A DNA stretch of 64,000 bases from Gammaproteobacteria bacterium (lineage in GTDB: Bacteria; Pseudomonadota; Gammaproteobacteria; Pseudomonadales; Moraxellaceae). Shown here one piece after another: positions 1 through 64,000 of the stretch (positions are counted from its first letter, which is position 1; each line of letters opens with the position of its first letter). Both the position numbers and the translations under genes were made by a program. The notes under the pieces were generated by a model. That model searched no databases. It was not told the DNA's origin and saw nothing but the letters and a program-made list of their open reading frames with translations. Where the stretch lies: assembly GCA_028868515.1 (NCBI GenBank), contig JAGWUI010000001.1, positions 124,001 to 188,000 of the forward strand, given 5' to 3'.

Positions 1-2
1 TA

Positions 3-755
3 TATTTGACTTTTAAGATGATTAAGCAAAGATCTACCGAAGGATTAAGAACACCATTAATCCGCAAAGTGAAGCCTGAATGGGCTCCAATTTTTATTGA
101 AGTCTATAAACGAGGTGTAGATCAATCGGGAGACTCGTTTTTACTCAACTGTCAGAGCGCAAAGATCGCTAGCGATAAAATAACGGAGCTTTTAAAGAAG
201 AAATTATTAATTCAAAGAACTGCAACAGATCTCCGTCATGCAGGAGCTATTCGCCTAGTTGATGCAGGGGCAAACTCTGAAGAATTAGCAGAGTTTATGG
301 GGCATTCAAGTTTAGAGACAGGATTAATATATTTTGATACGTCGCCCTCACAAGCTGAACGTGTTAATCAAGCTCTTGGAATATCGGAAACTTTCCAAAG
401 AATAGCCGTGCTAGGAAGAGATAAATTCATTTCCTCAAAAGATCTTGCCGCATTGAAAGAAGATAAACAAATTGGTGGGGTACCTCATGGAATTCCAATA
501 GCGGGTATTGGTGCGTGTGAAATAGGCCAACCTTCCTGCCCATTTAATCCAGTAACTGCATGTTATGGTTGTTCTAAATTTTTGCCTAGTAATGACTTAC
601 AAATTCATTTAAAAGCTTTAGAAGATTTTCGTGGCGTGGTTAAGTATTTTTATGATGCCTCACGCAACGAATCTGATTCGCCAGCTTATTTACAATTAAA
701 ACGAACGATAGCAGACATAAAAGCTGTAGTTGAAGGATTGGAGAGCTTAAAATGA
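3..755 (+). CDS. gmtY: Tyrosine recombinase, C-terminal part (GmtY-like), runs off left edge
   Basis: The reading frame is open to the left edge, so only the C-terminal ~250 residues are visible. They contain the C-terminal catalytic boxes of a tyrosine recombinase: DLRHAGAIRLVDAG (R-H box), then EFMGHSSLETGLIYF with the second His and the likely nucleophile Tyr. A Cys-containing tail follows (GACEIGQPSCPF, CYGCSKF), reminiscent of recombinases in multi-recombinase elements. The stop overlaps the next gene's start by 4 bp (ATGA), so the two are translationally coupled. The order large recombinase, very large recombinase, small coiled-coil protein matches the gamma-mobile-trio. The family name comes from gene order and recalled resemblance, not a search; the tyrosine-recombinase assignment itself is firm. 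Confidence 0.75.
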   Translation, partial: YLTFKMIKQRSTEGLRTPLIRKVKPEWAPIFIEVYKRGVDQSGDSFLLNCQSAKIASDKITELLKKKLLIQRTATDLRHAGAIRLVDAGANSEELAEFMGHSSLETGLIYFDTSPSQAERVNQALGISETFQRIAVLGRDKFISSKDLAALKEDKQIGGVPHGIPIAGIGACEIGQPSCPFNPVTACYGCSKFLPSNDLQIHLKALEDFRGVVKYFYDASRNESDSPAYLQLKRTIADIKAVVEGLESLK

Positions 756-3118
756 GCCTAAATAATTCAGATGCTACGCAATTACCCGTAAAACCTAGTG
801 ATCCATTTAATCTGTATATTGAACAAGGGAAATCATTAGCATCAAAAGCTAACTGTAGCTGGGATATACCTTTGGATAATTGTGGTATTGCTATTGATAA
901 CATTGGGTGGGATTTACGACTTCTGAGAAAGGATGGTAATCCAGCTGCCGCAAAGTTAAAGAATTTTTCAAATATATCTGATGCATTAAAAGCAATGATT
1001 GATCTTAAATACCTTCCTGAGGACACCTGCATTGATATTCGATCTGTATCAATTAATTGGCAGGATTTAATTAAAGCTTATGCTCTCAATTTATTACTGC
1101 TTGGAGGTTGTAGTATTAGTCATGTGGATGCTTCATGTAGAATGTTGCGCTTACTTGCGACTTCACTTGAAAATAAAGAGCCTTGGACTTTGAATGCTGA
1201 TGATATTTTACGCAGCATAAATATTGCTAATAAGATCCAACCTTCACGTCAAAACGAGAAGCTCATTTTGGGTTTCATAAAAACTGTCTATGATCAATAC
1301 TATCTTGGAGAGGCCTGTCCACTGACTCCATTTTTATTAGAACAAAATTTAACAATGCCACGATTAGTACCTCCAAAATATTTAAAAAAAGGGAAAGAAC
1401 TTCTAAAAAAACTAAACGAAAGAAAATCTGAACAAAAGCTTCCAGACTTAAAGGCCTTTTGGGAGTTGATGAGAATTATTTTTACAGAAAAACCGCGTAC
1501 TTTTGTTGATGCAATACTATTTGCCCAGATTAAAATAATGGTCATCACTGGGTTGCGCGTCGGTGAAGTTGCCTTATTGCCATTAGATTGGAAAAGATCT
1601 ATCACACATCGCGATTACAATGGAGCCCTAGCTGGAAATCTTGGAGGTATATCAGAATCGTATTCATTAAGATATTTTGCTGAAAAACAGGGGATGAGCA
1701 ATAACGAATTGGGCTCATTAAGTGAGAACTCTCAATATATTCCAACTATTTTTGAAGAAATTCTATTTGAAACATTGAAGGAAATAGAGCACTTAACTGC
1801 CCCTTTACGAAAAACATTAAAAGCACAATGTATGACGGGGCGACTTTTACCAATGTATGACCCCAGAGAGCTTCTTTCTGCAGAAAAATGCTATCTACAT
1901 TTAACTGGTAGCTCAATATTTCGTAATATTGAGCCTAAAGTATTTCAGCCTTATATAAATAAGTATTTGGAAAAATTAGATATAGGTGTACTTGATAAGC
2001 TTATAAAACTTCAAATTAATTCAAGTATCAGACCAAGTCAAAATTTGTATATTTATTTGAGGAACATGAAGAAAACGGGTGTTACTTTTAGAAATCATGT
2101 TGGTAACCTTTTGACTAATACAGATTCCTCAGAGAAATTCTTAGAAGTTAACGAAATTGAAAACTATTTAACTAATCATCTTAAAACTAAAGTCTCAGAT
2201 ACTCGACCATTTAGGCTAGGGGGTGAGCGTGAAATTCAACCTTGGGAATTTATGTTCCTAATTCCGAAAAGATCATCTGCAGAAAAACGAAATGAGATTC
2301 CATTACATGTAGGATGGAATGTGAATATATCCATTGCAACATCAGAAATAGCCGGAAATGCGTTGTATGGTAATAGGCACAGTGGTACCACTTTGTTTGA
2401 GGACTATGGTTTAAATGAAGAAGATCGATTATTAACACTTCAACCACATAGTTTAAGGCATTTACAGAATACGGAACTATTCCGTCTTGGTGTCGCGGAT
2501 ACAATAATAACGAAAAGATTTAATCGTAAATCTGTCGTTCAAAGCTATGAATATGACCATAGAAATTTATTGGAAGCATTGGGGGCAATAGCTTTAGACA
2601 ATGAGTGCGAAGCATATTTAGGCCCTAAAGCATCTATCGTGGCTAAGCTAATTCAAGTAGGCCGAGCAAACGGACCAATTATAAATCAATTCAAAAATAT
2701 TCAATTAACGCAGGGCGATGATGCCGCATATTTATTCTTAAAAGCCGAAGCAGATGGCTTCCATGCCACCCCTTACGGTCATTGTTTAAACTCATTTACA
2801 GTGGATCCCTGCCCTTCAAATCTTGAATGCTTTAATGGTTGCCGGCATCTTTCAGCTACAAATCTACCTGAAAATAGAGAGCATTTATTACGATTACACG
2901 GCAAGTTAAAAGATGCTATAGATGCTGCATTAGACATGCCGACAAATTCAATCGGAAGAAAAAATCAAATTGAACATGCTAAAACACGTTTGGATGGCGT
3001 TACTAAATTGCTAGAAACGCCATCTGGAGAACTTGTATTTCCAGAGGGTGTTGATTTATCTAAATCCACTACAACTAAGAGTGTTCTAAATGGCGCGAAT
3101 CTCAAAAGACGAGAATAA
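752..3118 (+). CDS. gmtZ: Large tyrosine recombinase/integrase (GmtZ / VPA1269-like)
   Basis: A 788-residue protein, far longer than a standard integrase. The catalytic domain is in the C-terminal two thirds: RVGEVALLPLDW (first Arg box, around residue 273), LQPHSLRHLQNTELF (H-x-x-R box, around residue 570), and SVVQSYEYDHR with the likely nucleophile Tyr. A Cys-containing segment (DPCPSNLECFNGCRH) precedes the C-terminus, as in the upstream gene. The start overlaps the upstream stop by 4 bp and the 3' end overlaps the next gene by 29 bp. Size, partner genes and architecture agree with GmtZ, the big integrase of gamma-mobile-trio islands; Tn554-like TnpB is the main alternative. Its codon usage is clearly more AT-rich than that of the metal operon that follows. 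Confidence 0.75.
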   Translation: MSLNNSDATQLPVKPSDPFNLYIEQGKSLASKANCSWDIPLDNCGIAIDNIGWDLRLLRKDGNPAAAKLKNFSNISDALKAMIDLKYLPEDTCIDIRSVSINWQDLIKAYALNLLLLGGCSISHVDASCRMLRLLATSLENKEPWTLNADDILRSINIANKIQPSRQNEKLILGFIKTVYDQYYLGEACPLTPFLLEQNLTMPRLVPPKYLKKGKELLKKLNERKSEQKLPDLKAFWELMRIIFTEKPRTFVDAILFAQIKIMVITGLRVGEVALLPLDWKRSITHRDYNGALAGNLGGISESYSLRYFAEKQGMSNNELGSLSENSQYIPTIFEEILFETLKEIEHLTAPLRKTLKAQCMTGRLLPMYDPRELLSAEKCYLHLTGSSIFRNIEPKVFQPYINKYLEKLDIGVLDKLIKLQINSSIRPSQNLYIYLRNMKKTGVTFRNHVGNLLTNTDSSEKFLEVNEIENYLTNHLKTKVSDTRPFRLGGEREIQPWEFMFLIPKRSSAEKRNEIPLHVGWNVNISIATSEIAGNALYGNRHSGTTLFEDYGLNEEDRLLTLQPHSLRHLQNTELFRLGVADTIITKRFNRKSVVQSYEYDHRNLLEALGAIALDNECEAYLGPKASIVAKLIQVGRANGPIINQFKNIQLTQGDDAAYLFLKAEADGFHATPYGHCLNSFTVDPCPSNLECFNGCRHLSATNLPENREHLLRLHGKLKDAIDAALDMPTNSIGRKNQIEHAKTRLDGVTKLLETPSGELVFPEGVDLSKSTTTKSVLNGANLKRRE

Positions 3119-3530
3119 TATCGAACTTATCAAAATTCTTGATGAACTCATTAGTAATAATGTCGATATTTCTGCAAGAGAAATTACTCGACGACATCCA
3201 CTTTTTTCAAGTGCATCTTCAATTACACGGAATGCTGAACGCAAAAAATTAGTAGAAATATATAAACAAAAACAAGAAGAAATGCGTCAGTGGCAAAGTA
3301 GATTATCCAAAACATCTAAAAACGATATTGCTGAAAAACTGACTTCACAGGAAATAATAATCAGTGATTTAGAAATGACGGTGAAGTCTTTAACCCAAGC
3401 TCATTTGGCATTAATTACGTCTGTAGCGCAAATTGGTGGAATGAATAAACTTTTACAATTCTATGAGAACTATAGAGATATTAGGAATATACTCGCCGAT
3501 GTTGGAGCATTACCTGATTCTATTAAATGA
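3090..3530 (+). CDS. gmtX: Small coiled-coil partner of recombinase trio (GmtX / TnpC-like)
   Basis: A 146-residue basic protein that starts inside the end of the large recombinase gene. The N-terminal ~45 residues look like a small helix-turn-helix (SAREITRRHPLFSSASSITRN) and are followed by a charged helical, coiled-coil-like stretch and a helical C-terminus. A small protein of this kind is the third member of recombinase trios (TnpC in Tn554, GmtX in gamma-mobile-trio), where it assists recombination, possibly by binding end sequences. It is the last gene of the overlapping cassette. The 150 bp after its stop hold no gene and are the probable joint between the recombinase module and the metal operon. 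The role is by position and shape only. Confidence 0.6.
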   Translation: MARISKDENNIELIKILDELISNNVDISAREITRRHPLFSSASSITRNAERKKLVEIYKQKQEEMRQWQSRLSKTSKNDIAEKLTSQEIIISDLEMTVKSLTQAHLALITSVAQIGGMNKLLQFYENYRDIRNILADVGALPDSIK

Positions 3531-3679
3531 TTAACTAATGTATTTTTAGAACAATAATTGGTTTCTTGACGTTTTATAACAGTTTATTAAAAATGCAATC
3601 GTAATTCAGACTCCATAATTAAAATCTAATCTCAGGTAGAATTGAGTCGATATTAACCAGTTTCCAGTAAAATCAAACT

Positions 3680-4351
3680 ATGCGAATTTTAATCATAGAG
3701 GATGAAAAGAAAACCGCTGCCTTCTTGAAACAAGGTTTGAGCGAAAATGGCTTTGTTGTTGATGTAGCCGAGAATGGCATGGATGGCCTGTTTCTGGCGG
3801 GTAGTCAGTCCTTCGATCTATTCATCCTTGATGTCGGATTGCCAAAACTGGATGGGTGGCAAGTGCTTTCTACCTTGCGTTCACAAGGTGTGACAACACC
3901 CGCTCTCTTTCTGACCGCACGAGATTTAGTATCCGATCGCGTCAAGGGGCTAGAATTGGGTGCCGATGATTATCTAGTGAAGCCTTTTGCATTCTCTGAA
4001 TTGCTTGCACGTGTCCGTACGTTGCTGCGGCGAGGCTTATCTCGCCCTGTTGAGCATTTAGCGATTGCCGATCTTGAGATAGATCTCCCCCGACATAAAG
4101 TATCGCGTGCTGGACAACGTATCGATCTCACAACCCAAGAGTTTACCTTGTTGGTTCTTTTACTACGTCGTCAGGGAGAGGTTCTATCTCGTACGATCAT
4201 AGCCGAGCAAGTCTGGGATATGAACTTTGATAGTGATACCAATGTTGTGGATGTGGCTATTCGTCGCCTTCGACGGAAAATTGATGACCCTTTCGAACAT
4301 AAGCTGATTCATACCATTCGAGGCACGGGCTATGTATTGGAGCCACGCTAG
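3680..4351 (+). CDS. OmpR/PhoB-type response regulator of metal efflux operon (CusR/CopR-like)
   Basis: A 223-residue two-domain regulator. The receiver domain has the acidic pocket IIEDE, phosphoacceptor Asp51 (LFILDVGLP) and Lys101 (YLVKPF). The C-terminal winged-helix domain ends in the usual [10 protein letters not shown] strand. It is the first gene of a co-oriented operon; its stop overlaps the GTG start of the kinase (TAGTG). Regulators next to RND metal pumps usually activate their own operon on periplasmic metal, as CusR and CzcR do. Substrate identity (copper, silver, zinc or cadmium) cannot be read from the regulator. Confidence 0.9.
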
Positions 4352-5730
4352 TGTTGTTGACTAATTCCTTAACAACTCGACTGGCTTGGTTCTATGGTCT
4401 AGCTACTGCCGCATTACTCATTAGTATTTCGTTTTTATTGTTCCATGTACTAATGATTAGTTTAGAACATGAAGACCAGCAACAATTAACTCAGAAACTG
4501 AATACGATTAAAGTTATTCTCGCCAATCAAAATCACGATTATCGTGCTTTAGAGCAAGAAGTCATCCATGAGGGAACTGACAATCTCACCTCACGAATAC
4601 TCACAGGGAATGGTCAGGTCGTGATGGCTTCCCCAGTTTTGGATACTCATTTACCAATTTCAGTATTTCCTCAAGCATTGAATGATCAATCGCATTATTT
4701 GAGATACCGAACCAAGACGAATACCTATCTACTGGCCAGTGCTGCAGTTAAATCACTTAACGACCAGACATGGATTATACAAGTCGCAGAAAATACCGAT
4801 TCAGATGATGCCGTCATCCAACAATATCTAAAGTATCTATTGTTATCTGTTGTCGTAGGTAGCCTACTGGCCATGATCATCGGTTATTCTGTTGCACGCA
4901 GAGGATTAAAGCCGCTCGTTGCTGTTACGCAAGCGGCAGAGCGAATTACCGTTACACAATTACATGAGCGACTGAATCACGAAATATGGCCAACCGAGCT
5001 GCAAGCACTCGCTCGATCATTCGATGCCATGCTGATGCGTTTGGAAGACTCATTTCAGCGTCTATCACAGTTTTCTGCTGACATCGCCCATGAACTCCGC
5101 ACGCCACTACATAATCTGATGGGAGAAGCTGAAGTAGCACTTGCGCGTCACCGCTCCGAAGAAGAGTATCGACGTGTACTTAGTTCCAGTTTAGAAGAAT
5201 ATACTCGCATCGCGAAAATGTTGGATAGTCTTCTGTTTTTAGCACGCGCCGAACATGCACAAATGGTTGTCAACACAACTCTATTTGATGGCCGCGCTAC
5301 AATAAATACGCTGCTGCTTCACCACTCTAATATTGCCGAAGAACAATCTATTACGCTCCTTGCTAAAGGCTATGGACAGGTCTTTGCAGATCTAGAATTG
5401 TTTTCTCGGGCAATCAATAACCTACTCCGCAACGCCTTGCGTTATACACCACCCCATGGGCAAATTATCGTTGCATTAGAAGAATTGGAACATGCAACCC
5501 TGATCACTGTGCAGGATTCTGGCTGCGGTATTGCATCTGAATATCTGGAACGTTTAGGCGAACGGTTTTATCGGGCTGGTGCTATGGATCACCAAGGTTC
5601 GGGACTGGGTCTAGCCATTGTCCGTTCAATCATGGATCTACATAGCGGGCGCATGATTCTTACCAGTCAATTAGGTCATGGCACGATGGTGCGCTTATTT
5701 TTCCCTAAACCCAAGATGACAGATCGGTAA
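4351..5730 (+). CDS. Heavy-metal-type sensor histidine kinase (CusS-like)
   Basis: A 459-residue membrane kinase starting at GTG, which overlaps the regulator stop. Two membrane segments (about residues 12-34 and 160-180) bracket a periplasmic sensor of roughly 125 residues; a HAMP region follows. The phosphoacceptor box is SADIAHELRTPLHNL with His247. N, G1 and G2 boxes are visible as NNLLRNALRY, DSGCGIA and GSGLGLAIV. The layout fits the CusS/CopS heavy-metal kinase family, which senses periplasmic metal and phosphorylates the cognate regulator encoded just upstream. No obvious Met- or His-rich metal site stands out in the sensor domain, so the ligand is open. Confidence 0.9.
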   Translation: MLLTNSLTTRLAWFYGLATAALLISISFLLFHVLMISLEHEDQQQLTQKLNTIKVILANQNHDYRALEQEVIHEGTDNLTSRILTGNGQVVMASPVLDTHLPISVFPQALNDQSHYLRYRTKTNTYLLASAAVKSLNDQTWIIQVAENTDSDDAVIQQYLKYLLLSVVVGSLLAMIIGYSVARRGLKPLVAVTQAAERITVTQLHERLNHEIWPTELQALARSFDAMLMRLEDSFQRLSQFSADIAHELRTPLHNLMGEAEVALARHRSEEEYRRVLSSSLEEYTRIAKMLDSLLFLARAEHAQMVVNTTLFDGRATINTLLLHHSNIAEEQSITLLAKGYGQVFADLELFSRAINNLLRNALRYTPPHGQIIVALEELEHATLITVQDSGCGIASEYLERLGERFYRAGAMDHQGSGLGLAIVRSIMDLHSGRMILTSQLGHGTMVRLFFPKPKMTDR

Positions 5731-5740
5731 TCTATTTGTC

Positions 5741-7147
5741 ATGAAAGTGTTGGTTCGAGAGCAATATCATAAACCCATGACTAAAATTCCTCGACTATCT
5801 CTGCTGATGATCACGGTCTTCTTGACCGCCTGTGTCAGCTATATTCCACATCCTTTAAAGCCAGATGAAAATCTGGCGATTTTGGATGCACGCCACATTG
5901 ACGATGCCGCGCTCATGACTCGACTGCATGAGCACTACCCACAATACAATTGGCCTCCTGCATACTGGAATCTCACCCAACTGAACTTGATGGCAACAGA
6001 GATACACCCTGAGATTGCTCAGGCTAAAGCGGAATTTCAATTGGCTCAAGCAAGCTTGCAAAGCAGTCAAACTCTCCCTAATCCCCAGCTCAATTTAACG
6101 AAGCAACATACATCTAACCCACCAGACGGCCAAGGAAGTTGGACAACAGGAGTCGGGCTAGACTTTTTACTAGAAACAGCGGGAAAACGGGATGCAAAGC
6201 AGCGCTTTGCTGCACAAAAACTTGCTGTAGCCCAAGCAGGACTCATCAACGCCCAATGGCAATTACGCGCGCATATTCGGGATGCGTTATTAGCTTTGAG
6301 TGAAGCTAAGTCAACTCAGTTTTTTTTGCAAAAACAAATATCCCTTGTCAACAGCAGTGTGGAAGCTTGGAATAATCGCGTCATGATGGGAATGTCTGCC
6401 CGTTCAGAGCAACTTGCTGTCGAAGCACATCTCACCGATTTGAAACAACAACTGACTACTGCAATACATGATGAAAGCGATGCACGTCATCAATTAGCAA
6501 CGGCCTTGGGTCTCACTCCTAAGGCGATTGAGCATCTATCTCTCAGCCTGCCGGTAGCTAATATCGTATTACCCTCCGACGGTGATTCGATTACTGCCAC
6601 AGCGCTTCAAAAACGCGCAGACATTCAGGCTTCATTGGCTGAATACGCTGCCAGCGAAGCAAAATTACAGTTTGAAGTTGCCAAGCAATACCCTGATATC
6701 ACGCTATCTCCCAGCTACTCATGGGATGCGCAATCTATGATCTGGTCACTCGGAGTAGGACTGGCATTACCACTATTCAATCATAATCAGTCTGGAATCG
6801 CTGAGGCGGAAGCAGATCGTCAGGTCGCAAAAACTCGATTTGAAGCATTACAACTCAACTGTCGCAATGCCATCGAACAAGCTGAAAAGAACGAGAAAAC
6901 CACTGCATTAATGGAATTACAAGCTAAAGAGGCGACTCAGATCGCGATGAATCGTCTGCATGCTGCAGAAAATGCATTTAAAGCAGGTGCCACCGATCGG
7001 GTACAACTACTAGAGATACGGGAGACTCAGATCGCAATGCAACATGCACAGGCGCAAGCGGAATTTAACCATGCTCGTGCTGTCGCAACATTAGAAGATG
7101 CACTCCAACTCCCCTTAAATACTTTTCAGGATGCGGTAAAACCATGA
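5741..7147 (+). CDS. TolC-family outer-membrane efflux lipoprotein (CzcC/CusC-like)
   Basis: The outer-membrane channel of a tripartite RND pump: two repeated halves of long amphipathic helices (for example EIHPEIAQAKAEFQLAQASL) typical of outer-membrane efflux proteins. A lipoprotein signal is visible with lipobox FLTAC, so it is probably acylated. Two starts are possible: 5741 (468 aa) or an internal ATG at 5777 that gives a more typical 19-residue signal; neither has a strong ribosome binding site. The stop overlaps the adaptor start by 4 bp. It would form the exit duct for the pump encoded at 8178. Confidence 0.85.
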   Translation: MKVLVREQYHKPMTKIPRLSLLMITVFLTACVSYIPHPLKPDENLAILDARHIDDAALMTRLHEHYPQYNWPPAYWNLTQLNLMATEIHPEIAQAKAEFQLAQASLQSSQTLPNPQLNLTKQHTSNPPDGQGSWTTGVGLDFLLETAGKRDAKQRFAAQKLAVAQAGLINAQWQLRAHIRDALLALSEAKSTQFFLQKQISLVNSSVEAWNNRVMMGMSARSEQLAVEAHLTDLKQQLTTAIHDESDARHQLATALGLTPKAIEHLSLSLPVANIVLPSDGDSITATALQKRADIQASLAEYAASEAKLQFEVAKQYPDITLSPSYSWDAQSMIWSLGVGLALPLFNHNQSGIAEAEADRQVAKTRFEALQLNCRNAIEQAEKNEKTTALMELQAKEATQIAMNRLHAAENAFKAGATDRVQLLEIRETQIAMQHAQAQAEFNHARAVATLEDALQLPLNTFQDAVKP

Positions 7148-8178
7148 AGAAATCATCGCTATTGATCATTGCTATGAGCTTGATTTTGGTGATTGGCCTG
7201 ATTGTCATGTCGATCGAGAAAAGATCTGGAGTAGAGAACGACGAAGATGAACGTATTCAAAGACCTGCACAACCTATTAAGAATACGGATAATATGGATG
7301 TTCATCTGGAATCAAAAAATGTAAACCTTGCTGACATCAAGACATCAGTATTAATAACCAGTAACCACGCAGCATCTCAATCTGCTTATGCCGAAGTCCT
7401 TGATATTACTAATCTCGCTGCAGATATTGCACGCTATCAGCGTCTGGATACTGATATTGCAAAAAGTAATGCAGCGCTCAAGCTGGCTCAACTGGCTGCT
7501 GAACGCCATCGTATACTGCATCAAGATGATCACAATGTTTCCGATCAGGCGTTGGAGACTGCTGAAAATGCCGTCATCAGTGAGAAGGCGAATCGCGCCG
7601 GTTTAATTGCTGAACGTGACAGCGTCTTAAGCACGCTGAAGCTTAATTGGGGTCAGCGTTTAATTGGTCATGTTGATCCTCAACGCGACCTACTCTCAGG
7701 ATTACTGGCTGGCAAAACCAGTTTACTCAGCGTCAGTCTACCGCCCTCTGCGGATGTCTCTGCAACACTGCCAGATACCATCACTATTGCAACACCGAAT
7801 GGCGAGCATGACATGACAGTGTTAGGTTCAGCACCTCATGTGAATGAACGTCTACAAGGAACAGCGGTACTAGCAATTAGTAATCAATTTTTACCTGTTG
7901 GCATGAAACTTTCTGCCCAGTGGCCTCAAGGTCAAGTTCTTCGTGGCGTTCTAGTACCATCTTCAGCCGTGGTTTGGTGGCAAGGTTTACCATGGGTCTA
8001 TAAACAAGAAAGTCTGGGTAATTTTCAACGTGTTTCGCTACAGGGTTATACGAGTCTGCCAGAAGGTTGGTTTGGTCAGCATGGCTTGGCTGCGGGTGAT
8101 CAAGTGGTCACTCAAGGAGCACAATTACTACTTTCCGAAGAACAGCGAAGCTCGATAAAGACTGGAGATGACGAGTAA
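7144..8178 (+). CDS. RND efflux periplasmic adaptor (membrane fusion protein)
   Basis: A 344-residue adaptor anchored by an N-terminal membrane segment (about residues 5-23) followed by a charged periplasmic linker. The central part is an alpha-helical hairpin (SNAALKLAQLAAERHRI to NRAGLIAERDS), then beta-barrel and membrane-proximal domains (VLRGVLVPSSAVVWW). It is short for a CzcB-type protein, and no His-rich N-terminal metal domain is present. It overlaps both neighbours (ATGA with the channel, TAATG with the pump), so the three pump genes are translationally coupled. Role inferred from fold and position. Confidence 0.8.
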   Translation: MKKSSLLIIAMSLILVIGLIVMSIEKRSGVENDEDERIQRPAQPIKNTDNMDVHLESKNVNLADIKTSVLITSNHAASQSAYAEVLDITNLAADIARYQRLDTDIAKSNAALKLAQLAAERHRILHQDDHNVSDQALETAENAVISEKANRAGLIAERDSVLSTLKLNWGQRLIGHVDPQRDLLSGLLAGKTSLLSVSLPPSADVSATLPDTITIATPNGEHDMTVLGSAPHVNERLQGTAVLAISNQFLPVGMKLSAQWPQGQVLRGVLVPSSAVVWWQGLPWVYKQESLGNFQRVSLQGYTSLPEGWFGQHGLAAGDQVVTQGAQLLLSEEQRSSIKTGDDE

Positions 8179-11100
8179 TGGCAGACATCCAAACTGGTTT
8201 TCTTGCTGGGATTATTCGACATGCTCTGCGTTATCGTACTGTTGTACTCATATTAGCGCTCCTACTTATTGTTTGGGGAGTCTTCGATTTAGGCCAAGCT
8301 CGCTATGATGTCTTCCCTGAATTTGCGCCGCCACAAGTTGTCATCCAAACAGAGTCGCCGGGGTTACCTCCTGAAGCAGTCGAGAGCCTAGTTAGTCAAC
8401 CACTTGAAAACGCACTCAACGGGGTTGAGGGATTGGCAACCTTACGCTCAAACTCCATCCAAGGATTATCCGTCATCACAGCGACCTTTGATGCAGGAAG
8501 TGATATCTATCGAGATCGGCAAGCTGTTGCGGAACGCCTGAGTGCGGCAAGCAGTCAATTACCAACAGGGGTTTCTGCGCCCTTAATGACGCCACTGACT
8601 TCATCCACAAGTACATTGCTTGTCATCGGTTTGCTTAGTGATCAACGCTCCCTGATGGACGTGCGTACACTCGCTGACTGGACAGTGAAGCAGCGATTAT
8701 TGGCTGTACCCGGCGTAGCCAAAGTGTCTGTCTTTGGTGGAGATGTTCGTGAGTTCCAAATTCAGATCGATCCTACACGCTTGCTACGCTACGGTGTCAG
8801 TGTCACAGAAGTTCTTGATGCCGCCAGAAAAGCGACAGGCGTTCGTGGTGCGGGGTTTATTGACAATAGTAATCAACGGCTGACTTTGCGAAGTGAAGGA
8901 CAAGCCATAAATTCGGCTGCTCTTGCGAAAACTGTATTACGGCGAGATCATGGCGCAAGTTTAAGTATTGGTGATGTTGCAACGGTCATCGAAGCATCAG
9001 AACCCCCTATCGGAGCCGCCAGTTTTGCGGGTAAACCTGCAGTACAGCTCATGATTTCAGAGCAATACGGTGCAAATACACTTGAAGTCACCCGCCGTGT
9101 AGAAGCGGCGATTGCTGAGCTTACTCCCCTATTAGAGCGAGAACAGGTTCAGCTCAAACCGATATTTCGTCCAGCCGATTTTATTGAACATGCAACTGGC
9201 AATGTAACGCAATCCTTACTTTTAGGTAGCATACTGGTTGTGATTATATTGGCACTTTTTCTGGCCAATGTCCGCACAGCCTTAATTTCTCTTTCCGCAA
9301 TTCCTCTGTCATTGCTCACGGCAACGCTGGTTCTTAAAGGGATGAATCAGAGCCTGAATACAATGACATTAGGCGGGCTTTCTATTGCCATTGGTTTATT
9401 GGTAGATGATGCCGTCATCACGGTAGAAAATATCTTTAAACGATTGCGCGAAAATCGCGAGTCAGCATCTCAGCGATCAGCATTTAATGTTATTTTGATG
9501 GCAACACTGGAAGTACGCAGCGCCGTTGTATATGCGACGCTGGCAATCGGACTAGTTTTTTTACCTGTGCTCGGATTATCTGGTCTTGCGGGACGATTAT
9601 TCTCCCCTTTAGCATTAAGCTATCTTATTGCGACACTGGCATCATTAGTAGTTGCATTGACTGTTACGCCTGCGCTCTGTCTGATGCTTTTGCCACAGGC
9701 TAGCACGCATGCGACAGAAACCCATTTTGAAAAACGTCTGAAAGCAGCTTATGCGAAAGCCTTAGGTTTTATCGAAAAGCATTTCCAACCTATTATTGTA
9801 GGCTTGATTATCCTATTACTGTTAACACTTGCAGCAATCCCATTTTTTGGTGGAGGCTTCATTCCTGAGCTGAAAGAAGGACATTTCATTGTACATATGT
9901 CTGCTGTGCCGGGAACCTCACTTGCAGAATCTGAACGCGTGGGGCAGCGCATTGCAACCACGTTGCTCAAACTTCCTGAAGTCAAGCATGTTGCTCAACG
10001 TGTAGGTCGCGCTGAAGCCGCAGACGACACATGGGGTACTCACTACAGTGAAATTGATGTTGAGCTCAAACCGTTATCAGGAAAACAGGCTGAGGCAGCT
10101 CAAGAGCACCTGCATCAAATATTGACGGCTTTTCCCGGAATTAATTTTTCGATCAAACCCTTCCTGACAGAACGGATTGAAGAAACATTATCGGGCTATA
10201 CAGCTGCAGTTGCGATCAATCTTTATGGTGATAATCTTGACCAGATTGATGCCAAGGCTGCAGAAATTGCATCTGTTTTAAAACGGCTGCATGGAGCAAC
10301 AGATATACAAATTCAATCCCCACAAGGTACCCCTGAACTCGTCACTGAACTCAATCGAGATGCACTTTTACAGTCTGGAATTGCGCCTACTGATGCGCTG
10401 GATGTCTTGAGTGCAGGTTTGGAAGGTAACACCGTTGGACAGGTTTATGATGGTAACAAAGTCATTCCTGTTTCAGTGATTTTGTCACCAGAAAATCGAC
10501 GAAGTCCTGATGATATCAAACGATTACCCATTACCAATGCAAGTGGCGAAGTGGTTCCTCTAGGCAATGTCATCCAGCTATATGAACATAGCGGACGTTA
10601 TGTCGTCTTGCATAATGGTGCACGTCGGGTGCAAACGATCACTGCCAACGTGATGGGACGGGATGTCGCATCTTTCGTTGCGGAAGCTCAGCAACGCTTG
10701 GCTACAGTGAAATTACCGTCTGGCAGTTACTTGGTTTTTGCTGGTGCAGCTGAAGAACAGGCTCGTTCTACACGCGTTCTATTAATGCAATCCGCAGGTG
10801 CTGGGATTGGCTTAATCATACTCCTGTCGATGTTTATGGGCAGTAGCCGCAACCTGATTTTAGTTTTAGTAAATTTGCCTTTTGCCTTGATTGGTGGAGT
10901 ACTTGCTGTATTAGCATCGGGTGGCTTGATGACTCTCGGTGGACTGGTGGGATTTATTACTCTCTTTGGGATTACACTCAGAAACTCAGTGATGTTGCTG
11001 TCACGTTATGAGCAGTTGTACTTTGAGGGTCAAGTATGGAATTGGCATACGGCATGGATGGGGGCTCAAGAACGTCTCATTCCGATCCTGATGACTGCGC

Positions 11101-11282
11101 TGGTTACAGCACTCGGATTACTGCCTTTAGCGATTGGTAGTGGTGAACCCGGACGTGAAATTGAAGGGCCAATGGCGATCGTGATTCTTGGAGGTTTAAT
11201 AACATCTACCACTTTGAATTTATTGGTTCTACCAAGCCTTGCTTTGCGCTTTGCACGCTTTCAAACTCATTCAGAGGAGTAA
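8178..11282 (+). CDS. RND efflux pump inner-membrane subunit (CusA/CzcA-type heavy metal family)
   Basis: A 1034-residue RND permease with two homologous halves, each with a periplasmic porter loop and a block of membrane helices. The N-terminus resembles metal pumps (QARYDVFPEFAPPQVVIQTE). TM4 carries two adjacent acids (IGLLVDDAVITVEN) rather than the CzcA pattern DFG...DGAV, so substrate class is not settled by this helix. It belongs to a six-gene operon with a metal-type two-component system and a CDF-like protein, which favours a metal cation. The start overlaps the adaptor stop by one base. It would export cations from periplasm or cytoplasm using the proton gradient. Confidence 0.88.
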   Translation: MADIQTGFLAGIIRHALRYRTVVLILALLLIVWGVFDLGQARYDVFPEFAPPQVVIQTESPGLPPEAVESLVSQPLENALNGVEGLATLRSNSIQGLSVITATFDAGSDIYRDRQAVAERLSAASSQLPTGVSAPLMTPLTSSTSTLLVIGLLSDQRSLMDVRTLADWTVKQRLLAVPGVAKVSVFGGDVREFQIQIDPTRLLRYGVSVTEVLDAARKATGVRGAGFIDNSNQRLTLRSEGQAINSAALAKTVLRRDHGASLSIGDVATVIEASEPPIGAASFAGKPAVQLMISEQYGANTLEVTRRVEAAIAELTPLLEREQVQLKPIFRPADFIEHATGNVTQSLLLGSILVVIILALFLANVRTALISLSAIPLSLLTATLVLKGMNQSLNTMTLGGLSIAIGLLVDDAVITVENIFKRLRENRESASQRSAFNVILMATLEVRSAVVYATLAIGLVFLPVLGLSGLAGRLFSPLALSYLIATLASLVVALTVTPALCLMLLPQASTHATETHFEKRLKAAYAKALGFIEKHFQPIIVGLIILLLLTLAAIPFFGGGFIPELKEGHFIVHMSAVPGTSLAESERVGQRIATTLLKLPEVKHVAQRVGRAEAADDTWGTHYSEIDVELKPLSGKQAEAAQEHLHQILTAFPGINFSIKPFLTERIEETLSGYTAAVAINLYGDNLDQIDAKAAEIASVLKRLHGATDIQIQSPQGTPELVTELNRDALLQSGIAPTDALDVLSAGLEGNTVGQVYDGNKVIPVSVILSPENRRSPDDIKRLPITNASGEVVPLGNVIQLYEHSGRYVVLHNGARRVQTITANVMGRDVASFVAEAQQRLATVKLPSGSYLVFAGAAEEQARSTRVLLMQSAGAGIGLIILLSMFMGSSRNLILVLVNLPFALIGGVLAVLASGGLMTLGGLVGFITLFGITLRNSVMLLSRYEQLYFEGQVWNWHTAWMGAQERLIPILMTALVTALGLLPLAIGSGEPGREIEGPMAIVILGGLITSTTLNLLVLPSLALRFARFQTHSEE

Positions 11283-11285
11283 CTC

Positions 11286-11888
11286 ATGAAAAACGAGACT
11301 TCAGCATTAACTCGGTCTTCTGACAAAGCGTTGCGCAAAGTCATACTCACCGTTTTGCTGCTCAACTTGGCTTATTTCTTTATCGAATTTGCGGTTGCCC
11401 AGTATATTGGATCCGTATCGCTTTTTGCTGATAGCATCGATTTTTTAGAAGATGCCTCCATCAACTTTCTGATCTTGATTGCGTTAGGCTGGTCTTTAAA
11501 AGGTCGAGCTAGAGTTGGACAATTTCTTGCCCTTGTCCTATTCGTACCCGTATCAGCACTCCTTTGGACAGCTTGGCAGAAGTTTCACTCCCCCTTGGCT
11601 CCAGAACCTTGGTTCTTGTCAATCACAGGCATGGGTGCACTGATCATTAATGCTTTCTGCGCACTCCTGCTTAGTAAATATCGTCACCATAGTGGCAGCC
11701 TGACTCGTGCAGCATTTTTATCGGCTCGTAATGATGTAATGGCCAACATTGCGATTATCCTTGCTGGTGTAATCACCTTGTATTGGCGATCAGGTTGGCC
11801 AGATCTCATCGTTGGGCTTGCCATTGCTTGTATGAATATCGATGCCGCGAAGGAAATATGGGAAGCAGCTAGTAAAGAAAAACTTTAA
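11286..11888 (+). CDS. Short CDF-like cation transporter
   Basis: A 200-residue membrane protein with about six helices that resembles cation diffusion facilitators but lacks their cytoplasmic C-terminal domain. TM2 reads FADSIDFLED, giving an Asp-x3-Asp pair in place of the usual His-x3-Asp. TM5 reads SARNDVMAN, where the typical His is Ser while the Asp is kept. These changes suggest altered metal selectivity or a non-transport role. A strong ribosome site (GAGGAG) lies between the pump stop and this start, 3 bp downstream, so it is the last gene of the efflux operon. Confidence 0.75.
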   Translation: MKNETSALTRSSDKALRKVILTVLLLNLAYFFIEFAVAQYIGSVSLFADSIDFLEDASINFLILIALGWSLKGRARVGQFLALVLFVPVSALLWTAWQKFHSPLAPEPWFLSITGMGALIINAFCALLLSKYRHHSGSLTRAAFLSARNDVMANIAIILAGVITLYWRSGWPDLIVGLAIACMNIDAAKEIWEAASKEKL

Positions 11889-11990
11889 TAGCAATTGCTG
11901 AAAATAAATTATATAAATCATGTCTACGACAAATAGTGTTGGCTCTTACCCGCACTTGCTAATAAGATGATATGCATAGACAAATTTATA

Positions 11991-12212
11991 CTAGAGAACA
12001 TTAAATTTCATTTTCTCATAATCGAATGATTTCCAAATTAAATAGGTACACAAGAACCAAAGTAACATAGAAACGATACATAAAGGACGCCATATTGCGA
12101 AAGAATCAATTCCGATCATGAGCATTACAATGACCATAATTACTCCACCTAAAGTGAAATAGAGGCTCGGCTGGGATTCGTGTAAAATTCCGCAAAAATA
12201 GATATAACCCAT
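11991..12212 (-). CDS. Small two-helix membrane protein, unknown
   Basis: A 73-residue protein with two hydrophobic helices (about residues 20-35 and 43-61) and a charged C-terminus (KSFDYEKMKFNVL). It begins 9 bp after the transposase stop on the same strand, so it may be cotranscribed with the Tn3-family genes or be a passenger between transposase and element end. I do not recognise a family. Together with the 100 bp on its left, this gap shows no GGGG-type Tn3 terminus that I can support. Moderate confidence that it is a gene, from length, membrane pattern and position. Confidence 0.45.
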   Translation of the reverse strand: MGYIYFCGILHESQPSLYFTLGGVIMVIVMLMIGIDSFAIWRPLCIVSMLLWFLCTYLIWKSFDYEKMKFNVL

Positions 12213-12221
12213 TGATTTATA

Positions 12222-15185
12222 TTATAAGATACGTATTTTGTAATTCATAGGTGGGACTTTTTGATCTAAATTTAACGTGTAATCACCATAACGATTAATG
12301 TGTTCTGTGCGATATGGTGCTAACCCTGCCAAAATATCTTCATTGATCGGAACGCCCTCTTCCTGCATTTTTTTCAACTCTCCAGTCATGGCTTCGACGT
12401 TGTGTAAGATTGCTAAATTGGCAACCAACTGATTATATTTAACAACTTTACGCTGTTCATGGCGTACATTTTCGGCAATTACTCCCTGATTACCGAAAAA
12501 TAGCCACTTAATAAACTGATTAAATTCTTCGCTTTTGTTGGTAGCAGCATTGATGGTTTTACGCAAATCAACATCACCTATATATTTCAATAAAAATTCA
12601 GTTCGCACCACTCGACCTAGTTCGCGAAAAGCAAAATACAATTTGTTTTTGCGACTCGCTGTTCCAAGACGGCGCAATATGGTTGATGGTGTAATTTTTC
12701 CAGCTTTGATTGATAAAGCAATTCTGAGCATATCTGGCAAATGAGTTTCAATGAGTTCCCAATTGACCGCTTCATTAAACAATCCGTTGATATGTTCATA
12801 TCGCACACCGCGATCAGGTTTAAAGAACACTAATTTTTTCAGATTACGAATCCGTGGCATTAGGTTAATACCCAGCAGATAAGCCAATCCAAATACTGGC
12901 GCACTTTGTGCATGCGTGTCACCATGCAAGGTGTCTGGCTGAATATCGGATTCATTCTTAATCAAACCATCAAGAATATAAATCGCTTCGTATACGCCGC
13001 ATGGAATGAAGTGGCTAAATAACGCAATGTACATATCAGAGACATGGTAGTAGCCTATACCGCCGTATCCGCCATAGCGAATATGGTACTCAGACAACAG
13101 GTTTTGTTCGTACATATTCCATTTTGTACCATCAGCGGAAGCACTTTTACCTGTACCCCAGTATTTAGGTAACAAAAACTTGTTGTACGCATTGATGACC
13201 TGAACAATAGCTTTCTCCAAGCGTTCTTCAGTCATATGATGCAGATTAAGCCAAGCAACTTGTTTTCGACTAATTCCTTTCACGGAACGAGCGGTTTGCG
13301 TTGGGCCTAAGTTACAGCCATAACAGAACAATGTTGTAACAAAACGCTTACGCGGATCGTCAATTTTAGCCTCAAATCCAGAGAGTGGACCAAATTGTTT
13401 ATGAAGATCCAACCAGCCTTCTGTTTCCACTAAAATATCAAGGATATTCTTCTCAGGTAATCGAGAAGTTAACTGTTTGTCCACATAATCAAGAGTAGAT
13501 GGTTTCGTATCAGCATGATGCTTACGCAAAATAAGTTCGGTACCATTTAAGTCAACATGCTCATTTTTTGGAAAACCTTGATCAACACGCGAAGCCGTAT
13601 CAGATAACCAAGTTTTCAATCCCTCAACAAATGCTTTTGGTTCGGTTGAAATATTTAACATTTCACCGTATTCAGCGACTTGAGTTTGATACGTTTCCCA
13701 GTCTACTAATTGATCTCTGTAATCACTATATTGATCGCTATTCGCCACATAAAGGTCACCTGATTGCAATTCACGCATAGTTTCGGTCAGAACACATAGC
13801 TCAAAATACTTACGATTTACTTCAACGACTGCACCAGATCGTTGACCTGTCACTAATTTTCGCCACTTCTCTGGAATCCATTTAAGAGTGATATCCGTTC
13901 CAGTAAGGGGCAACCATAGTTTATGGCTTTGTCGATGAGCAAGGACAAAATGAATCGCATTAATTAATGATAAATCTGCGGAGGTTGACTTTAGGTCAAG
14001 TAAACTCAAACAGTTGAGTAAAAGTGGCCTCTGAATTTGATAAGGTAAAACCATAAATGGTAAATAGTTGTTGCCTGCGTATGCCATGTGCTCTTCGCAC
14101 TCCGCTAAGAGGAGTGCTGGTTCACTATGCATAGCCGCTGCAACACGTTGACCGCGCTCTTGATCAGATTCGCCTTCTTGAAAAGCTTCTAATACATCAC
14201 GTAATTGCGAGACAAGTTTTTCTGCGCGTTTTTGATGTTCTAAATAATACTGCTGTAGTTTTTCTTCAGCGCCAGAATGTAGTTTTCGTAACTTACGAAC
14301 AAACATCTCAACCGCATCATCAAGGACTCGACTCAACTGGGTATGAAATAAAATGACCATCAGCGCATAACGCTTATTTTTCTGAGTACTCCTTAAATCA
14401 CCCGCTTCCAGTGCTCGGGCTTCATGCATATATTGGTTACGTTTAACCACTGGAATATGAGTCACTTTAGGAAGATCAATTGAATACGTTTTCAACCAAG
14501 CAACATGATCCAGATATTGCCGAACTTCAGTATTAGTAGGCTTCTTAGGTTCTTGTTTTAACTGTTGCCAACCACTGAGTTTTTGGTCAGATGCTACAAT
14601 AAGCAGCGCATCAAACTGGGCGATCATTTGCGGAGAAAGTGTATCCGTCAAACTACTAAAATAGCGCTCATTGACTTGATTGCGAATACGCTGTGCGCTC
14701 CGATTTAAAGTACTAAAGGCTGGTAGCTCAAAGCGCTGACGTATCAGCTCTTCGATAATGACATTGATGATATCCGCTAATTCTTGTTTGGTTTGTGCAG
14801 CTAGAGTTGCAGCCTGCTCTGTGGCAGCAGATGTTTCTGAGGAAATTGGTTTAATGTTTAAGTAAGATCGAATCGCTTCCATAGAGCGCTGCCGAAAATC
14901 AGATTTTTCTTCAACAATTAAGTCACGCATGGGTATTATTCGTAGCTCTAACTCTTTGTTAAGAAAAGATATGATTGCAGGTGGTATTTCGGTCAACATC
15001 GGAAAGTATCCAAGCCGTTGTACAGACTTGAATAAGATAATTAAATAGAGCTTTGCTGGAGCTTTACGAGTCATACCTTTTACGAATTTGAGCTCTTCAG
15101 CTGTCGGCGTGTAAACGTCGTGAAGTTCACGTGAGGTTAATTCTTGTTTAAAGCGTGGGTAAGCTGTTTCATGAATGCTGGTCAC
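12222..15185 (-). CDS. tnpA: Tn3-family transposase TnpA
   Basis: A 987-residue DDE transposase of normal Tn3-family length. The N-terminal DUF4158-like region (YPRFKQELTSRELHDVYTPT) is followed by a long helical section and the catalytic C-terminal domain. Likely catalytic residues are Asp685 (SADGTKW), Asp756 (LHGDTHAQS) and Glu882 (NKSEEFNQF); the spacing fits Tn3/Tn4430. It performs replicative transposition between 38-bp-type inverted repeats. The partner tyrosine recombinase is 37 bp upstream on the same strand, as in TnpI-type (Tn4430-like) elements. The open reading frame looks intact, but I found no matching terminal repeats, so the element limits are unknown. Confidence 0.95.
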   Translation of the reverse strand: MTSIHETAYPRFKQELTSRELHDVYTPTAEELKFVKGMTRKAPAKLYLIILFKSVQRLGYFPMLTEIPPAIISFLNKELELRIIPMRDLIVEEKSDFRQRSMEAIRSYLNIKPISSETSAATEQAATLAAQTKQELADIINVIIEELIRQRFELPAFSTLNRSAQRIRNQVNERYFSSLTDTLSPQMIAQFDALLIVASDQKLSGWQQLKQEPKKPTNTEVRQYLDHVAWLKTYSIDLPKVTHIPVVKRNQYMHEARALEAGDLRSTQKNKRYALMVILFHTQLSRVLDDAVEMFVRKLRKLHSGAEEKLQQYYLEHQKRAEKLVSQLRDVLEAFQEGESDQERGQRVAAAMHSEPALLLAECEEHMAYAGNNYLPFMVLPYQIQRPLLLNCLSLLDLKSTSADLSLINAIHFVLAHRQSHKLWLPLTGTDITLKWIPEKWRKLVTGQRSGAVVEVNRKYFELCVLTETMRELQSGDLYVANSDQYSDYRDQLVDWETYQTQVAEYGEMLNISTEPKAFVEGLKTWLSDTASRVDQGFPKNEHVDLNGTELILRKHHADTKPSTLDYVDKQLTSRLPEKNILDILVETEGWLDLHKQFGPLSGFEAKIDDPRKRFVTTLFCYGCNLGPTQTARSVKGISRKQVAWLNLHHMTEERLEKAIVQVINAYNKFLLPKYWGTGKSASADGTKWNMYEQNLLSEYHIRYGGYGGIGYYHVSDMYIALFSHFIPCGVYEAIYILDGLIKNESDIQPDTLHGDTHAQSAPVFGLAYLLGINLMPRIRNLKKLVFFKPDRGVRYEHINGLFNEAVNWELIETHLPDMLRIALSIKAGKITPSTILRRLGTASRKNKLYFAFRELGRVVRTEFLLKYIGDVDLRKTINAATNKSEEFNQFIKWLFFGNQGVIAENVRHEQRKVVKYNQLVANLAILHNVEAMTGELKKMQEEGVPINEDILAGLAPYRTEHINRYGDYTLNLDQKVPPMNYKIRIL

Positions 15186-15222
15186 GCTTTATTTTCTCTT
15201 ATCTGGGAAAGGTTTATACAAA

Positions 15223-16185
15223 CTATATTTGAGTAATCAACTGCACAGGTGGCATCAACATTGACTCAATACGATGCTGCGAAAACGGATCTACACTGTC
15301 AAGATAACGCATTGCTGAATTTATATTTTTCCAACCTACATATTCCATCAGCATCTTTAAATCCCAGCCGTTGGACGTTGCCCAATTTGCAAAACCTCGG
15401 CGTAATGAATGTGCGCTATAAAGCATAGGTGAATCAATCTTTGCTTGTGTAAACAATGATCGTAGTAATGGAATAAGACTATCTTCATGTAGACGATTTT
15501 GACCGATATGCCCCCATTGGTTCACAGAGCGAAACACAGCACCATTTGTTAAGCCACTGGCTTTAATCCAGTCGATATATGCAGTAACGGGGCATAATTG
15601 AGACAATGCAGGTGCTTTAAAACGAGTGCCTTTAAGTTGTCGATCACCTTTGGTTTGTGGAAAAAAACAGGTCATTCCTTCACTGGGTACAACTTCAATA
15701 TGTTCCACCTGCAACCGCGTCAACTCGTCACCACGGAATCCTCGCCAAAACCCCAGTAATAGTATGGCTTTATTTCGCGTATGTCTTAATTCATCACCTT
15801 TTCTGGTTGTGTTTCTGGCATATTCAATAGACTGATCAAGCCACGCTACAACTTGCTTTAACTGTTCAATTTGAAAAGGCTTTGCTCGCTTTTCTTGCGA
15901 AGGATGAAGTGTTTGGATGCCACGAAATACCTTACGCACAACTGGTGCTTTTGTGGGATCAGGAAATCCTTGATCAATATGCCACTGAGCCAATGCAGCC
16001 AGTCGTTGTCTTAATGTGTTGATTGAATATAATTCAGCTTGATCAACTAAATAACGAGCAACACCATCGGCAGTTGCAGGTAGAAATCCGCCCCATTCAA
16101 TTTCAAAATGTCGAATAGCTGATTGATAACTGCGACGAGTATTATCACGAGTCGCAGCATGAAGATATTGATCTAGTTTAGTCAC
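15223..16185 (-). CDS. TnpI-like tyrosine recombinase (cointegrate resolvase)
   Basis: A 320-residue phage-type integrase with an N-terminal SAM-like core-binding domain and a C-terminal catalytic domain. Visible catalytic residues: Arg151 (GFRGDEL), Lys180 (QTKGDR), His259 and Arg262 (HSLRRGF), Trp285 at the second His position (EYVGWKN) and nucleophile Tyr294 (AMRYLDS). It sits directly upstream of tnpA on the same strand, the arrangement used by Tn3-family elements that resolve cointegrates with a tyrosine recombinase. The resolution site normally precedes this gene, but here the cydB stop is only 19 bp away, so the site is missing, moved, or inside cydB. Confidence 0.85.
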   Translation of the reverse strand: MTKLDQYLHAATRDNTRRSYQSAIRHFEIEWGGFLPATADGVARYLVDQAELYSINTLRQRLAALAQWHIDQGFPDPTKAPVVRKVFRGIQTLHPSQEKRAKPFQIEQLKQVVAWLDQSIEYARNTTRKGDELRHTRNKAILLLGFWRGFRGDELTRLQVEHIEVVPSEGMTCFFPQTKGDRQLKGTRFKAPALSQLCPVTAYIDWIKASGLTNGAVFRSVNQWGHIGQNRLHEDSLIPLLRSLFTQAKIDSPMLYSAHSLRRGFANWATSNGWDLKMLMEYVGWKNINSAMRYLDSVDPFSQHRIESMLMPPVQLITQI

Positions 16186-16204
16186 AAAGGTTGCACCTAA
16201 TTAT

Positions 16205-17200
16205 TTATCCATAAGTCAATTCCCTGACTTTTCCTCGAAATACCCAAAAGGCGAAAATGGTATAGGTAAAAATTGCAGGGATTGCTACTATAGCCCCAAT
16301 CAGAATGACATTTAGCGCGGCTGTTGAACTAGCAGCTTCCCAAACTGTCATCTGACCAATAATTGCATAAGGATACAAGCTATAGGCTAAGCCCAGTGCC
16401 CCCATTAACAATGAACCCACCAGCAATACAAAAGGCAGCCAACAGAGATCTTTGCGTATTCGTTGCATATTCAGCGCCCAACGTAATGCAATCAAAGCGG
16501 CGCCTGTAGATAGAGGGATTGGCAGCAAGCCGATGAATTGTGGCAACGCAAACCAGCGATCTCTTACGACTGAGCTGACCCAAGGTGTTGCAAGTGAAAT
16601 CATAATCATCCCAATGACCACAGGCAGCCATGCGATTTTTGCCCAGAGCATGGCTTTGCTTTGCAGTTCCCCTTCAGTTTTAATCAGCAACCAGCATGCG
16701 CCGAGCAATGTATAGGTTGCAGGCACTGCCAATGCGATTGCACAGGTAAACATGGTAAATTGCCAGCCTTCAGCAAACCCAGTAACATAACGACCCAACA
16801 TCCAACCTTGTGTGGCAGACGCTACACTAGAACCGAATATAAAGGCATAGTTCCAAGCCAACTGGTGTTGGGCACGAGCTTTGACCCGAAAGTCAAATGC
16901 CACACCACGCAATATCAAGCCGATCAACATAAATGCGACTGGAAGATATAAATTCCCCAAAATAATGCTATTGGCCTTTGGAAACGCAACAAGTAATATG
17001 CCAATACCAAGTACCAACCAAGTCTCATTCGCATCCCAAAATGGCCCGATAGAGGCCACCATAATGTTACGCTCTTCCGTATTAGCGCGGTGCATTAGCA
17101 TGCCAACACCTAAGTCAAAACCATCGAGTACGACATAAATAAATAGGGCAAAACCAAGTAAGCCCATAAAAATCAATGGAACAATTTGTGCCCAAGTCAT
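16205..17200 (-). CDS. cydB: Cytochrome bd ubiquinol oxidase subunit II
   Basis: A 331-residue multi-helix membrane protein with the subunit II N-terminal signature (FIYVVLDGFDLGVGML, then FWDANETWLVLGIGILLVAFP). It partners the haem-carrying subunit I; its start overlaps the cydA stop by 4 bp. The length matches CioB-type proteins. No cydX-like small gene follows: after the stop there are 19 bp and then the transposon recombinase. Cytochrome bd oxidases of this type resist cyanide and sulfide, so the pair fits the neighbouring sulfide-oxidation genes as a terminal oxidase that keeps working while sulfide is present. Confidence 0.93.
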   Translation of the reverse strand: MTWAQIVPLIFMGLLGFALFIYVVLDGFDLGVGMLMHRANTEERNIMVASIGPFWDANETWLVLGIGILLVAFPKANSIILGNLYLPVAFMLIGLILRGVAFDFRVKARAQHQLAWNYAFIFGSSVASATQGWMLGRYVTGFAEGWQFTMFTCAIALAVPATYTLLGACWLLIKTEGELQSKAMLWAKIAWLPVVIGMIMISLATPWVSSVVRDRWFALPQFIGLLPIPLSTGAALIALRWALNMQRIRKDLCWLPFVLLVGSLLMGALGLAYSLYPYAIIGQMTVWEAASSTAALNVILIGAIVAIPAIFTYTIFAFWVFRGKVRELTYG

Positions 17201-18603
17201 TTTGGCTCTCCCAATGATGGTTGTACAGTCCCATCTAGCCCTTCTTTAGCAACGATAGCCATTGCTTCACCTGAACTCGGTGCTGGGTCACTTTCTGCTT
17301 TTGCAGGGTGCTCAGCCATATATTTGAGTACCGTGACATAAGAGATAATTAAAACAACATAGGTCACTGCATACATGGTTAAGGTAAAAGCAATGTTGGC
17401 TGGTGCGGTATGGGTCACAATTTCACTGATTTTGATCAGTCCATGGACGATCCAAGGCTGGCGACCAATCTCGGTGACGTACCATCCTGCAAGCGTTGCA
17501 AACCAACCCATAAAGGTCATTCCAGCAAGTCCGTAAAGAAAATAACGAGGCAGTGAATGCAAATCACCTTTCACTCTGCGCAACTGATAAACACCAAACC
17601 AACTCACGACCAACATGAGCATGCCAATGCCGACCATAATACGAAAGCCAAAAAACAACGGTGCGACTGGCGGATGTATAGGAAACTCATTTAAGCCTTT
17701 CAGCGTCCCATTCCATTCATGCAGTAAAATGAGCGAGGCGCCATGTGGTACTTCAAGTGCATAGTCATTGCTCTTCGTCGTTGCGTTGGGAATAGCAAAT
17801 CCAACCAATGGCGCACCCACTTCGGTATGCCAAACTGCTTCAATCGCCGCGATCTTTTCTGGTTGATGCTCAAGGGTGTTGAGACCATGCTGATCACCTA
17901 CAAAAATCTGAATGGGAATTAAAATAGCGGCTAGGATTAGCCCCGTTTTGAGTACCTTGGGCGTTGCATCATCATCTGTTGTCTTGATAATTTGCCATGC
18001 ACTTAGACCACAGAGTAAAAAGGAAACAGTCAAAAATGATGCTGTGACCATGTGCACAAATCGGTAAGGAAACGAGGGATTGAAAATGACCTGAAGCCAA
18101 CTTACCACATGGTAAATCCCCTGAGCATCAACACTATAACCTTGTGGCGTTTGCATCCACGAGTTTAGTGCCAGAATCCAAAAAGCGGATAATGTTGTAC
18201 CAAATGCCACCATAAATGTAGCAAACAGATGAACACGCTCACTCACGCGGTTATGCCCAAAGAGCATGACCCCCAAGAATGTCGCTTCCAAGAAAAATGC
18301 TGTCAACACTTCATAACCAAGCAATGGACCTGCAATATCTCCCACACGTTCCATAAAACCTGGCCAATTGGTGCCAAACTGAAAACTCATTGTAATGCCA
18401 CTCACAACCCCCAGAGCAAAGGTCAGTGCGAACACCTTAGTCCAGAAGCGGTAGGCGTTCAGCCATGGCAGAAGTCGAGTTTTCATCCAGCGAATGCGAA
18501 AAAAGAGTAGCACCCAACATAAGGCTATAGATATGGTGGGAAACAGAATGTGAAAACTCATATTCAGCGCAAACTGAATCCGACTCAGAATTAAAGCTTC
18601 CAT
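17197..18603 (-). CDS. cydA: Cytochrome bd ubiquinol oxidase subunit I, short Q-loop (CioA type)
   Basis: A 468-residue subunit I. Visible landmarks are the N-terminal haem b595 His region (LSRIQFALNMSFHILFP), the GxxxGxxxE-type quinol/haem region (LEATFLGVMLFG) and the quinol-binding loop beginning GDQHGLNTLEHQPEKIAA. The loop is short, as in cyanide-insensitive oxidases of the CioA group. It catalyses quinol oxidation and reduction of oxygen to water without pumping protons. It is 16 bp downstream of the RND gene on the same strand and could be read as part of the same transcript as the sulfide regulator and RND genes. Confidence 0.93.
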   Translation of the reverse strand: MEALILSRIQFALNMSFHILFPTISIALCWVLLFFRIRWMKTRLLPWLNAYRFWTKVFALTFALGVVSGITMSFQFGTNWPGFMERVGDIAGPLLGYEVLTAFFLEATFLGVMLFGHNRVSERVHLFATFMVAFGTTLSAFWILALNSWMQTPQGYSVDAQGIYHVVSWLQVIFNPSFPYRFVHMVTASFLTVSFLLCGLSAWQIIKTTDDDATPKVLKTGLILAAILIPIQIFVGDQHGLNTLEHQPEKIAAIEAVWHTEVGAPLVGFAIPNATTKSNDYALEVPHGASLILLHEWNGTLKGLNEFPIHPPVAPLFFGFRIMVGIGMLMLVVSWFGVYQLRRVKGDLHSLPRYFLYGLAGMTFMGWFATLAGWYVTEIGRQPWIVHGLIKISEIVTHTAPANIAFTLTMYAVTYVVLIISYVTVLKYMAEHPAKAESDPAPSSGEAMAIVAKEGLDGTVQPSLGEPK

Positions 18604-18619
18604 TACAAACCCCTTACCA

Positions 18620-21600
18620 TTAATTCAGACTAGTTTTGTAATTGTAGGCATAATACACAATCGGAATCACAAAAAGAGTCAGCATTGTTGAGACAAAGAT
18701 GCCAAAAATCAGTGAGACCGCGAGCCCTGAAAAAATCGGGTCATCAATAATAAAAAATGCTCCCAACATAGCTGCAAGCCCAGTCAACGTAATTGGCAGT
18801 GCACGAACAGAGGCAGCATTGATCACGGCATCATGCAAAGGCACACCTTGAGCAACTTCATGGCGAATAAAATCCACCAACAAAATCGAATTACGCACAA
18901 TAATGCCCGCTAACGCAATCATGCCGATCATTGAGGTTGCAGTAAATTGACGACCCAACAGCGCATGACCTGGCATAATTCCAATCAAAGTCAGAGGTAT
19001 TGGAGCCATGATAATCAGCGGTATACCATAAGATCGAAACTGTGCAACCACCAACAAGTAGATTAAAACCAAGCCTACCGAATATGCTAAGCCCATATCT
19101 CTGAAGGTCTCATAAGTGATCTGCCATTCACCATCCCACTTCATACTCGCATTTACCGGCACATCGGGTTGTGTAATCAAACGTTGTTGAATATAAGTCC
19201 CTGTAGGCATTAATGTTTGGTTCAATTGACTTGAGATTGATGCCATTCCATAAAGTGGCGAATCAGTTTTACCTGCCATATCACCAGTCACATAAACGAC
19301 TGGCATCATATCTTTGTGCTGAATGGATTGTTCACGTTGTGTTTCAATCAGTTGCGTGACTTCAGTCAACGGAATCAAATTACCATCACGATTGCGTACT
19401 TTAATTGAACGGATCACATTCATATCTGCTTTATTTCCCGCTGAAAGTTCAGCACGAATCGGGATAGGAATTTTTGTGTGATTATCATGCAAGTAGGACA
19501 AATCAGCACCATGAACCGCAACATTAATTGCATCAACAATCTGTTGTTGATCAACACCTAGATTCGCTGCACGAGCTTGATCGACGCTCAAAATCCATTT
19601 GTGCTCTGGTGCATCAATCGAACTATCTACATCTACAACTCCCGAGATATTTTGAAAGACTTGCTCAACTTTTTTGGCATTATTGATTTGCTGCGAATAA
19701 TCTAGTCCATAGATTTCAGCCACAATCGGTGACATGACTGGAGGTCCAGGTGGGACTTCAACAATCTTGATATTGGCATGAAGTGCTTGTGCAATTTTTT
19801 GCAATGGATCGCGTACTGATTGTGCAATGACATGGCTTTGTAAGCTGCGATGATGTTGATCAACGAGATTGACTTGAATGTCGCCTTGATAAGGCTGATT
19901 GCGCAGATAATATTGCCGCACTAGACCATTGAAATTAATTGGTGATGCAGTCCCAGCATAGGTTTGGTAATTTTTAACTTCTGGGACTGTCGCAAGATAC
20001 TGTCCTAAACAATCTAAAACATGTTGAGTTGCTTGTAATGGTGTTCCCGCAGGCATATCTACGATTACCTGAAACTCAGATTTATTATCGAATGGCAACA
20101 TTTTCAAAACAACTAACTTGAATACGCCCAAACTGACTGATAATAAAATCGCTAATATAATCCCAATCAAGAGTTTGATTCGTGCTGAACGACCAGACAC
20201 ACCTCGGAGAAAAGGCGTCATCATTTTGCTAAAAAAATCATGTAGCCGTGTCGTCAGCTTGCTTTCCGTCTGCGCATGAGTTTGATGTCCACTACCCGCA
20301 GCATGATTCAGTAAAAGTCTATTTGACATCCATGGAGTCAAAATAAATGCAACCGCTAGGGAAATCAGCATCCCCATACTCGCATTGATTGGAATCGGAC
20401 TCATATAAGGGCCCATTAACCCGCGAACAAATGCCATCGGCATCAGTGCTGCAATTACTGTCAGCGTTGCCAAAATAGTTGGTCCCCCGACTTCATCAAC
20501 TGCTAGAGGGATTGCTTCTCGGAGCGTTTTTCCGCCGATACGAATGTGGCGATGGATATTTTCTACGACAACGATCGCATCATCCACCAAGATTCCGATC
20601 GAAAAAATCAGTGCAAACAGTGAAACTCGATTTAAGGTAAAACCCATTGACCATGATGCAAATAATGTAATCATCAAGGTAATCATCACCGCTACACCAA
20701 CGATAATAGATTCGCGACGACCTAACGCAAAAAGTACTAAAATAACGACTGACGCTGTTGCAAAAACCAACTTTTCAATCAATTTGAACGCTTTATCTGC
20801 CGCAGTTTGTCCATAGTTACGAGTGACTGTCAGTTGTACATCAGTCGGAATGACGACACCTTGAAGAGCTTTAACCCGTGCTTCTAATGCATCAGTAATA
20901 CTGATCGCATTCTCACCTGGTTTTTTGGTCACTGCGAGAGTTACGGCTGGCTGACATGATCCAGCAACTTTGACAGAATTTACCGTGCAGTTATTGACAT
21001 AAGTTGTTGCATCAGCAGAGGTTAAATTAACACTTGCAACATCATGCAAATAAACAGGTTTAGACTGATACATCCCCACTACCAAATTTCCCACCTCGTC
21101 AGGATGAGTTAAGAAACGACCCGCTTGAACCAAAATATCTTGATTTTGAACAGTAACTTCACCAGCATTCGCAGATTGATTTGTGGCTTGTAAAGCATGC
21201 TCAAGATCAATCAAAGATAGACCAAACGCACTTAACCGCGCAGGATCTAGTGTCACTTTGACAATTCGTTCTGGTCCGCCAATCGTATAAACATCACGCG
21301 TACCTGAAACCCGTTGTAGTTCTGTCTCTAAACTGTGTGCAACGCGCAGGACTTCACGACTTCCCTGTTTGGGATCTTTGGAAGTTAAGGTCAATGAAAA
21401 AATTGGTACATCATCAATACCTTTGGGCTTAATCAATACAGCACCAACTCCGACTTGATGAGGTAACCAATCTTGATGTTGATAAAAAGCATTATAAAGT
21501 TTCACAATCGCATCATTGCGCTTTTCACCTACCTTAAAACGGACTCCCAGTACAGCCATTCCAGATTCTGAAGTTGAGTACACATGCTCAACTCCAGCAA

Positions 21601-21844
21601 TCTGCATCGCAACTTGCTCTGCATTATTCGTCACAACATGTTCGACTTCTTGTGCAGTCGCTCCAGGAAAAGGAATAAATACATTGGCAAACGTGACATC
21701 AATTTGCGGTTCTTCCTCACGTGGTGTCACCATCATTGCAAAAATACCCAGCAGTATTCCTACTAATGCCAGTAAAGGAGTAATTTGCGATTCAAGAAAA
21801 AAAGCTGCCAGCCTACCAGAGACTCCTAAGCGTTTCTCACTCAT
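18620..21844 (-). CDS. RND-family efflux permease of the sulfide cluster
   Basis: A 1074-residue RND permease with the N-terminal pattern TPREEEPQIDVTFANVFI and porter start FPGATAQEVEHVVTN. TM4 reads FSIGILVDDAIVVVEN with the adjacent acids of proton-coupled pumps. It overlaps the adaptor gene stop by 4 bp. A TolC-type channel that could complete the pump lies across the divergent promoter at 25515. RND genes of this kind recur beside DUF2892 and rhodanese-like genes in sulfur detoxification clusters, suggesting export of a sulfur compound or a compound linked to sulfide stress. The substrate is not determined by the sequence. Confidence 0.9.
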   Translation of the reverse strand: MSEKRLGVSGRLAAFFLESQITPLLALVGILLGIFAMMVTPREEEPQIDVTFANVFIPFPGATAQEVEHVVTNNAEQVAMQIAGVEHVYSTSESGMAVLGVRFKVGEKRNDAIVKLYNAFYQHQDWLPHQVGVGAVLIKPKGIDDVPIFSLTLTSKDPKQGSREVLRVAHSLETELQRVSGTRDVYTIGGPERIVKVTLDPARLSAFGLSLIDLEHALQATNQSANAGEVTVQNQDILVQAGRFLTHPDEVGNLVVGMYQSKPVYLHDVASVNLTSADATTYVNNCTVNSVKVAGSCQPAVTLAVTKKPGENAISITDALEARVKALQGVVIPTDVQLTVTRNYGQTAADKAFKLIEKLVFATASVVILVLFALGRRESIIVGVAVMITLMITLFASWSMGFTLNRVSLFALIFSIGILVDDAIVVVENIHRHIRIGGKTLREAIPLAVDEVGGPTILATLTVIAALMPMAFVRGLMGPYMSPIPINASMGMLISLAVAFILTPWMSNRLLLNHAAGSGHQTHAQTESKLTTRLHDFFSKMMTPFLRGVSGRSARIKLLIGIILAILLSVSLGVFKLVVLKMLPFDNKSEFQVIVDMPAGTPLQATQHVLDCLGQYLATVPEVKNYQTYAGTASPINFNGLVRQYYLRNQPYQGDIQVNLVDQHHRSLQSHVIAQSVRDPLQKIAQALHANIKIVEVPPGPPVMSPIVAEIYGLDYSQQINNAKKVEQVFQNISGVVDVDSSIDAPEHKWILSVDQARAANLGVDQQQIVDAINVAVHGADLSYLHDNHTKIPIPIRAELSAGNKADMNVIRSIKVRNRDGNLIPLTEVTQLIETQREQSIQHKDMMPVVYVTGDMAGKTDSPLYGMASISSQLNQTLMPTGTYIQQRLITQPDVPVNASMKWDGEWQITYETFRDMGLAYSVGLVLIYLLVVAQFRSYGIPLIIMAPIPLTLIGIMPGHALLGRQFTATSMIGMIALAGIIVRNSILLVDFIRHEVAQGVPLHDAVINAASVRALPITLTGLAAMLGAFFIIDDPIFSGLAVSLIFGIFVSTMLTLFVIPIVYYAYNYKTSLN

Positions 21845-22911
21845 GGTGTGGCTCCTGTGGCAGATAATACAGCCGTTGCTGCGCTGCCATCTAGGGCAAC
21901 TTTTTCCCCACTATTAAGACCAGAAAGGATCTCAACTTGTCCATCTGGTGTTGGATCACTAGGTAATACTGCCCTAAAACTAATATTTTTTTGATCAAGC
22001 ACATAAACCCCAGCAACCTCACCACGCCAGACCAATGCTGATATTGGAATAGAAAGCTTATTAACAGCACCTACATCAAACAAAACTTTAACCAGCACCC
22101 CTGAGTGCAATGCTAAAGAATTTGCATCAGGTAATTGGACTCGGATTCTAAACGTATGGCTAGTCTGATCAGCAGTTGGAAATATCGTGACCGATGTTGT
22201 TGAAACTTTTTGACCCGTTGGAAGTATAACTGTAGCGACAGGATGCTGACGGATCATCACCGCCACTTGTTCAGGAACATCTACAACTGCTCGAAGTTCG
22301 CCCGACGATTGTATATTCATTAAAGATTGCCCTGCTTGAACAATCTCTCCCATTTGCACGGTTCTCGACGTGATCACGCCTGAAAATGGCGCACGAACAA
22401 CGGTATAACTCAATTGCTCATTCGCCTGATCGCGCGCAGCCTTTGCTGCATTCAATTGAGCATATGCCGCATCACGATCTGCGGTGACATGATCCATTTG
22501 AGCAGCTGCAATCAGTTTTTTCTGGAAAACTTCTTGAAAACGCTTATACGTATTCTCTGCATCGACAGCACGCGCAGAAGCGGATTTGATATTCGCTTCC
22601 ATTTGATTTAATTGAGCCGTGGAAGAAACTGGACTTAATCGCAGCAATATGTCACCTGTATGTACCGTACTATCCACATCGACAGGTAATGCAATCACAC
22701 GCCCAGAAGTTTGCGCAGAAATAACAGCCTGATTTACTGCTTCCAATGAGCCATCAAATGACTGCTGATTAGCAGATGACGACTGTCCAACTGCCACTGT
22801 TTGAAGTGTCTTAATACTTGGATTTTGCGATACCTGATTAGCTTGTTGATCACCAGAACCACAAGCAGTTAGTGACAGTGCAATTACTAGAGGAAGAAGT
22901 ATAGGCTTCAT
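21841..22911 (-). CDS. RND adaptor lipoprotein (membrane fusion protein)
   Basis: I place the start at 22911, giving 356 residues, because this yields a clean lipoprotein signal (LVIALSLTACGSG, lipobox LTAC); the frame extends upstream but that part overlaps the DUF2892 gene and has no signal character. Domains follow the adaptor order: biotinyl-lipoyl half (AQTSGRVIALPVDVD), helical hairpin, second lipoyl half (VRAPFSGVITSRTVQMGE), beta-barrel. It overlaps the pump start by 4 bp. It would link the RND pump to an outer-membrane channel. Confidence 0.87.
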   Translation of the reverse strand: MKPILLPLVIALSLTACGSGDQQANQVSQNPSIKTLQTVAVGQSSSANQQSFDGSLEAVNQAVISAQTSGRVIALPVDVDSTVHTGDILLRLSPVSSTAQLNQMEANIKSASARAVDAENTYKRFQEVFQKKLIAAAQMDHVTADRDAAYAQLNAAKAARDQANEQLSYTVVRAPFSGVITSRTVQMGEIVQAGQSLMNIQSSGELRAVVDVPEQVAVMIRQHPVATVILPTGQKVSTTSVTIFPTADQTSHTFRIRVQLPDANSLALHSGVLVKVLFDVGAVNKLSIPISALVWRGEVAGVYVLDQKNISFRAVLPSDPTPDGQVEILSGLNSGEKVALDGSAATAVLSATGATP

Positions 22912-22922
22912 GTTTTTTCTGC

Positions 22923-23165
22923 TTATTTTAAAGAATGGTTGGGAAAAAATGCAGCACCAGATGTCACCCCGATTTTTTTCAATACGATGGCAAGCGGACA
23001 GAATCCCGTAAATGATGACTGAAACAGATTCAATCCAACAAATGCAGTAAACCAAAGCCAATATGGGCTATAAAAATGAGCAAGCACTAGCGATACTAAA
23101 ACAAACATGCCTGCAATTCGAAAAACCCATTGATCAATCGATGTTGTTGATTGCACTGTATTCAT
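22923..23165 (-). CDS. DUF2892 (YgaP transmembrane-like) protein
   Basis: An 80-residue protein matching the DUF2892 pattern: an N-terminal helix ([15 protein letters not shown]), a short turn ([10 protein letters not shown]) and a second helix region with [15 protein letters not shown]. The FTGFCP motif is typical of this family, which forms the membrane part of the sulfurtransferase YgaP and is common in sulfide-response operons. It lies 11 bp upstream of the adaptor start on the same strand. Cellular role probably membrane-associated sulfane sulfur handling; this is family inference. Confidence 0.8.
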
Positions 23166-23203
23166 GATAATGACTCCAGATTAAATGCACATAAAAATAT
23201 AAT

Positions 23204-23656
23204 TTAAGCAATAAGTAGCTGAACAACAGGTAATAATCCTGTCAGCCCACCCGCAACGCCTAAAGCAATTGCATCTTCAGATGAGTAACCATCTATCCAC
23301 CGTGCTTTCAGTGCTAATAATGCGCCTACTCGATTACCACTGGCACAATGTAATAGTACAGGCTGATCGGCTGTTGCCGTACTCAACGCTTTGGATAACA
23401 ACCTCGCATTCTCGATTGTTAAATCTGATGGTCCCGAAATGGGAATATTGGTATATGCCAAGCCGAGACGTTTGACTTCTGTTTCTTCATCAAAACTACA
23501 CGCCTCCATGATTGGACACAGATTAATTACCGCAGCAATGCCCATCTCTTTAACCTGATCAAACTGTTCTTGACGAGGACGGCCACCACAATAAATTCCT
23601 GTTTGTGGATAGGATTTATTTGGAATATCAAGTGGTAATTGTTTAAGTGATTCCAT
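23204..23656 (-). CDS. DUF442/TIGR01244 phosphatase-like sulfur protein (BLH N-domain)
   Basis: A 150-residue protein with a dual-specificity-phosphatase-like fold and the loop HCASGNRVGAL (Cys-x5-Arg). This domain is the N-terminal half of BLH proteins in BigR operons, where it acts in sulfide and persulfide metabolism. Here it is a separate gene; the metallo-hydrolase half is encoded alone at 28079. I chose the ATG at 23656 because GGAG lies 5 bp upstream; an ATG 15 bp earlier lacks one. It is in the operon below the SqrR-like repressor (23674). Confidence 0.82.
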   Translation of the reverse strand: MESLKQLPLDIPNKSYPQTGIYCGGRPRQEQFDQVKEMGIAAVINLCPIMEACSFDEETEVKRLGLAYTNIPISGPSDLTIENARLLSKALSTATADQPVLLHCASGNRVGALLALKARWIDGYSSEDAIALGVAGGLTGLLPVVQLLIA

Positions 23657-23673
23657 GACTACTCCATGCATTT

Positions 23674-24057
23674 TTAATGCTGATCAGTGGATGATTTCAA
23701 TGATGGTGCACAATAGACACTGTGCAACGTGTCTAATATTTTCAAAATTGGATGATGACTGAGCATATAAAAAATAGTTTGATTCTCTCGACGCGTAGTC
23801 ACCAACCCCTCCTCTCTTAACACCGCAAGATGCTGGGACAATGCCGACTGCGAAAGCGGAATATGTTGATTCAATGCACTGACTGATTGCTCTCCATTCA
23901 TCAAAAAACACAACAACATCAATCGATGAGGATTTGCGATTGATCGCAGCATCCGAGAGGCATCGGCTGCATGCGCCTCCATATCTGCAAATTGAGGCAA
24001 ATTTTGAGCACCCTGCTGTGCATCTGTTTGCGGTGTATCAATCTCAGTCAAAGTCAT
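23674..24057 (-). CDS. ArsR-family persulfide sensor (SqrR/BigR/YgaV-like)
   Basis: A winged-helix ArsR repressor of 127 residues from the preferred ATG at 24057 (an upstream in-frame ATG at 24081 is less likely). Recognition helix region: IPLSQSALSQHLAVLREEG. It has Cys50 (LMLLCFLMNGE) and Cys116 (HSVYCAPS), 66 residues apart, exactly the spacing of the Cys41/Cys107 and Cys42/Cys108 pairs that form polysulfide bridges in SqrR and BigR. This strongly supports persulfide sensing. It is transcribed divergently from the SQR gene, with palindromic sites between them, so it should repress both directions until reactive sulfur appears. Confidence 0.85.
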   Translation of the reverse strand: MTLTEIDTPQTDAQQGAQNLPQFADMEAHAADASRMLRSIANPHRLMLLCFLMNGEQSVSALNQHIPLSQSALSQHLAVLREEGLVTTRRENQTIFYMLSHHPILKILDTLHSVYCAPSLKSSTDQH

Positions 24058-24068
24058 TTTGTGAATCC

Positions 24069-24109
24069 AGTATATTAGCACTTGCTAAATTAGATATTTC
24101 TAATATACT
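24069..24109. promoter_or_regulatory. Operator of SqrR-like repressor between divergent operons
   Basis: Between the repressor start and the SQR start are nested palindromes: arms AGTATATTAG (24069-24078) and CTAATATACT (24100-24109), perfect over 10 bp, and an inner palindrome with arms ATTAGA and TCTAAT around TATT (24089-24104). AT-rich dyads of this type are bound by BigR/SqrR-class repressors. Position upstream of both genes implies joint control. Confidence 0.7.
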
Positions 24110-24174
24110 GTGATTAACAGCCTAATGCAAGCATGCCGATAGGCTTCATCCACAAAACCATGAAGGAAACTAAA

Positions 24175-25455
24175 ATGTCACATATTGTCATTATCGGTGC
24201 TGGGATAGGCGGCTTACCTACAGCCTATGATTTACGCAAAACACTCAAATCTGAACACACCATTACCGTGATCAGTCCTGTAGATTATTTTCAGTTTACC
24301 CCTTCTAATCCGTGGGTCGCAGTTGGCTGGCGCAATCCCGATGAGATTAAAGTACCTATCGAAGAACCATTGAAACGCAAGGGAATTGAGCTCATCACGG
24401 AATCAGCAAAACTTGTTCATGCTGAACAATCTCAAGTTGAACTCAGTAGTGGGCGCATTATTGACTATGATTATTTAATTATTGCAACCGGACCAAAACT
24501 GGCATTTGAAGAAGTGCTAGGGTTAGGGCCCGATGCAGGTTATACCCAATCTATTTGTACAACTTCACATGCGCAGCATGCATGGGCTGCATATGAAGAA
24601 TTTTTAAAAAATCCAGGACCTATTGTGATTGGTGCAGCGGCTGGTGCAAGTTGCTTTGGTCCTGCTTACGAGTTTGCACTGATTATTGCCGCTGACTTAC
24701 GCAAACGTAAAATTCGCCACAAAGTTCCTATGACCTACGTCACCAGTGAACCTTATATTGGACACATGGGATTGGGTGGTGTCGGAGATTCTAAAGGCCT
24801 ACTCGAATCGACGCTTCGTGAATTTGATATTAAATGGATTACCAATGCCAAAATCAAAGAAGCCAGCACTGACATGATTTATGTGTCAGAAATGGACTCC
24901 AATGGACAAGTGACTAAAGAACATTCATTACCACATGCTTTTAGTATGATTTTACCTGCGTTTAAAGGTGTTGATGCAGTTGCCAACGTAGATGGCCTAT
25001 GCAATCCGCGTGGTTTTGTATTAATCGATGAACATCAACGTAACCCTAAATACCGTAATATCTTTGCAACTGGAGTATGCGTTGCCATTCCTCCAGTCGA
25101 AGTAACGCCTGTACCGACTGGTGCTCCCAAAACTGGCTACATGATTGAATCCATGAGTTCAGCAATTGTTGAAAACATCAAAGCGGACATTGAGGGAAAA
25201 GCAGCACATGCAAAAGCAACATGGAATGCGATTTGCCTTGCTGATATGGGAGACACTGGGGTTGCATTTGTTGCCCTGCCACAAATTCCTCCTAGAAATC
25301 TCACATGGGCAAAAAAAGGAAAATGGGTACATCTTGCTAAAATTGCCTTTGAAAAATACTTTATTCGTAAAATGAAAACAGGCAATCCTGAACCTTATTA
25401 TGAAAAATATATTTTTAAAGCTTTAGGTATTGTTCGCCTTCAAGATGAAAAATAA
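24175..25455 (+). CDS. sqr: Sulfide:quinone oxidoreductase
   Basis: A 426-residue FAD-dependent disulfide oxidoreductase. The N-terminal dinucleotide fold is HIVIIGAGIGGLPTAYDL; conserved Cys are in GASCFGPAYEF and ATGVCVAIPPVE, which fit the redox Cys of SQR-type enzymes. The C-terminal amphipathic region is suited to membrane attachment. It oxidises sulfide to sulfane sulfur and passes electrons to quinone. I start it at the ATG at 24175 behind AGGA, not at an upstream in-frame ATG at 24133 that falls close to the operator. It is the first gene right of the divergent SqrR-type operator; the bd oxidase nearby could reoxidise the quinol. Confidence 0.88.
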   Translation: MSHIVIIGAGIGGLPTAYDLRKTLKSEHTITVISPVDYFQFTPSNPWVAVGWRNPDEIKVPIEEPLKRKGIELITESAKLVHAEQSQVELSSGRIIDYDYLIIATGPKLAFEEVLGLGPDAGYTQSICTTSHAQHAWAAYEEFLKNPGPIVIGAAAGASCFGPAYEFALIIAADLRKRKIRHKVPMTYVTSEPYIGHMGLGGVGDSKGLLESTLREFDIKWITNAKIKEASTDMIYVSEMDSNGQVTKEHSLPHAFSMILPAFKGVDAVANVDGLCNPRGFVLIDEHQRNPKYRNIFATGVCVAIPPVEVTPVPTGAPKTGYMIESMSSAIVENIKADIEGKAAHAKATWNAICLADMGDTGVAFVALPQIPPRNLTWAKKGKWVHLAKIAFEKYFIRKMKTGNPEPYYEKYIFKALGIVRLQDEK

Positions 25456-25514
25456 TCAGAAGTAAATGAACCTGCGATGATCAATCAATTGTCTGTGATA
25501 ACAGGAGATTTCAG

Positions 25515-26816
25515 TTGAAAATTAAATTACCTTACACCTTACTATTTAGCTCCTTGTTTGCTATTTCGATTGTTCATGCAGAGTCATTGCCTGACCTTTT
25601 ACAATCAGTGCTCAACCATCCCAGTATTCAGGCACGCCATGCTGAAAGTATGGCTGCCGAATATCAAACTCAAGCTGAATCTGACAAATATTTTGGAACA
25701 GGATCTCTGGACGCCACAGCAACTCATTTTGGTGATGATCAATTCATGGGTGCATTCACCCCCGCATCTTTCAGAGATCCAAACTTCGCCCAGAATCAAC
25801 TTCAATCTGGTATAAATTACAGCCTTCCAATTGATTTAACAGGTATTATTTCAGCAAATCGTATAAGAGCTAAAAGTGACTTAGCAATCGCACAACTGCT
25901 TGAACGGCAAGAAATATTGATGAAACTTCATCAGACATTAACAGCATGGATAAGACTTCAAAGCATTTCTGAAAAAGAACAGGCGTTAAAAATTGAACAG
26001 AAACGTGTGTCGGCAACAGTCCAAAGAATCACAGGGGAAGTTCAAGCGGGATTATTGCCAATAAGTGATTTAGCATTGGCTCAAAGTGAAGAAGCTCGCA
26101 CTCAAGCAGATGAAGTTCATCTACAAGGAGAACGCAGCCAATTGATCGCCTTGTTACAGGATATGACAGGTCAATCAATTCAAGCATCATTTGTGAATCC
26201 TCAAGACTCAGCGATTCAGATCCCTGCATGGTCGACCGACAATAATAATCATAAAGATGGCAGTGACAATTTAATGAGCCAAATTGCAGTACAAAAAGCA
26301 ATATCTGCTGAACAAAAAGCCTTAGTTTCTAGTCGCTCACTACTACCCTCTTTAAGTGCCAATGCAGGATATACACATTATGATGGTGGAGGATTAGGTG
26401 AAAATAACTGGTACGTTGCTGCACGAATTTCATTGCCAATAGATCCTTCATTATGGCATCAACGAAATGCTGCAAATGAACTTGCCACAGCCGCACGCGA
26501 ATCTGCACTCGCAACTAAACGTGAATCAACTCGCAATATGACGCAACTTAAAGCCAATTACGACAGTGCTATATCAGAAATAAACGCTTTACAACAAGAA
26601 GTTAAATATCGCGAAAATATTGTATCTGTTCAAGACGAACTTGCTAAAGTCGGCAACATCACCACAGAAGATGCTTTGAGGCATGAACGAGATTTGCTTG
26701 CGACGGTGTCCAAACTAGCGGATGCAAAAGCCAATGCAATTACTGCATGGTCAGCAGCTCAAATTCTGAATGGTGAAGACCCTCAAGTCTATATCCATGC
26801 CATTCACGTAGAGTAA
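25515..26816 (+). CDS. TolC-family outer-membrane efflux protein of sulfide cluster
   Basis: A 433-residue outer-membrane factor with a cleavable signal (LLFSSLFAISIVHA, cut before ES). Helical repeats are visible (LAQSEEARTQADEV near residue 190; LATAARESALATKRE near 325). It starts at TTG, supported by a strong AGGAGA site 7 bp upstream. It follows SQR by 59 bp on the same strand and probably serves the RND pump encoded on the other side of the divergent promoter, which has no channel gene of its own in its operon. Confidence 0.8.
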   Translation: MKIKLPYTLLFSSLFAISIVHAESLPDLLQSVLNHPSIQARHAESMAAEYQTQAESDKYFGTGSLDATATHFGDDQFMGAFTPASFRDPNFAQNQLQSGINYSLPIDLTGIISANRIRAKSDLAIAQLLERQEILMKLHQTLTAWIRLQSISEKEQALKIEQKRVSATVQRITGEVQAGLLPISDLALAQSEEARTQADEVHLQGERSQLIALLQDMTGQSIQASFVNPQDSAIQIPAWSTDNNNHKDGSDNLMSQIAVQKAISAEQKALVSSRSLLPSLSANAGYTHYDGGGLGENNWYVAARISLPIDPSLWHQRNAANELATAARESALATKRESTRNMTQLKANYDSAISEINALQQEVKYRENIVSVQDELAKVGNITTEDALRHERDLLATVSKLADAKANAITAWSAAQILNGEDPQVYIHAIHVE

Positions 26817-26870
26817 TCACGACACAGAAGATAAGACTATGAAAATACAATGTAATCTAGGGTAGATGTA

Positions 26871-27659
26871 ATGTTTACGATCTTGATTCTCGGCTTATTG
26901 GTCGGCATCATTTTGGGATTAACAGGTGCTGGTGGCGGTATTCTTGCTATCCCTGCCCTAGTATTTAGCCAAGGTTGGTCTGTATCAGAAGCGGCACCTA
27001 TAGGATTACTCGCAGTAACTGGCGCGGCAATTGTAGGCGCTGTGGAAGGTTTTATACGTAAATTGGTTCGCTATCGTGCAGCACTATGGATTTCAATTGT
27101 TGGCATCCCAATGACACCACTTGGGCTTTTAGTTGCTCATGTTTTACCTTCACGTTGGCTCATGATTTCTTTTTCGGGCACCATGTTAATAGTCGCTATC
27201 AGATTACTTCGACCAAATGCAAATAATGAGCAATACCATCCTTGCCATATCAATCCTGACACAGGGCGGTTGTATTGGACAACTAAGACGGTTGTTATTT
27301 TAGGTGGCGTTGGAGTCCTAACTGGATTTCTAACAGGTTTATTAGGCGTTGGCGGTGGTTTTGTACTGGTACCAGCGTTACGTAAAGCAACAAACATAAG
27401 CATGCATGGTATTGTTGCCACATCCCTTTTTATTATTGCACTGGTAGGAAGTGGCGGAATCATTTCAAGCCTGATACAAGGTCATATTTTTCCACTTACT
27501 GTAGCGATACCATTTATTGTGGCTTGCATGGTTGGTATGTTTGGAGGTCGTAAACTGATTCATCATTTTAAAGCTCAAACTGTACAGCAATTTTTTGCGT
27601 TTTTAGTCATCGCTGTTTCAATCATGATGTTTTTTAGAGCATTACAAATAGATCTATGA
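26871..27659 (+). CDS. TauE/SafE-family sulfite/organosulfur exporter
   Basis: A 262-residue membrane protein with two repeated halves, each with the family glycine motif (LTGAGGGILAIPAL near residue 17, LTGLLGVGGGFVLVPAL near residue 155). The family exports sulfite, sulfoacetate or related anions. It is placed downstream of SQR and the TolC gene and is convergent with the second ArsR gene (stops 2 bp apart). TauE/SafE genes are standard members of BigR-type sulfide operons, so export of sulfite produced by persulfide oxidation is the likely job. Confidence 0.85.
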   Translation: MFTILILGLLVGIILGLTGAGGGILAIPALVFSQGWSVSEAAPIGLLAVTGAAIVGAVEGFIRKLVRYRAALWISIVGIPMTPLGLLVAHVLPSRWLMISFSGTMLIVAIRLLRPNANNEQYHPCHINPDTGRLYWTTKTVVILGGVGVLTGFLTGLLGVGGGFVLVPALRKATNISMHGIVATSLFIIALVGSGGIISSLIQGHIFPLTVAIPFIVACMVGMFGGRKLIHHFKAQTVQQFFAFLVIAVSIMMFFRALQIDL

Positions 27660-27660
27660 G

Positions 27661-27981
27661 TTATACGTCTTTATGACAATACAACTCATAAATCATAGTA
27701 AGGATCGTTAAAATTTTTTGATCAGTGACTAAATAGTAAATACGCTTTCCATCACGACGTGTCTGAACAAGGTTTTCAGTTCGAAGGACTCCAAGTTGTT
27801 GTGACAATGTAGGCTGATGAATTGATAGTGCTTCCTCCAGTTCACTCACTGACATTTCATTATGACTGAGCTGTTGTAAAAGAAGTAGCCGATCTTGATT
27901 GGCTAGTATACGAAATACTGTCGCAGCATTGCTTGCAACAGCATGCATTTGAGAAATAGATGCATGTGGGATCGTATTCAT
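27661..27981 (-). CDS. Second ArsR-family repressor, SqrR-like with one Cys
   Basis: A winged-helix repressor (106 residues from ATG 27981; an in-frame ATG at 28029 would put the operator inside the gene). Recognition region: LSIHQPTLSQQLGVLRTEN. Aligned to the repressor at 23674, the second Cys is kept (YELYC, Cys102) but the first is Gln36 (RLLLLQQ), again 66 residues apart. It therefore cannot make the two-Cys polysulfide bridge and may sense through one Cys or another route. It is divergent from the persulfide dioxygenase-like gene and convergent with the exporter. Confidence 0.8.
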   Translation of the reverse strand: MNTIPHASISQMHAVASNAATVFRILANQDRLLLLQQLSHNEMSVSELEEALSIHQPTLSQQLGVLRTENLVQTRRDGKRIYYLVTDQKILTILTMIYELYCHKDV

Positions 27982-28000
27982 ACGCAAAAACCTAATTACT

Positions 28001-28046
28001 TTATTAATTAATATATCATCTTTAGACAAAATATATTAATTAATAA
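28001..28046. promoter_or_regulatory. Operator: 16-bp inverted repeat upstream of ArsR and hydrolase genes
   Basis: TTATTAATTAATATAT at 28001-28016 and its exact reverse complement at 28031-28046 are separated by 14 bp. Each arm is itself nearly palindromic (ATTAAT core). They lie between the divergent second ArsR gene and the persulfide dioxygenase-like gene, the expected place for an ArsR operator controlling both. Confidence 0.65.
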
Positions 28047-28078
28047 TAATCTTAAAAACAAAACATTTATGGTGATTT

Positions 28079-28939
28079 ATGTCCCCGATTATTGAAAGTT
28101 TTTTTGATCCAATCACAGGTACCGTGACTTATGTAGTCTATGATGAAACAGGGGGGCATGCTGCTATTATCGATTCCGTTTTAGACTTTAATCCTAAGTC
28201 AGGACATACGCTGACTCATTCGGCTGATTTAGTCATTGAGTTTGTACGTAACAAAGCACTTGATGTTGATTGGATCTTAGAAACACATGCTCATGCCGAT
28301 CACTTATCTGCTGCAAGTTATATTCAAAATCAACTAGGTGGGCGTATTGCAATAGGTGAGCATATACAGAAAGTACAAGGAGTTTTTAAAAAAATTTTTA
28401 ATCTCGAAAAAGATTTTGCTTCAGATGGTTCACAGTTTGATCATCTTTTTAAAGATAATGAGACGTTTAAGGTAGGAAAATTGTCTGGCAGAGCCATAAA
28501 TGTACCAGGTCATACGCCAGCGGATATGGCTTACCAATTTTCAGATGCGATTTTTATAGGCGATACATTATTTATGCCTGACGTAGGTACTGCTCGTTGC
28601 GATTTTCCTGGCGGTGATGCACATCAACTTTATCACTCAATTAAAAAAATTCTAGCATTTCCTCAAGAAACTAAACTTTTCATGTGTCATGACTACCCAC
28701 CTACAGAACGTGTCCCCCGTTGGCAAACAACAGTTGCTGAACAACGCAAAGCAAACATTCATGTTCACGATGGTATTGATGAAAAAGACTTTATAAAAAT
28801 GCGACAAGCACGTGATTTCACCTTAGACATGCCTACTTTAATTATTCCATCGATTCAATTAAATATCAGAGCAGGTCATATGCCTCCCGCTGAAGATGAC
28901 GGAAAGATATATTTTAAAATTCCAATTAATGTACTTTAA
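28079..28939 (+). CDS. Metallo-beta-lactamase-fold persulfide dioxygenase-like hydrolase (BLH/ETHE1-like)
   Basis: A 286-residue MBL-fold protein with motif THAHADHLSA (metal His/Asp), PGHTPAD and GDTLFMPD, and a later His at MCHDYPP. ETHE1-type persulfide dioxygenases and the BLH proteins of BigR operons have this set and oxidise glutathione persulfide to sulfite. The DUF442 domain that is fused to this domain in some BLH proteins is encoded separately at 23204. It is divergent from the single-Cys ArsR repressor and 33 bp upstream of a methyltransferase. Confidence 0.82.
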   Translation: MSPIIESFFDPITGTVTYVVYDETGGHAAIIDSVLDFNPKSGHTLTHSADLVIEFVRNKALDVDWILETHAHADHLSAASYIQNQLGGRIAIGEHIQKVQGVFKKIFNLEKDFASDGSQFDHLFKDNETFKVGKLSGRAINVPGHTPADMAYQFSDAIFIGDTLFMPDVGTARCDFPGGDAHQLYHSIKKILAFPQETKLFMCHDYPPTERVPRWQTTVAEQRKANIHVHDGIDEKDFIKMRQARDFTLDMPTLIIPSIQLNIRAGHMPPAEDDGKIYFKIPINVL

Positions 28940-28972
28940 GATTAATCAATTCACTGAATAAGAAGACCTAAT

Positions 28973-29602
28973 ATGAAAGAACTTTATACGCAGAAAATAT
29001 TCCCAGTAATCCTTGATCATGTCATGCAATTTGATAGCCTGATGGATGCACGGAAGAAACTGCTATCTGAGGTTGCTGGGCATGTCGTTGAAATCGGGTT
29101 TGGCACAGGGCTGAATTTGCCCTTCTATGGCGAAAGAGTATTGAGTCTCACGGCCGTTGATCCAAACCAAGGGATGAATCGTTTGGCTGAACCACGGATT
29201 GCACAGGCAAAATTCCCAGTCACACATCGTCAGCTTAGTGCTGAAAAGATGCCCTTTGATAATGATTCGGTTGATGCCGTTGTCTCAACGTGGACGCTGT
29301 GTAGTATTCCTGATGTCGACGCAGCACTAGCGGAAATCAAGCGCATATTAAAACCGACAGGTACATTTTATTTGGTGGAACATGGATTATCGCCCAATCG
29401 TCAACTCGCCAAATGGCAGACTCGCTTAACACCTGTCCAAAAAGTAATTGCAGATGGGTGTCATCTCAATCGAGATATGAAGAAAATAGTGGAGCAAGCT
29501 GGGTTTGAATGGATTCAATGTGAGCACTTTAATGCACATAAAGTACCGAGTTTTTTTGCTTGGATGACCTTCGGACAAGCCAAAAAAACACTCAATCGTT
29601 AA
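28973..29602 (+). CDS. Class I SAM-dependent methyltransferase (UbiE/COQ5-like)
   Basis: A 209-residue methyltransferase with the SAM motif EIGFGTGLNLPFYG (residues ~38-51), acidic motif LTAVDPNQGM and a post-motif region STWTLCSIPDVDAAL. It is in the same direction as the persulfide dioxygenase-like gene, 33 bp away. Thiol or sulfide methylation is a reasonable guess in this setting, but the substrate cannot be read from the sequence; membrane lipid or quinone precursors are alternatives. Confidence 0.78.
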   Translation: MKELYTQKIFPVILDHVMQFDSLMDARKKLLSEVAGHVVEIGFGTGLNLPFYGERVLSLTAVDPNQGMNRLAEPRIAQAKFPVTHRQLSAEKMPFDNDSVDAVVSTWTLCSIPDVDAALAEIKRILKPTGTFYLVEHGLSPNRQLAKWQTRLTPVQKVIADGCHLNRDMKKIVEQAGFEWIQCEHFNAHKVPSFFAWMTFGQAKKTLNR

Positions 29603-29639
29603 TTCCGTTTAAGAATATTGAAATTATTCGTTTCACTAA

Positions 29640-31853
<2,214 letters not shown>

Positions 31854-31916
31854 AAAAGTTTCCTATGCTGTCTATCAAGATTGGCATAGGGAGTTATCTA
31901 CACCACTAAGCAAAGC

Positions 31917-32393
31917 ATGGTGACCATCATGGATATTGGAATCAGTAATGAAAACAGAGCTGAAATCGTACAGGGTCTATCGGAATTGCTTGCGGACAGT
32001 TATACCCTGTATTTAATGACACATAACTTTCATTGGAATGTAAAAGGACCGCAATTCAACAGTCTGCACATGATGTTTATGCAGCAGTACACTGAGCAGT
32101 GGAATGCTTTAGATGTGATCGCTGAACGAATACGTACATTAGGACATCCAGCTCCAGGAACTTATAAAGCGTTTATGCGGCTGACAACAATTGAAGAAGT
32201 AGATGGCGTGCCAACAGCGGCAGAAATGATTCGTCACTTGATGAATAATCAAGAAGCAACAGCAAGAACAGCACGGAAACTTCTACCTATTGTTGATAAA
32301 GCCAATGATCAGCCCACTATGGAGCTGTTGACTCAACGTATGGATGTTCACGAAAAGACTGCCTGGATGCTCAGGAGTTTGTTAGAGGAGTAA
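31917..32393 (+). CDS. dps: Dps/ferritin-like DNA-protection protein
   Basis: A 158-residue Dps-family protein with ferroxidase motif HNFHWNVKGPQF, YTEQWNALDVIAERI and the C-terminal helix HEKTAWMLRSLL. It stores iron using peroxide and protects DNA. The start may be ATG 31917 or ATG 31929; neither has a strong ribosome site. A 7-bp stem (CCTATGC 31862-31868 with GCATAGG 31884-31890) lies in the 63-bp spacer after katG. Coexpression with katG is likely from spacing. Confidence 0.9.
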   Translation: MVTIMDIGISNENRAEIVQGLSELLADSYTLYLMTHNFHWNVKGPQFNSLHMMFMQQYTEQWNALDVIAERIRTLGHPAPGTYKAFMRLTTIEEVDGVPTAAEMIRHLMNNQEATARTARKLLPIVDKANDQPTMELLTQRMDVHEKTAWMLRSLLEE

Positions 32394-32502
32394 GTCAAAC
32401 TCTTAGACTATAAAAATTAATGATAGCCTGTCCCAAGTTCAGGCATAAAGTATGCAACTATTGACCTTAGAAGCTCTTGTAGATTTTTTATCCTCTAAAT
32501 AA

Positions 32503-32538
32503 TAGTCCTTTGATGTAGTTGTCAATTTCAAAGGACTA
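32503..32538. terminator. Stem-loop after dps
   Basis: TAGTCCTTTGA (32503-32513) pairs perfectly with TCAAAGGACTA (32528-32538) across a 14-nt loop, about 110 bp beyond dps. There is no clean T-run, so it may be a processing or partial termination hairpin. The rest of the 400-bp gap between dps and the kfrA-like gene holds a stronger terminator and a repeat-bearing promoter, and no gene I can support. Confidence 0.45.
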
Positions 32539-32682
32539 ATATTCCTCTACTTATATTTAGAATAAAAACTGATAAGTAGGCTGCTGAAGTTAATATTCAA
32601 TAAAAAAATCAGCATAGCTAGCAATGAGTCTAAATTTATTACTTATGTAACTTTAAATTCAATAAAGAGCTAATATTAAATC

Positions 32683-32721
32683 TTACACAGGATAATGTTT
32701 GATTATCCTGTGTAATTTTTT
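32683..32721 (+). terminator. Rho-independent terminator
   Basis: A perfect 14-bp stem TTACACAGGATAAT / ATTATCCTGTGTAA around loop GTTTG is followed at once by six T's. This is a strong intrinsic terminator on the plus strand, insulating the kfrA-like gene from dps read-through. Confidence 0.8.
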
Positions 32722-32756
32722 GGCAAAAATTATCTTGATAAAAGCATATAAATAGC

Positions 32757-32780
32757 ATGTAATTACGTGGTATGTAATTT
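32757..32780 (+). promoter_or_regulatory. Direct repeats upstream of kfrA-like gene
   Basis: ATGTAATT occurs twice about one and a half helical turns apart (near 32758 and 32772), and a third TGTAATTTTTT sits at 32710 at the terminator end. The repeats precede the start by 25-50 bp. KfrA proteins repress their own promoter through repeats, so these are candidate self-operators. Confidence 0.4.
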
Positions 32781-32806
32781 TTTACGATATGAACAGGAGT
32801 ACCGAT

Positions 32807-33829
32807 ATGGCGCGCACTGGACTGTATAAATCTGAAGTCAAAAAGGCTCGTGAGTCTTTGCTGGCACAGAGCAAATATCCATCAGTTGATGCGGTACGAG
32901 TTGAACTTGGTAATACAGGCTCAAAAACAACTATTCATAAGTATCTGAAAGAGCTTGAGGAAGAGGATGGTGGTTCAACTAGGCATAAAATTGAAATCAG
33001 TGAGGCATTGCAGAATTTAATTTCGCGACTGTCCAGCCAATTGCAAGATGAGGCTAATGCTCAGGTTAGGGAGATACGCTCTGAAAGTGAGGCAAAAGAT
33101 CAACTACATACTGAACAATTATCAGTTTTACATACAAAAATTGAAGCACTGGGTAATCAAGTGAGGCTGTCAGAAAGCACGTTACTTCTGGAAAAGTCAG
33201 CTCACCACGAAACGCAAATCACACTACAAAATGAGACGATAGTTCGTCATACGTTAATGCAACAAGTCACCGATCTAAATGATCGTCTGGCCGAAAATGA
33301 GACCCATCGTCAGTCGCTTGAAGAAAAGCACCAACACGCACGGGATGCTTTAGAACACTATCGCCAATCAGTTAAAGAACAACGAGAGCAAGATCAGCGA
33401 CGCCATGAACTACAGATCCAGCAATTACAAGCAGAACTGCGCCAAGTGCAACAGACAGTCATCATTAAACAAGATGAATTAAGCAAATTAAACCAAGAGT
33501 GTATACGTCTGAGCACTAATTTATCCCATGCTCAAAGTGGTCTTAGTGACGAACTCGATAAAAGTCAGCGGCTGGCTCAACTACTACAAGCCAGTGAGCA
33601 ACACGGTAAAATGCTGGAAGTTCAACTTGCGGGTAAAGAAACTTTAATTAAAGAACAAAACGATCAAGCAATTGAGATAACAAGACAAATGAAATCATTA
33701 AGCGCTGAAATACATGGTCTTCAGCTAGAATTAGCAACAGCACACGCTAAATTGGAAGCACACGGCTCTATTTCAGTTGAATTACGTGAATTTATGAGCA
33801 AAACGAAGATAAATGCATTGGTAGAGTAA
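32807..33829 (+). CDS. KfrA-like DNA-binding coiled-coil protein
   Basis: A 340-residue protein with an N-terminal KfrA-type DNA-binding domain (SEVKKARESLLAQSKYPSVD, then TGSKTTIHKYLKELEEE) followed by a long, almost uninterrupted coiled coil of Gln/Glu/Lys/Leu-rich heptads to the C-terminus. I start it at the ATG preceded by AGGAG 7 bp upstream. KfrA proteins are nucleoid-like factors that polymerise along DNA and are typical of plasmids and integrated mobile elements, so this gene hints at a plasmid origin for part of this region. It stands alone between terminator and a convergent GT87 gene. Confidence 0.78.
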   Translation: MARTGLYKSEVKKARESLLAQSKYPSVDAVRVELGNTGSKTTIHKYLKELEEEDGGSTRHKIEISEALQNLISRLSSQLQDEANAQVREIRSESEAKDQLHTEQLSVLHTKIEALGNQVRLSESTLLLEKSAHHETQITLQNETIVRHTLMQQVTDLNDRLAENETHRQSLEEKHQHARDALEHYRQSVKEQREQDQRRHELQIQQLQAELRQVQQTVIIKQDELSKLNQECIRLSTNLSHAQSGLSDELDKSQRLAQLLQASEQHGKMLEVQLAGKETLIKEQNDQAIEITRQMKSLSAEIHGLQLELATAHAKLEAHGSISVELREFMSKTKINALVE

Positions 33830-33895
33830 ATTTAGATAAAAAATTTCTATGATGAATCTCAATATTAAAAATCAATATGAAACAATATTTTATTT

Positions 33896-35023
33896 CTAAT
33901 TTTGCGGAATTTCACACGAATCCCAGCCGACCCTCAAATAATATCTTTGATCTGTTACGTCAGGAACACGTTGTATTACATAACCTATCAATAATATCAA
34001 CGGTAACAACAATGCACCAAAATAATGTGTTTCGGCAATTGGTGTGATCAGTAAAGACCAAATAATGAAAGTACTACATAATAATCCCTCCTCTAAGCTT
34101 GGTAGTCTATTATGAGCAATTTTCCGATTCTCTTTAATATGGCGGGCACTCAACCCCATCACGATAAGCATCAAAAAAGCACATCCACCGACTAAAATAT
34201 GAATAAAGGATGCTGAAACATTCCAGCTTAAAAAAAGAGATTCTAGCGATTGATTTCGGGGTTTTGTAGTATTCAGTAATTGTTCATATAGAGTTGTTAA
34301 TCCAGCTCTATCTGTATTAGACATCATTGCAGGCTGACCAACAACTTCCAACCATCGCCAAATTTGATCTAAATTAAATTGCCACCCCCAATACATGCTT
34401 GGCAAAACTAGACCTAATATCAAAAGACCTAGTACTGTCGCACATACGTTACGCCACTGTCTTCTCAGGACAAAATACATGATGAGTGTAATTGGAAAAA
34501 CTTTGATTAAAGTAGCAGCTGCAAGACTAAATCCAGATACAATTGGTTGACCTTTAAAATGGAAATAGAAGGTTGCTATCATAAAAAAGAACATGAACGG
34601 TGATGCTTGGCATCGCATTTCTCCTGAAGCCAGCAAGACTGACAACCCCAATAAAGGCAACCCATACAATAAGTAATGCTTTTGGTTCAAATGACTATCT
34701 TGGAGCAATCTTGCTGACATCCAAATTGAAGCTCCAATTGACATCGTCGCAAGCACATACCAGATCAATGCACCTAATGCGATTGAAACATGGGTCAGTG
34801 GAATCATTAAGATTGCAAATGCTGGCGGATAAACATAGCGCCACCCCCTGACATTTTGTGCCTGATAAAGATCAGTATGATCTAGAATTGCACGACCTGC
34901 CGCGGTATAAACAGTAAAATCTGTTCTCTGTACAACACTCCAAGCAGCACGATCTACTGTTGATACACCAAAACCGATAATACACAAAATGATCAAAAAA
35001 TAAAAAACTCGGTTTGCTCGCAT
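33896..35023 (-). CDS. GT87 (DUF2029)-family mannosyltransferase-like membrane protein
   Basis: A 375-residue protein with about nine to ten membrane helices. The periplasmic loop near the N-terminus reads DFTVYTAAGRAIL, with an early acid as expected for C-family glycosyltransferases, then LYQAQNVRGWRYVYPPAFAI, a pattern common in GT87/DUF2029 proteins. Such enzymes use lipid-linked sugars at the membrane. It is the last visible gene of a minus-strand run starting at 38599. Substrate unknown. Confidence 0.7.
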   Translation of the reverse strand: MRANRVFYFLIILCIIGFGVSTVDRAAWSVVQRTDFTVYTAAGRAILDHTDLYQAQNVRGWRYVYPPAFAILMIPLTHVSIALGALIWYVLATMSIGASIWMSARLLQDSHLNQKHYLLYGLPLLGLSVLLASGEMRCQASPFMFFFMIATFYFHFKGQPIVSGFSLAAATLIKVFPITLIMYFVLRRQWRNVCATVLGLLILGLVLPSMYWGWQFNLDQIWRWLEVVGQPAMMSNTDRAGLTTLYEQLLNTTKPRNQSLESLFLSWNVSASFIHILVGGCAFLMLIVMGLSARHIKENRKIAHNRLPSLEEGLLCSTFIIWSLLITPIAETHYFGALLLPLILLIGYVIQRVPDVTDQRYYLRVGWDSCEIPQN

Positions 35024-35081
35024 TATTCGCTCTATATAATTTGTAGATTGGTAATCTTTTTAAATAATTCGATGATTTCGA

Positions 35082-35204
35082 CTATTGATTCACATAAAAA
35101 CAGTTAAATAAGATCATCCAAAACAAACCGAATACCAAATAATATAAGAGTATTGCTCCAAACAAAGTTTTGAGAATCAAAGCTGTCGATGGACTAATTT
35201 TCAT
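35082..35204 (-). CDS. Small membrane peptide (40 aa), unknown
   Basis: A 40-codon frame in the gap between the sensor kinase and the GT87 gene, same strand. It encodes MKISPSTALILKTLFGAI and then a hydrophobic helix (LLYYLVFGLFWMILFN). An AAGGA element is about 11 bp upstream of the ATG, a little far. Evidence is a membrane-type composition and operon position; it could be a spurious frame. Confidence 0.35.
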   Translation of the reverse strand: MKISPSTALILKTLFGAILLYYLVFGLFWMILFNCFYVNQ

Positions 35205-35288
35205 TAAGATGTAAATCCTTTTCACTCAAATTAATAGAACATGAGAAATGAAATATTGTCTTCGAAACTGGAATCAACATTTGAAAAT

Positions 35289-36653
35289 TTACTCTTGAAA
35301 AAATGAGGGTAAGAGCAAAAGCACAGATACCGACAACCCTACAAGCCTATCTTCATCAGTCCAGCCTAATTTAATCTGAGCACCGATTCTATCCGTTACA
35401 GCCTTAACAATCGAAAGACCTAGACCAGACCCAACCCCTTCACTTCCAATCGTTCGATAGAATGGATCAAACACTCGATCTCTTTCAGAGATTGCTATTC
35501 CTGTTCCAGTATCCTTAATTATTAATTGTGCATATATCCCATCAATTGACACGGAGAGATCAACCTTGCCACCATTTGGCGTATAGCGTATAGCGTTATC
35601 AACTAGATTCTTGACAATAGTGATTAGGTCTAATTCATTAGCCCAAACCTGCACATCTAACTCGCCTTCAACACCAATATCAATATGCTTATCCTCTGCC
35701 TGCGGCATGATATCTTCCAATACGCAGCGATAAATGTATTGAATGGAGACTAATGATTGAGGGCGGAAGACGGTTGTCTGAGCATTTGCTAAGCTTAGAA
35801 GCTGATGTACTAGGCTTCGACTACGCTCAATACCTTGGCACAGCATCACAAGGCGCTCAGATGCAATCTCTGGCATATCCACCTTAGCCAAGCGCTCTGC
35901 TTGCAAAGACAACGCTGTCAATGGTGAACGAAGTTCGTGAGCAGCATCTGCGACAAATCGACGTTGAATTTCCATTGATTGTTCAATACGAATCAACAAA
36001 CGATTAATGGCTACCACGAATGGACGTACTTCGGAAGGCAGGTGATTTTGTTCGATCGGATGTAAGTTTTGCTCTGCACGCAGATCAATTTCTGTAGATA
36101 AAGCAACAATAGGTTGGAACATTTTTTTTATAAGATCGGAAACGATCAATAGTAGAATTGGAACCAAGATCAAAAATGGCATCAAAGTGCGTAAAGCACT
36201 ATCACGTGCAATTGCATCACGCATATCAGTTTCTTGTGCTACAGCAATTCGTTGACCTGAAGTGGTTCTAATAAACACACGGAATGGGTCTCCGTTAATA
36301 TCAACCGTATGCATACCATCAGTTAAGGAGATCGGTAATATTGTTGGATTCTTATCCATTTCACTGTAATGGACATTGGTACTATCAGATAGATACTGAA
36401 CAATCATACGTGAGTCTTCTGGCCCATTTATAATTCGTTGGATATCTTCTTTACCTGTCGGAGCAAGATGCTGTTGATTAACCAATGTAGCAACTTGGCG
36501 TAACATATCATCCTGTAATTCATTCGCTTCCTTAAATGCCGATACAAATGAAAAAATGCTTGCGACCACCGCAATAAGCAAAATAGCAAGCGACAGTGAA
36601 TAAGATAATTTAAGCTGAACGGATTCGCTCAAACGCTTTTTGAAACCTTCCAT
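35289..36653 (-). CDS. Sensor histidine kinase (QseC/PmrB-like)
   Basis: A 454-residue kinase with two membrane helices (about residues 15-37 and 155-173) around a periplasmic domain of about 115 residues. The phosphoacceptor box is ADAAHELRSPLTAL; the N box is KNLVDNAIRYTP; G boxes are DTGTGIA and GSGLGLSIV. Its start lies 25 bp inside the regulator gene, so the two are coupled. It belongs to a minus-strand operon with a COG4705 membrane protein and a small periplasmic protein upstream, probably its targets or sensory partners. Confidence 0.9.
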   Translation of the reverse strand: MEGFKKRLSESVQLKLSYSLSLAILLIAVVASIFSFVSAFKEANELQDDMLRQVATLVNQQHLAPTGKEDIQRIINGPEDSRMIVQYLSDSTNVHYSEMDKNPTILPISLTDGMHTVDINGDPFRVFIRTTSGQRIAVAQETDMRDAIARDSALRTLMPFLILVPILLLIVSDLIKKMFQPIVALSTEIDLRAEQNLHPIEQNHLPSEVRPFVVAINRLLIRIEQSMEIQRRFVADAAHELRSPLTALSLQAERLAKVDMPEIASERLVMLCQGIERSRSLVHQLLSLANAQTTVFRPQSLVSIQYIYRCVLEDIMPQAEDKHIDIGVEGELDVQVWANELDLITIVKNLVDNAIRYTPNGGKVDLSVSIDGIYAQLIIKDTGTGIAISERDRVFDPFYRTIGSEGVGSGLGLSIVKAVTDRIGAQIKLGWTDEDRLVGLSVSVLLLLPSFFQE

Positions 36654-37294
36654 CCAACACCCCTAACATTTTGAATGATCTCGCTACCTAATTTTCGGCG
36701 TAGCCCATGGATCAGAAAATCAATTGCATTACTTTCCACCTCATCACCCCAGCCATAAATTCGGTCTTCAAGTTGACTACGAGAGAAGATCGACCCCGGA
36801 CGTAGCAATAAAGTTTGTAATAATGCAAATTCACGATTAGAAAGCTGTACAGGAAGGTTGTCTTTGGTCATAGCCTCACGCGTTGCTGGATCAAGAGACA
36901 CAATGCCATTCGTTAATACAGATGCAGCACTCCCCACCTTGCGACGAAGTACGGCACGTATACGTGCAAGTAACTCAGCCATTTCAAATGGTTTAAGTAC
37001 ATAGTCATCCGCTCCACTATCTAGTCCAAGTAATCGATCATCTAGACTGTCACGGGCGGTAATGATAATTAATGGAATAGGATTATCTTTGGCACGAATA
37101 CTTGCGAGCACTTCAAAGCCATCCTTTTTAGGAATGCCTAAATCAAGCAGAACTAGGTCATAATGCTGGCAATCCAGTGTTGTCAGAGCTGTTTGACCAT
37201 CCATCACCCAATCCGTAGCAAAACAAGCCTCTTTAAGTGCACACTGAATGGCATCTCCAATCATAGTGTCATCTTCTACTAACAATACTCGCAT
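36629..37294 (-). CDS. OmpR-family response regulator
   Basis: A 221-residue receiver plus winged-helix regulator: acidic pocket LLVEDD, phosphoacceptor Asp51 (DLVLLDLGIP), Lys (YVLKPFEMAELLARI), C-terminal end VRGVGWKV. It resembles QseB/BasR-type regulators. It is located between a small periplasmic protein gene (45 bp upstream) and its kinase (25-bp overlap). Confidence 0.9.
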   Translation of the reverse strand: MRVLLVEDDTMIGDAIQCALKEACFATDWVMDGQTALTTLDCQHYDLVLLDLGIPKKDGFEVLASIRAKDNPIPLIIITARDSLDDRLLGLDSGADDYVLKPFEMAELLARIRAVLRRKVGSAASVLTNGIVSLDPATREAMTKDNLPVQLSNREFALLQTLLLRPGSIFSRSQLEDRIYGWGDEVESNAIDFLIHGLRRKLGSEIIQNVRGVGWKVSKSV

Positions 37295-37338
37295 GAACCC
37301 TCCAACAGATAATAACTACCTATTACATATGACCTTTC

Positions 37339-37791
37339 TTATTTTTTATCTTGGAATGTGTCAAGCGTGACCAGAAGATTATCCATAGCACGTTTACATT
37401 CCACTTGATTCGGTGAATCTGTACGAAGTGTATGAAGTGCATCATCGATGGACTTGTCTACCATATGCCAATTATTTGCAGCTCTAGGCTTTAAACCTGC
37501 TTCAGCTGAGTCCCAAGCAATTTCCAAATCTTTGATTCGGTTTTTAGCGGCAGGAAGATCACCTTTATCGACTTTGGCAGTGACATCTGCAGCAATACTG
37601 CGGAATTCTGTTAAATCACCCAAATTAGAAGCGGGATGTACCTGTGATTTTGTATCTAATTTATTGGTTGGTACTTTTGAATGACCATCCATTTTAATGG
37701 TGTCAGGAATTGCATATCCCATAACAAATAACAACAGTAAGAAAGCAGAAGCAGCAAGGAGTGGATGATTTAATGAGTTCAAAATGCGCAT
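37339..37791 (-). CDS. Periplasmic or membrane-anchored small protein, unknown
   Basis: A 150-residue protein with an N-terminal membrane helix ([18 protein letters not shown]) and a soluble helical remainder ([34 protein letters not shown]). No family recognised with certainty; it looks like a helical periplasmic accessory protein. It sits between the COG4705 gene and the two-component genes in one strand run, which suggests regulation by or input to that system. Confidence 0.65.
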
Positions 37792-37816
37792 GATTTTTCC
37801 ATTAATAATTTGAATG

Positions 37817-38599
37817 TTATTTAATAGCTTGCGTATCGTTGCTGCCAGCTATGCTGTATTGTGCGATTGACACAAGTATCACAATCACAATTAAAAAAAG
37901 AGCACTCGTCCACATCGCACCAAAACCAAAACCACCATAAGCTTTTGCTTGAGTCAGCAGATCGCCTAATGCTGCACCGAATGGTCTTGTTAGGATGTAT
38001 CCAATCCAAAACGTTAGCACTGAATTACCTCCTCCTCGCCAAACCACATAAATGAACGCAATCAAAATCCCAAAAACAACAACTCCCCACATAAAACCTA
38101 GTCCAAGGGCTTCTGTGGCTAAATCACCAGTCGCTGTTCCCAATGCAAACGTGCAAAGAATCGCAGACCAGTAAAACAATTCTCGGCGTGGTGTAAAAAT
38201 TTGATGAATAGATAAATTGCGTTCTACCCAATACCAGCAAGCAAAAATCACCATAAGCAATACAGCAAATATCGCTGTACTGGTATATAAGCTGACACCA
38301 AGTCCATCAGTGAGAAAATCAGTCACTAGAGTGCCAACAACACTTACTAAAACAACCGTAAACCAGTAAATCCATGGAATAAAGCGCTGAGTACGAAACT
38401 GAATAATCAGAGCTAAAGCCAGCAGTGAGACCATAACTACACGCGTCAAGCCTTGACCCAAGCCTGCATTTACAGCTAAAAAATCAGCACCTGTTTCACC
38501 AACCGTTGTGGACATAATTTTAATCACCCAAAACGAGAGTGTTATTTCAGGGACTTTGTTCAACCAATTTGATTTTGGAGATACAGTAAGTAAATTCAT
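37817..38599 (-). CDS. COG4705-family multi-helix membrane protein
   Basis: A 260-residue protein with about seven to eight membrane helices and internal repeats around acid-glycine motifs: [16 protein letters not shown] near residue 27, [30 protein letters not shown] and [13 protein letters not shown]. These repeated [T/G]-x-[T/G]-[D/E]-[F/L] turns are typical of COG4705 proteins, whose function is poorly defined and probably transport-related. It is the first gene of the operon leading into the two-component system. Conserved buried acids suggest ion movement, but this is inference. Confidence 0.7.
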
Positions 38600-38813
38600 T
38601 ATCTATCTACGTCCAAGATGTTTGGGCTTGCAGATAATTTTGATCAAAAAGAATTAGCTCAAGCATAGTTTTCATGATTGAGTTACTATTTTAATGTAAA
38701 ATATTGATATTTATATTATTAAACAAGGAGTAGTGGAGTGAATTTTGAAACAGTATTGCAGTATGTATAATGAAAAAACTATAATTTGATGGTTAATTTA
38801 ATGACTAACGACA

Positions 38814-39293
38814 ATGAAAAAAGAACATATTCAACTCTTAGAAAAATTTGCGGATTCCCATTTGCCTCCATCTTGGCGACATGATCTTCAATATTTGAAT
38901 GGATGGAAAGCTGCTGAAGTATTATGGCCGATGAATGATGTTTTTAAACAATTTCACTCGACTATCAGGTTTCTACCTTATTCTGAAAAATATGAGAACG
39001 AAGCAAACCAAGCAATCGAGGATTATGTTTCTGGTACAAAATGGTCTATTTTATATCCTTCCCCGCCTGTTTGGCGGGTTCTATTTGAACGGCATATACA
39101 GGCACTTATGCTGTGTGCCATAAACGGTGAACAGACCGTCATTGTTGCTCCAGCACAATTGCCTCATGCTCTACAATTAAAATTCATAATGCTCGATTTA
39201 CAATGGGATATGAAACTCCCCTTTCCAGTTGCTGATAGATCAGATCCTTCATGGCTTGACGCACTGACAAAAGGTAATTTACAGCGACACTAA
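38814..39293 (+). CDS. Hypothetical protein, 159 aa
   Basis: A soluble protein rich in aromatic residues (LPPSWRHDLQYLNGWKAAEV, SPPVWRVLFERHIQALML). I do not recognise the family and see no membrane helix or signal. It stands alone, flanked on the left by 210 bp without a gene and on the right by an IS remnant, so it may be a passenger. Reading-frame length and balanced composition support a real gene. Confidence 0.5.
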   Translation: MKKEHIQLLEKFADSHLPPSWRHDLQYLNGWKAAEVLWPMNDVFKQFHSTIRFLPYSEKYENEANQAIEDYVSGTKWSILYPSPPVWRVLFERHIQALMLCAINGEQTVIVAPAQLPHALQLKFIMLDLQWDMKLPFPVADRSDPSWLDALTKGNLQRH

Positions 39294-39334
39294 ATGCTTT
39301 GTTTTCATTTCTGTAAATTTTACACTGTCGAAGA

Positions 39335-39523
39335 TCATTTCGTTTTTTCCAGTGTATTCACCCTTGCGGTTGAGATAGGATAGGTTTTTCTAGCACGAGC
39401 TACCTAAGTGTTCAAAGTTTGCAAGCAACTTTTTAAGTTGCGGCTGACTTGTGACATAGACTTATTTTCTTCAAACACAAGCCTGATGGATTCAGTTTTA
39501 AATTCTGGACTGTGTTGTCTCAT
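39335..39523 (-). pseudogene. IS3-family orfA remnant with in-frame stop
   Basis: From an ATG at 39523 the frame reads like an IS3-family OrfA N-terminus (MRQHSPEFKTESIRLVFEEN) with its helix-turn-helix. It is interrupted by TAG where the family has Trp (QTLNT-stop-VARARKTYPIS), continues in the same frame for 22 codons and then dissolves. A possible IS end lies upstream (AAAAAGTGTCCG near 39559). No orfB is present, so it is a dead fragment. Confidence 0.65.
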
Positions 39524-39595
39524 CTATTAAACTCCTTTTGAGTGGATTATATCCATTTAAAAAGTGTCCGTTTTTTCAATAGGGCTCCATAGCTG

Positions 39596-39694
39596 CTATT
39601 GATATTTCTTAATTAAAAAAAATAATACTGTTAGCACTAAAACAAAAGTGAGCAGTAAAATTAAGTTGATTTTTAATTCACGTGAAATATTCAT
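39596..39694 (-). CDS. 32-aa single-helix membrane peptide
   Basis: The frame encodes MNISRELKINLILLLTFVLV and ends in LFFLIKKYQ: a basic amphipathic start, one membrane helix, a basic tail. From the LKIN motif to the end it has the same length (26 residues) as the peptide encoded at 63564, and both have a palindrome with identical arms upstream (here 106 bp away). A GGGT is 7 bp before the ATG, a weak ribosome site. Not a family I recognise; kdpF-like peptides are of similar size but different in sequence. Confidence 0.45.
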   Translation of the reverse strand: MNISRELKINLILLLTFVLVLTVLFFLIKKYQ

Positions 39695-39796
39695 CGTTTT
39701 ACCCAAAAAAAGATGATTCCATAGACGTCAAACAACCAAATGTCAGGAAAAATGATGCTTGGTATACGATTTAACGATATGAATAATATTAATTAA

Positions 39797-39830
39797 TTTT
39801 AAAACATTAAATTTATTTAATGTTTTAAAA
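39797..39830. repeat. Palindrome with arms AAAACATTAAA / TTTAATGTTTT (copy 1)
   Basis: The arms at 39801-39811 and 39816-39826 are perfect and 4 bp apart; symmetry extends to TTTT/AAAA outside (39797-39830). The same 11-bp arms with the same 4-bp spacing recur at 63513-63538. Could be a repressor operator or a hairpin. The remaining sequence to 40082 shows nothing I can name. Confidence 0.6.
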
Positions 39831-40082
39831 GACAGCGTATTCTATCCGCTCTTTACATAGGAAGGATAATATTCATAAAAATTTAACAAAATAGGTTGTG
39901 AAGTGGCGCTATCTGAACCATTCAATATGTAAATGGGTTAATCAGATCGCATCTGCTGTAATGATCGGCGGCTTATGTTACTTTCCCTGAATTTTAGGCA
40001 ACATATGACTAGATTTTTAGCAATCACGTCTTATCCGCCAAGATAACTTACAATATTTAACGACTTGTGTAATTCTGATGCA

Positions 40083-40622
40083 TTAAACATGATGCATCAG
40101 CGGATACACAACTAGCCCAATCAATGCCGCCGCAGAGACAATTACAGGCTCCTGTAGTTTTTTAAACTTCCAGAGCAATATGGCCGTACCGATCGCTAGT
40201 AATGCCGTTGGAACATCAGTAATTGTGCGTTCCGCCAACATGACCACCGAACCCACGATTGCGCCAATGGCCGCAGCCGTAATTCCATCAACAAAGGCCA
40301 GTAATCCCGGACGTTTGCCATACTTCCTGAAATAAGGCATAGCAAGGACAGTGAGTAGATAACACGGCAGGAATGTTGCCAGAGCTGCTACACTAGCACC
40401 AGAAAAGCCATCAACCAAATACCCGATAAAGCCTGTAGTAATGACAACTGGCCCCGGCGTAATCATCGTGACAGCCACTGCATCAACAAACTGTTTTTCA
40501 GTCAGCCAATGATGTTCCGTCACCACCCCGCCATAGAGGAATGGAACAATCGCAAGACCAGAACCAAACACAAACGCTCCCGCTTTGGTAAAAAACCACG
40601 CAATTTGAGGGGTATTAATCAT
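40083..40622 (-). pseudogene. chrA: Chromate transporter ChrA, C-terminal half only
   Basis: 179 residues match the second half of long-chain ChrA: AWFFTKAGAFVFGSGLAIVP, HHWLTEKQFVDAVAV, MITPGPVVITTGFIGYLV, GITAAAIGAIVGS. The N-terminal half is absent. The same frame continues upstream past a TGA directly before the ATG for 69 codons that do not resemble ChrA, so a deletion or insertion joint lies close to 40623. Full-length ChrA exports chromate by proton symport; this half is probably inactive. GC content is higher than in the flanking repeat DNA, consistent with transfer. Confidence 0.75.
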
Positions 40623-40960
40623 TCAAGCGACTAACCTGATGAGCACAAGGCTTCCACCCTCAACTTGGCTAAACGAATCGGAAACCGACAGTATAATGAC
40701 TGACACAGCCCGAACCCCAGCGAGCAGCTCTGATGACGCAACAACGACGATCAAGCCACGCCTTATCAAAGACCATTTACGTACGTAAAAGCCGCTTTCA
40801 GGTCCGTAATATTGCGTGCTTCTATGCACCACCTCCTGTAGAAAATGGATTGCTTTGTTTCTTTAATTCTAAGCCCATTTTTACTCTCTCTTCGGATTGT
40901 AATGAATAACCTAGAGTAAATTGAACTGGCGCAATCTCTCTAAAAATTAAAATCTCTTTG

Positions 40961-41367
40961 AAATCTGTCGTAAGGTGTCGAATCTTTTTCATCGATCAAA
41001 TCTGACGGCTTAAGTATGGTCACTTATAACAAATCCATCGTAAAGTTTGAATCACTCCATCATCTAAAATAAACATAAGATATTGTTTAATATTAAATAA
41101 AACAATTAATTATTAGAAATATGTCGTAAGTGTCGAATCTTTCTAACCAAGACTAAAGATCAAAATCATATATATATTTGCAGCTAAATCTGTCGTAAAT
41201 GTCGAATCTATTTAGCAGAGAAATACACGCATGTATTTGAATAGTATTAGAATATGTAATGTATCTTTAAAAATTTATCGTAAATATCAAAATTTCTCTT
41301 TATGAGAGCATAAAGCTATTTATGCGTATATTTGTTCTCAAATCTGTCGTAAGTGTCGAATCTATTT
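40961..41367 (+). repeat. Iteron-like array, six units, GTGTCGAATC core
   Basis: Six direct repeats begin at 40961, 41031, 41117, 41186, 41271 and 41340. Four are close to AAATCTGTCGTAAGTGTCGA followed by ATCT; those at 41031 and 41271 are degenerate. Start-to-start distances are 70, 86, 69, 85 and 69 bp, an alternating pattern. The intervening DNA is AT-rich and not repeated. No gene is apparent from 40833 to 41547. Iterons of a plasmid-type origin or a partition/regulator-binding array are the best guesses; no Rep gene is in the window. Confidence 0.75.
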
Positions 41368-41378
41368 CATGTTGTACT

Positions 41379-41483
41379 CTCATGTTTAAAACAGTCGATA
41401 TTTTCGACACGTTGTTCACATATGTTTAAGCAATCAACATATCAATAGAACGTGTCGATTTTTAGCATATTTTTAAACATGAG
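41379..41483. repeat. 105-bp inverted repeat, 48-bp arms around 9-bp loop
   Basis: Arms 41379-41426 and 41436-41483 are equal in length. Identity is full in three blocks: CTCATGTTTAAAA outside, TCGACACGTT in the middle and ATATGTT next to the loop TAAGCAATC. The middle block contains the inverted form of GTGTCGA, the core of the adjacent direct-repeat array, so the same protein probably binds both. It lies right of the array and 64 bp from the fic stop. Confidence 0.75.
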
Positions 41484-41547
41484 GTTATTCCTTTAAACTC
41501 TAATGCAAATTACAAAGCCAATCCTTACAAAGTCAGTAGTTTAACAC

Positions 41548-42660
41548 CTAACCAAAAGCTATTTGATAGCGTGTATTCCGTCCCTCACCCTCTAATTTCT
41601 TGATGCAGCCTTTTTCGAGCAGGTCTGCTAAATGTCGTTTGGCAGTTGCTTTGCTGACGTTCGTTAGGGTTTGATATTGTGATGTACTCATTTCATTCTG
41701 TTCTTCTTCTAACATCAAGTTTAGAACTTTTAATTGCTCTTGGGACAATGACAGAACATTCAGTCTCTGCCAGAACTGCGCCTTTATTAACGACGTTTGG
41801 ATACGATCCAGTGTGCGCTGTATTGCTTGATCTAAAGTCTGTAAAAACCAAACTACCCAATCCGTAATATCTAATTTGCCGCGCTGACTCTGCTCTAAAA
41901 TACGATAGTAATCTTTACGTTGCTCAAAGATAGCGGCTGGCATCGCATAAAAACGAATGCTCTGGGGCTCAGCTTGAGCTAGTGCTAAATCAGTCAATGC
42001 ACGCGTAATCCGTCCATTGCCATCATCAAAAGAATGTAACGTCACAAACCATAAATGCGTTATTGCCGCTCTGAGTAGAGGATCTAAAAGATTATCTTCT
42101 TGGCTGCGGTTAAACCATTCAATAAATTGATCGAGTTCGGCATCTAATATATCTGAATCTGGTGCTTGAAAATGGATGATGGGTTTATCAGCTAGACCCG
42201 ATACAACTTCCATTCCTTCAACACGTAGTTCTCCGATTCTTATTTTTCCAGCCCAACGATCTTGTTCAATGAATATCCATTGGTGCCACTGGAATAAACG
42301 TTCGCGTGTGAGTGGATGCTCTAGATTAGTCACCGCATCCAACATGATTTCGACTAACCCCTCAGAGCGTTTCGATTTGGAATCATGTCTGTCTTCAACG
42401 ATATTGAGTCGTCTAGCAAGCGATGAACGGAGTAATTGAACATTCAGGCTTTCATCTTCAATTGCTGATGAAGCAATGATATTCAGCGAAAGAGTCTCTA
42501 GTTTTAAAGTGGAATGATCTACTTGAGATAAATAATGGCAAGTTCCCAGCAATATGCCTTGCTTCAGTCTGGTGTGCCGCAGTAATGGCTGGACGATGTC
42601 TTCTTGCCAAGTAAAATTTGGCCAGTCTTCTTGTTGCCAGATCCATTGTGGCGTAAACAT
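41548..42660 (-). CDS. Fic-domain AMPylase with DUF4172 N-domain
   Basis: A 370-residue Fic protein. The N-terminal DUF4172 domain (WIWQQEDWPNFTWQED) contains the inhibitory-helix motif SSAIEDE (Ser64-Glu68), so it is a self-inhibited class II Fic. The active loop is HSFDDGNGRITR (His209-Arg220), complete. The C-terminus carries a winged-helix-like segment (STSQYQTLTNVSKATAKRHL) as in many Fic/DUF4172 proteins. The enzyme would AMPylate a target protein; such proteins can be regulatory or toxin-like. Its 5' leader holds a short hairpin (42693-42713). It reads toward the iteron-like locus. Confidence 0.88.
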   Translation of the reverse strand: MFTPQWIWQQEDWPNFTWQEDIVQPLLRHTRLKQGILLGTCHYLSQVDHSTLKLETLSLNIIASSAIEDESLNVQLLRSSLARRLNIVEDRHDSKSKRSEGLVEIMLDAVTNLEHPLTRERLFQWHQWIFIEQDRWAGKIRIGELRVEGMEVVSGLADKPIIHFQAPDSDILDAELDQFIEWFNRSQEDNLLDPLLRAAITHLWFVTLHSFDDGNGRITRALTDLALAQAEPQSIRFYAMPAAIFEQRKDYYRILEQSQRGKLDITDWVVWFLQTLDQAIQRTLDRIQTSLIKAQFWQRLNVLSLSQEQLKVLNLMLEEEQNEMSTSQYQTLTNVSKATAKRHLADLLEKGCIKKLEGEGRNTRYQIAFG

Positions 42661-43131
42661 TCTTAATTCCGTGAGCCGAATAACCTAAGAATAAGGCTCA
42701 TTTATTGAGCCTTAAAATAACATCGTATGAAATTATCATCAGCTTGTCTATGGGGGCTATCAATGCTTTATTGAAATGATAGTGCTGACCATAAATTAGA
42801 CTTACATGAACTGATTGAGAAAAAACGGAAGCAAATGCAGGGTATATTGAGTGAATTTAAAAGAAATTATTGTTATAAGCGTGGCACAAAAAACTTACCC
42901 CCGAGGGCATGCTTACGCAGAGGTCACATCGGGGGCATTCGTGAATGTTAAGGTATAACTATAGGGCAATAATGTCAAGTTACGTTGGAAGTATGGTGGA
43001 GTATTAGGAGTGTTTAAAGGCAAATTTTATCTTCGTCAAAAGGAGAATTTTAGAAATGCGTATACTATCTGTGAAATGATGCGATATAGATACATCGTAG
43101 ATACATTGGCATTATCACATTTGGAATTATC
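42661..43131. other. Gap with two stem-loops, no supported gene
   Basis: Contains AAGGCTCA/TGAGCCTT (42693-42713) in the fic leader and a GC-rich stem CCCCCGA (42898-42904) with TCGGGGG (42929-42935) around a 24-nt loop. A plus-strand frame around 42800-42950 is open but has no start and no recognisable family; it may be a decayed fragment. Nothing else seen. Confidence 0.5.
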
Positions 43132-43374
43132 ATGGAACTAGTCATAAAACAATGGGGTGACAGTGCTGCTCTGTGCCTTCCGGCTAACATACTTGAAGCT
43201 GTCAATTTAAAACTCGATAGTATTGTGGAAGTTATAGTGCAAGGTGAAGCCATCATTATCAAACCAGTTAAAACAACAGAAGATTCTTTAGATGCACTAC
43301 TAGAAGGCATTACACCTGAAAATTTGCATAGTGAAATGAATTTTGGCCCTGCTGTTGGTCAAGAACTTCTTTAA
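43132..43374 (+). CDS. mazE: MazE/ChpS-family antitoxin
   Basis: An 80-residue AbrB-fold antitoxin: the N-terminal DNA-binding half is ELVIKQWGDSAALCLPANIL, and the C-terminal half (DALLEGITPENLHSEMNFG) is the flexible toxin-wrapping tail of the MazE/ChpS group. Normally it neutralises the MazF RNase encoded directly after it. Here the toxin frame that overlaps its stop is wrecked (next entry), leaving an orphan antitoxin that may still repress its promoter. Confidence 0.85.
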   Translation: MELVIKQWGDSAALCLPANILEAVNLKLDSIVEVIVQGEAIIIKPVKTTEDSLDALLEGITPENLHSEMNFGPAVGQELL

Positions 43375-43495
43375 TGACAGAAGTCTCCTGCCACTGGTGA
43401 TATTGTTTAGATTGATTTCCCCCACAAGCAGAGCATTGACCAGCCTTTGTCTTGAGTCCAGTAGCTTGATGCTATCCAAAAATAACAGCGGAGAA
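43374..43495 (+). pseudogene. mazF: mazF toxin remnant
   Basis: An ATG overlaps the antitoxin stop by one base, as in intact mazEF. After four codons the frame shifts, and the +1 frame then reads PATGDIV-stop-IDFPPQAEH-stop-PAFVLSPVA-stop. This is the MazF N-terminus (GDIVWIDF, PAxVLSP) with three stop codons, the first at the usual Trp. About 40 codons remain of ~110. The toxin is dead. Confidence 0.8.
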
Positions 43496-43499
43496 AATT

Positions 43500-44177
43500 A
43501 TGGCTTATGTCTTCGGTGATATTCATGGCAATTTACAGGCATTGCGAACATTGTGGAATCAGCTCCAACCTACTCATCATGATGAGATCATTTTTTTAGG
43601 AGACTATGTTGATCGAGGAAACGATTCTAAGGGAGTTATCGACTTTCTCATCAAAGTGAAACAGGATTACAACGCGCGATTCATCATGGGTAACCACGAA
43701 GAAATGATGCTGGATTGCCGATATGGGGGTGATTACTGGTCAAACTGGATGAAATATGGTGGCGACCAAACCCTAAAATCTTATGGAATAAGCGATACAC
43801 AACATCAAGAGTTAACTCTTATCCCTGAATCTCATTGGAAGTTCTTAAATCAATTACTACCTTATATTGAGAACGATCTTTATATTTTTACTCATGCCTG
43901 CCTAAATATGAGTAAACCATTAAAACAACAAACCAGTGATGAGTTGCGTTGGTGGCCGAACCTTTCTGATAAAGAGCATGTATCAGGAAAGAAAGTCATT
44001 TTCGGTCATATGTCTCAGCGATCAGGAAAGCCAAATTATTATGGTCAGAACTTATGTATCGACACTTCGATCAGTGGATGGATAAGTTGTTTTGATACTC
44101 AGACGAAAATAGGTCACCAAGCAAATCAGGCCGCAGAATATAGTAGCCGTGGGTGTTTTGAGCACATATTTAAATGA
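43500..44177 (+). CDS. PPP-family serine/threonine phosphoesterase
   Basis: A 225-residue metallophosphatase with the three family motifs: GDIHGN (residue ~6), GDYVDRGND (~36) and GNHEEMM (~63), plus a downstream metal His (THAC) and GHMS. It resembles bacterial PrpA/ApaH-like phosphatases that remove phosphate from proteins or hydrolyse Ap4A-type nucleotides. It begins right where the mazF remnant ends. Substrate unknown. Confidence 0.85.
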   Translation: MAYVFGDIHGNLQALRTLWNQLQPTHHDEIIFLGDYVDRGNDSKGVIDFLIKVKQDYNARFIMGNHEEMMLDCRYGGDYWSNWMKYGGDQTLKSYGISDTQHQELTLIPESHWKFLNQLLPYIENDLYIFTHACLNMSKPLKQQTSDELRWWPNLSDKEHVSGKKVIFGHMSQRSGKPNYYGQNLCIDTSISGWISCFDTQTKIGHQANQAAEYSSRGCFEHIFK

Positions 44178-44201
44178 TCCTTTCACAACTCACCGAATGT
44201 C

Positions 44202-44501
44202 TCATAGATCATCGTGTGCCGGATCCGTGTGGGTACCTCCACCCTCCCATTGACCAACGACATAGTCGCCTTCGGCAATAAGATCAGCTGCGCCCCAGAA
44301 TTTAAGATCTGGAAATGCCTTACGGAAATCGGTCATAAACGCTCGAATGTCTTCGCGACCACGGCGAGGTTCGTGTAGCGAATAGTGCAGAAGCATGTTG
44401 GGTGCGGCGATTTCATCGATCACCGCAAGATTGAGAGTCTTGCCCCAGAATTCGGTGAACCAGCGGCCAACAATAGCCTTGTGGTCATCTTCTTTGCTCA
44501 T
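44202..44501 (-). pseudogene. SnoaL-like ester cyclase, C-terminally truncated
   Basis: 99 residues match the first two thirds of SnoaL/ester cyclase-type proteins: VGRWFTEFWGKTLN, APNMLLHYSLHEPRRGRE, FRKAFPDLKFWGAADLIAEG, GGGTHTDPA. The usual C-terminal beta strands after the THTGPA-type motif are missing: the frame ends a few codons later, next to the phosphoesterase stop. The sequence is more GC-rich than its neighbours, suggesting a separate origin and a joint near 44205. Probably inactive. Confidence 0.65.
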
Positions 44502-44667
44502 TTCGAAAAATCCTTATAAGTAATTTCAGAAAGATCACCGAAACAATTCGATGATCTGAGCAAGAGAATAAACAGTCGGTTGAAATTCAAAACTCCGATT
44601 CTTGCGGCACAAATTTAGTAGCGAAAGTGACTCTGGCTGCTTCTTTGTAAACTCGGCACGTAGACAA

Positions 44668-44841
44668 TTAGTCAACAAAAGATAATATTCGTACCGCCCT
44701 TCCGTCTAAAGCATAAATAGGGATGTTATCAGCCAGCGTTGAAAGTGCTTCTGAACGTATTGCTAAGCGGTCGCCAAGCAATTTATCCGCCAGCTCAATT
44801 CTTGGATAACTTTCTAGAGTCGCCAAATTTGGTGAAGTCAT
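44668..44841 (-). CDS. Small protein (57 aa), unknown
   Basis: The frame begins at an ATG behind a strong purine-rich ribosome site (GAGGGAAGG) and encodes MTSPNLATLESYPRIELADK, ending RAVRILSFVD. It is 39 bp downstream of another small gene on the same strand, so the two look like an operon. I recognise no family. The sequence between here and the SnoaL fragment (44502-44667) shows nothing else. Confidence 0.5.
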   Translation of the reverse strand: MTSPNLATLESYPRIELADKLLGDRLAIRSEALSTLADNIPIYALDGRAVRILSFVD

Positions 44842-44880
44842 GCCTTCCCTCTTAGGTACGCACGCACTCTAGAATGCTGA

Positions 44881-45132
44881 TCAAGCAAGTAAATTCTCAG
44901 CGGTGTACTCCAAACGCAGCATCGTTGAAACATATTCTATTGCTGCCTGTTCACTCCATTGATCATCAACTTGTTCACCAGTAACGTCTTTACCGTTCTT
45001 TTGAGCTTCGCAAATTCTATTAGTCCAATCTGTGTCATCAACTATTGGGCCATGAAGATTAAAATGAGTACTGGTTTTAACTACAAAATACTTTTCTTTA
45101 GTTGGTATGCTTCTCTTATTCCAATTAATCAT
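44881..45132 (-). CDS. Small protein (83 aa), unknown
   Basis: From the ATG at 45132 (GAGTG upstream) the product reads MINWNKRSIPTKEKYFVVKT and ends AIEYVSTMLRLEYTAENLLA; acidic, soluble, helical at the C-terminus. Same strand as the 57-aa gene below it. Possibly a two-gene unit; divergent from the HEPN-type gene at 45273. Unknown role. Confidence 0.5.
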   Translation of the reverse strand: MINWNKRSIPTKEKYFVVKTSTHFNLHGPIVDDTDWTNRICEAQKNGKDVTGEQVDDQWSEQAAIEYVSTMLRLEYTAENLLA

Positions 45133-45272
45133 GATTTTCACTCAGGCATATGCATAGACATTTGTCCATTGTAGTATGTATCACCGTGACAATTCGATTC
45201 TGATCGGAACTATGATTCATTCGTGGAGTATTTCTAGACAATTTACTCAGGCTTACAGGCAACGGAAGCAAT

Positions 45273-46088
45273 ATGGACAAGAATAAGAAATACCTAGACG
45301 AAAGAGATTTGGCAAAGTTGCCTGAGAAGAATGTTTTTTTAGAGCTACCGACTGAAAAAGTTGCCGAAATTTTAATTGAATTTTCTAAGAAAACTTTAAC
45401 GGATGTACAAGATGGAGATTATAAATTTTCACCTCAAAGCATAAGTTCATCTATTTTATCTCACTATAAAGAAAATGTACCGCTCACTCCCAACGATGAA
45501 TTGAAAGACTTGCTTGATGAGGCTTGGGCTTGGTTGACATACAATTTAATTATTATTAAATCAAATTCTACAGCGCTTAGCATTAATTATTGGATGAAGT
45601 TTTCAAGACTCGGCAAAAGAATTCAAAAAGAGGGTGTCCTTGACAAATACTTAATTGGCTCAAAGTTTCCCAAGAATCAACTCCACCCTGTAATATTTGA
45701 TCGCGCGTGGTTGAGTTTTTTAAGCGGTCAATATGATACATCTGCAATGGTAGCATTCAAGGCTCTAGAGATAGCGGTTAGGACAGCATGTATAGAGAAA
45801 ACTGGTGCGCCTCCCTGTGATAAGAACGGGGGGCAACTGTACGGGGTACAACTAATGTTTTCCGCATTTAAAAAAGAGACAGGTATCTTAGCTGATGTGA
45901 AAATGGAACTTAATGAGCAAGATGGGCTTGCAATGTTATTTGGTGGCGCGATTGGCTTTTTTAGAAATAGCGCAATGCATAAAGCAATTGAAATGGAGCC
46001 TACGCAATGTTTTGATCAATTGTTATTTGCATCTCATCTCATGCGAATTTTAGACGATCAACTAGAGAGTCTAAGGAACAGTGTTTAA
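45273..46088 (+). CDS. TIGR02391-like protein with HEPN-type RX4H motif
   Basis: A 271-residue protein whose C-terminal domain resembles TIGR02391: DTSAMVAFKALEIAVRTACIE, then LAMLFGGAIGFFRNSAMHKA. RNSAMH (Arg231 to His236) is an RX4H motif as in HEPN RNases. The N-terminal ~120 residues are a helical region of unknown role. HEPN proteins of this kind often act as toxins or RNases in anti-phage systems. It stops 3 bp before the IS982-derived element, so its 3' end may have been altered. Confidence 0.6.
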   Translation: MDKNKKYLDERDLAKLPEKNVFLELPTEKVAEILIEFSKKTLTDVQDGDYKFSPQSISSSILSHYKENVPLTPNDELKDLLDEAWAWLTYNLIIIKSNSTALSINYWMKFSRLGKRIQKEGVLDKYLIGSKFPKNQLHPVIFDRAWLSFLSGQYDTSAMVAFKALEIAVRTACIEKTGAPPCDKNGGQLYGVQLMFSAFKKETGILADVKMELNEQDGLAMLFGGAIGFFRNSAMHKAIEMEPTQCFDQLLFASHLMRILDDQLESLRNSV

Positions 46089-46090
46089 AA

Positions 46091-46286
46091 AACCTGAGTT
46101 CGGGATAATGAGATGTTTATGAAGTTTTGGTTCAAAAGATTTGCAAAAATCGTCAATTTGGCAGAAAAATTCGATAATATTGTCCATGGAAAGGCTCTTG
46201 GTGATGCTAATTTTATCTTTAAAACCAAAATGTTAAATCACTCTTGAGCCTTTCTCTATTATCTTTTCTTATTCCGAACTCAGGTT
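46091..46286. mobile_element. Internally deleted IS982-family element (MITE-like, 196 bp)
   Basis: Terminal inverted repeats AACCTGAGTTCGGGATAA (46091-46108) and TTATTCCGAACTCAGGTT (46269-46286) match in 17 of 18 positions. Inside on the minus strand an ATG at 46187 opens a frame reading MDNIIEFFCQIDDFCKSFEP, the start of an IS982-type transposase, which runs after ~26 codons directly into the other terminal repeat. So the element kept both ends and lost the transposase body. No clear target duplication is seen. Confidence 0.75.
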
Positions 46287-46341
46287 AAGTAAGTTAGAAA
46301 ACAATTTTTACGAATGGATTAGAGCTGAGAATCCAAGGTTA

Positions 46342-48696
46342 TCAACCTATCTGATCAACAGAAGCCGCTCCTCCATCAGCATGCGTTTGCATGTGGAAGG
46401 GCTTCTGCGTTAGATCTGCTCGATTAAACCGATAACGCATGTATCCAGCAATGTCGTCCTCATGCGAAGAAATTATTAATTGTCTATCTTTCAACTCACA
46501 TCTCAATAAATCAGTTAATGACGCGATATTGATTTCATCTAAGGACTGAGCAGGATCGTCAATTAAAACAAAAGCACTTTCTGAGTAGACACGATTCAAC
46601 GAAAAGAAGAACGACAAGCTTAACGCAGACAGCTGCCCAGAACTCATGGAAAGAGTTGCATCATGCTCAGACCTCTCTGCTGTACAGAACTGTATCTTAT
46701 TCCCGTCTCCATAATCAATAAAAAGACCAAGACCGCGTTGGTAGTTTTGGATCAAACGACCACTATAGATATGAAAAATTAACTCAATGTTGGAAATAAT
46801 TCGTGCTGAATAATCGCGCTCAGTTCTCGTCAATAAATTCTTCAGAAGAGATATTCTTTCTTTAGCAGCTATAGCAGCATTAATAGCATTCTGCTGTTTT
46901 GTGAAATCCTGCTTAGCAGCCTGAAGCGTAACGTTTTGCAGCTGTCTGTATTTTAAAGTAATGTAATTCCTTTTATCTAAAACTTGTTGGCGCTCCATAG
47001 TATAAAAATCATCAGTTTTGGCAAAGGTATCCTTTATGATTCGCTCCCAGCCAACTGGTGGTGCTTCGCCTTCGATCTGCTTAAGATCTCTTATTGTTGT
47101 GACAAGCTTCTCCTTTCGAGAAGCAAGCTCAATTGAATTATCAGAAAAAACTTCACTATATTCAATTTTTAGTTCAGTAAGACGTGCATTCAATCGTCTT
47201 AATTCTTCGAAGGTATTTAAATTCTTTCCAAGTTCGGTGTACAGAGCGCCTTCAAATATTTTCTCTAATAACTCCGATTCGGTTGTTAAGCTATTTTTAA
47301 TCGGATCCAATGTTATAGATATTAAACTGTGGATTTCCTGCAATCGTGCAGCATAAGCTCCGATATCATTTTCATATACTTTAGTTGTATCTGAGATTGC
47401 TTGCGCAAGTTTTTCAACCGTCTCCCAATCGACCCCGCACAAAGCACAATGTGTTCCTTCTTCGTCAAAAGCCTGCTTATGCTTTTTAAATAAATCAGCT
47501 CGAAGCTGATTTAGTTCAAGTATTTTTGCTGATTTACCGTTGAGTAGTTTAACAAGCTCATTACGACTTACTATCAAAGGTTCTAGACTATCACTGATAG
47601 TGGAACCACTCGCTTTAACTACAACTAAATCTTCAATCGTAATTGTATTTGGAGATTTGGCTAATACAAGCAGTACTTTGACCAAAGTTGCGAGTCGCTG
47701 ATGCTGAGCCTTAAGTACCTCATACCGATCAATATGTCTTCCAACTGATACGGCCACAGATAAAAGCTTATCTTTCTCAGCAATATAGCGCTCAATATCT
47801 GCATTTTTGAAACGGACACGCACTTCATCTTTACGAGCAAGTGTCTCAGCTAACAGGTCTAAGTCAGCAATAAATAGTCGATAGCGTGCTTCATCAAGTT
47901 GTAAGAATGGATCAACCAAATCCCAAGAGGGGGTTGGCTCGCAACTTGAGATTTTTTTATACTCGGTCAGCGTTTCTTGTGATGAATCGATTTTCGAAAG
48001 TTGATCAATATATTCTTTTAATACAGCCAATTTTTGTTGTGCAGCAGATGAGCTTTCTGAAGTAAGTCGTTTCTCAACTTTTAAGCAAAGACTTATTTGC
48101 TCTTTTGTCTCATGAGTTTTAAGAAGCTCGTTTAGAGCAGCTTTTCGACTAGCAATACTCTTCGCAAAAATAAAGTTGCTTTGACCTTGCTGGAGGTAGT
48201 TAAGCATTGAATAGTTCTTACTGAAACTCTCCCCGAAAAGACTATCGATATGATTTGAAGGTAAAATTTCACCTAAAGCATCGGATCTAAAATCAGTTAG
48301 GGCATATAATTTGAATATATCAAACTTATTTGCTTTATTATTATTCGGTAACTTTAAATCGGCTACTGTAGCAACCCTAGCGAAGCACAAGTGCTCATTG
48401 CCGCTAGTGCTTGAAATTTCAATCTTAATCTTAAGGTCTTTCTCACCACCCTTAACATTCCAATACAAATTATCGCTGTATCTCGTTTTGCTTCCACCCA
48501 TCACAGTGTCACAAAGATCTGTAATTCGAGAGATACCTCCTGTCAGCGCAAGTTCAATGGCATCAAAAACGGTTGTTTTTCCATATCCATTTGGCCCTTC
48601 TAGCGTTAATAACGAGCAAGATTCAAAATTAAAATCAACAAATGAAAACGCTTTAAACCCTTGAATTTGTAACCTTGATATTTTCCAACTCTTCAT
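46342..48696 (-). CDS. ABC-three-component system SMC/Rad50-like ATPase
   Basis: A 784-residue ABC ATPase of the SbcC/Rad50 type. Walker A is GPNGYGKTT (residues 34-42); a long coiled-coil middle carries a zinc-hook-like CALC (Cys417, Cys420); the signature is SMSSGQLSAL; Walker B is SAFVLIDDPAQSLDE. Its start lies 44 bp inside the preceding gene, with AGGAG ahead of the ATG. With the two upstream genes it forms an ABC-3C set (ATPase, middle component, nuclease-type component), a class proposed to act in biological conflict, for example against phage. Function by family inference. Confidence 0.82.
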   Translation of the reverse strand: MKSWKISRLQIQGFKAFSFVDFNFESCSLLTLEGPNGYGKTTVFDAIELALTGGISRITDLCDTVMGGSKTRYSDNLYWNVKGGEKDLKIKIEISSTSGNEHLCFARVATVADLKLPNNNKANKFDIFKLYALTDFRSDALGEILPSNHIDSLFGESFSKNYSMLNYLQQGQSNFIFAKSIASRKAALNELLKTHETKEQISLCLKVEKRLTSESSSAAQQKLAVLKEYIDQLSKIDSSQETLTEYKKISSCEPTPSWDLVDPFLQLDEARYRLFIADLDLLAETLARKDEVRVRFKNADIERYIAEKDKLLSVAVSVGRHIDRYEVLKAQHQRLATLVKVLLVLAKSPNTITIEDLVVVKASGSTISDSLEPLIVSRNELVKLLNGKSAKILELNQLRADLFKKHKQAFDEEGTHCALCGVDWETVEKLAQAISDTTKVYENDIGAYAARLQEIHSLISITLDPIKNSLTTESELLEKIFEGALYTELGKNLNTFEELRRLNARLTELKIEYSEVFSDNSIELASRKEKLVTTIRDLKQIEGEAPPVGWERIIKDTFAKTDDFYTMERQQVLDKRNYITLKYRQLQNVTLQAAKQDFTKQQNAINAAIAAKERISLLKNLLTRTERDYSARIISNIELIFHIYSGRLIQNYQRGLGLFIDYGDGNKIQFCTAERSEHDATLSMSSGQLSALSLSFFFSLNRVYSESAFVLIDDPAQSLDEINIASLTDLLRCELKDRQLIISSHEDDIAGYMRYRFNRADLTQKPFHMQTHADGGAASVDQIG

Positions 48697-49339
48697 TTAA
48701 CAACTCCTGAACAAGAGCCTCAGCATCCTCTTGTGTATTTTTATATTTAGAAACAAGTTCAAATGTTTTTTGCAAATTTTCTTCACTAACACTCGCAGAG
48801 ATACTATCAGACAATGTTTGTAGGGATTTTTCAGATCGTGGAACTTCTAAAAAAGGCAGTTTAATAAATGTCCGTGCTACGACACTATAAAAAGAAGGAT
48901 CTAATGGATTTTTTTTATAATCTCCAAACTCATCCATTTTTAGAATTACAGTTTTAAAATCCAGAAAGCTCTTCCCAGATATTGCTCGCTCTTCAGCATC
49001 TGAAAAATACAGAAAATATTTCTTAAAGTGGTATGGGTTTTCTTCAAGCTCCAACACTTTGTTTTCGATCTTTTTAAAATCTGAAAGATTAGTAAGTTGA
49101 TGGATCAGTACTAAATCACAATTCTTATTAAAGGATGGCTCAATAACCAAAGTCTGCGGCAAAACACTTATAACCTCTTCATGAATTTCATCAACAGTTT
49201 TAATTGAAAATAAAGTCTTAAGAACAAGGTATCGTTCAGAATCACCACTTTTTCTGCTAAAAAATATTGTTTGATCAGTTGACTTTACTAACTCAAAACC
49301 ATGATTTATAGCTGCTTCAACCAATATAGTTTCAAGCAT
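48653..49339 (-). CDS. ABC-three-component system middle component
   Basis: A 228-residue mixed alpha/beta protein (LVEAAINHGFELVKSTDQTI; CDLVLIHQLTNLSDFKK; NPYHFKKYFLYFSDAE). It has the size and position of the ABC-3C middle component: overlapping the nuclease-type gene by 8 bp and the ATPase gene by 44 bp. The first ~150 residues look like a compact domain; the C-terminus is helical and acidic (EDAEALVQELLNEELEN). Its role is probably to couple ATPase and effector. No catalytic motif seen. Confidence 0.7.
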   Translation of the reverse strand: MLETILVEAAINHGFELVKSTDQTIFFSRKSGDSERYLVLKTLFSIKTVDEIHEEVISVLPQTLVIEPSFNKNCDLVLIHQLTNLSDFKKIENKVLELEENPYHFKKYFLYFSDAEERAISGKSFLDFKTVILKMDEFGDYKKNPLDPSFYSVVARTFIKLPFLEVPRSEKSLQTLSDSISASVSEENLQKTFELVSKYKNTQEDAEALVQELLNEELENIKVTNSRV

Positions 49340-50555
49340 TTAATTCCCCCTTGGCTATCTTCATCGATATAATCGACACAGGAAGTTCTCGTATAATATT
49401 ATTGGACACATTACCAGTAACAGGACTTTTTGTAATTTTATCAGACTCACCAGTTACGTTGATATCATCATGTGCCTCGGCTCCAGTTATTAAAGTATTG
49501 TATTCATACAAAACATTAGCTAAATGCGGATTTCTACGGATTTGCTTAAGTAAACCCGCCTTGAACAAAGGGAGTCTTTTATTTGAAAGTTTAAGCGCAG
49601 TTGGAAGATACCTTTTTGTGTCCTTTGAGTAATGAGGAAGACCTGCCAGTACGATCGCTTGAGAAATTTCTGAAATGATATCAGCGTAATTTTGGATATC
49701 TTCATCTCGTATTTTTTCATTTTCAGATGAGGGGCGAAGTGAATGCATAACAGATAAAATATCTGGATCACTCATTTCATAAATGAACCGAAATATATTC
49801 CCAAATCCACCAATCTGCTCAACTGTAAAAAAATCTGTGTTGCTTGCCACATAGTCTTCAAAAACACTAGCGAATACCATTCGTAACTCTTTCAATTGAT
49901 ACGGCATATCCACGATAGCATTGAAATCTGTGCGGATAATTCCCTCCAACTCATCACTATTAATAATCTGGGTGTATGCTGCCTTATTCTCGGACATCCC
50001 GCTATGGATTAGCGCGTGAATTTTCACTACTTTTGCTGTAATAAGCTCAGAGAGAAAGCAATATTTATGCTCCAATAACAATTCAGAAGATGGCAACTTA
50101 TGCTTTGCTAAATACTCTTGAATCTTACTCTTTGTAATTTTTTCTATATCATCTAGCTTGCAAAATGGATCCGCTCCATATTTATAGAACTGAACTGTTG
50201 CCCCTTTAGAGTTAGTGTAATCAGTTGAATCATCTATGGGGTTAGCAATATGGAAATAGCGGCTCGTCAAGGAGTTACAATCAGTTTCGATACTGCTAGA
50301 TTTATCTAATGCAGTGGTGAATGTGGATCTATAAGGCGATATTTTAGCTTTCACTTGGTGAATCGAAATTGCTTTTTCAGCAACATAAATTGCAAAGTCG
50401 TCTGTACTATCAAGCTGTAATTTAAAGCTTGTCACTGTAGTTCCGAGATGTGCTTGGTCACAGAGCAGCGTAATTGAATGATAGAGTGCGACCTTGCCTT
50501 GGTAGACAAAGCCTCCCCATGAAGAGATGGCGCTGGCTGGCAAAGAAGAAGTCAC
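49332..50555 (-). CDS. ABC-three-component system effector with Cap4/DUF4297-like nuclease domain
   Basis: A 407-residue protein starting at GTG behind AGGAG. The N-terminal part resembles DUF4297/Cap4-type nucleases: SWGGFVYQGKVALYHSI, then LDSTDDFAIY and SIHQVKAK, giving a D...QxK pattern typical of a PD-(D/E)xK site. The C-terminal part (about 280-390) is the conserved ABC-3C C-terminal domain. It would cut DNA when triggered by the partner ATPase. Upstream (50556-50700) is an AT-rich leader followed by the repeat block at 50707. Confidence 0.72.
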   Translation of the reverse strand: MTSSLPASAISSWGGFVYQGKVALYHSITLLCDQAHLGTTVTSFKLQLDSTDDFAIYVAEKAISIHQVKAKISPYRSTFTTALDKSSSIETDCNSLTSRYFHIANPIDDSTDYTNSKGATVQFYKYGADPFCKLDDIEKITKSKIQEYLAKHKLPSSELLLEHKYCFLSELITAKVVKIHALIHSGMSENKAAYTQIINSDELEGIIRTDFNAIVDMPYQLKELRMVFASVFEDYVASNTDFFTVEQIGGFGNIFRFIYEMSDPDILSVMHSLRPSSENEKIRDEDIQNYADIISEISQAIVLAGLPHYSKDTKRYLPTALKLSNKRLPLFKAGLLKQIRRNPHLANVLYEYNTLITGAEAHDDINVTGESDKITKSPVTGNVSNNIIRELPVSIISMKIAKGELNA

Positions 50556-50706
50556 GCAAGCTCCTGATTCTTTATTAAATTTCTAATTGAGCTATACATT
50601 GATCTCGAATCAACGCAGTCGATGATTTAAAATACCATTTTTTTAACTACTTAAAGTAAAACTACGCCATTTATTATTCATATTTTTTAAAAATTGTCAG
50701 AGACGT

Positions 50707-50864
50707 GTTGCAATAACCCGTTTTAAAGAAGCAACATATCGGTCAAACCCATGTATGCAACGTGCATTGACACTGGATCATGATTAATTTGTTTATAATG
50801 TTGCATTTAAGTATAAGCAACGCTTCCGTAACTATATAGTTCTGATAATAAGTACTGCGCTAAT
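50707..50864. repeat. GCAAC repeat block, copy 1
   Basis: GTTGC at 50707, then GCAAC at 50731, 50757 and 50817 (offsets 24, 50, 110), then CCGTAACTATATAGTT (50826-50841) and TACTGCGCTAAT (50853-50864). The block at 54110-54265 repeats this order with offsets 24, 48, 107. An extra GTTGC is at 50800. A weak tail-like echo (AACTACTT...ACTACGCCAT) is at 50645-50670. It fills the 500-bp gap between the ABC-3C operon and the YaaC-like gene, with no gene seen from 50865 to 51062. Likely a recombinase or regulator site cluster. Confidence 0.7.
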
Positions 50865-51062
50865 TCATTGAATAAAAAGACTTATCAAAGAAAAACTCAT
50901 CATCTTCATGCCACATATTGATAACCCTTCTATTTCTTAACATCGCATGATCATCCTAGAAAGAATTGTGGAAAATTTTCAGCACTCAAGATTGCTAAAT
51001 CTACTTAACTCGATTAAAACAAGTTATGTAAAAATTAAAAAATGATGCTCAAAGGATGAATT

Positions 51063-52589
51063 ATGAATACAGGTTCCCAACAACGTCTTGAAATTTTAAG
51101 AAGAGATGTTGAAAGAATAATCATACAACCACTAACTAGTCATTCATGGGTAGCAAAAATAGATCAAGAATGTCCTGATGGTGACGGATATCTAATAATT
51201 TCAGCATGCCGAGCAAATTTTACTCATCGTATTGCTGTTTTATATTCATGTGGTACCAGTAACCAGACATATAAAAAACTTGAACAACAAGTTGACCACA
51301 TTTTTTATAATGGTCAGCCATATCATGTCTCTGAATACGCCTACGGTATTGGCAAGCCCGTTAGTCCTGTAGAAGAATTTCACTCAGTGATGCTCAAATG
51401 GAACTCTGCTAGCAGTGGGAAATTTGCTCCGATAAGTACAGACCAAGAACCTATTACAGCTGCTCCCACTACTCACCGACTTCTACTTTCAGAAGAACCT
51501 GTAAAAGCAATTTGGCTTAGATTAAGACAAATGCAAAGCATTAAATTTTCTAAGAAAATAATTATAGAAAGGATTAAACAAGATCAAATATCACTTGATG
51601 AAGAAATAATTCTTTCTAAAGCAGAGGGTCTTGCATATTCAATTAGAAATGCTGCTGACTATTTTCACGAATCGGATACTAAAAATCTTAGCCAACGAAT
51701 ACTCAATCTTTATTATGGCAGCCTAAGTTTAGCCTTTTCTGAAATGCTTGCATCGCCATCTGGACCAAAAACATTGGGAGAAATCGAAAGCTTCACAAAA
51801 CAAGGTCATGGATTAGCGACTATTGATGGTCAACATGAAAGCATGAGTGACCTGGTTATTATTGGTTTAACTCAAGGCTTCTTTCCGTCTTGGATGAAAG
51901 CAATAAATCAAACTTTCATAGGTGCAGCTAAAAAACCACGCCAATATAATGAGATTGCTAATTTAACAGAAAATAGCTGGATTACAATTGAGCAACTTTT
52001 TGCAACAATACCAGAAGTATCTGATTTGTTCACAGATGTTTTTGAAGGAGCACCGAGGTATGTCATCCCAAACTATGACCAAAGCTTAAATCACAATCAC
52101 AGTTTTAATTTCACTTCCAAAACTGCACCTGTAATAAGTCAGAGCTATATAAACCTAATAGATGATTCAACTAGATTAACACTAGAAGATATTGCACTAT
52201 TCCCTGGTCCAATCAGTGAAATTCGTGAAATTCAATCCTCCAATTCTGGTAAACACTTTCAAGCAGCAATCAGTCATGAGGGATTGAAGTATTGGTGGCA
52301 AGCATTAGATATTCATCATAGTCCTTTTAAGCGCGATGCTCTTATACTTCCTATTTTTGGTGGTGTTAGTGAAAGTAGAGCTATCTGCGTCACACTACTT
52401 TATGCATTATCAATCATTGTGAGATATAGACCAAGTATATGGCGACGCATACAAGAGGGTGACTTCGATCATTACAGAGTAATTATAGAGACATTTCTTA
52501 CTATTGTTGAACGTGTACTGCCAGAACAGTTTTTAGAAAAAATAACAGGACAAAAAGTATTTGCTAAACAACCGGGATCAATGTTTTAG
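51063..52589 (+). CDS. YaaC-like protein (HEPN-related), unknown function
   Basis: A 508-residue protein with AAGGA ahead of its ATG. The C-terminal half resembles the YaaC family: QRILNLYYGSLSLAFSEML, then KQGHGLATI, and LYALSIIVRYRPSIWRRI near the end. YaaC-like proteins are distant HEPN relatives. The N-terminal ~130 residues form an unassigned alpha/beta domain (LTSHSWVAKIDQECPDGDGY). No catalytic motif is clear. It is convergent with a HEPN gene and lies between the two GCAAC repeat blocks, so the two genes look like one exchangeable module. A defence role is inference. Confidence 0.55.
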   Translation: MNTGSQQRLEILRRDVERIIIQPLTSHSWVAKIDQECPDGDGYLIISACRANFTHRIAVLYSCGTSNQTYKKLEQQVDHIFYNGQPYHVSEYAYGIGKPVSPVEEFHSVMLKWNSASSGKFAPISTDQEPITAAPTTHRLLLSEEPVKAIWLRLRQMQSIKFSKKIIIERIKQDQISLDEEIILSKAEGLAYSIRNAADYFHESDTKNLSQRILNLYYGSLSLAFSEMLASPSGPKTLGEIESFTKQGHGLATIDGQHESMSDLVIIGLTQGFFPSWMKAINQTFIGAAKKPRQYNEIANLTENSWITIEQLFATIPEVSDLFTDVFEGAPRYVIPNYDQSLNHNHSFNFTSKTAPVISQSYINLIDDSTRLTLEDIALFPGPISEIREIQSSNSGKHFQAAISHEGLKYWWQALDIHHSPFKRDALILPIFGGVSESRAICVTLLYALSIIVRYRPSIWRRIQEGDFDHYRVIIETFLTIVERVLPEQFLEKITGQKVFAKQPGSMF

Positions 52590-52621
52590 GATAATGAGTC
52601 ACATTTTCCTTTGTTCTTGTT

Positions 52622-52682
52622 ATTCCAATCTAAAGAAGTTCGCCCATTCCTTCGTCATTCGGTCACATCTTTAGATTGGAAT
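52622..52682. terminator. 15-bp inverted repeat at the 3' ends of convergent genes
   Basis: ATTCCAATCTAAAGA (52622-52636) and TCTTTAGATTGGAAT (52668-52682) are perfect complements with a 31-nt loop. The right arm lies inside the last codons of the HEPN gene. No T-run, so termination is uncertain; it may serve both directions. Confidence 0.45.
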
Positions 52683-54006
52683 TAAATAGCTTTGTTTCGT
52701 CATACGAAGCTTCTTTAGCAACTAACTCAGCAGCATTTTTCTGAATAATTTTTTTTACTTCAGATAGTTCGTATAACTTTTCTTCAACGAAATAAATCAT
52801 GATATAGACAACACTTATAACCCAAACAGATAGCTCTTCAACATCGCTAACCTGAATATGGTCATACATCGCGCTATGTGTTATCTCACTTCTAAGTTTA
52901 TAAAATTTTTTTGCAGTTTTTTTGTAGTCGGAATATTTAATATTTTTTGGACTTGTATGAGGGAAAATTCTATCTATAGTTTTTAATACAGTAGCAATGC
53001 CTACGGCATTTGCAGTTGTAACCTCTTCATGATCTATCGAAAAAAAACATTCAATGCAGCTCCAAAGCTTCAAGAACTTCATACCTAGGACTGGCTCCTT
53101 ATATGCCTCTCCAAACCAGTATAAACAACGACATATTGCTGATTCAATTTCATTTTTATTCTTTTTATCAACCATTTTTGGCAAAGAAATGTGAAAGGAA
53201 GTCTTTTTAAATCCAATCATCATAATTTCATCAATATTTACAATGGAGAAAGTACCAAGTGAACTTTTGTACGATAGTGAACTTGGTACTCCTTCTTCCC
53301 ATGACAATTGGGTTAGGGTTTTATAGCCATCCATATTATTAAGCAATAATCTAATACGAGAACAAGTAAAATATTTGGAAGAACAGGCTGTTATATAAAT
53401 TAAAAAAATGGATAAATGGTGTTGTGTGTATGAGGTTACATACTCTTCAGCATACTTTTCACTTCCGTAAATAGTAATTTTAGACCAATAATTATGGGAT
53501 TCGTATCTCTTTAAAATAAGATCTTTAAAAACACCATCTACTAAATTAAATTTCTCAAAAAAATCTTCTTTTCTCTCTTCTAGAGTAATTTCTCCTATTT
53601 GAAATTTACAACCTTGTTCTATGGTTATGCCTTCAGTTGGTATCAAAAGATTTAAATTTTTCTTGAGCGAATTTAAAGTGACATGTAATTTTTCTATTAT
53701 TTCCTCTATAGTTGGCTTGGTGTTTTTACTTAAAAATTCAACATATATTCTTCTTAACTCACGAAAAACATCATTATTGGTTACATTTTGGAATTCAATA
53801 GAATTTATAATTATTTCAAATAAGTCTCTAAAAGAAGCTCTTGCTCTTTCAGTTAAGTAACATTGGCTACCATTCATCGTTATTTCGCTAATTATATGAT
53901 CTCTTGGAGCAATTTTTCTAAAGTCCTTCTCAATGTTTTTTGTAATGTCTTTACAAAAAAGCATATTGAGTTGCCTATCGCACTTTTTTATGAATTTACT
54001 ATCCAT
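52663..54006 (-). CDS. HEPN-domain protein (ApeA-like)
   Basis: A 447-residue, Lys/Ile-rich protein. The C-terminal ~170 residues contain KFLKLWSCIECFFS and FYKLRSEITHSAMYDH; RSEITH (Arg372 to His377) is an RX4H motif of HEPN ribonucleases, and the setting resembles ApeA-type HEPN domains. The N-terminal 250 residues are unassigned. The gene is strongly AT-rich relative to neighbours to the right. It is convergent with the YaaC-like gene. HEPN RNases of this kind abort phage infection by cutting tRNA or mRNA; that role here is inferred. Confidence 0.6.
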   Translation of the reverse strand: MDSKFIKKCDRQLNMLFCKDITKNIEKDFRKIAPRDHIISEITMNGSQCYLTERARASFRDLFEIIINSIEFQNVTNNDVFRELRRIYVEFLSKNTKPTIEEIIEKLHVTLNSLKKNLNLLIPTEGITIEQGCKFQIGEITLEERKEDFFEKFNLVDGVFKDLILKRYESHNYWSKITIYGSEKYAEEYVTSYTQHHLSIFLIYITACSSKYFTCSRIRLLLNNMDGYKTLTQLSWEEGVPSSLSYKSSLGTFSIVNIDEIMMIGFKKTSFHISLPKMVDKKNKNEIESAICRCLYWFGEAYKEPVLGMKFLKLWSCIECFFSIDHEEVTTANAVGIATVLKTIDRIFPHTSPKNIKYSDYKKTAKKFYKLRSEITHSAMYDHIQVSDVEELSVWVISVVYIMIYFVEEKLYELSEVKKIIQKNAAELVAKEASYDETKLFNSNLKM

Positions 54007-54109
54007 TTTTTGTCCAAGCTAATATTTTGATCAGATAGAGTGCGGATCATCAATACGCAACACTGGAATCTCGATTTTTAAATTTTCTAGCATTTGTAGT
54101 TATACACGT

Positions 54110-54265
54110 GTTGCGCTATTTAAAAATAATTAGGCAACAAATCACTAATTTTTTAATGCAACACCATAATTTATTTTATGTGAATACAAACTAGACTTTT
54201 AAATATTTTATTAAAAGCAACACAAACCGTAACTACATAGTTGTTTAAATAAATACTACGCTAAT
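54110..54265. repeat. GCAAC repeat block, copy 2
   Basis: GTTGC at 54110, GCAAC at 54134, 54158 and 54217 (offsets 24, 48, 107), CCGTAACTACATAGTT (54227-54242) and TACTACGCTAAT (54254-54265). Same order, orientation and nearly the same spacing as the block at 50707-50864, 3.4 kb to the left. A further GCAAC is at 54057. It fills the 350-bp gap between the HEPN gene and the DJ-1 type gene; no gene seen. Direct-repeat orientation fits site-specific integration of the interval. Confidence 0.7.
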
Positions 54266-54303
54266 GTGGAAAGGCTACTCACACCTTTTAATTCATTATT
54301 AAA

Positions 54304-54333
54304 CAAAAAAGCCCTGAATCAATTCAGAGCTTT
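54304..54333 (-). terminator. Intrinsic terminator of DJ-1/OYE operon
   Basis: On the minus strand a stem GCTCTGAA / TTCAGGGC (one G-T pair) with loop TTGA is followed by TTTTTT, 23 bp beyond the DJ-1-type stop. Confidence 0.75.
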
Positions 54334-54355
54334 TGCAGTAACTTGCACGAATACA

Positions 54356-55168
54356 TTATTGTGCTTTCAAAAGTTTAACCAGTGCTTCAGCCACAGCGCC
54401 ACTTGATTGTGGATTCTGTCCTGTGATGATTCGACCATCTGTCACAACATAAGAAGTAAATGGAAAAAATGCTTTTGTATAGCGAGCATCACGGCTGACA
54501 AGCTGATCCTGCAAAGAAAAAGGAACTTGCGATTTAATACCTGACAATGTTTCCTCTGTATTAGAGAATCCTGTTACCGATTTTCCAGCAATCAATGGCT
54601 TGCCATTATTATCTTGCAATGGCAATAAACCAGCGACGCCATGACAAACTGCTGCAACAATACCACCTTGACGGTAGATCGATTCGCTAATGTTTTGCAG
54701 AGATTTATTATTTGGAAAATCCCACATTGTGCCATGACCGCCTGTGTAATAAATCGCTTGGTATTGCGTTGGGTCGATTGCATTAGCGGATTTCGTCATC
54801 TTAAGACGTGCCATAAATGCTGGATCAGCCAGATGCGCACGCGCTGAATCATCCAAATAAAAAGACTTCATACTGCGTTCATCCAATGGAATTTCTCCAC
54901 CTTCTGGACTGACAAACTCCATCTGATATCCAGCAGCATGAACAACATCATAGAAATGCGTCAACTCCGTAAACCACAGACCCGTTTTGTCTTTGCGGGT
55001 TGGATAAGTGGAATGATTGGTCATGACAACCAAAATTTTACGAGCATTTTGCATTTGCAAATGATCAGCTTGATCAGATGCTTGAGCATATCCACCAGTC
55101 AAAATCACAGTGAATATTGCCAGCAAGCCATACAAAAAATGATTTAATAAATATCGGTTGTTAAACAT
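54356..55168 (-). CDS. DJ-1/PfpI-family protein with signal peptide (Hsp31-like)
   Basis: A 270-residue class I glutamine-amidotransferase-like protein. An N-terminal signal (LYGLLAIFTVILTGGYAQA) indicates export to the periplasm. The nucleophile elbow is AAVCHGVAG, and YYTGGHGTMWDF provides the conserved His region; FVSPEGGEIPLDE matches the early motif. Hsp31-like proteins act as glyoxalase or deglycase/chaperone against reactive carbonyls. It is 76 bp downstream of the flavin reductase and shares its MerR-controlled promoter, so carbonyl stress is a sensible theme. Confidence 0.85.
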   Translation of the reverse strand: MFNNRYLLNHFLYGLLAIFTVILTGGYAQASDQADHLQMQNARKILVVMTNHSTYPTRKDKTGLWFTELTHFYDVVHAAGYQMEFVSPEGGEIPLDERSMKSFYLDDSARAHLADPAFMARLKMTKSANAIDPTQYQAIYYTGGHGTMWDFPNNKSLQNISESIYRQGGIVAAVCHGVAGLLPLQDNNGKPLIAGKSVTGFSNTEETLSGIKSQVPFSLQDQLVSRDARYTKAFFPFTSYVVTDGRIITGQNPQSSGAVAEALVKLLKAQ

Positions 55169-55243
55169 TTTAGATTCCTCTAGGGATCACATTAAAACCA
55201 TATACCATTGTTATTTAATGCTATTTTTTAAATAACAATCACT

Positions 55244-56479
55244 TTAAGCACCTGTTCGTTGTGTCATCATTCGTACATATTGACGAGTACGCCGTGCAGT
55301 TGCAGCCAATTGCAGGATTAATGCCCATAACGGTGATACTTTAGGATTAGGCGCACGACCTCGGCTTAATTTTCCGAGTTGAAACTTGACTGTTGCCATA
55401 TTCGCCAAAGATGCTAATGGCTTGTTTTTCCATGTAATTGGTGGCAATTCTGGTGCATTGTCTTTACCGAGTTGCCAATCACGCGGTAAATAAGGATCTA
55501 TTGCCAGCGCAGTACCGATGCCAACCATATCCACACCACTTTGAACAACTTGTTCTGCAACTGGACGACGACGTATGCCACCAGTCACCATGACAGGCAT
55601 CTTGGCGACTTTTCGAATATCTCTTGCAAAGTCAACAAAATAGGCTTCACGAGCAAGCGTACGACCGTCACGAGCTTCTCCCTGCATAGCGGGTGCTTCG
55701 TAACTACCGCCAGACAGTTCAACCAAATCAACTGCTAACTCATTCAACATCAAAACAACTTGTTTAGCATCATCTGCACTAAAGCCGCCGCGTTGAAAAT
55801 CCGCAGAATTTAGCTTCACCGCGACTGAAAATTGAGGTGACACCACAGCACGAACAGCTTTTACAATATCCAAAAGCAAACGTGCGCGATTTTCAAGCGA
55901 ACCACCCCACTCGTCTGTTCTATGATTTGTTAACGGTGATAAGAACTGACTCAGCAAATAGCCATGCGCTGCATGGATTTCAACACCTGTAAAACCCGCT
56001 TGTTCTGCAAATTGTGATGTCCGTGCAAAACGCTGAATGATTTCATGAATCATGTCTGATGTCATAGCATATGGCGTATTGAAATGCTTGGACATATTGC
56101 CCAAATCTAATGCTATCGCTGACGGTGCCCAAGTTTTTTGCCCTAGATTCGCCATCATTTGTCGCCCTGGATGATTAATCTGCAACCAGACTTGAGCTCC
56201 TTTAGATTTAGAAATTTGTGCCCATTGTTTAAATTTATCCAGATGCTGAACATCTTCTAGCACAACACCGCCAGGGCCCGTCATGGCACGACGATCAATC
56301 ATGACATTGCCTGTGATGATCAAGCCTGCGCCGCCATCAGCCCATGCTTGATAAAGTTTCATCAATTTTTCTGACGGTGCTTGATCTAAAGTCGCCATGT
56401 TTTCTTCCATAGCTGCTTTGGCAATACGGTTTGGAATACTAGAACCATTAGGAAGCATTAACTTGTCAAATACGTTCAT
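55244..56479 (-). CDS. Old-yellow-enzyme-family NADH:flavin oxidoreductase
   Basis: A 411-residue FMN-binding TIM barrel: LMLPNGSSIPNRIAKAAM (FMN loop), QINHPGRQM, GVEIHAAHGYLLSQFLSP (the HAAHGYL active motif), NRARLLLDIV, MVTGGIRRR. It reduces activated C=C bonds of enals, enones or related electrophiles. A GAGGTG site precedes the ATG. The promoter at 56509-56539 is of MerR type and the divergent MerR gene is 267 bp away. It heads an operon with the DJ-1-type gene. Confidence 0.9.
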   Translation of the reverse strand: MNVFDKLMLPNGSSIPNRIAKAAMEENMATLDQAPSEKLMKLYQAWADGGAGLIITGNVMIDRRAMTGPGGVVLEDVQHLDKFKQWAQISKSKGAQVWLQINHPGRQMMANLGQKTWAPSAIALDLGNMSKHFNTPYAMTSDMIHEIIQRFARTSQFAEQAGFTGVEIHAAHGYLLSQFLSPLTNHRTDEWGGSLENRARLLLDIVKAVRAVVSPQFSVAVKLNSADFQRGGFSADDAKQVVLMLNELAVDLVELSGGSYEAPAMQGEARDGRTLAREAYFVDFARDIRKVAKMPVMVTGGIRRRPVAEQVVQSGVDMVGIGTALAIDPYLPRDWQLGKDNAPELPPITWKNKPLASLANMATVKFQLGKLSRGRAPNPKVSPLWALILQLAATARRTRQYVRMMTQRTGA

Positions 56480-56508
56480 AGGATGACACCTCGTTTATTT
56501 GTGAGACA

Positions 56509-56539
56509 ACTTTAACGTTAAAGCTAACTTTAATGTCAA
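56509..56539 (-). promoter_or_regulatory. MerR-type promoter of OYE operon
   Basis: On the minus strand -35 TTGACA (56534-56539), a 19-bp spacer with dyad TTAAAGTTAGCTTTAA, and -10 TAAAGT (56509-56514). An over-long spacer filled by a dyad is the mark of MerR-activated promoters. The same design occurs at 57222. Confidence 0.8.
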
Positions 56540-56746
56540 TACCATTTTTTCAAATTAGATAAATTTTTTTGTGAACCGCGCGTTTATTTGTATTATTTAG
56601 TCACTATCCATATGAGTGTAAGAGCTAATCCATATTTTTATTTATAAATATTAATTGGTTAATTCAATACTTCCCTTTCCTATTTGACCGCGCTTCTCAT
56701 CTGAGATTAAAGTAGATTTTAAGGGTAATGTTTTTTGAGGTGAAAT

Positions 56747-57181
56747 ATGAAAATTGGCGAACTTGCAAAACGAACAGGATTGACGGCTTCACGCATTCGT
56801 TTTTATGAAGCCAGTGGACTCATACATGCTGTAGAGCGCAAAGCCAACGGCTATCGCGAATATCCTCAAGAGGCGGTTTGGACTTTAGAAATCATTACTC
56901 AAGCCCAGAAAGCAGGATTTGCACTCGATGAAATTCGTCATTTGTTACCGACTACTCCGAATAATTGGGAGCATGACGAACTACTGATCGGATTGAAGCG
57001 TAAGGTTGCGGAAATTGAAGCGCTGCAAAAACGCCTTGAATACAATCGCGCACAATTACTCGTCGTCATTGCAGGTGTTGAATCTGGTGCTATGCCATGT
57101 GCTGATAAGCAAGAGTGGCTATTAGATCGCTTACGTGAACAAGGACTTTATGGCTCTGACAACAGGGAAATTGAAGTTTAA
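56747..57181 (+). CDS. MerR-family transcriptional activator
   Basis: A 144-residue MerR protein: N-terminal DNA-binding domain (KIGELAKRTGLTASRIRFYE), then NGYREYP and a dimerisation coiled coil (LKRKVAEIEALQKRLEYNR). A single Cys (Cys118, MPCADKQEW) lies near the effector end; a metal-binding Cys set is missing, so an electrophile or organic inducer is more likely than a metal. Two promoters with identical 19-bp-spacer dyads flank it (56509 and 57222), so it probably activates both the OYE operon and the decarboxylase-like operon. Ribosome site GAGGTG. Confidence 0.88.
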   Translation: MKIGELAKRTGLTASRIRFYEASGLIHAVERKANGYREYPQEAVWTLEIITQAQKAGFALDEIRHLLPTTPNNWEHDELLIGLKRKVAEIEALQKRLEYNRAQLLVVIAGVESGAMPCADKQEWLLDRLREQGLYGSDNREIEV

Positions 57182-57221
57182 TCTTGGTAAAAATACATCT
57201 CCAAAATATTTAATTTACCGC

Positions 57222-57252
57222 TTGACATTAAAGTTAACTTTAACCTTATAGT
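57222..57252 (+). promoter_or_regulatory. MerR-type promoter of decarboxylase-like operon
   Basis: -35 TTGACA (57222-57227), 19-bp spacer holding the perfect palindrome TTAAAGTTAACTTTAA (57228-57243), -10 TATAGT (57247-57252). Same motif as the OYE promoter. Transcription should begin near 57259. Confidence 0.85.
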
Positions 57253-57325
57253 ATTTTCTCCAAGCTATGAAATGACACGTCACAGTGCTGTCTTCATTGC
57301 AAATTCACGAGAAAGGTCGGCGAAA

Positions 57326-58246
57326 ATGAATATCAAAACCCAGCAGTTTATCGATGTTGAATTTGGAGATCAAAAAGTCAAAGTACCCGCAGGAGGTTAC
57401 TATGACCGTTTCAGGATGAACCCAAATTTGGATGAAGTGGCACGCGATCCTGCCGTAGGTAATATCAACTTTTTTCGAAAAATTCCAAAGCAACTCGTTG
57501 AATCTCGCGTTGGTCCAATCTGGGCACCTAATTTTTATTATCGCACCAACAGCATTCAACTCCTGATGCTTGCTCCTTTGTCTAAACTGCAAGCGAAGCT
57601 CCCTACTCCACTTGAGCCGTTACAAGCCTTTCCAAGCTATGGGTTGGTCGCGCTGACGTTTTTTTCTTATGCTGTTTGTGACAATGATCCCTATGATGAG
57701 GTTTCAATTGCTATCGTGATCCGTCAACCTGATGCACAGGGATCACATGCAGTGGAACTATTAAATAGCATCCGTCATCGTAGCTTCTTCGCTCATGTCT
57801 TAGCATTACCTGTTTCAACAGAAATTGCTCGAGTACGAGGCGTACACGGTTACCAGTTGCCTAAATGGCTGACTGAGATTAAGGTCGATATCAATGCTGA
57901 CGTTTCTGCACGTATTGCAGATACACAAGGAAATATGGACTTGAGCCTTGATACTCCTTGCCCTCACTTGCGTAAAGTAAAATCTGAATCTCATATGGAA
58001 ACTAAAACCATGATTCATCAGGTTGATGATGTATGGCAACAAACCAAAGTTCAATCCAATACGCTTGAATTTGGACAACGCTTGATGCCGAGAAAAGTTA
58101 AACTTAAACGTCATGGTGGCCCATTAAGCAAATTACTAGATGAATTAGGTGCGTCTACCATCTTACGTCTGGATGTCGTTAAAGATGCTCAACTGGTACT
58201 CAATCTGCCTCAACCACTCAATACATTCAGCCATAGCTTACAATAA
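57326..58246 (+). CDS. Acetoacetate decarboxylase-like protein
   Basis: 306 residues from the ATG at 57326, which suits the predicted transcription start (the in-frame ATG at 57272 would leave only a ~13-nt leader). The sequence follows the acetoacetate-decarboxylase fold: VPAGGYYDRF, PSYGLVALTFFSYAV, HVLALPVSTEIARVRGVHGY. An essential Schiff-base Lys is not securely located, so the reaction may differ from acetoacetate decarboxylation. It is 9 bp upstream of the reductase gene and under the MerR-type promoter. Confidence 0.7.
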   Translation: MNIKTQQFIDVEFGDQKVKVPAGGYYDRFRMNPNLDEVARDPAVGNINFFRKIPKQLVESRVGPIWAPNFYYRTNSIQLLMLAPLSKLQAKLPTPLEPLQAFPSYGLVALTFFSYAVCDNDPYDEVSIAIVIRQPDAQGSHAVELLNSIRHRSFFAHVLALPVSTEIARVRGVHGYQLPKWLTEIKVDINADVSARIADTQGNMDLSLDTPCPHLRKVKSESHMETKTMIHQVDDVWQQTKVQSNTLEFGQRLMPRKVKLKRHGGPLSKLLDELGASTILRLDVVKDAQLVLNLPQPLNTFSHSLQ

Positions 58247-58255
58247 GGAAAAAAC

Positions 58256-59506
58256 ATGAACAATCCAACACCTACCTATGATCTCGTTGTATTCGGTGCG
58301 ACTAGCTTTGTGGGTCAAATCCTAACGCGCTACCTCACTGAATACTTAGCCAATCAACCAGAGCCTATCAGTTGGGCGATTGCTGGACGATCGAAAGCCA
58401 AACTCAATGAAGTCAAACAATCCTTAGGTGCAGCAGGTGCATCTTTGCCTATCATTATCGCGGATGCAGCGAATGAAGCCGAACTAAAAGCATTATGTGC
58501 TCAGACCCGAGTTGTCGTATCCACCGTCGGCCCTTATGCCTTGTATGGCGAACCACTGATCAAAGCATGTGCAGAAAGCGGTACTGATTATTGTGATCTC
58601 ACTGGCGAGGCGCAGTGGATTAGAAAGATGGTCAATAAATACGAATCTACAGCGCAGCAATCTGGCGCGCGCATCGTACATTGTTGCGGCTTCGACTCAG
58701 TGCCTTCGGATATGGGCGTATATTTCCTGCAAAAACAAGCACAACAAGAATGGAATGCACCAGCTACCCATGTCAAGATGCGTGTGAAAACACTCAAAGG
58801 CGGCGCGTCAGGTGGCACAATCGCCAGTATGATGAATGCCATTGAAGAAGCGATGGCCGATCCTATTCTGCGCAAAGAGTTTCTCAATCCATACTCATTA
58901 TGCCCGCCGAATCATGGTCTCACTGCACGCCAACACTATGTCAAATCAGCCGAATTTGATACTGACTTCAATGCGTGGATTGCGCCATTTATCATGGCAG
59001 CGGTGAATGAACGTGTCGTCCATCGCTCTAACGCACTCTCTGGTAATGCCTATGGCGCTCAATTTACCTATGATGAAGCCACACTGACTGGATCTGGATT
59101 TAAAGGTCAGTTGACTGCCATCAGCATCGTTGCAGGTTTAGGTGCATTTATGGCTGGTAGTGCCATCAAACCAACCCGTTACCTGATGGAGCGCTATATG
59201 CTGCCAAAACCAGGTGAAGGACCAAGCCCAGAAGCACAAGTCGCTGGTCGCTTTGATTTACGCTTCGTAGGTCATAGTGATGCAGGTCAGACTTTACGAA
59301 TTAAAGTCACTGGAGATCGAGATCCTGGTTATGGCTCAACTGGCAAAATGCTGGGACAAGCAGCAATCAGTTTGGCTGTCGATCATGTTAAAGATGGGGT
59401 TAAAACTGGACGAAGTGGTGGCTTCTGGACACCTGCGACAATGTTTGATGATCGCTTCATTGACCGTCTAACACGCTACGCAGGTTTAGGTTTTGAACGG
59501 ATTTAA
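58256..59506 (+). CDS. Saccharopine dehydrogenase-like NAD(P) oxidoreductase (trans-acting enoyl reductase type)
   Basis: A 416-residue protein with an N-terminal Rossmann fold: YDLVVFGATSFVGQILTRYL, then VVSTVGPYALYGEPLIKACA, DYCDLTGEAQWIRKM. The middle motif HCCGFDSVPSDMG is typical of saccharopine dehydrogenase-like and trans-acting enoyl reductases. A hydrophobic stretch near residue 290 (SIVAGLGAFMAGSA) could be membrane-associated. Second gene of the MerR-controlled operon. Likely reduces a lipid-like or carbonyl substrate. Confidence 0.82.
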   Translation: MNNPTPTYDLVVFGATSFVGQILTRYLTEYLANQPEPISWAIAGRSKAKLNEVKQSLGAAGASLPIIIADAANEAELKALCAQTRVVVSTVGPYALYGEPLIKACAESGTDYCDLTGEAQWIRKMVNKYESTAQQSGARIVHCCGFDSVPSDMGVYFLQKQAQQEWNAPATHVKMRVKTLKGGASGGTIASMMNAIEEAMADPILRKEFLNPYSLCPPNHGLTARQHYVKSAEFDTDFNAWIAPFIMAAVNERVVHRSNALSGNAYGAQFTYDEATLTGSGFKGQLTAISIVAGLGAFMAGSAIKPTRYLMERYMLPKPGEGPSPEAQVAGRFDLRFVGHSDAGQTLRIKVTGDRDPGYGSTGKMLGQAAISLAVDHVKDGVKTGRSGGFWTPATMFDDRFIDRLTRYAGLGFERI

Positions 59507-59536
59507 ATCGTTTCATCATTGATTAACATCAATATT

Positions 59537-59573
59537 CCGCCAATTTCATTTGAGACTCACTTGAAATTGGCGG
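59537..59573. terminator. Stem-loop between convergent genes
   Basis: CCGCCAATTTCA (59537-59548) pairs perfectly with TGAAATTGGCGG (59562-59573), 13-nt loop, between two convergent stops. A bidirectional terminator is likely although the T-run is poor. Confidence 0.65.
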
Positions 59574-59586
59574 TAACACTCAATTT

Positions 59587-60549
59587 TTACTTATCCATAA
59601 AAGATAAAACATCTTTTAATGTTGCAGCAGGGTCTTCCTCCATAGGCACATGCCCTAGCTTGTCATAATAAATAACCTGACTTTGGGCAATATCCTGATG
59701 AAAACGTAAAGCATCATGAGGATCAATTAGCGTATCTTTTCGCCCCCATAGAATCAATGTCGGTGCTTTTACTTCAGTAGGTCTATACTTATTCTTAAAG
59801 CTAGTGATCTGCCAATCTGAATTTTTATGGTAGAACGCCGCAATCGCCTTACGATTAGAGCGGACACCGTTAAAATCACAATAGCGTTGAATCGTTTTTG
59901 GATCGCGTTGATTTTTTCCATCGCCATAAGTCGATCTATGAAAATAATTCACGACGAAACAAGGACTCATCAATTTATAGCCAAAAGCCAAAAGTGGATT
60001 TGTCGCAATATCAATGATAAAAGGTGCTGACTTCTGATAACCAGAAGCATCGATGAGTACAACTTTATTTGTTCGTTGTGGAAACTCAGCAGCAAACTCC
60101 CACGCCACATATCCGCCATACGAATTACCGACCACAGTTACAGGTGTTTTTATGTCTAATTTATCCAATAACTCATTCAACAATAATCCAGTATTTTGAA
60201 TTTGTGCAGTTTGTGGCTCATCATAAGATGACAACCCAAATGGAGGCATATCAATGCGCAAAACTCGATAATGATTAGCGAGACCTAATGCCATCCAACC
60301 ATTATATGTATCATAACTCGCATTAACGCCATGCAATAAAACCACCACAGGCTTATCTGCTTCACCTGTTAATTGGTAATGAATCAAAGCTTTACTTGTA
60401 GGTAAATAGACCGTTTGATCAATATGATTAGGTCGATACAAAGCAATTAATTGCTCACTTTGAGCATTTGTAGCGACCGCTTGGTGAGAAAAAATTAAAA
60501 GGATTAAACCCAAAAAATTGCGCAAAATTGAACCACGAAATAAGTACAT
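59587..60549 (-). CDS. Alpha/beta hydrolase, exported
   Basis: A 320-residue hydrolase with an N-terminal signal-like helix (NFLGLILLIFSHQAVA). The oxyanion region is VVLLHGVNASYDTYNGW, the nucleophile elbow is VVGNSYGGYVAW (Ser), the acid is Asp in LWGRKDTLIDP, and the His is in KLGHVPMEEDP. Family: esterase/hydrolase of the MhpC type. The substrate is unknown. It is convergent with the MerR operon; the gap to the PaaX-type gene (60550-60718) has no gene. Confidence 0.85.
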   Translation of the reverse strand: MYLFRGSILRNFLGLILLIFSHQAVATNAQSEQLIALYRPNHIDQTVYLPTSKALIHYQLTGEADKPVVVLLHGVNASYDTYNGWMALGLANHYRVLRIDMPPFGLSSYDEPQTAQIQNTGLLLNELLDKLDIKTPVTVVGNSYGGYVAWEFAAEFPQRTNKVVLIDASGYQKSAPFIIDIATNPLLAFGYKLMSPCFVVNYFHRSTYGDGKNQRDPKTIQRYCDFNGVRSNRKAIAAFYHKNSDWQITSFKNKYRPTEVKAPTLILWGRKDTLIDPHDALRFHQDIAQSQVIYYDKLGHVPMEEDPAATLKDVLSFMDK

Positions 60550-60718
60550 AGTACCCTCGCATTGGAAAGTTAGAATTAGAACAAACTATTCACATGTCAT
60601 CCATGCTTGTCATATGAATGGTTCAAAAACTAACACATCTAAAATTCCAAAATGATTGCCATACTTATTTTTAATGATGCGCTAAAGTCATATACTTTTT
60701 ATTCAACTCGCTTCAAAT

Positions 60719-61525
60719 TTATTCTAAACCCTCGACCATAAAGCCGTTCCGCCATAATCTCCGCCAAATTTCATCACCCACTTGATCATACATGATCACA
60801 GTTTTGATAAATTCATCTCTTTGAGCAACATCAAACATTTGTGATGGCAGCATCGGATCAAAAACAACTTGCTGTATTGCTGCACGACCCAGTAGGAGTG
60901 ATTCTTGAGCAGAAACTTTTAGTGGAAGCCGATCTGCATGTTCTATCCAATTTTGAATTTGATGGGTTGTTTTTTTATAGCTAGCAATTAAAGCTTCGCA
61001 ATCCCACAACGATTTTATATGACTCTCAACAGCATCATCAAAATGACTTGAAATGCAAATAATCGCCTCAGGCTCAAGCCCCAGAGATTTTAAACGGTTA
61101 CGAATGACATCAAGATTTGCCGCAAGATTATTTGGGCGAATGTGTAGACCTTTTTCTAACTCTTTAAATCCCAATAACTTAAATGCGCGCTCACGACGAC
61201 TCAGTGCTGATCGGTCTGTTCGACCTAAACTACTGGTATGTATCGTAATATAATCATCACCGCGCCACTCTTTGATGCGCTGATTGGTATTACGCCAAGT
61301 TCCTACTTCGGCAGCAACTTCTACCGCGTTTGGTCCTAATTGATAAAGTCCTCGACTCACACTTTTTGTCAAACCATCTGCCAATAAACGTGTTAATGCA
61401 ACTCGAGCACTCACTTCTGCTAGATCAAATACATCACATGCAGCGACAGCTTCCTTAGCAGATATCGGGATACCATTTCCAACCAATAGAAGGTCTAATA
61501 TAAGCTGTCGCGGGGTAATTTTCAT
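60719..61525 (-). CDS. PaaX-family transcriptional repressor
   Basis: 269 residues from the preferred ATG at 61525; the in-frame ATG at 61588 would include the operator repeats. The N-terminal winged helix is TPRQLILDLLLVGNG with VSARVALTRLLADGL; the C-terminal PaaX domain follows (SLLLGRAAIQQVVFDP, RRLWRNGFMVEGLE). PaaX-type regulators respond to acyl-CoA ligands. It is divergent from an acyl-CoA dehydrogenase-like gene, with repeats between them, so repression of that gene is the likely role. Confidence 0.82.
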   Translation of the reverse strand: MKITPRQLILDLLLVGNGIPISAKEAVAACDVFDLAEVSARVALTRLLADGLTKSVSRGLYQLGPNAVEVAAEVGTWRNTNQRIKEWRGDDYITIHTSSLGRTDRSALSRRERAFKLLGFKELEKGLHIRPNNLAANLDVIRNRLKSLGLEPEAIICISSHFDDAVESHIKSLWDCEALIASYKKTTHQIQNWIEHADRLPLKVSAQESLLLGRAAIQQVVFDPMLPSQMFDVAQRDEFIKTVIMYDQVGDEIWRRLWRNGFMVEGLE

Positions 61526-61570
61526 TGTACTACTCAGTCCACATAAATTTGCAGGCGCATTATATTTTAT

Positions 61571-61602
61571 TATTGATAATTCATGCACCAGTATTGATAA
61601 TT
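61571..61602. promoter_or_regulatory. Direct repeats in PaaX/AidB divergent region
   Basis: TATTGATAATT occurs at 61571-61581 and again at 61592-61602, exactly 21 bp apart (two helical turns), between the divergent regulator and dehydrogenase genes. A likely binding site for the PaaX-type regulator. Confidence 0.5.
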
Positions 61603-61677
61603 AGCGCAACATTACCATAAATATTTTTAAATAGAAAACATGTAATGTTATTTTATGGTTTGAATATCGAGGATGAT

Positions 61678-63363
61678 ATGGAACAGTCTCAACAACAATC
61701 AAATCTCCACCCAGACACAATGGCAAATACGCACGAAGTATTTAACCAAACGCCAACGTTAATGGATTACAACGTCTTTGACGGTGATACCGCACTTAAA
61801 GATGCAGTCATTCGCGAAGGCGCAGCTTGGGCAATCCCAAAACTAAGCAAATATGGTGCCTTAACAGGGCAAGCAGAATCCATCGAATGGGGCTATCAAG
61901 CCAACGAATTTAAACCACAATTTCATAGTCATGATCGATTAGGTAATCGTATTGATTTAGTAAAATATCATGATGGTTATCACAAGATGATGGCTATGGC
62001 GCTAGAAGCTGGCATTCATTCATCACCGTGGACTCATCCTCAATCAGGTGCAAACGTTGCACGCGCTGCGCTCATGATGTTGCAAAGTCAAATTGATGCG
62101 GGACACATCTGCCCTCTCACCATGACTTTTGCATCTGTTCCTGCCATTAAAACGACACCTTCAATTGCAGCAGAATGGCTACCCAAGATTCTTGCGAATA
62201 GCTACGATCCGCGAAATGTTCCACACATGGAAAAACAGGCCGTCACGATCGGCATGGGAATGACTGAAAAACAAGGCGGTTCTGATGTACGCGCCAATAC
62301 GACGCGCGCTTACCCATTAGGTAAAGAAGGTTCAGGGGAAGCATACGAACTGATTGGACATAAATGGTTTACTTCTGCACCAATGTGCGATGCTTTTTTA
62401 GTCTTGGCACAGTCAACTGGCGGTCTCTCCTGCTTCCTTGTTCCACGCTGGAAACCTGACGGCACCAAAAATCCAATACAGGTTCAGCGTTTAAAAAACA
62501 AAATGGGCAATATCTCCAATGCATCCTCTGAAATAGAATTACGCGGCGCATTAGGCTGGATGGTGGGTGATGAAGGCCGAGGCGTTCCAACTATTCTGGA
62601 AATGGTTGCCATGACGCGCTTTGATTGCATGGTGGGTTCTACGGCAAGTATGCGTCAAGGTACTGCACAAGCGATTCATCATGCGGTCAACCGTAGTGCA
62701 TTTGGTGACAGATTAATCAACAAACCCGCAATGCAAAATGTATTAGCGGACTTACAGCTCGAAGTCGAAGGTGCAGTTGCTATGTCGATGCGAATGGCGC
62801 GCGCACTCGATACTCCTCAAGATGAGCAAGAAAAACTACTCCTACGCTTAGGACTTCCTGCTGGGAAATATTGGATTACCAAACGCAATCCAAATCATGC
62901 TTATGAAGCGATGGAGTGCATCGGTGGCAACGGTGTGATGGATGATTTTATGATGGCTCGCCTTTATCGTGACGCGCCAATTAATGCGATTTGGGAAGGT
63001 TCTGGCAATGTACAGGCACTTGATATGTTGCGGGCAATGGCTAAAACACCCGATGCAGTTCAAGCGTGGTTTGTTGAATTATCGAAGACACGAGGTGCAA
63101 ATTCTGAACTCGATCAAGCCGTAAACAAACTACATCATGAGCTTAAAGATCTAAGTGACATGGAATATCGTGCTCGGCATATCGTGGAGCAAATGTCACT
63201 CACTATGCAATCCAGCTTACTGATTCAAGCTGGTAATAGCGTTGTTGCAGACGCCTTTATTCAATCGCGGCTTGGTGCACATGGTGATCGTAATTATGGT
63301 ACTTTGCCACGCGGTATTGATTGCAGAGCAATTATTGATCGAGGAAATCCTTTAATTACCTAA
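61678..63363 (+). CDS. aidB: AidB-like acyl-CoA dehydrogenase family protein
   Basis: 561 residues from the ATG at 61678 (AGGATGAT upstream). It matches the AidB group: FNQTPTLMDYNVFDGD near the N-terminus, MGMTEKQGGSDVRANTTRA (FAD site), HKWFTSAPMCDAFLVLAQ, LPRGIDCRAI at the end. AidB proteins bind FAD and DNA and respond to alkylation stress; others in the group act on acyl-CoA. The divergent PaaX-type regulator suggests control by acyl-CoA. C-terminal helical domain intact. Confidence 0.8.
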   Translation: MEQSQQQSNLHPDTMANTHEVFNQTPTLMDYNVFDGDTALKDAVIREGAAWAIPKLSKYGALTGQAESIEWGYQANEFKPQFHSHDRLGNRIDLVKYHDGYHKMMAMALEAGIHSSPWTHPQSGANVARAALMMLQSQIDAGHICPLTMTFASVPAIKTTPSIAAEWLPKILANSYDPRNVPHMEKQAVTIGMGMTEKQGGSDVRANTTRAYPLGKEGSGEAYELIGHKWFTSAPMCDAFLVLAQSTGGLSCFLVPRWKPDGTKNPIQVQRLKNKMGNISNASSEIELRGALGWMVGDEGRGVPTILEMVAMTRFDCMVGSTASMRQGTAQAIHHAVNRSAFGDRLINKPAMQNVLADLQLEVEGAVAMSMRMARALDTPQDEQEKLLLRLGLPAGKYWITKRNPNHAYEAMECIGGNGVMDDFMMARLYRDAPINAIWEGSGNVQALDMLRAMAKTPDAVQAWFVELSKTRGANSELDQAVNKLHHELKDLSDMEYRARHIVEQMSLTMQSSLLIQAGNSVVADAFIQSRLGAHGDRNYGTLPRGIDCRAIIDRGNPLIT

Positions 63364-63510
63364 TTCTTTTTCCTATTTTTCAATGATACGGTTAATCATT
63401 CGCAGCGTACATAAACATATGTCGTTGCGATAAATTGTTATTCTCATATTAATTTTTTGTGACAACTCGTTGCTTTAGCCAATTCTCAAATAAAATGCGC
63501 ACCACTCACC

Positions 63511-63540
63511 CCAAAACATTAAAATATTTTAATGTTTTGG
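63511..63540. repeat. 30-bp perfect palindrome (copy 2 of AAAACATTAAA motif)
   Basis: Perfectly symmetric: outer CC/GG, arms AAAACATTAAA (63513-63523) and TTTAATGTTTT (63528-63538), centre ATAT. It lies 25 bp upstream of a 31-aa membrane peptide gene. Same arms and spacing as at 39801-39826. It may be an operator or a terminator for the dehydrogenase gene; there is no T-run. Confidence 0.65.
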
Positions 63541-63563
63541 ATATTTCAGAGAGGACGCAGCTC

Positions 63564-63659
63564 ATGACTTCATATAAGCTAAAGATTAATATGATCATCT
63601 TTCTTGCAAGTATTGAAATACTTATAGGAATAATTTGCATAGTTACAAAATTTTCATAG
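63564..63659 (+). CDS. 31-aa single-helix membrane peptide
   Basis: Product begins MTSYKLKINMIIFLASIEIL and ends GIICIVTKFS: short basic start, one membrane helix, basic tail. AGAGGA lies 9 bp upstream of the ATG; the frame is open upstream to 63459, but that part is the palindrome and is unlikely to be coding. It resembles the 32-aa peptide encoded at 39596 (LKIN motif, equal length after it). Unknown function. Confidence 0.5.
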   Translation: MTSYKLKINMIIFLASIEILIGIICIVTKFS

Positions 63660-63721
63660 ACCAAATCTTCGAGACTGGTAGACATTATCTAGGGGAATAA
63701 CTAAATACCATAGGTCATGTG

Positions 63722-64000
63722 ATGCCTAAACTAGTTAAACTTTTGACAGATGTTTTAGAGCAGCTACAAAAGCAAATTACGACTCATCAACATGAATGGA
63801 CGCTTCAACAGAACCCAGAAGCTCTGCATAGTTTAAGAATCTGTTTGCGACAACTTCGGAGCTTGTTACGCCCATTACGCTCTGAACTTAATGAAGTCAT
63901 CGTGTTAGATCAACTTGCAAAAGAGATCATTACAAAAACGAACTGTATTCGAGATATCGAAGTATTAATTCTAGAACTTAAACAGCGGCAAAAACCTGAA
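63722..64000 (+). CDS. CHAD-domain protein, N-terminal part, runs off right edge
   Basis: 93 codons are visible to the window edge: MPKLVKLLTDVLEQLQKQIT, then LHSLRICLRQLRSLLRPLRSE, a His followed by Arg-rich helical repeats. This is the CHAD signature (conserved His and Arg on helices) of polyphosphate-binding proteins. The frame continues past the edge. Preceded by 60 bp with no gene after the small peptide. Confidence 0.7.
   Translation, partial: MPKLVKLLTDVLEQLQKQITTHQHEWTLQQNPEALHSLRICLRQLRSLLRPLRSELNEVIVLDQLAKEIITKTNCIRDIEVLILELKQRQKPE

Follow-up and report, generated by a model that had tools for sequence, protein, structure and literature searches.

A 105-bp inverted repeat in the 64-kb stretch of DNA analysed here (the window) is, in our judgement, probably the orphaned operator of a SoFic-type fic promoter whose own sofic gene appears to be gone, and the direct-repeat array beside it is a separate feature. 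The initial annotation had brought the two together as an iteron-like array with an adjoining inverted repeat; that reading resolves into a probable promoter relic on the one hand and an independent set of repeats on the other. SoFic-type genes encode proteins of the architecture Fic_N-Fic-SoFic_C, in which the last domain is a winged helix, and the product is a toxin directed against phages; its regulation is described as still unsettled. The layout of the inverted repeat would offer a widely conserved candidate operator for that toxin. Its fixed 29-19-29 geometry predicts how dimers are seated on the DNA, and the lattice of half-sites may serve as a sequence signature for sites of possible sofic loss. 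We did not find the lattice described in the open-licence literature that was searched.

Two kinds of repeat at one locus

The arms of the inverted repeat (41379-41426 and 41436-41483) agree at 33 of their 48 positions and enclose a loop of 9 nt, TAAGCAATC. The 48-bp arms and 9-bp loop are present as the initial annotation had claimed, and it was also right that the arms carry the GTGTCGA core in opposed orientation. Set out along the repeat are convergent RTGTYKA/TMRACAY half-sites, the pairs spanning 29, 19 and 29 bp (P29, P19 and P29) at offsets of +40 and +30; these three are the only P29/P19 pairs in the window (Table 1). At the end of the last P29, at or near which a SoFic gene would start, ATGAGGTTATTCCTTTAA follows instead, and an ATG found there runs into a stop after five codons. 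Folded as RNA, the inverted repeat gives z = -7.9, and Rfam returned no match above threshold. Comparison by DNA similarity with plasmid and phage collections gave no useful match; a 19-base piece of the repeat had 12 matches in a scan of viral contigs, all in other contexts. Weak matches to the repeat model elsewhere in its own genome (contigs C94 and C27) are without half-site pairs. Two readings as a recombination site were considered and dropped: for attC, the ends GTTTA...TAAAC are, by eye, in the wrong order, and for pdif/dif there was no pdif match in the window.

Table 1. Features of the repeat locus and the neighbouring Fic gene (window coordinates).
Feature	Position	Strand	Remarks
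Direct-repeat array	40961..41370	+	six units of AAATCTGTCGTAAGTGTCGAATC, start distances 70/86/69/85/69
105-bp inverted repeat, putative orphan SoFic-type operator lattice P29-P19-P29	41379..41483	.	layout as in SoFic promoters
P29	41382..41410	.	convergent half-sites ATGTTTA...TCGACAC, 29 bp
P19	41422..41440	.	convergent half-sites ATGTTTAAGCAATCAACAT, 19 bp, 40 bp after first P29
Second P29	41452..41480	.	convergent half-sites GTGTCGA...TAAACAT, 29 bp, 30 bp after P19
Fic gene, DUF4172-Fic-wHTH (CbFic2-like)	41548..42660	-	Pfam; PDB 8cil E=1.5e-84
Palindromes GGCTCAATAAATGAGCC, GAGCC...GGCTC	42660..42712	-	just upstream of neighbouring Fic gene

The six direct repeats were borne out at the spacings first proposed for them, with the nuance that one unit carries an insertion and two are degenerate. 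The units at 41122, 41191 and 41345 are TGTCGTAAGTGTCGAATC with at most one mismatch (chance 0.02), that at 40967 is GTCGTAAGGTGTCGAATC with one extra base inserted, and the degenerate units lie at ~41037 (ATCGTAAAGTTTGAATC) and ~41277 (ATCGTAAATATCAAAAT). With up to two mismatches allowed, TGTCGTAAGTGTCGAATC has four copies at the locus against two at most in 200 shuffles, and all four plus-strand copies of GTGTCGA in the window fall inside the repeat locus. We dropped the idea that the array is built of 155-bp tandem repeats, the units showing no homology that would support it. With the inverted repeat the array has only the hexamer TGTCGA in common. It contains no P29/P19 lattice, and it aligns to SoFic promoters no better than shuffled sequence does, 16 of 60 shuffles scoring as high. 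An exact search for the repeat unit through the genome itself, 57 further genomes of the order, 349 of the family, and contigs from viruses and from GTDB recovered the array described here and otherwise just single matches at about the chance rate. The DNA search of relatives recovered the inverted repeat and not the array, which was found in no other genome searched. The array is a real feature, separate from the inverted repeat and confined to this genome among those searched, and the SoFic-operator model leaves it unexplained.

Directly to its left is chrA (40083-40622), a single-domain chromate transporter and perhaps the surviving half of what was once a longer gene; the 340 bp between chrA and the array hold no long open reading frame.

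The lattice in front of SoFic-type genes

The case for an operator comes from the promoters of SoFic-type genes, which share a simple grammar. RTGTYKA and its inverse form convergent pairs that span 29 and 19 bp in alternation, their starts lie alternately 40 and 30 bp apart, and a P29 frequently has its end at the fic start codon or close to it. P19/P29 pairs within 200 bp occur in 29 of 33 SoFic-clade promoters from gamma- and alphaproteobacteria; the motif itself had led to part of these loci, and the half-site pattern was fixed after some of them had been seen. Promoters located by protein search alone carry pairs in 19 of 23 instances, the other four being without a recognisable pair. Promoters of other, non-SoFic Fic genes had none (0/12), shuffles gave 0.005 per set, and 300 kb of background loci yielded no pair. 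Sofic genes carried on plasmids of Agrobacterium, Methylosinus, Roseibium, Cedecea and Pantoea have pairs upstream as well. The inverted repeat itself, aligned to SoFic promoters (a set that includes the promoter from the related genome G032), scores 106, the maximum for shuffles being 32. When 391 genomes of Pseudomonadales were searched with a model built from the sequence of its right half, nearly all of the strong matches stood before fic genes, most of them with a SoFic-type N-terminal sequence.

Within a pair, the left and right half-sites resemble each other no more than half-sites from different pairs do. Since such an absence of covariation fits DNA bound by protein better than it fits an RNA hairpin, we read the lattice as more likely a DNA operator than an RNA stem. 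In its usual setting, a SoFic dimer would bind convergent RTGTYKA...TMRACAY half-sites through the winged helix at its C-terminus. The pairs, with widths of 29, 19 and 29 bp and a phasing of about 30 and 40 bp, would extend over the promoter as far as the start codon, and the bound SoFic would repress the toxin's own gene.

Known Fic systems bear on this model in different ways. SoFic of Shewanella oneidensis (SO_4266) is a single-gene anti-phage defence, recognised as such by PADLOC, and SoFic genes are preceded by the same layout as the inverted repeat; a 2023 paper states that binding of SoFic to DNA was still to be demonstrated (PMC10628234). A precedent for the mechanism is CccR of Yersinia pseudotuberculosis, a Fic-HTH protein that acts on inverted repeats 26 bp apart to repress the promoter of its own gene (PMC9755527). 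CccR is similar in that its Fic-wHTH gene, too, has inverted half-sites at the promoter, but it differs in motif (AGATAATCAT-N26-ATGATAATCT) and in having a single inverted pair rather than a 29-19-29 lattice.

Divergent genes with a SoFic_C domain (L145 and L147-L151) have other repeated motifs upstream, such as ATGTATA and TGCTCAAAAA, which suggests that the operator changes together with the DNA-binding domain.

A probable operator without its gene

Copies of the inverted repeat were recovered by DNA search from three genomes of the same family, G032, G007 and G010. The most informative is in G032 (contig C39), where an element 80% identical to ours over 105 bp has the P29-P19-P29 layout and stands before an intact sofic. 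That gene's product is Fic_N-Fic-SoFic_C by Pfam, matching SoFic structures at E=1e-164 and the PADLOC SoFic model at E=3e-118. The gene lies on the side that corresponds to the direct-repeat array in the window; by this comparison the array occupies the place where a sofic gene would be. Partial copies, three in G032 and one in G007, retain only the right part and abut the 3' ends of BrnTA, of RelB/YafQ, of a 342-aa gene after a RelB/ParE pair and of a small unassigned gene. The match in G010 (L058) is an irregular 30-bp pair and was left out of the counts.

Unlike the SoFic loci, the window locus and its genome yielded no SoFic gene. Our copy is classed as an orphan because no Fic_N gene was matched in its own genome, an assembly whose division into 94 contigs at 99.6% completeness leaves room for a sofic gene in a gap. 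The simplest account is that sofic was lost or replaced here, which would have left the lattice stranded, with chrA on one side and a DUF4172-type Fic gene, unrelated to it, on the other. The arms of the inverted repeat are paired better than the status of a relic requires, however, so the repeat may be kept up.

Synteny with two congeners extends only as far as a membrane gene at 37817 and defence-type genes follow on the right, which places the locus, and with it the presumed relic, in a variable segment of the chromosome. Because that synteny stops to the left of the segment, no empty site can be demonstrated. Among the genes to the right, those at 46342-50555 (the ABC-three-component genes CTD1 and MComp1 and an SMC-like ATPase) match Lamassu-type LmuA and LmuB in PADLOC and are likely to form a defence system near the Fic gene. 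A dif-like site, AAGTCGTATAATGTATATTATGTTAA, lies 1.8 kb to the left of the window (contig C87 of this genome, G000, at ~122154; L060:12154), and the window is therefore probably near the chromosome terminus.

Other readings of the locus

The initial annotation had raised the possibility of an origin or partition site, perhaps that of a fused plasmid; Rep or Par proteins would then bind the direct repeats. The repeats do form a regular pattern and a gene with a KfrA_N domain lies 8 kb away, yet we consider this reading extremely unlikely. Iterons are spaced at about 22 bp, unlike the 69 and 86 bp of the array, and plasmid iterons form tandem 17-22 bp units, about two helical turns, alongside a rep gene. 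The ten window proteins scanned include no Rep, and the initial annotation had itself seen no Rep gene in the window. Plasmid records gave only three weak partial matches (E=0.05), viral contigs held no paired array, the relatives of the inverted repeat are fic promoters, and the surrounding genes look chromosomal, with the dif-like site 43 kb to the left of the repeats. The KfrA_N-domain gene (32789-33829) has chromosomal surroundings too, and no link between it and the repeats was found.

That the inverted repeat is a mobile, MITE-like miniature element, or an RNA hairpin or terminator carried near toxin genes, seems to us unlikely. Its strong RNA fold would suit such an element, as would the partial copies that abut the 3' ends of toxin-antitoxin and other genes. 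Against this, the copy in many of the promoters runs up to the sofic start codon or close to it, the phasing is fixed and the half-sites do not covary; by eye, no target-site duplication was noticed in the flanks; and the hairpin has no GC-rich stem with a T tail, save for one weak terminator-like match. Slightly less likely still is an orphan lattice that continues to function, as a decoy or target for a SoFic brought in by plasmid or phage, with the array part of the same system. Orphan copies in more than one genus, the adjacency of the array and the TGTCGA that it has in common with the lattice all point that way, but the hexamer is the whole of the likeness and no SoFic gene was detected in the genome. 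A bolder form of the idea, to which we give only a very slight chance, has orphan lattices (possibly with the array) kept as decoy DNA that captures SoFic, whether incoming or resident, and tunes its toxicity; we raise it because CbFic2, a related Fic enzyme, is reported to change in activity on DNA binding (PMC10628234).

There is, finally, the Fic gene next door, which the initial annotation had offered as an alternative target of control. Its leads of a multi-site operator and of Fic were good ones; the adjacent gene as the target was not, the locus lying at that gene's 3' end. The gene adjoins the inverted repeat (65 bp) and its protein has a C-terminal winged helix, so the idea that repeat and array are its regulatory region has some appeal, but we rate it as very unlikely. 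The protein belongs with the CbFic2-like DUF4172 Fic proteins (PMC10628234), which combine Fic with a C-terminal wHTH and differ from SoFic in their N-terminal domain and upstream palindrome; it matches the PADLOC SoFic model at E=1e-40. The motif of the inverted repeat tracks SoFic genes. The palindromes on the promoter side are probably the gene's own operator: a 60% identical homologue (in G022) has a related one upstream, GAGCCGAAT...ATTCGGCTC, and no inverted repeat downstream in the stretch read. Since the neighbour is another kind of Fic and has an upstream palindrome to itself, it is probably not the gene that the inverted repeat serves as operator, and we keep to the orphaned SoFic operator as the preferred reading. 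The GGCTC/GAGCC palindrome of DUF4172-type Fic genes, noted in the window and upstream of the Fic gene at L082, is possibly a second autoregulatory operator among Fic genes.
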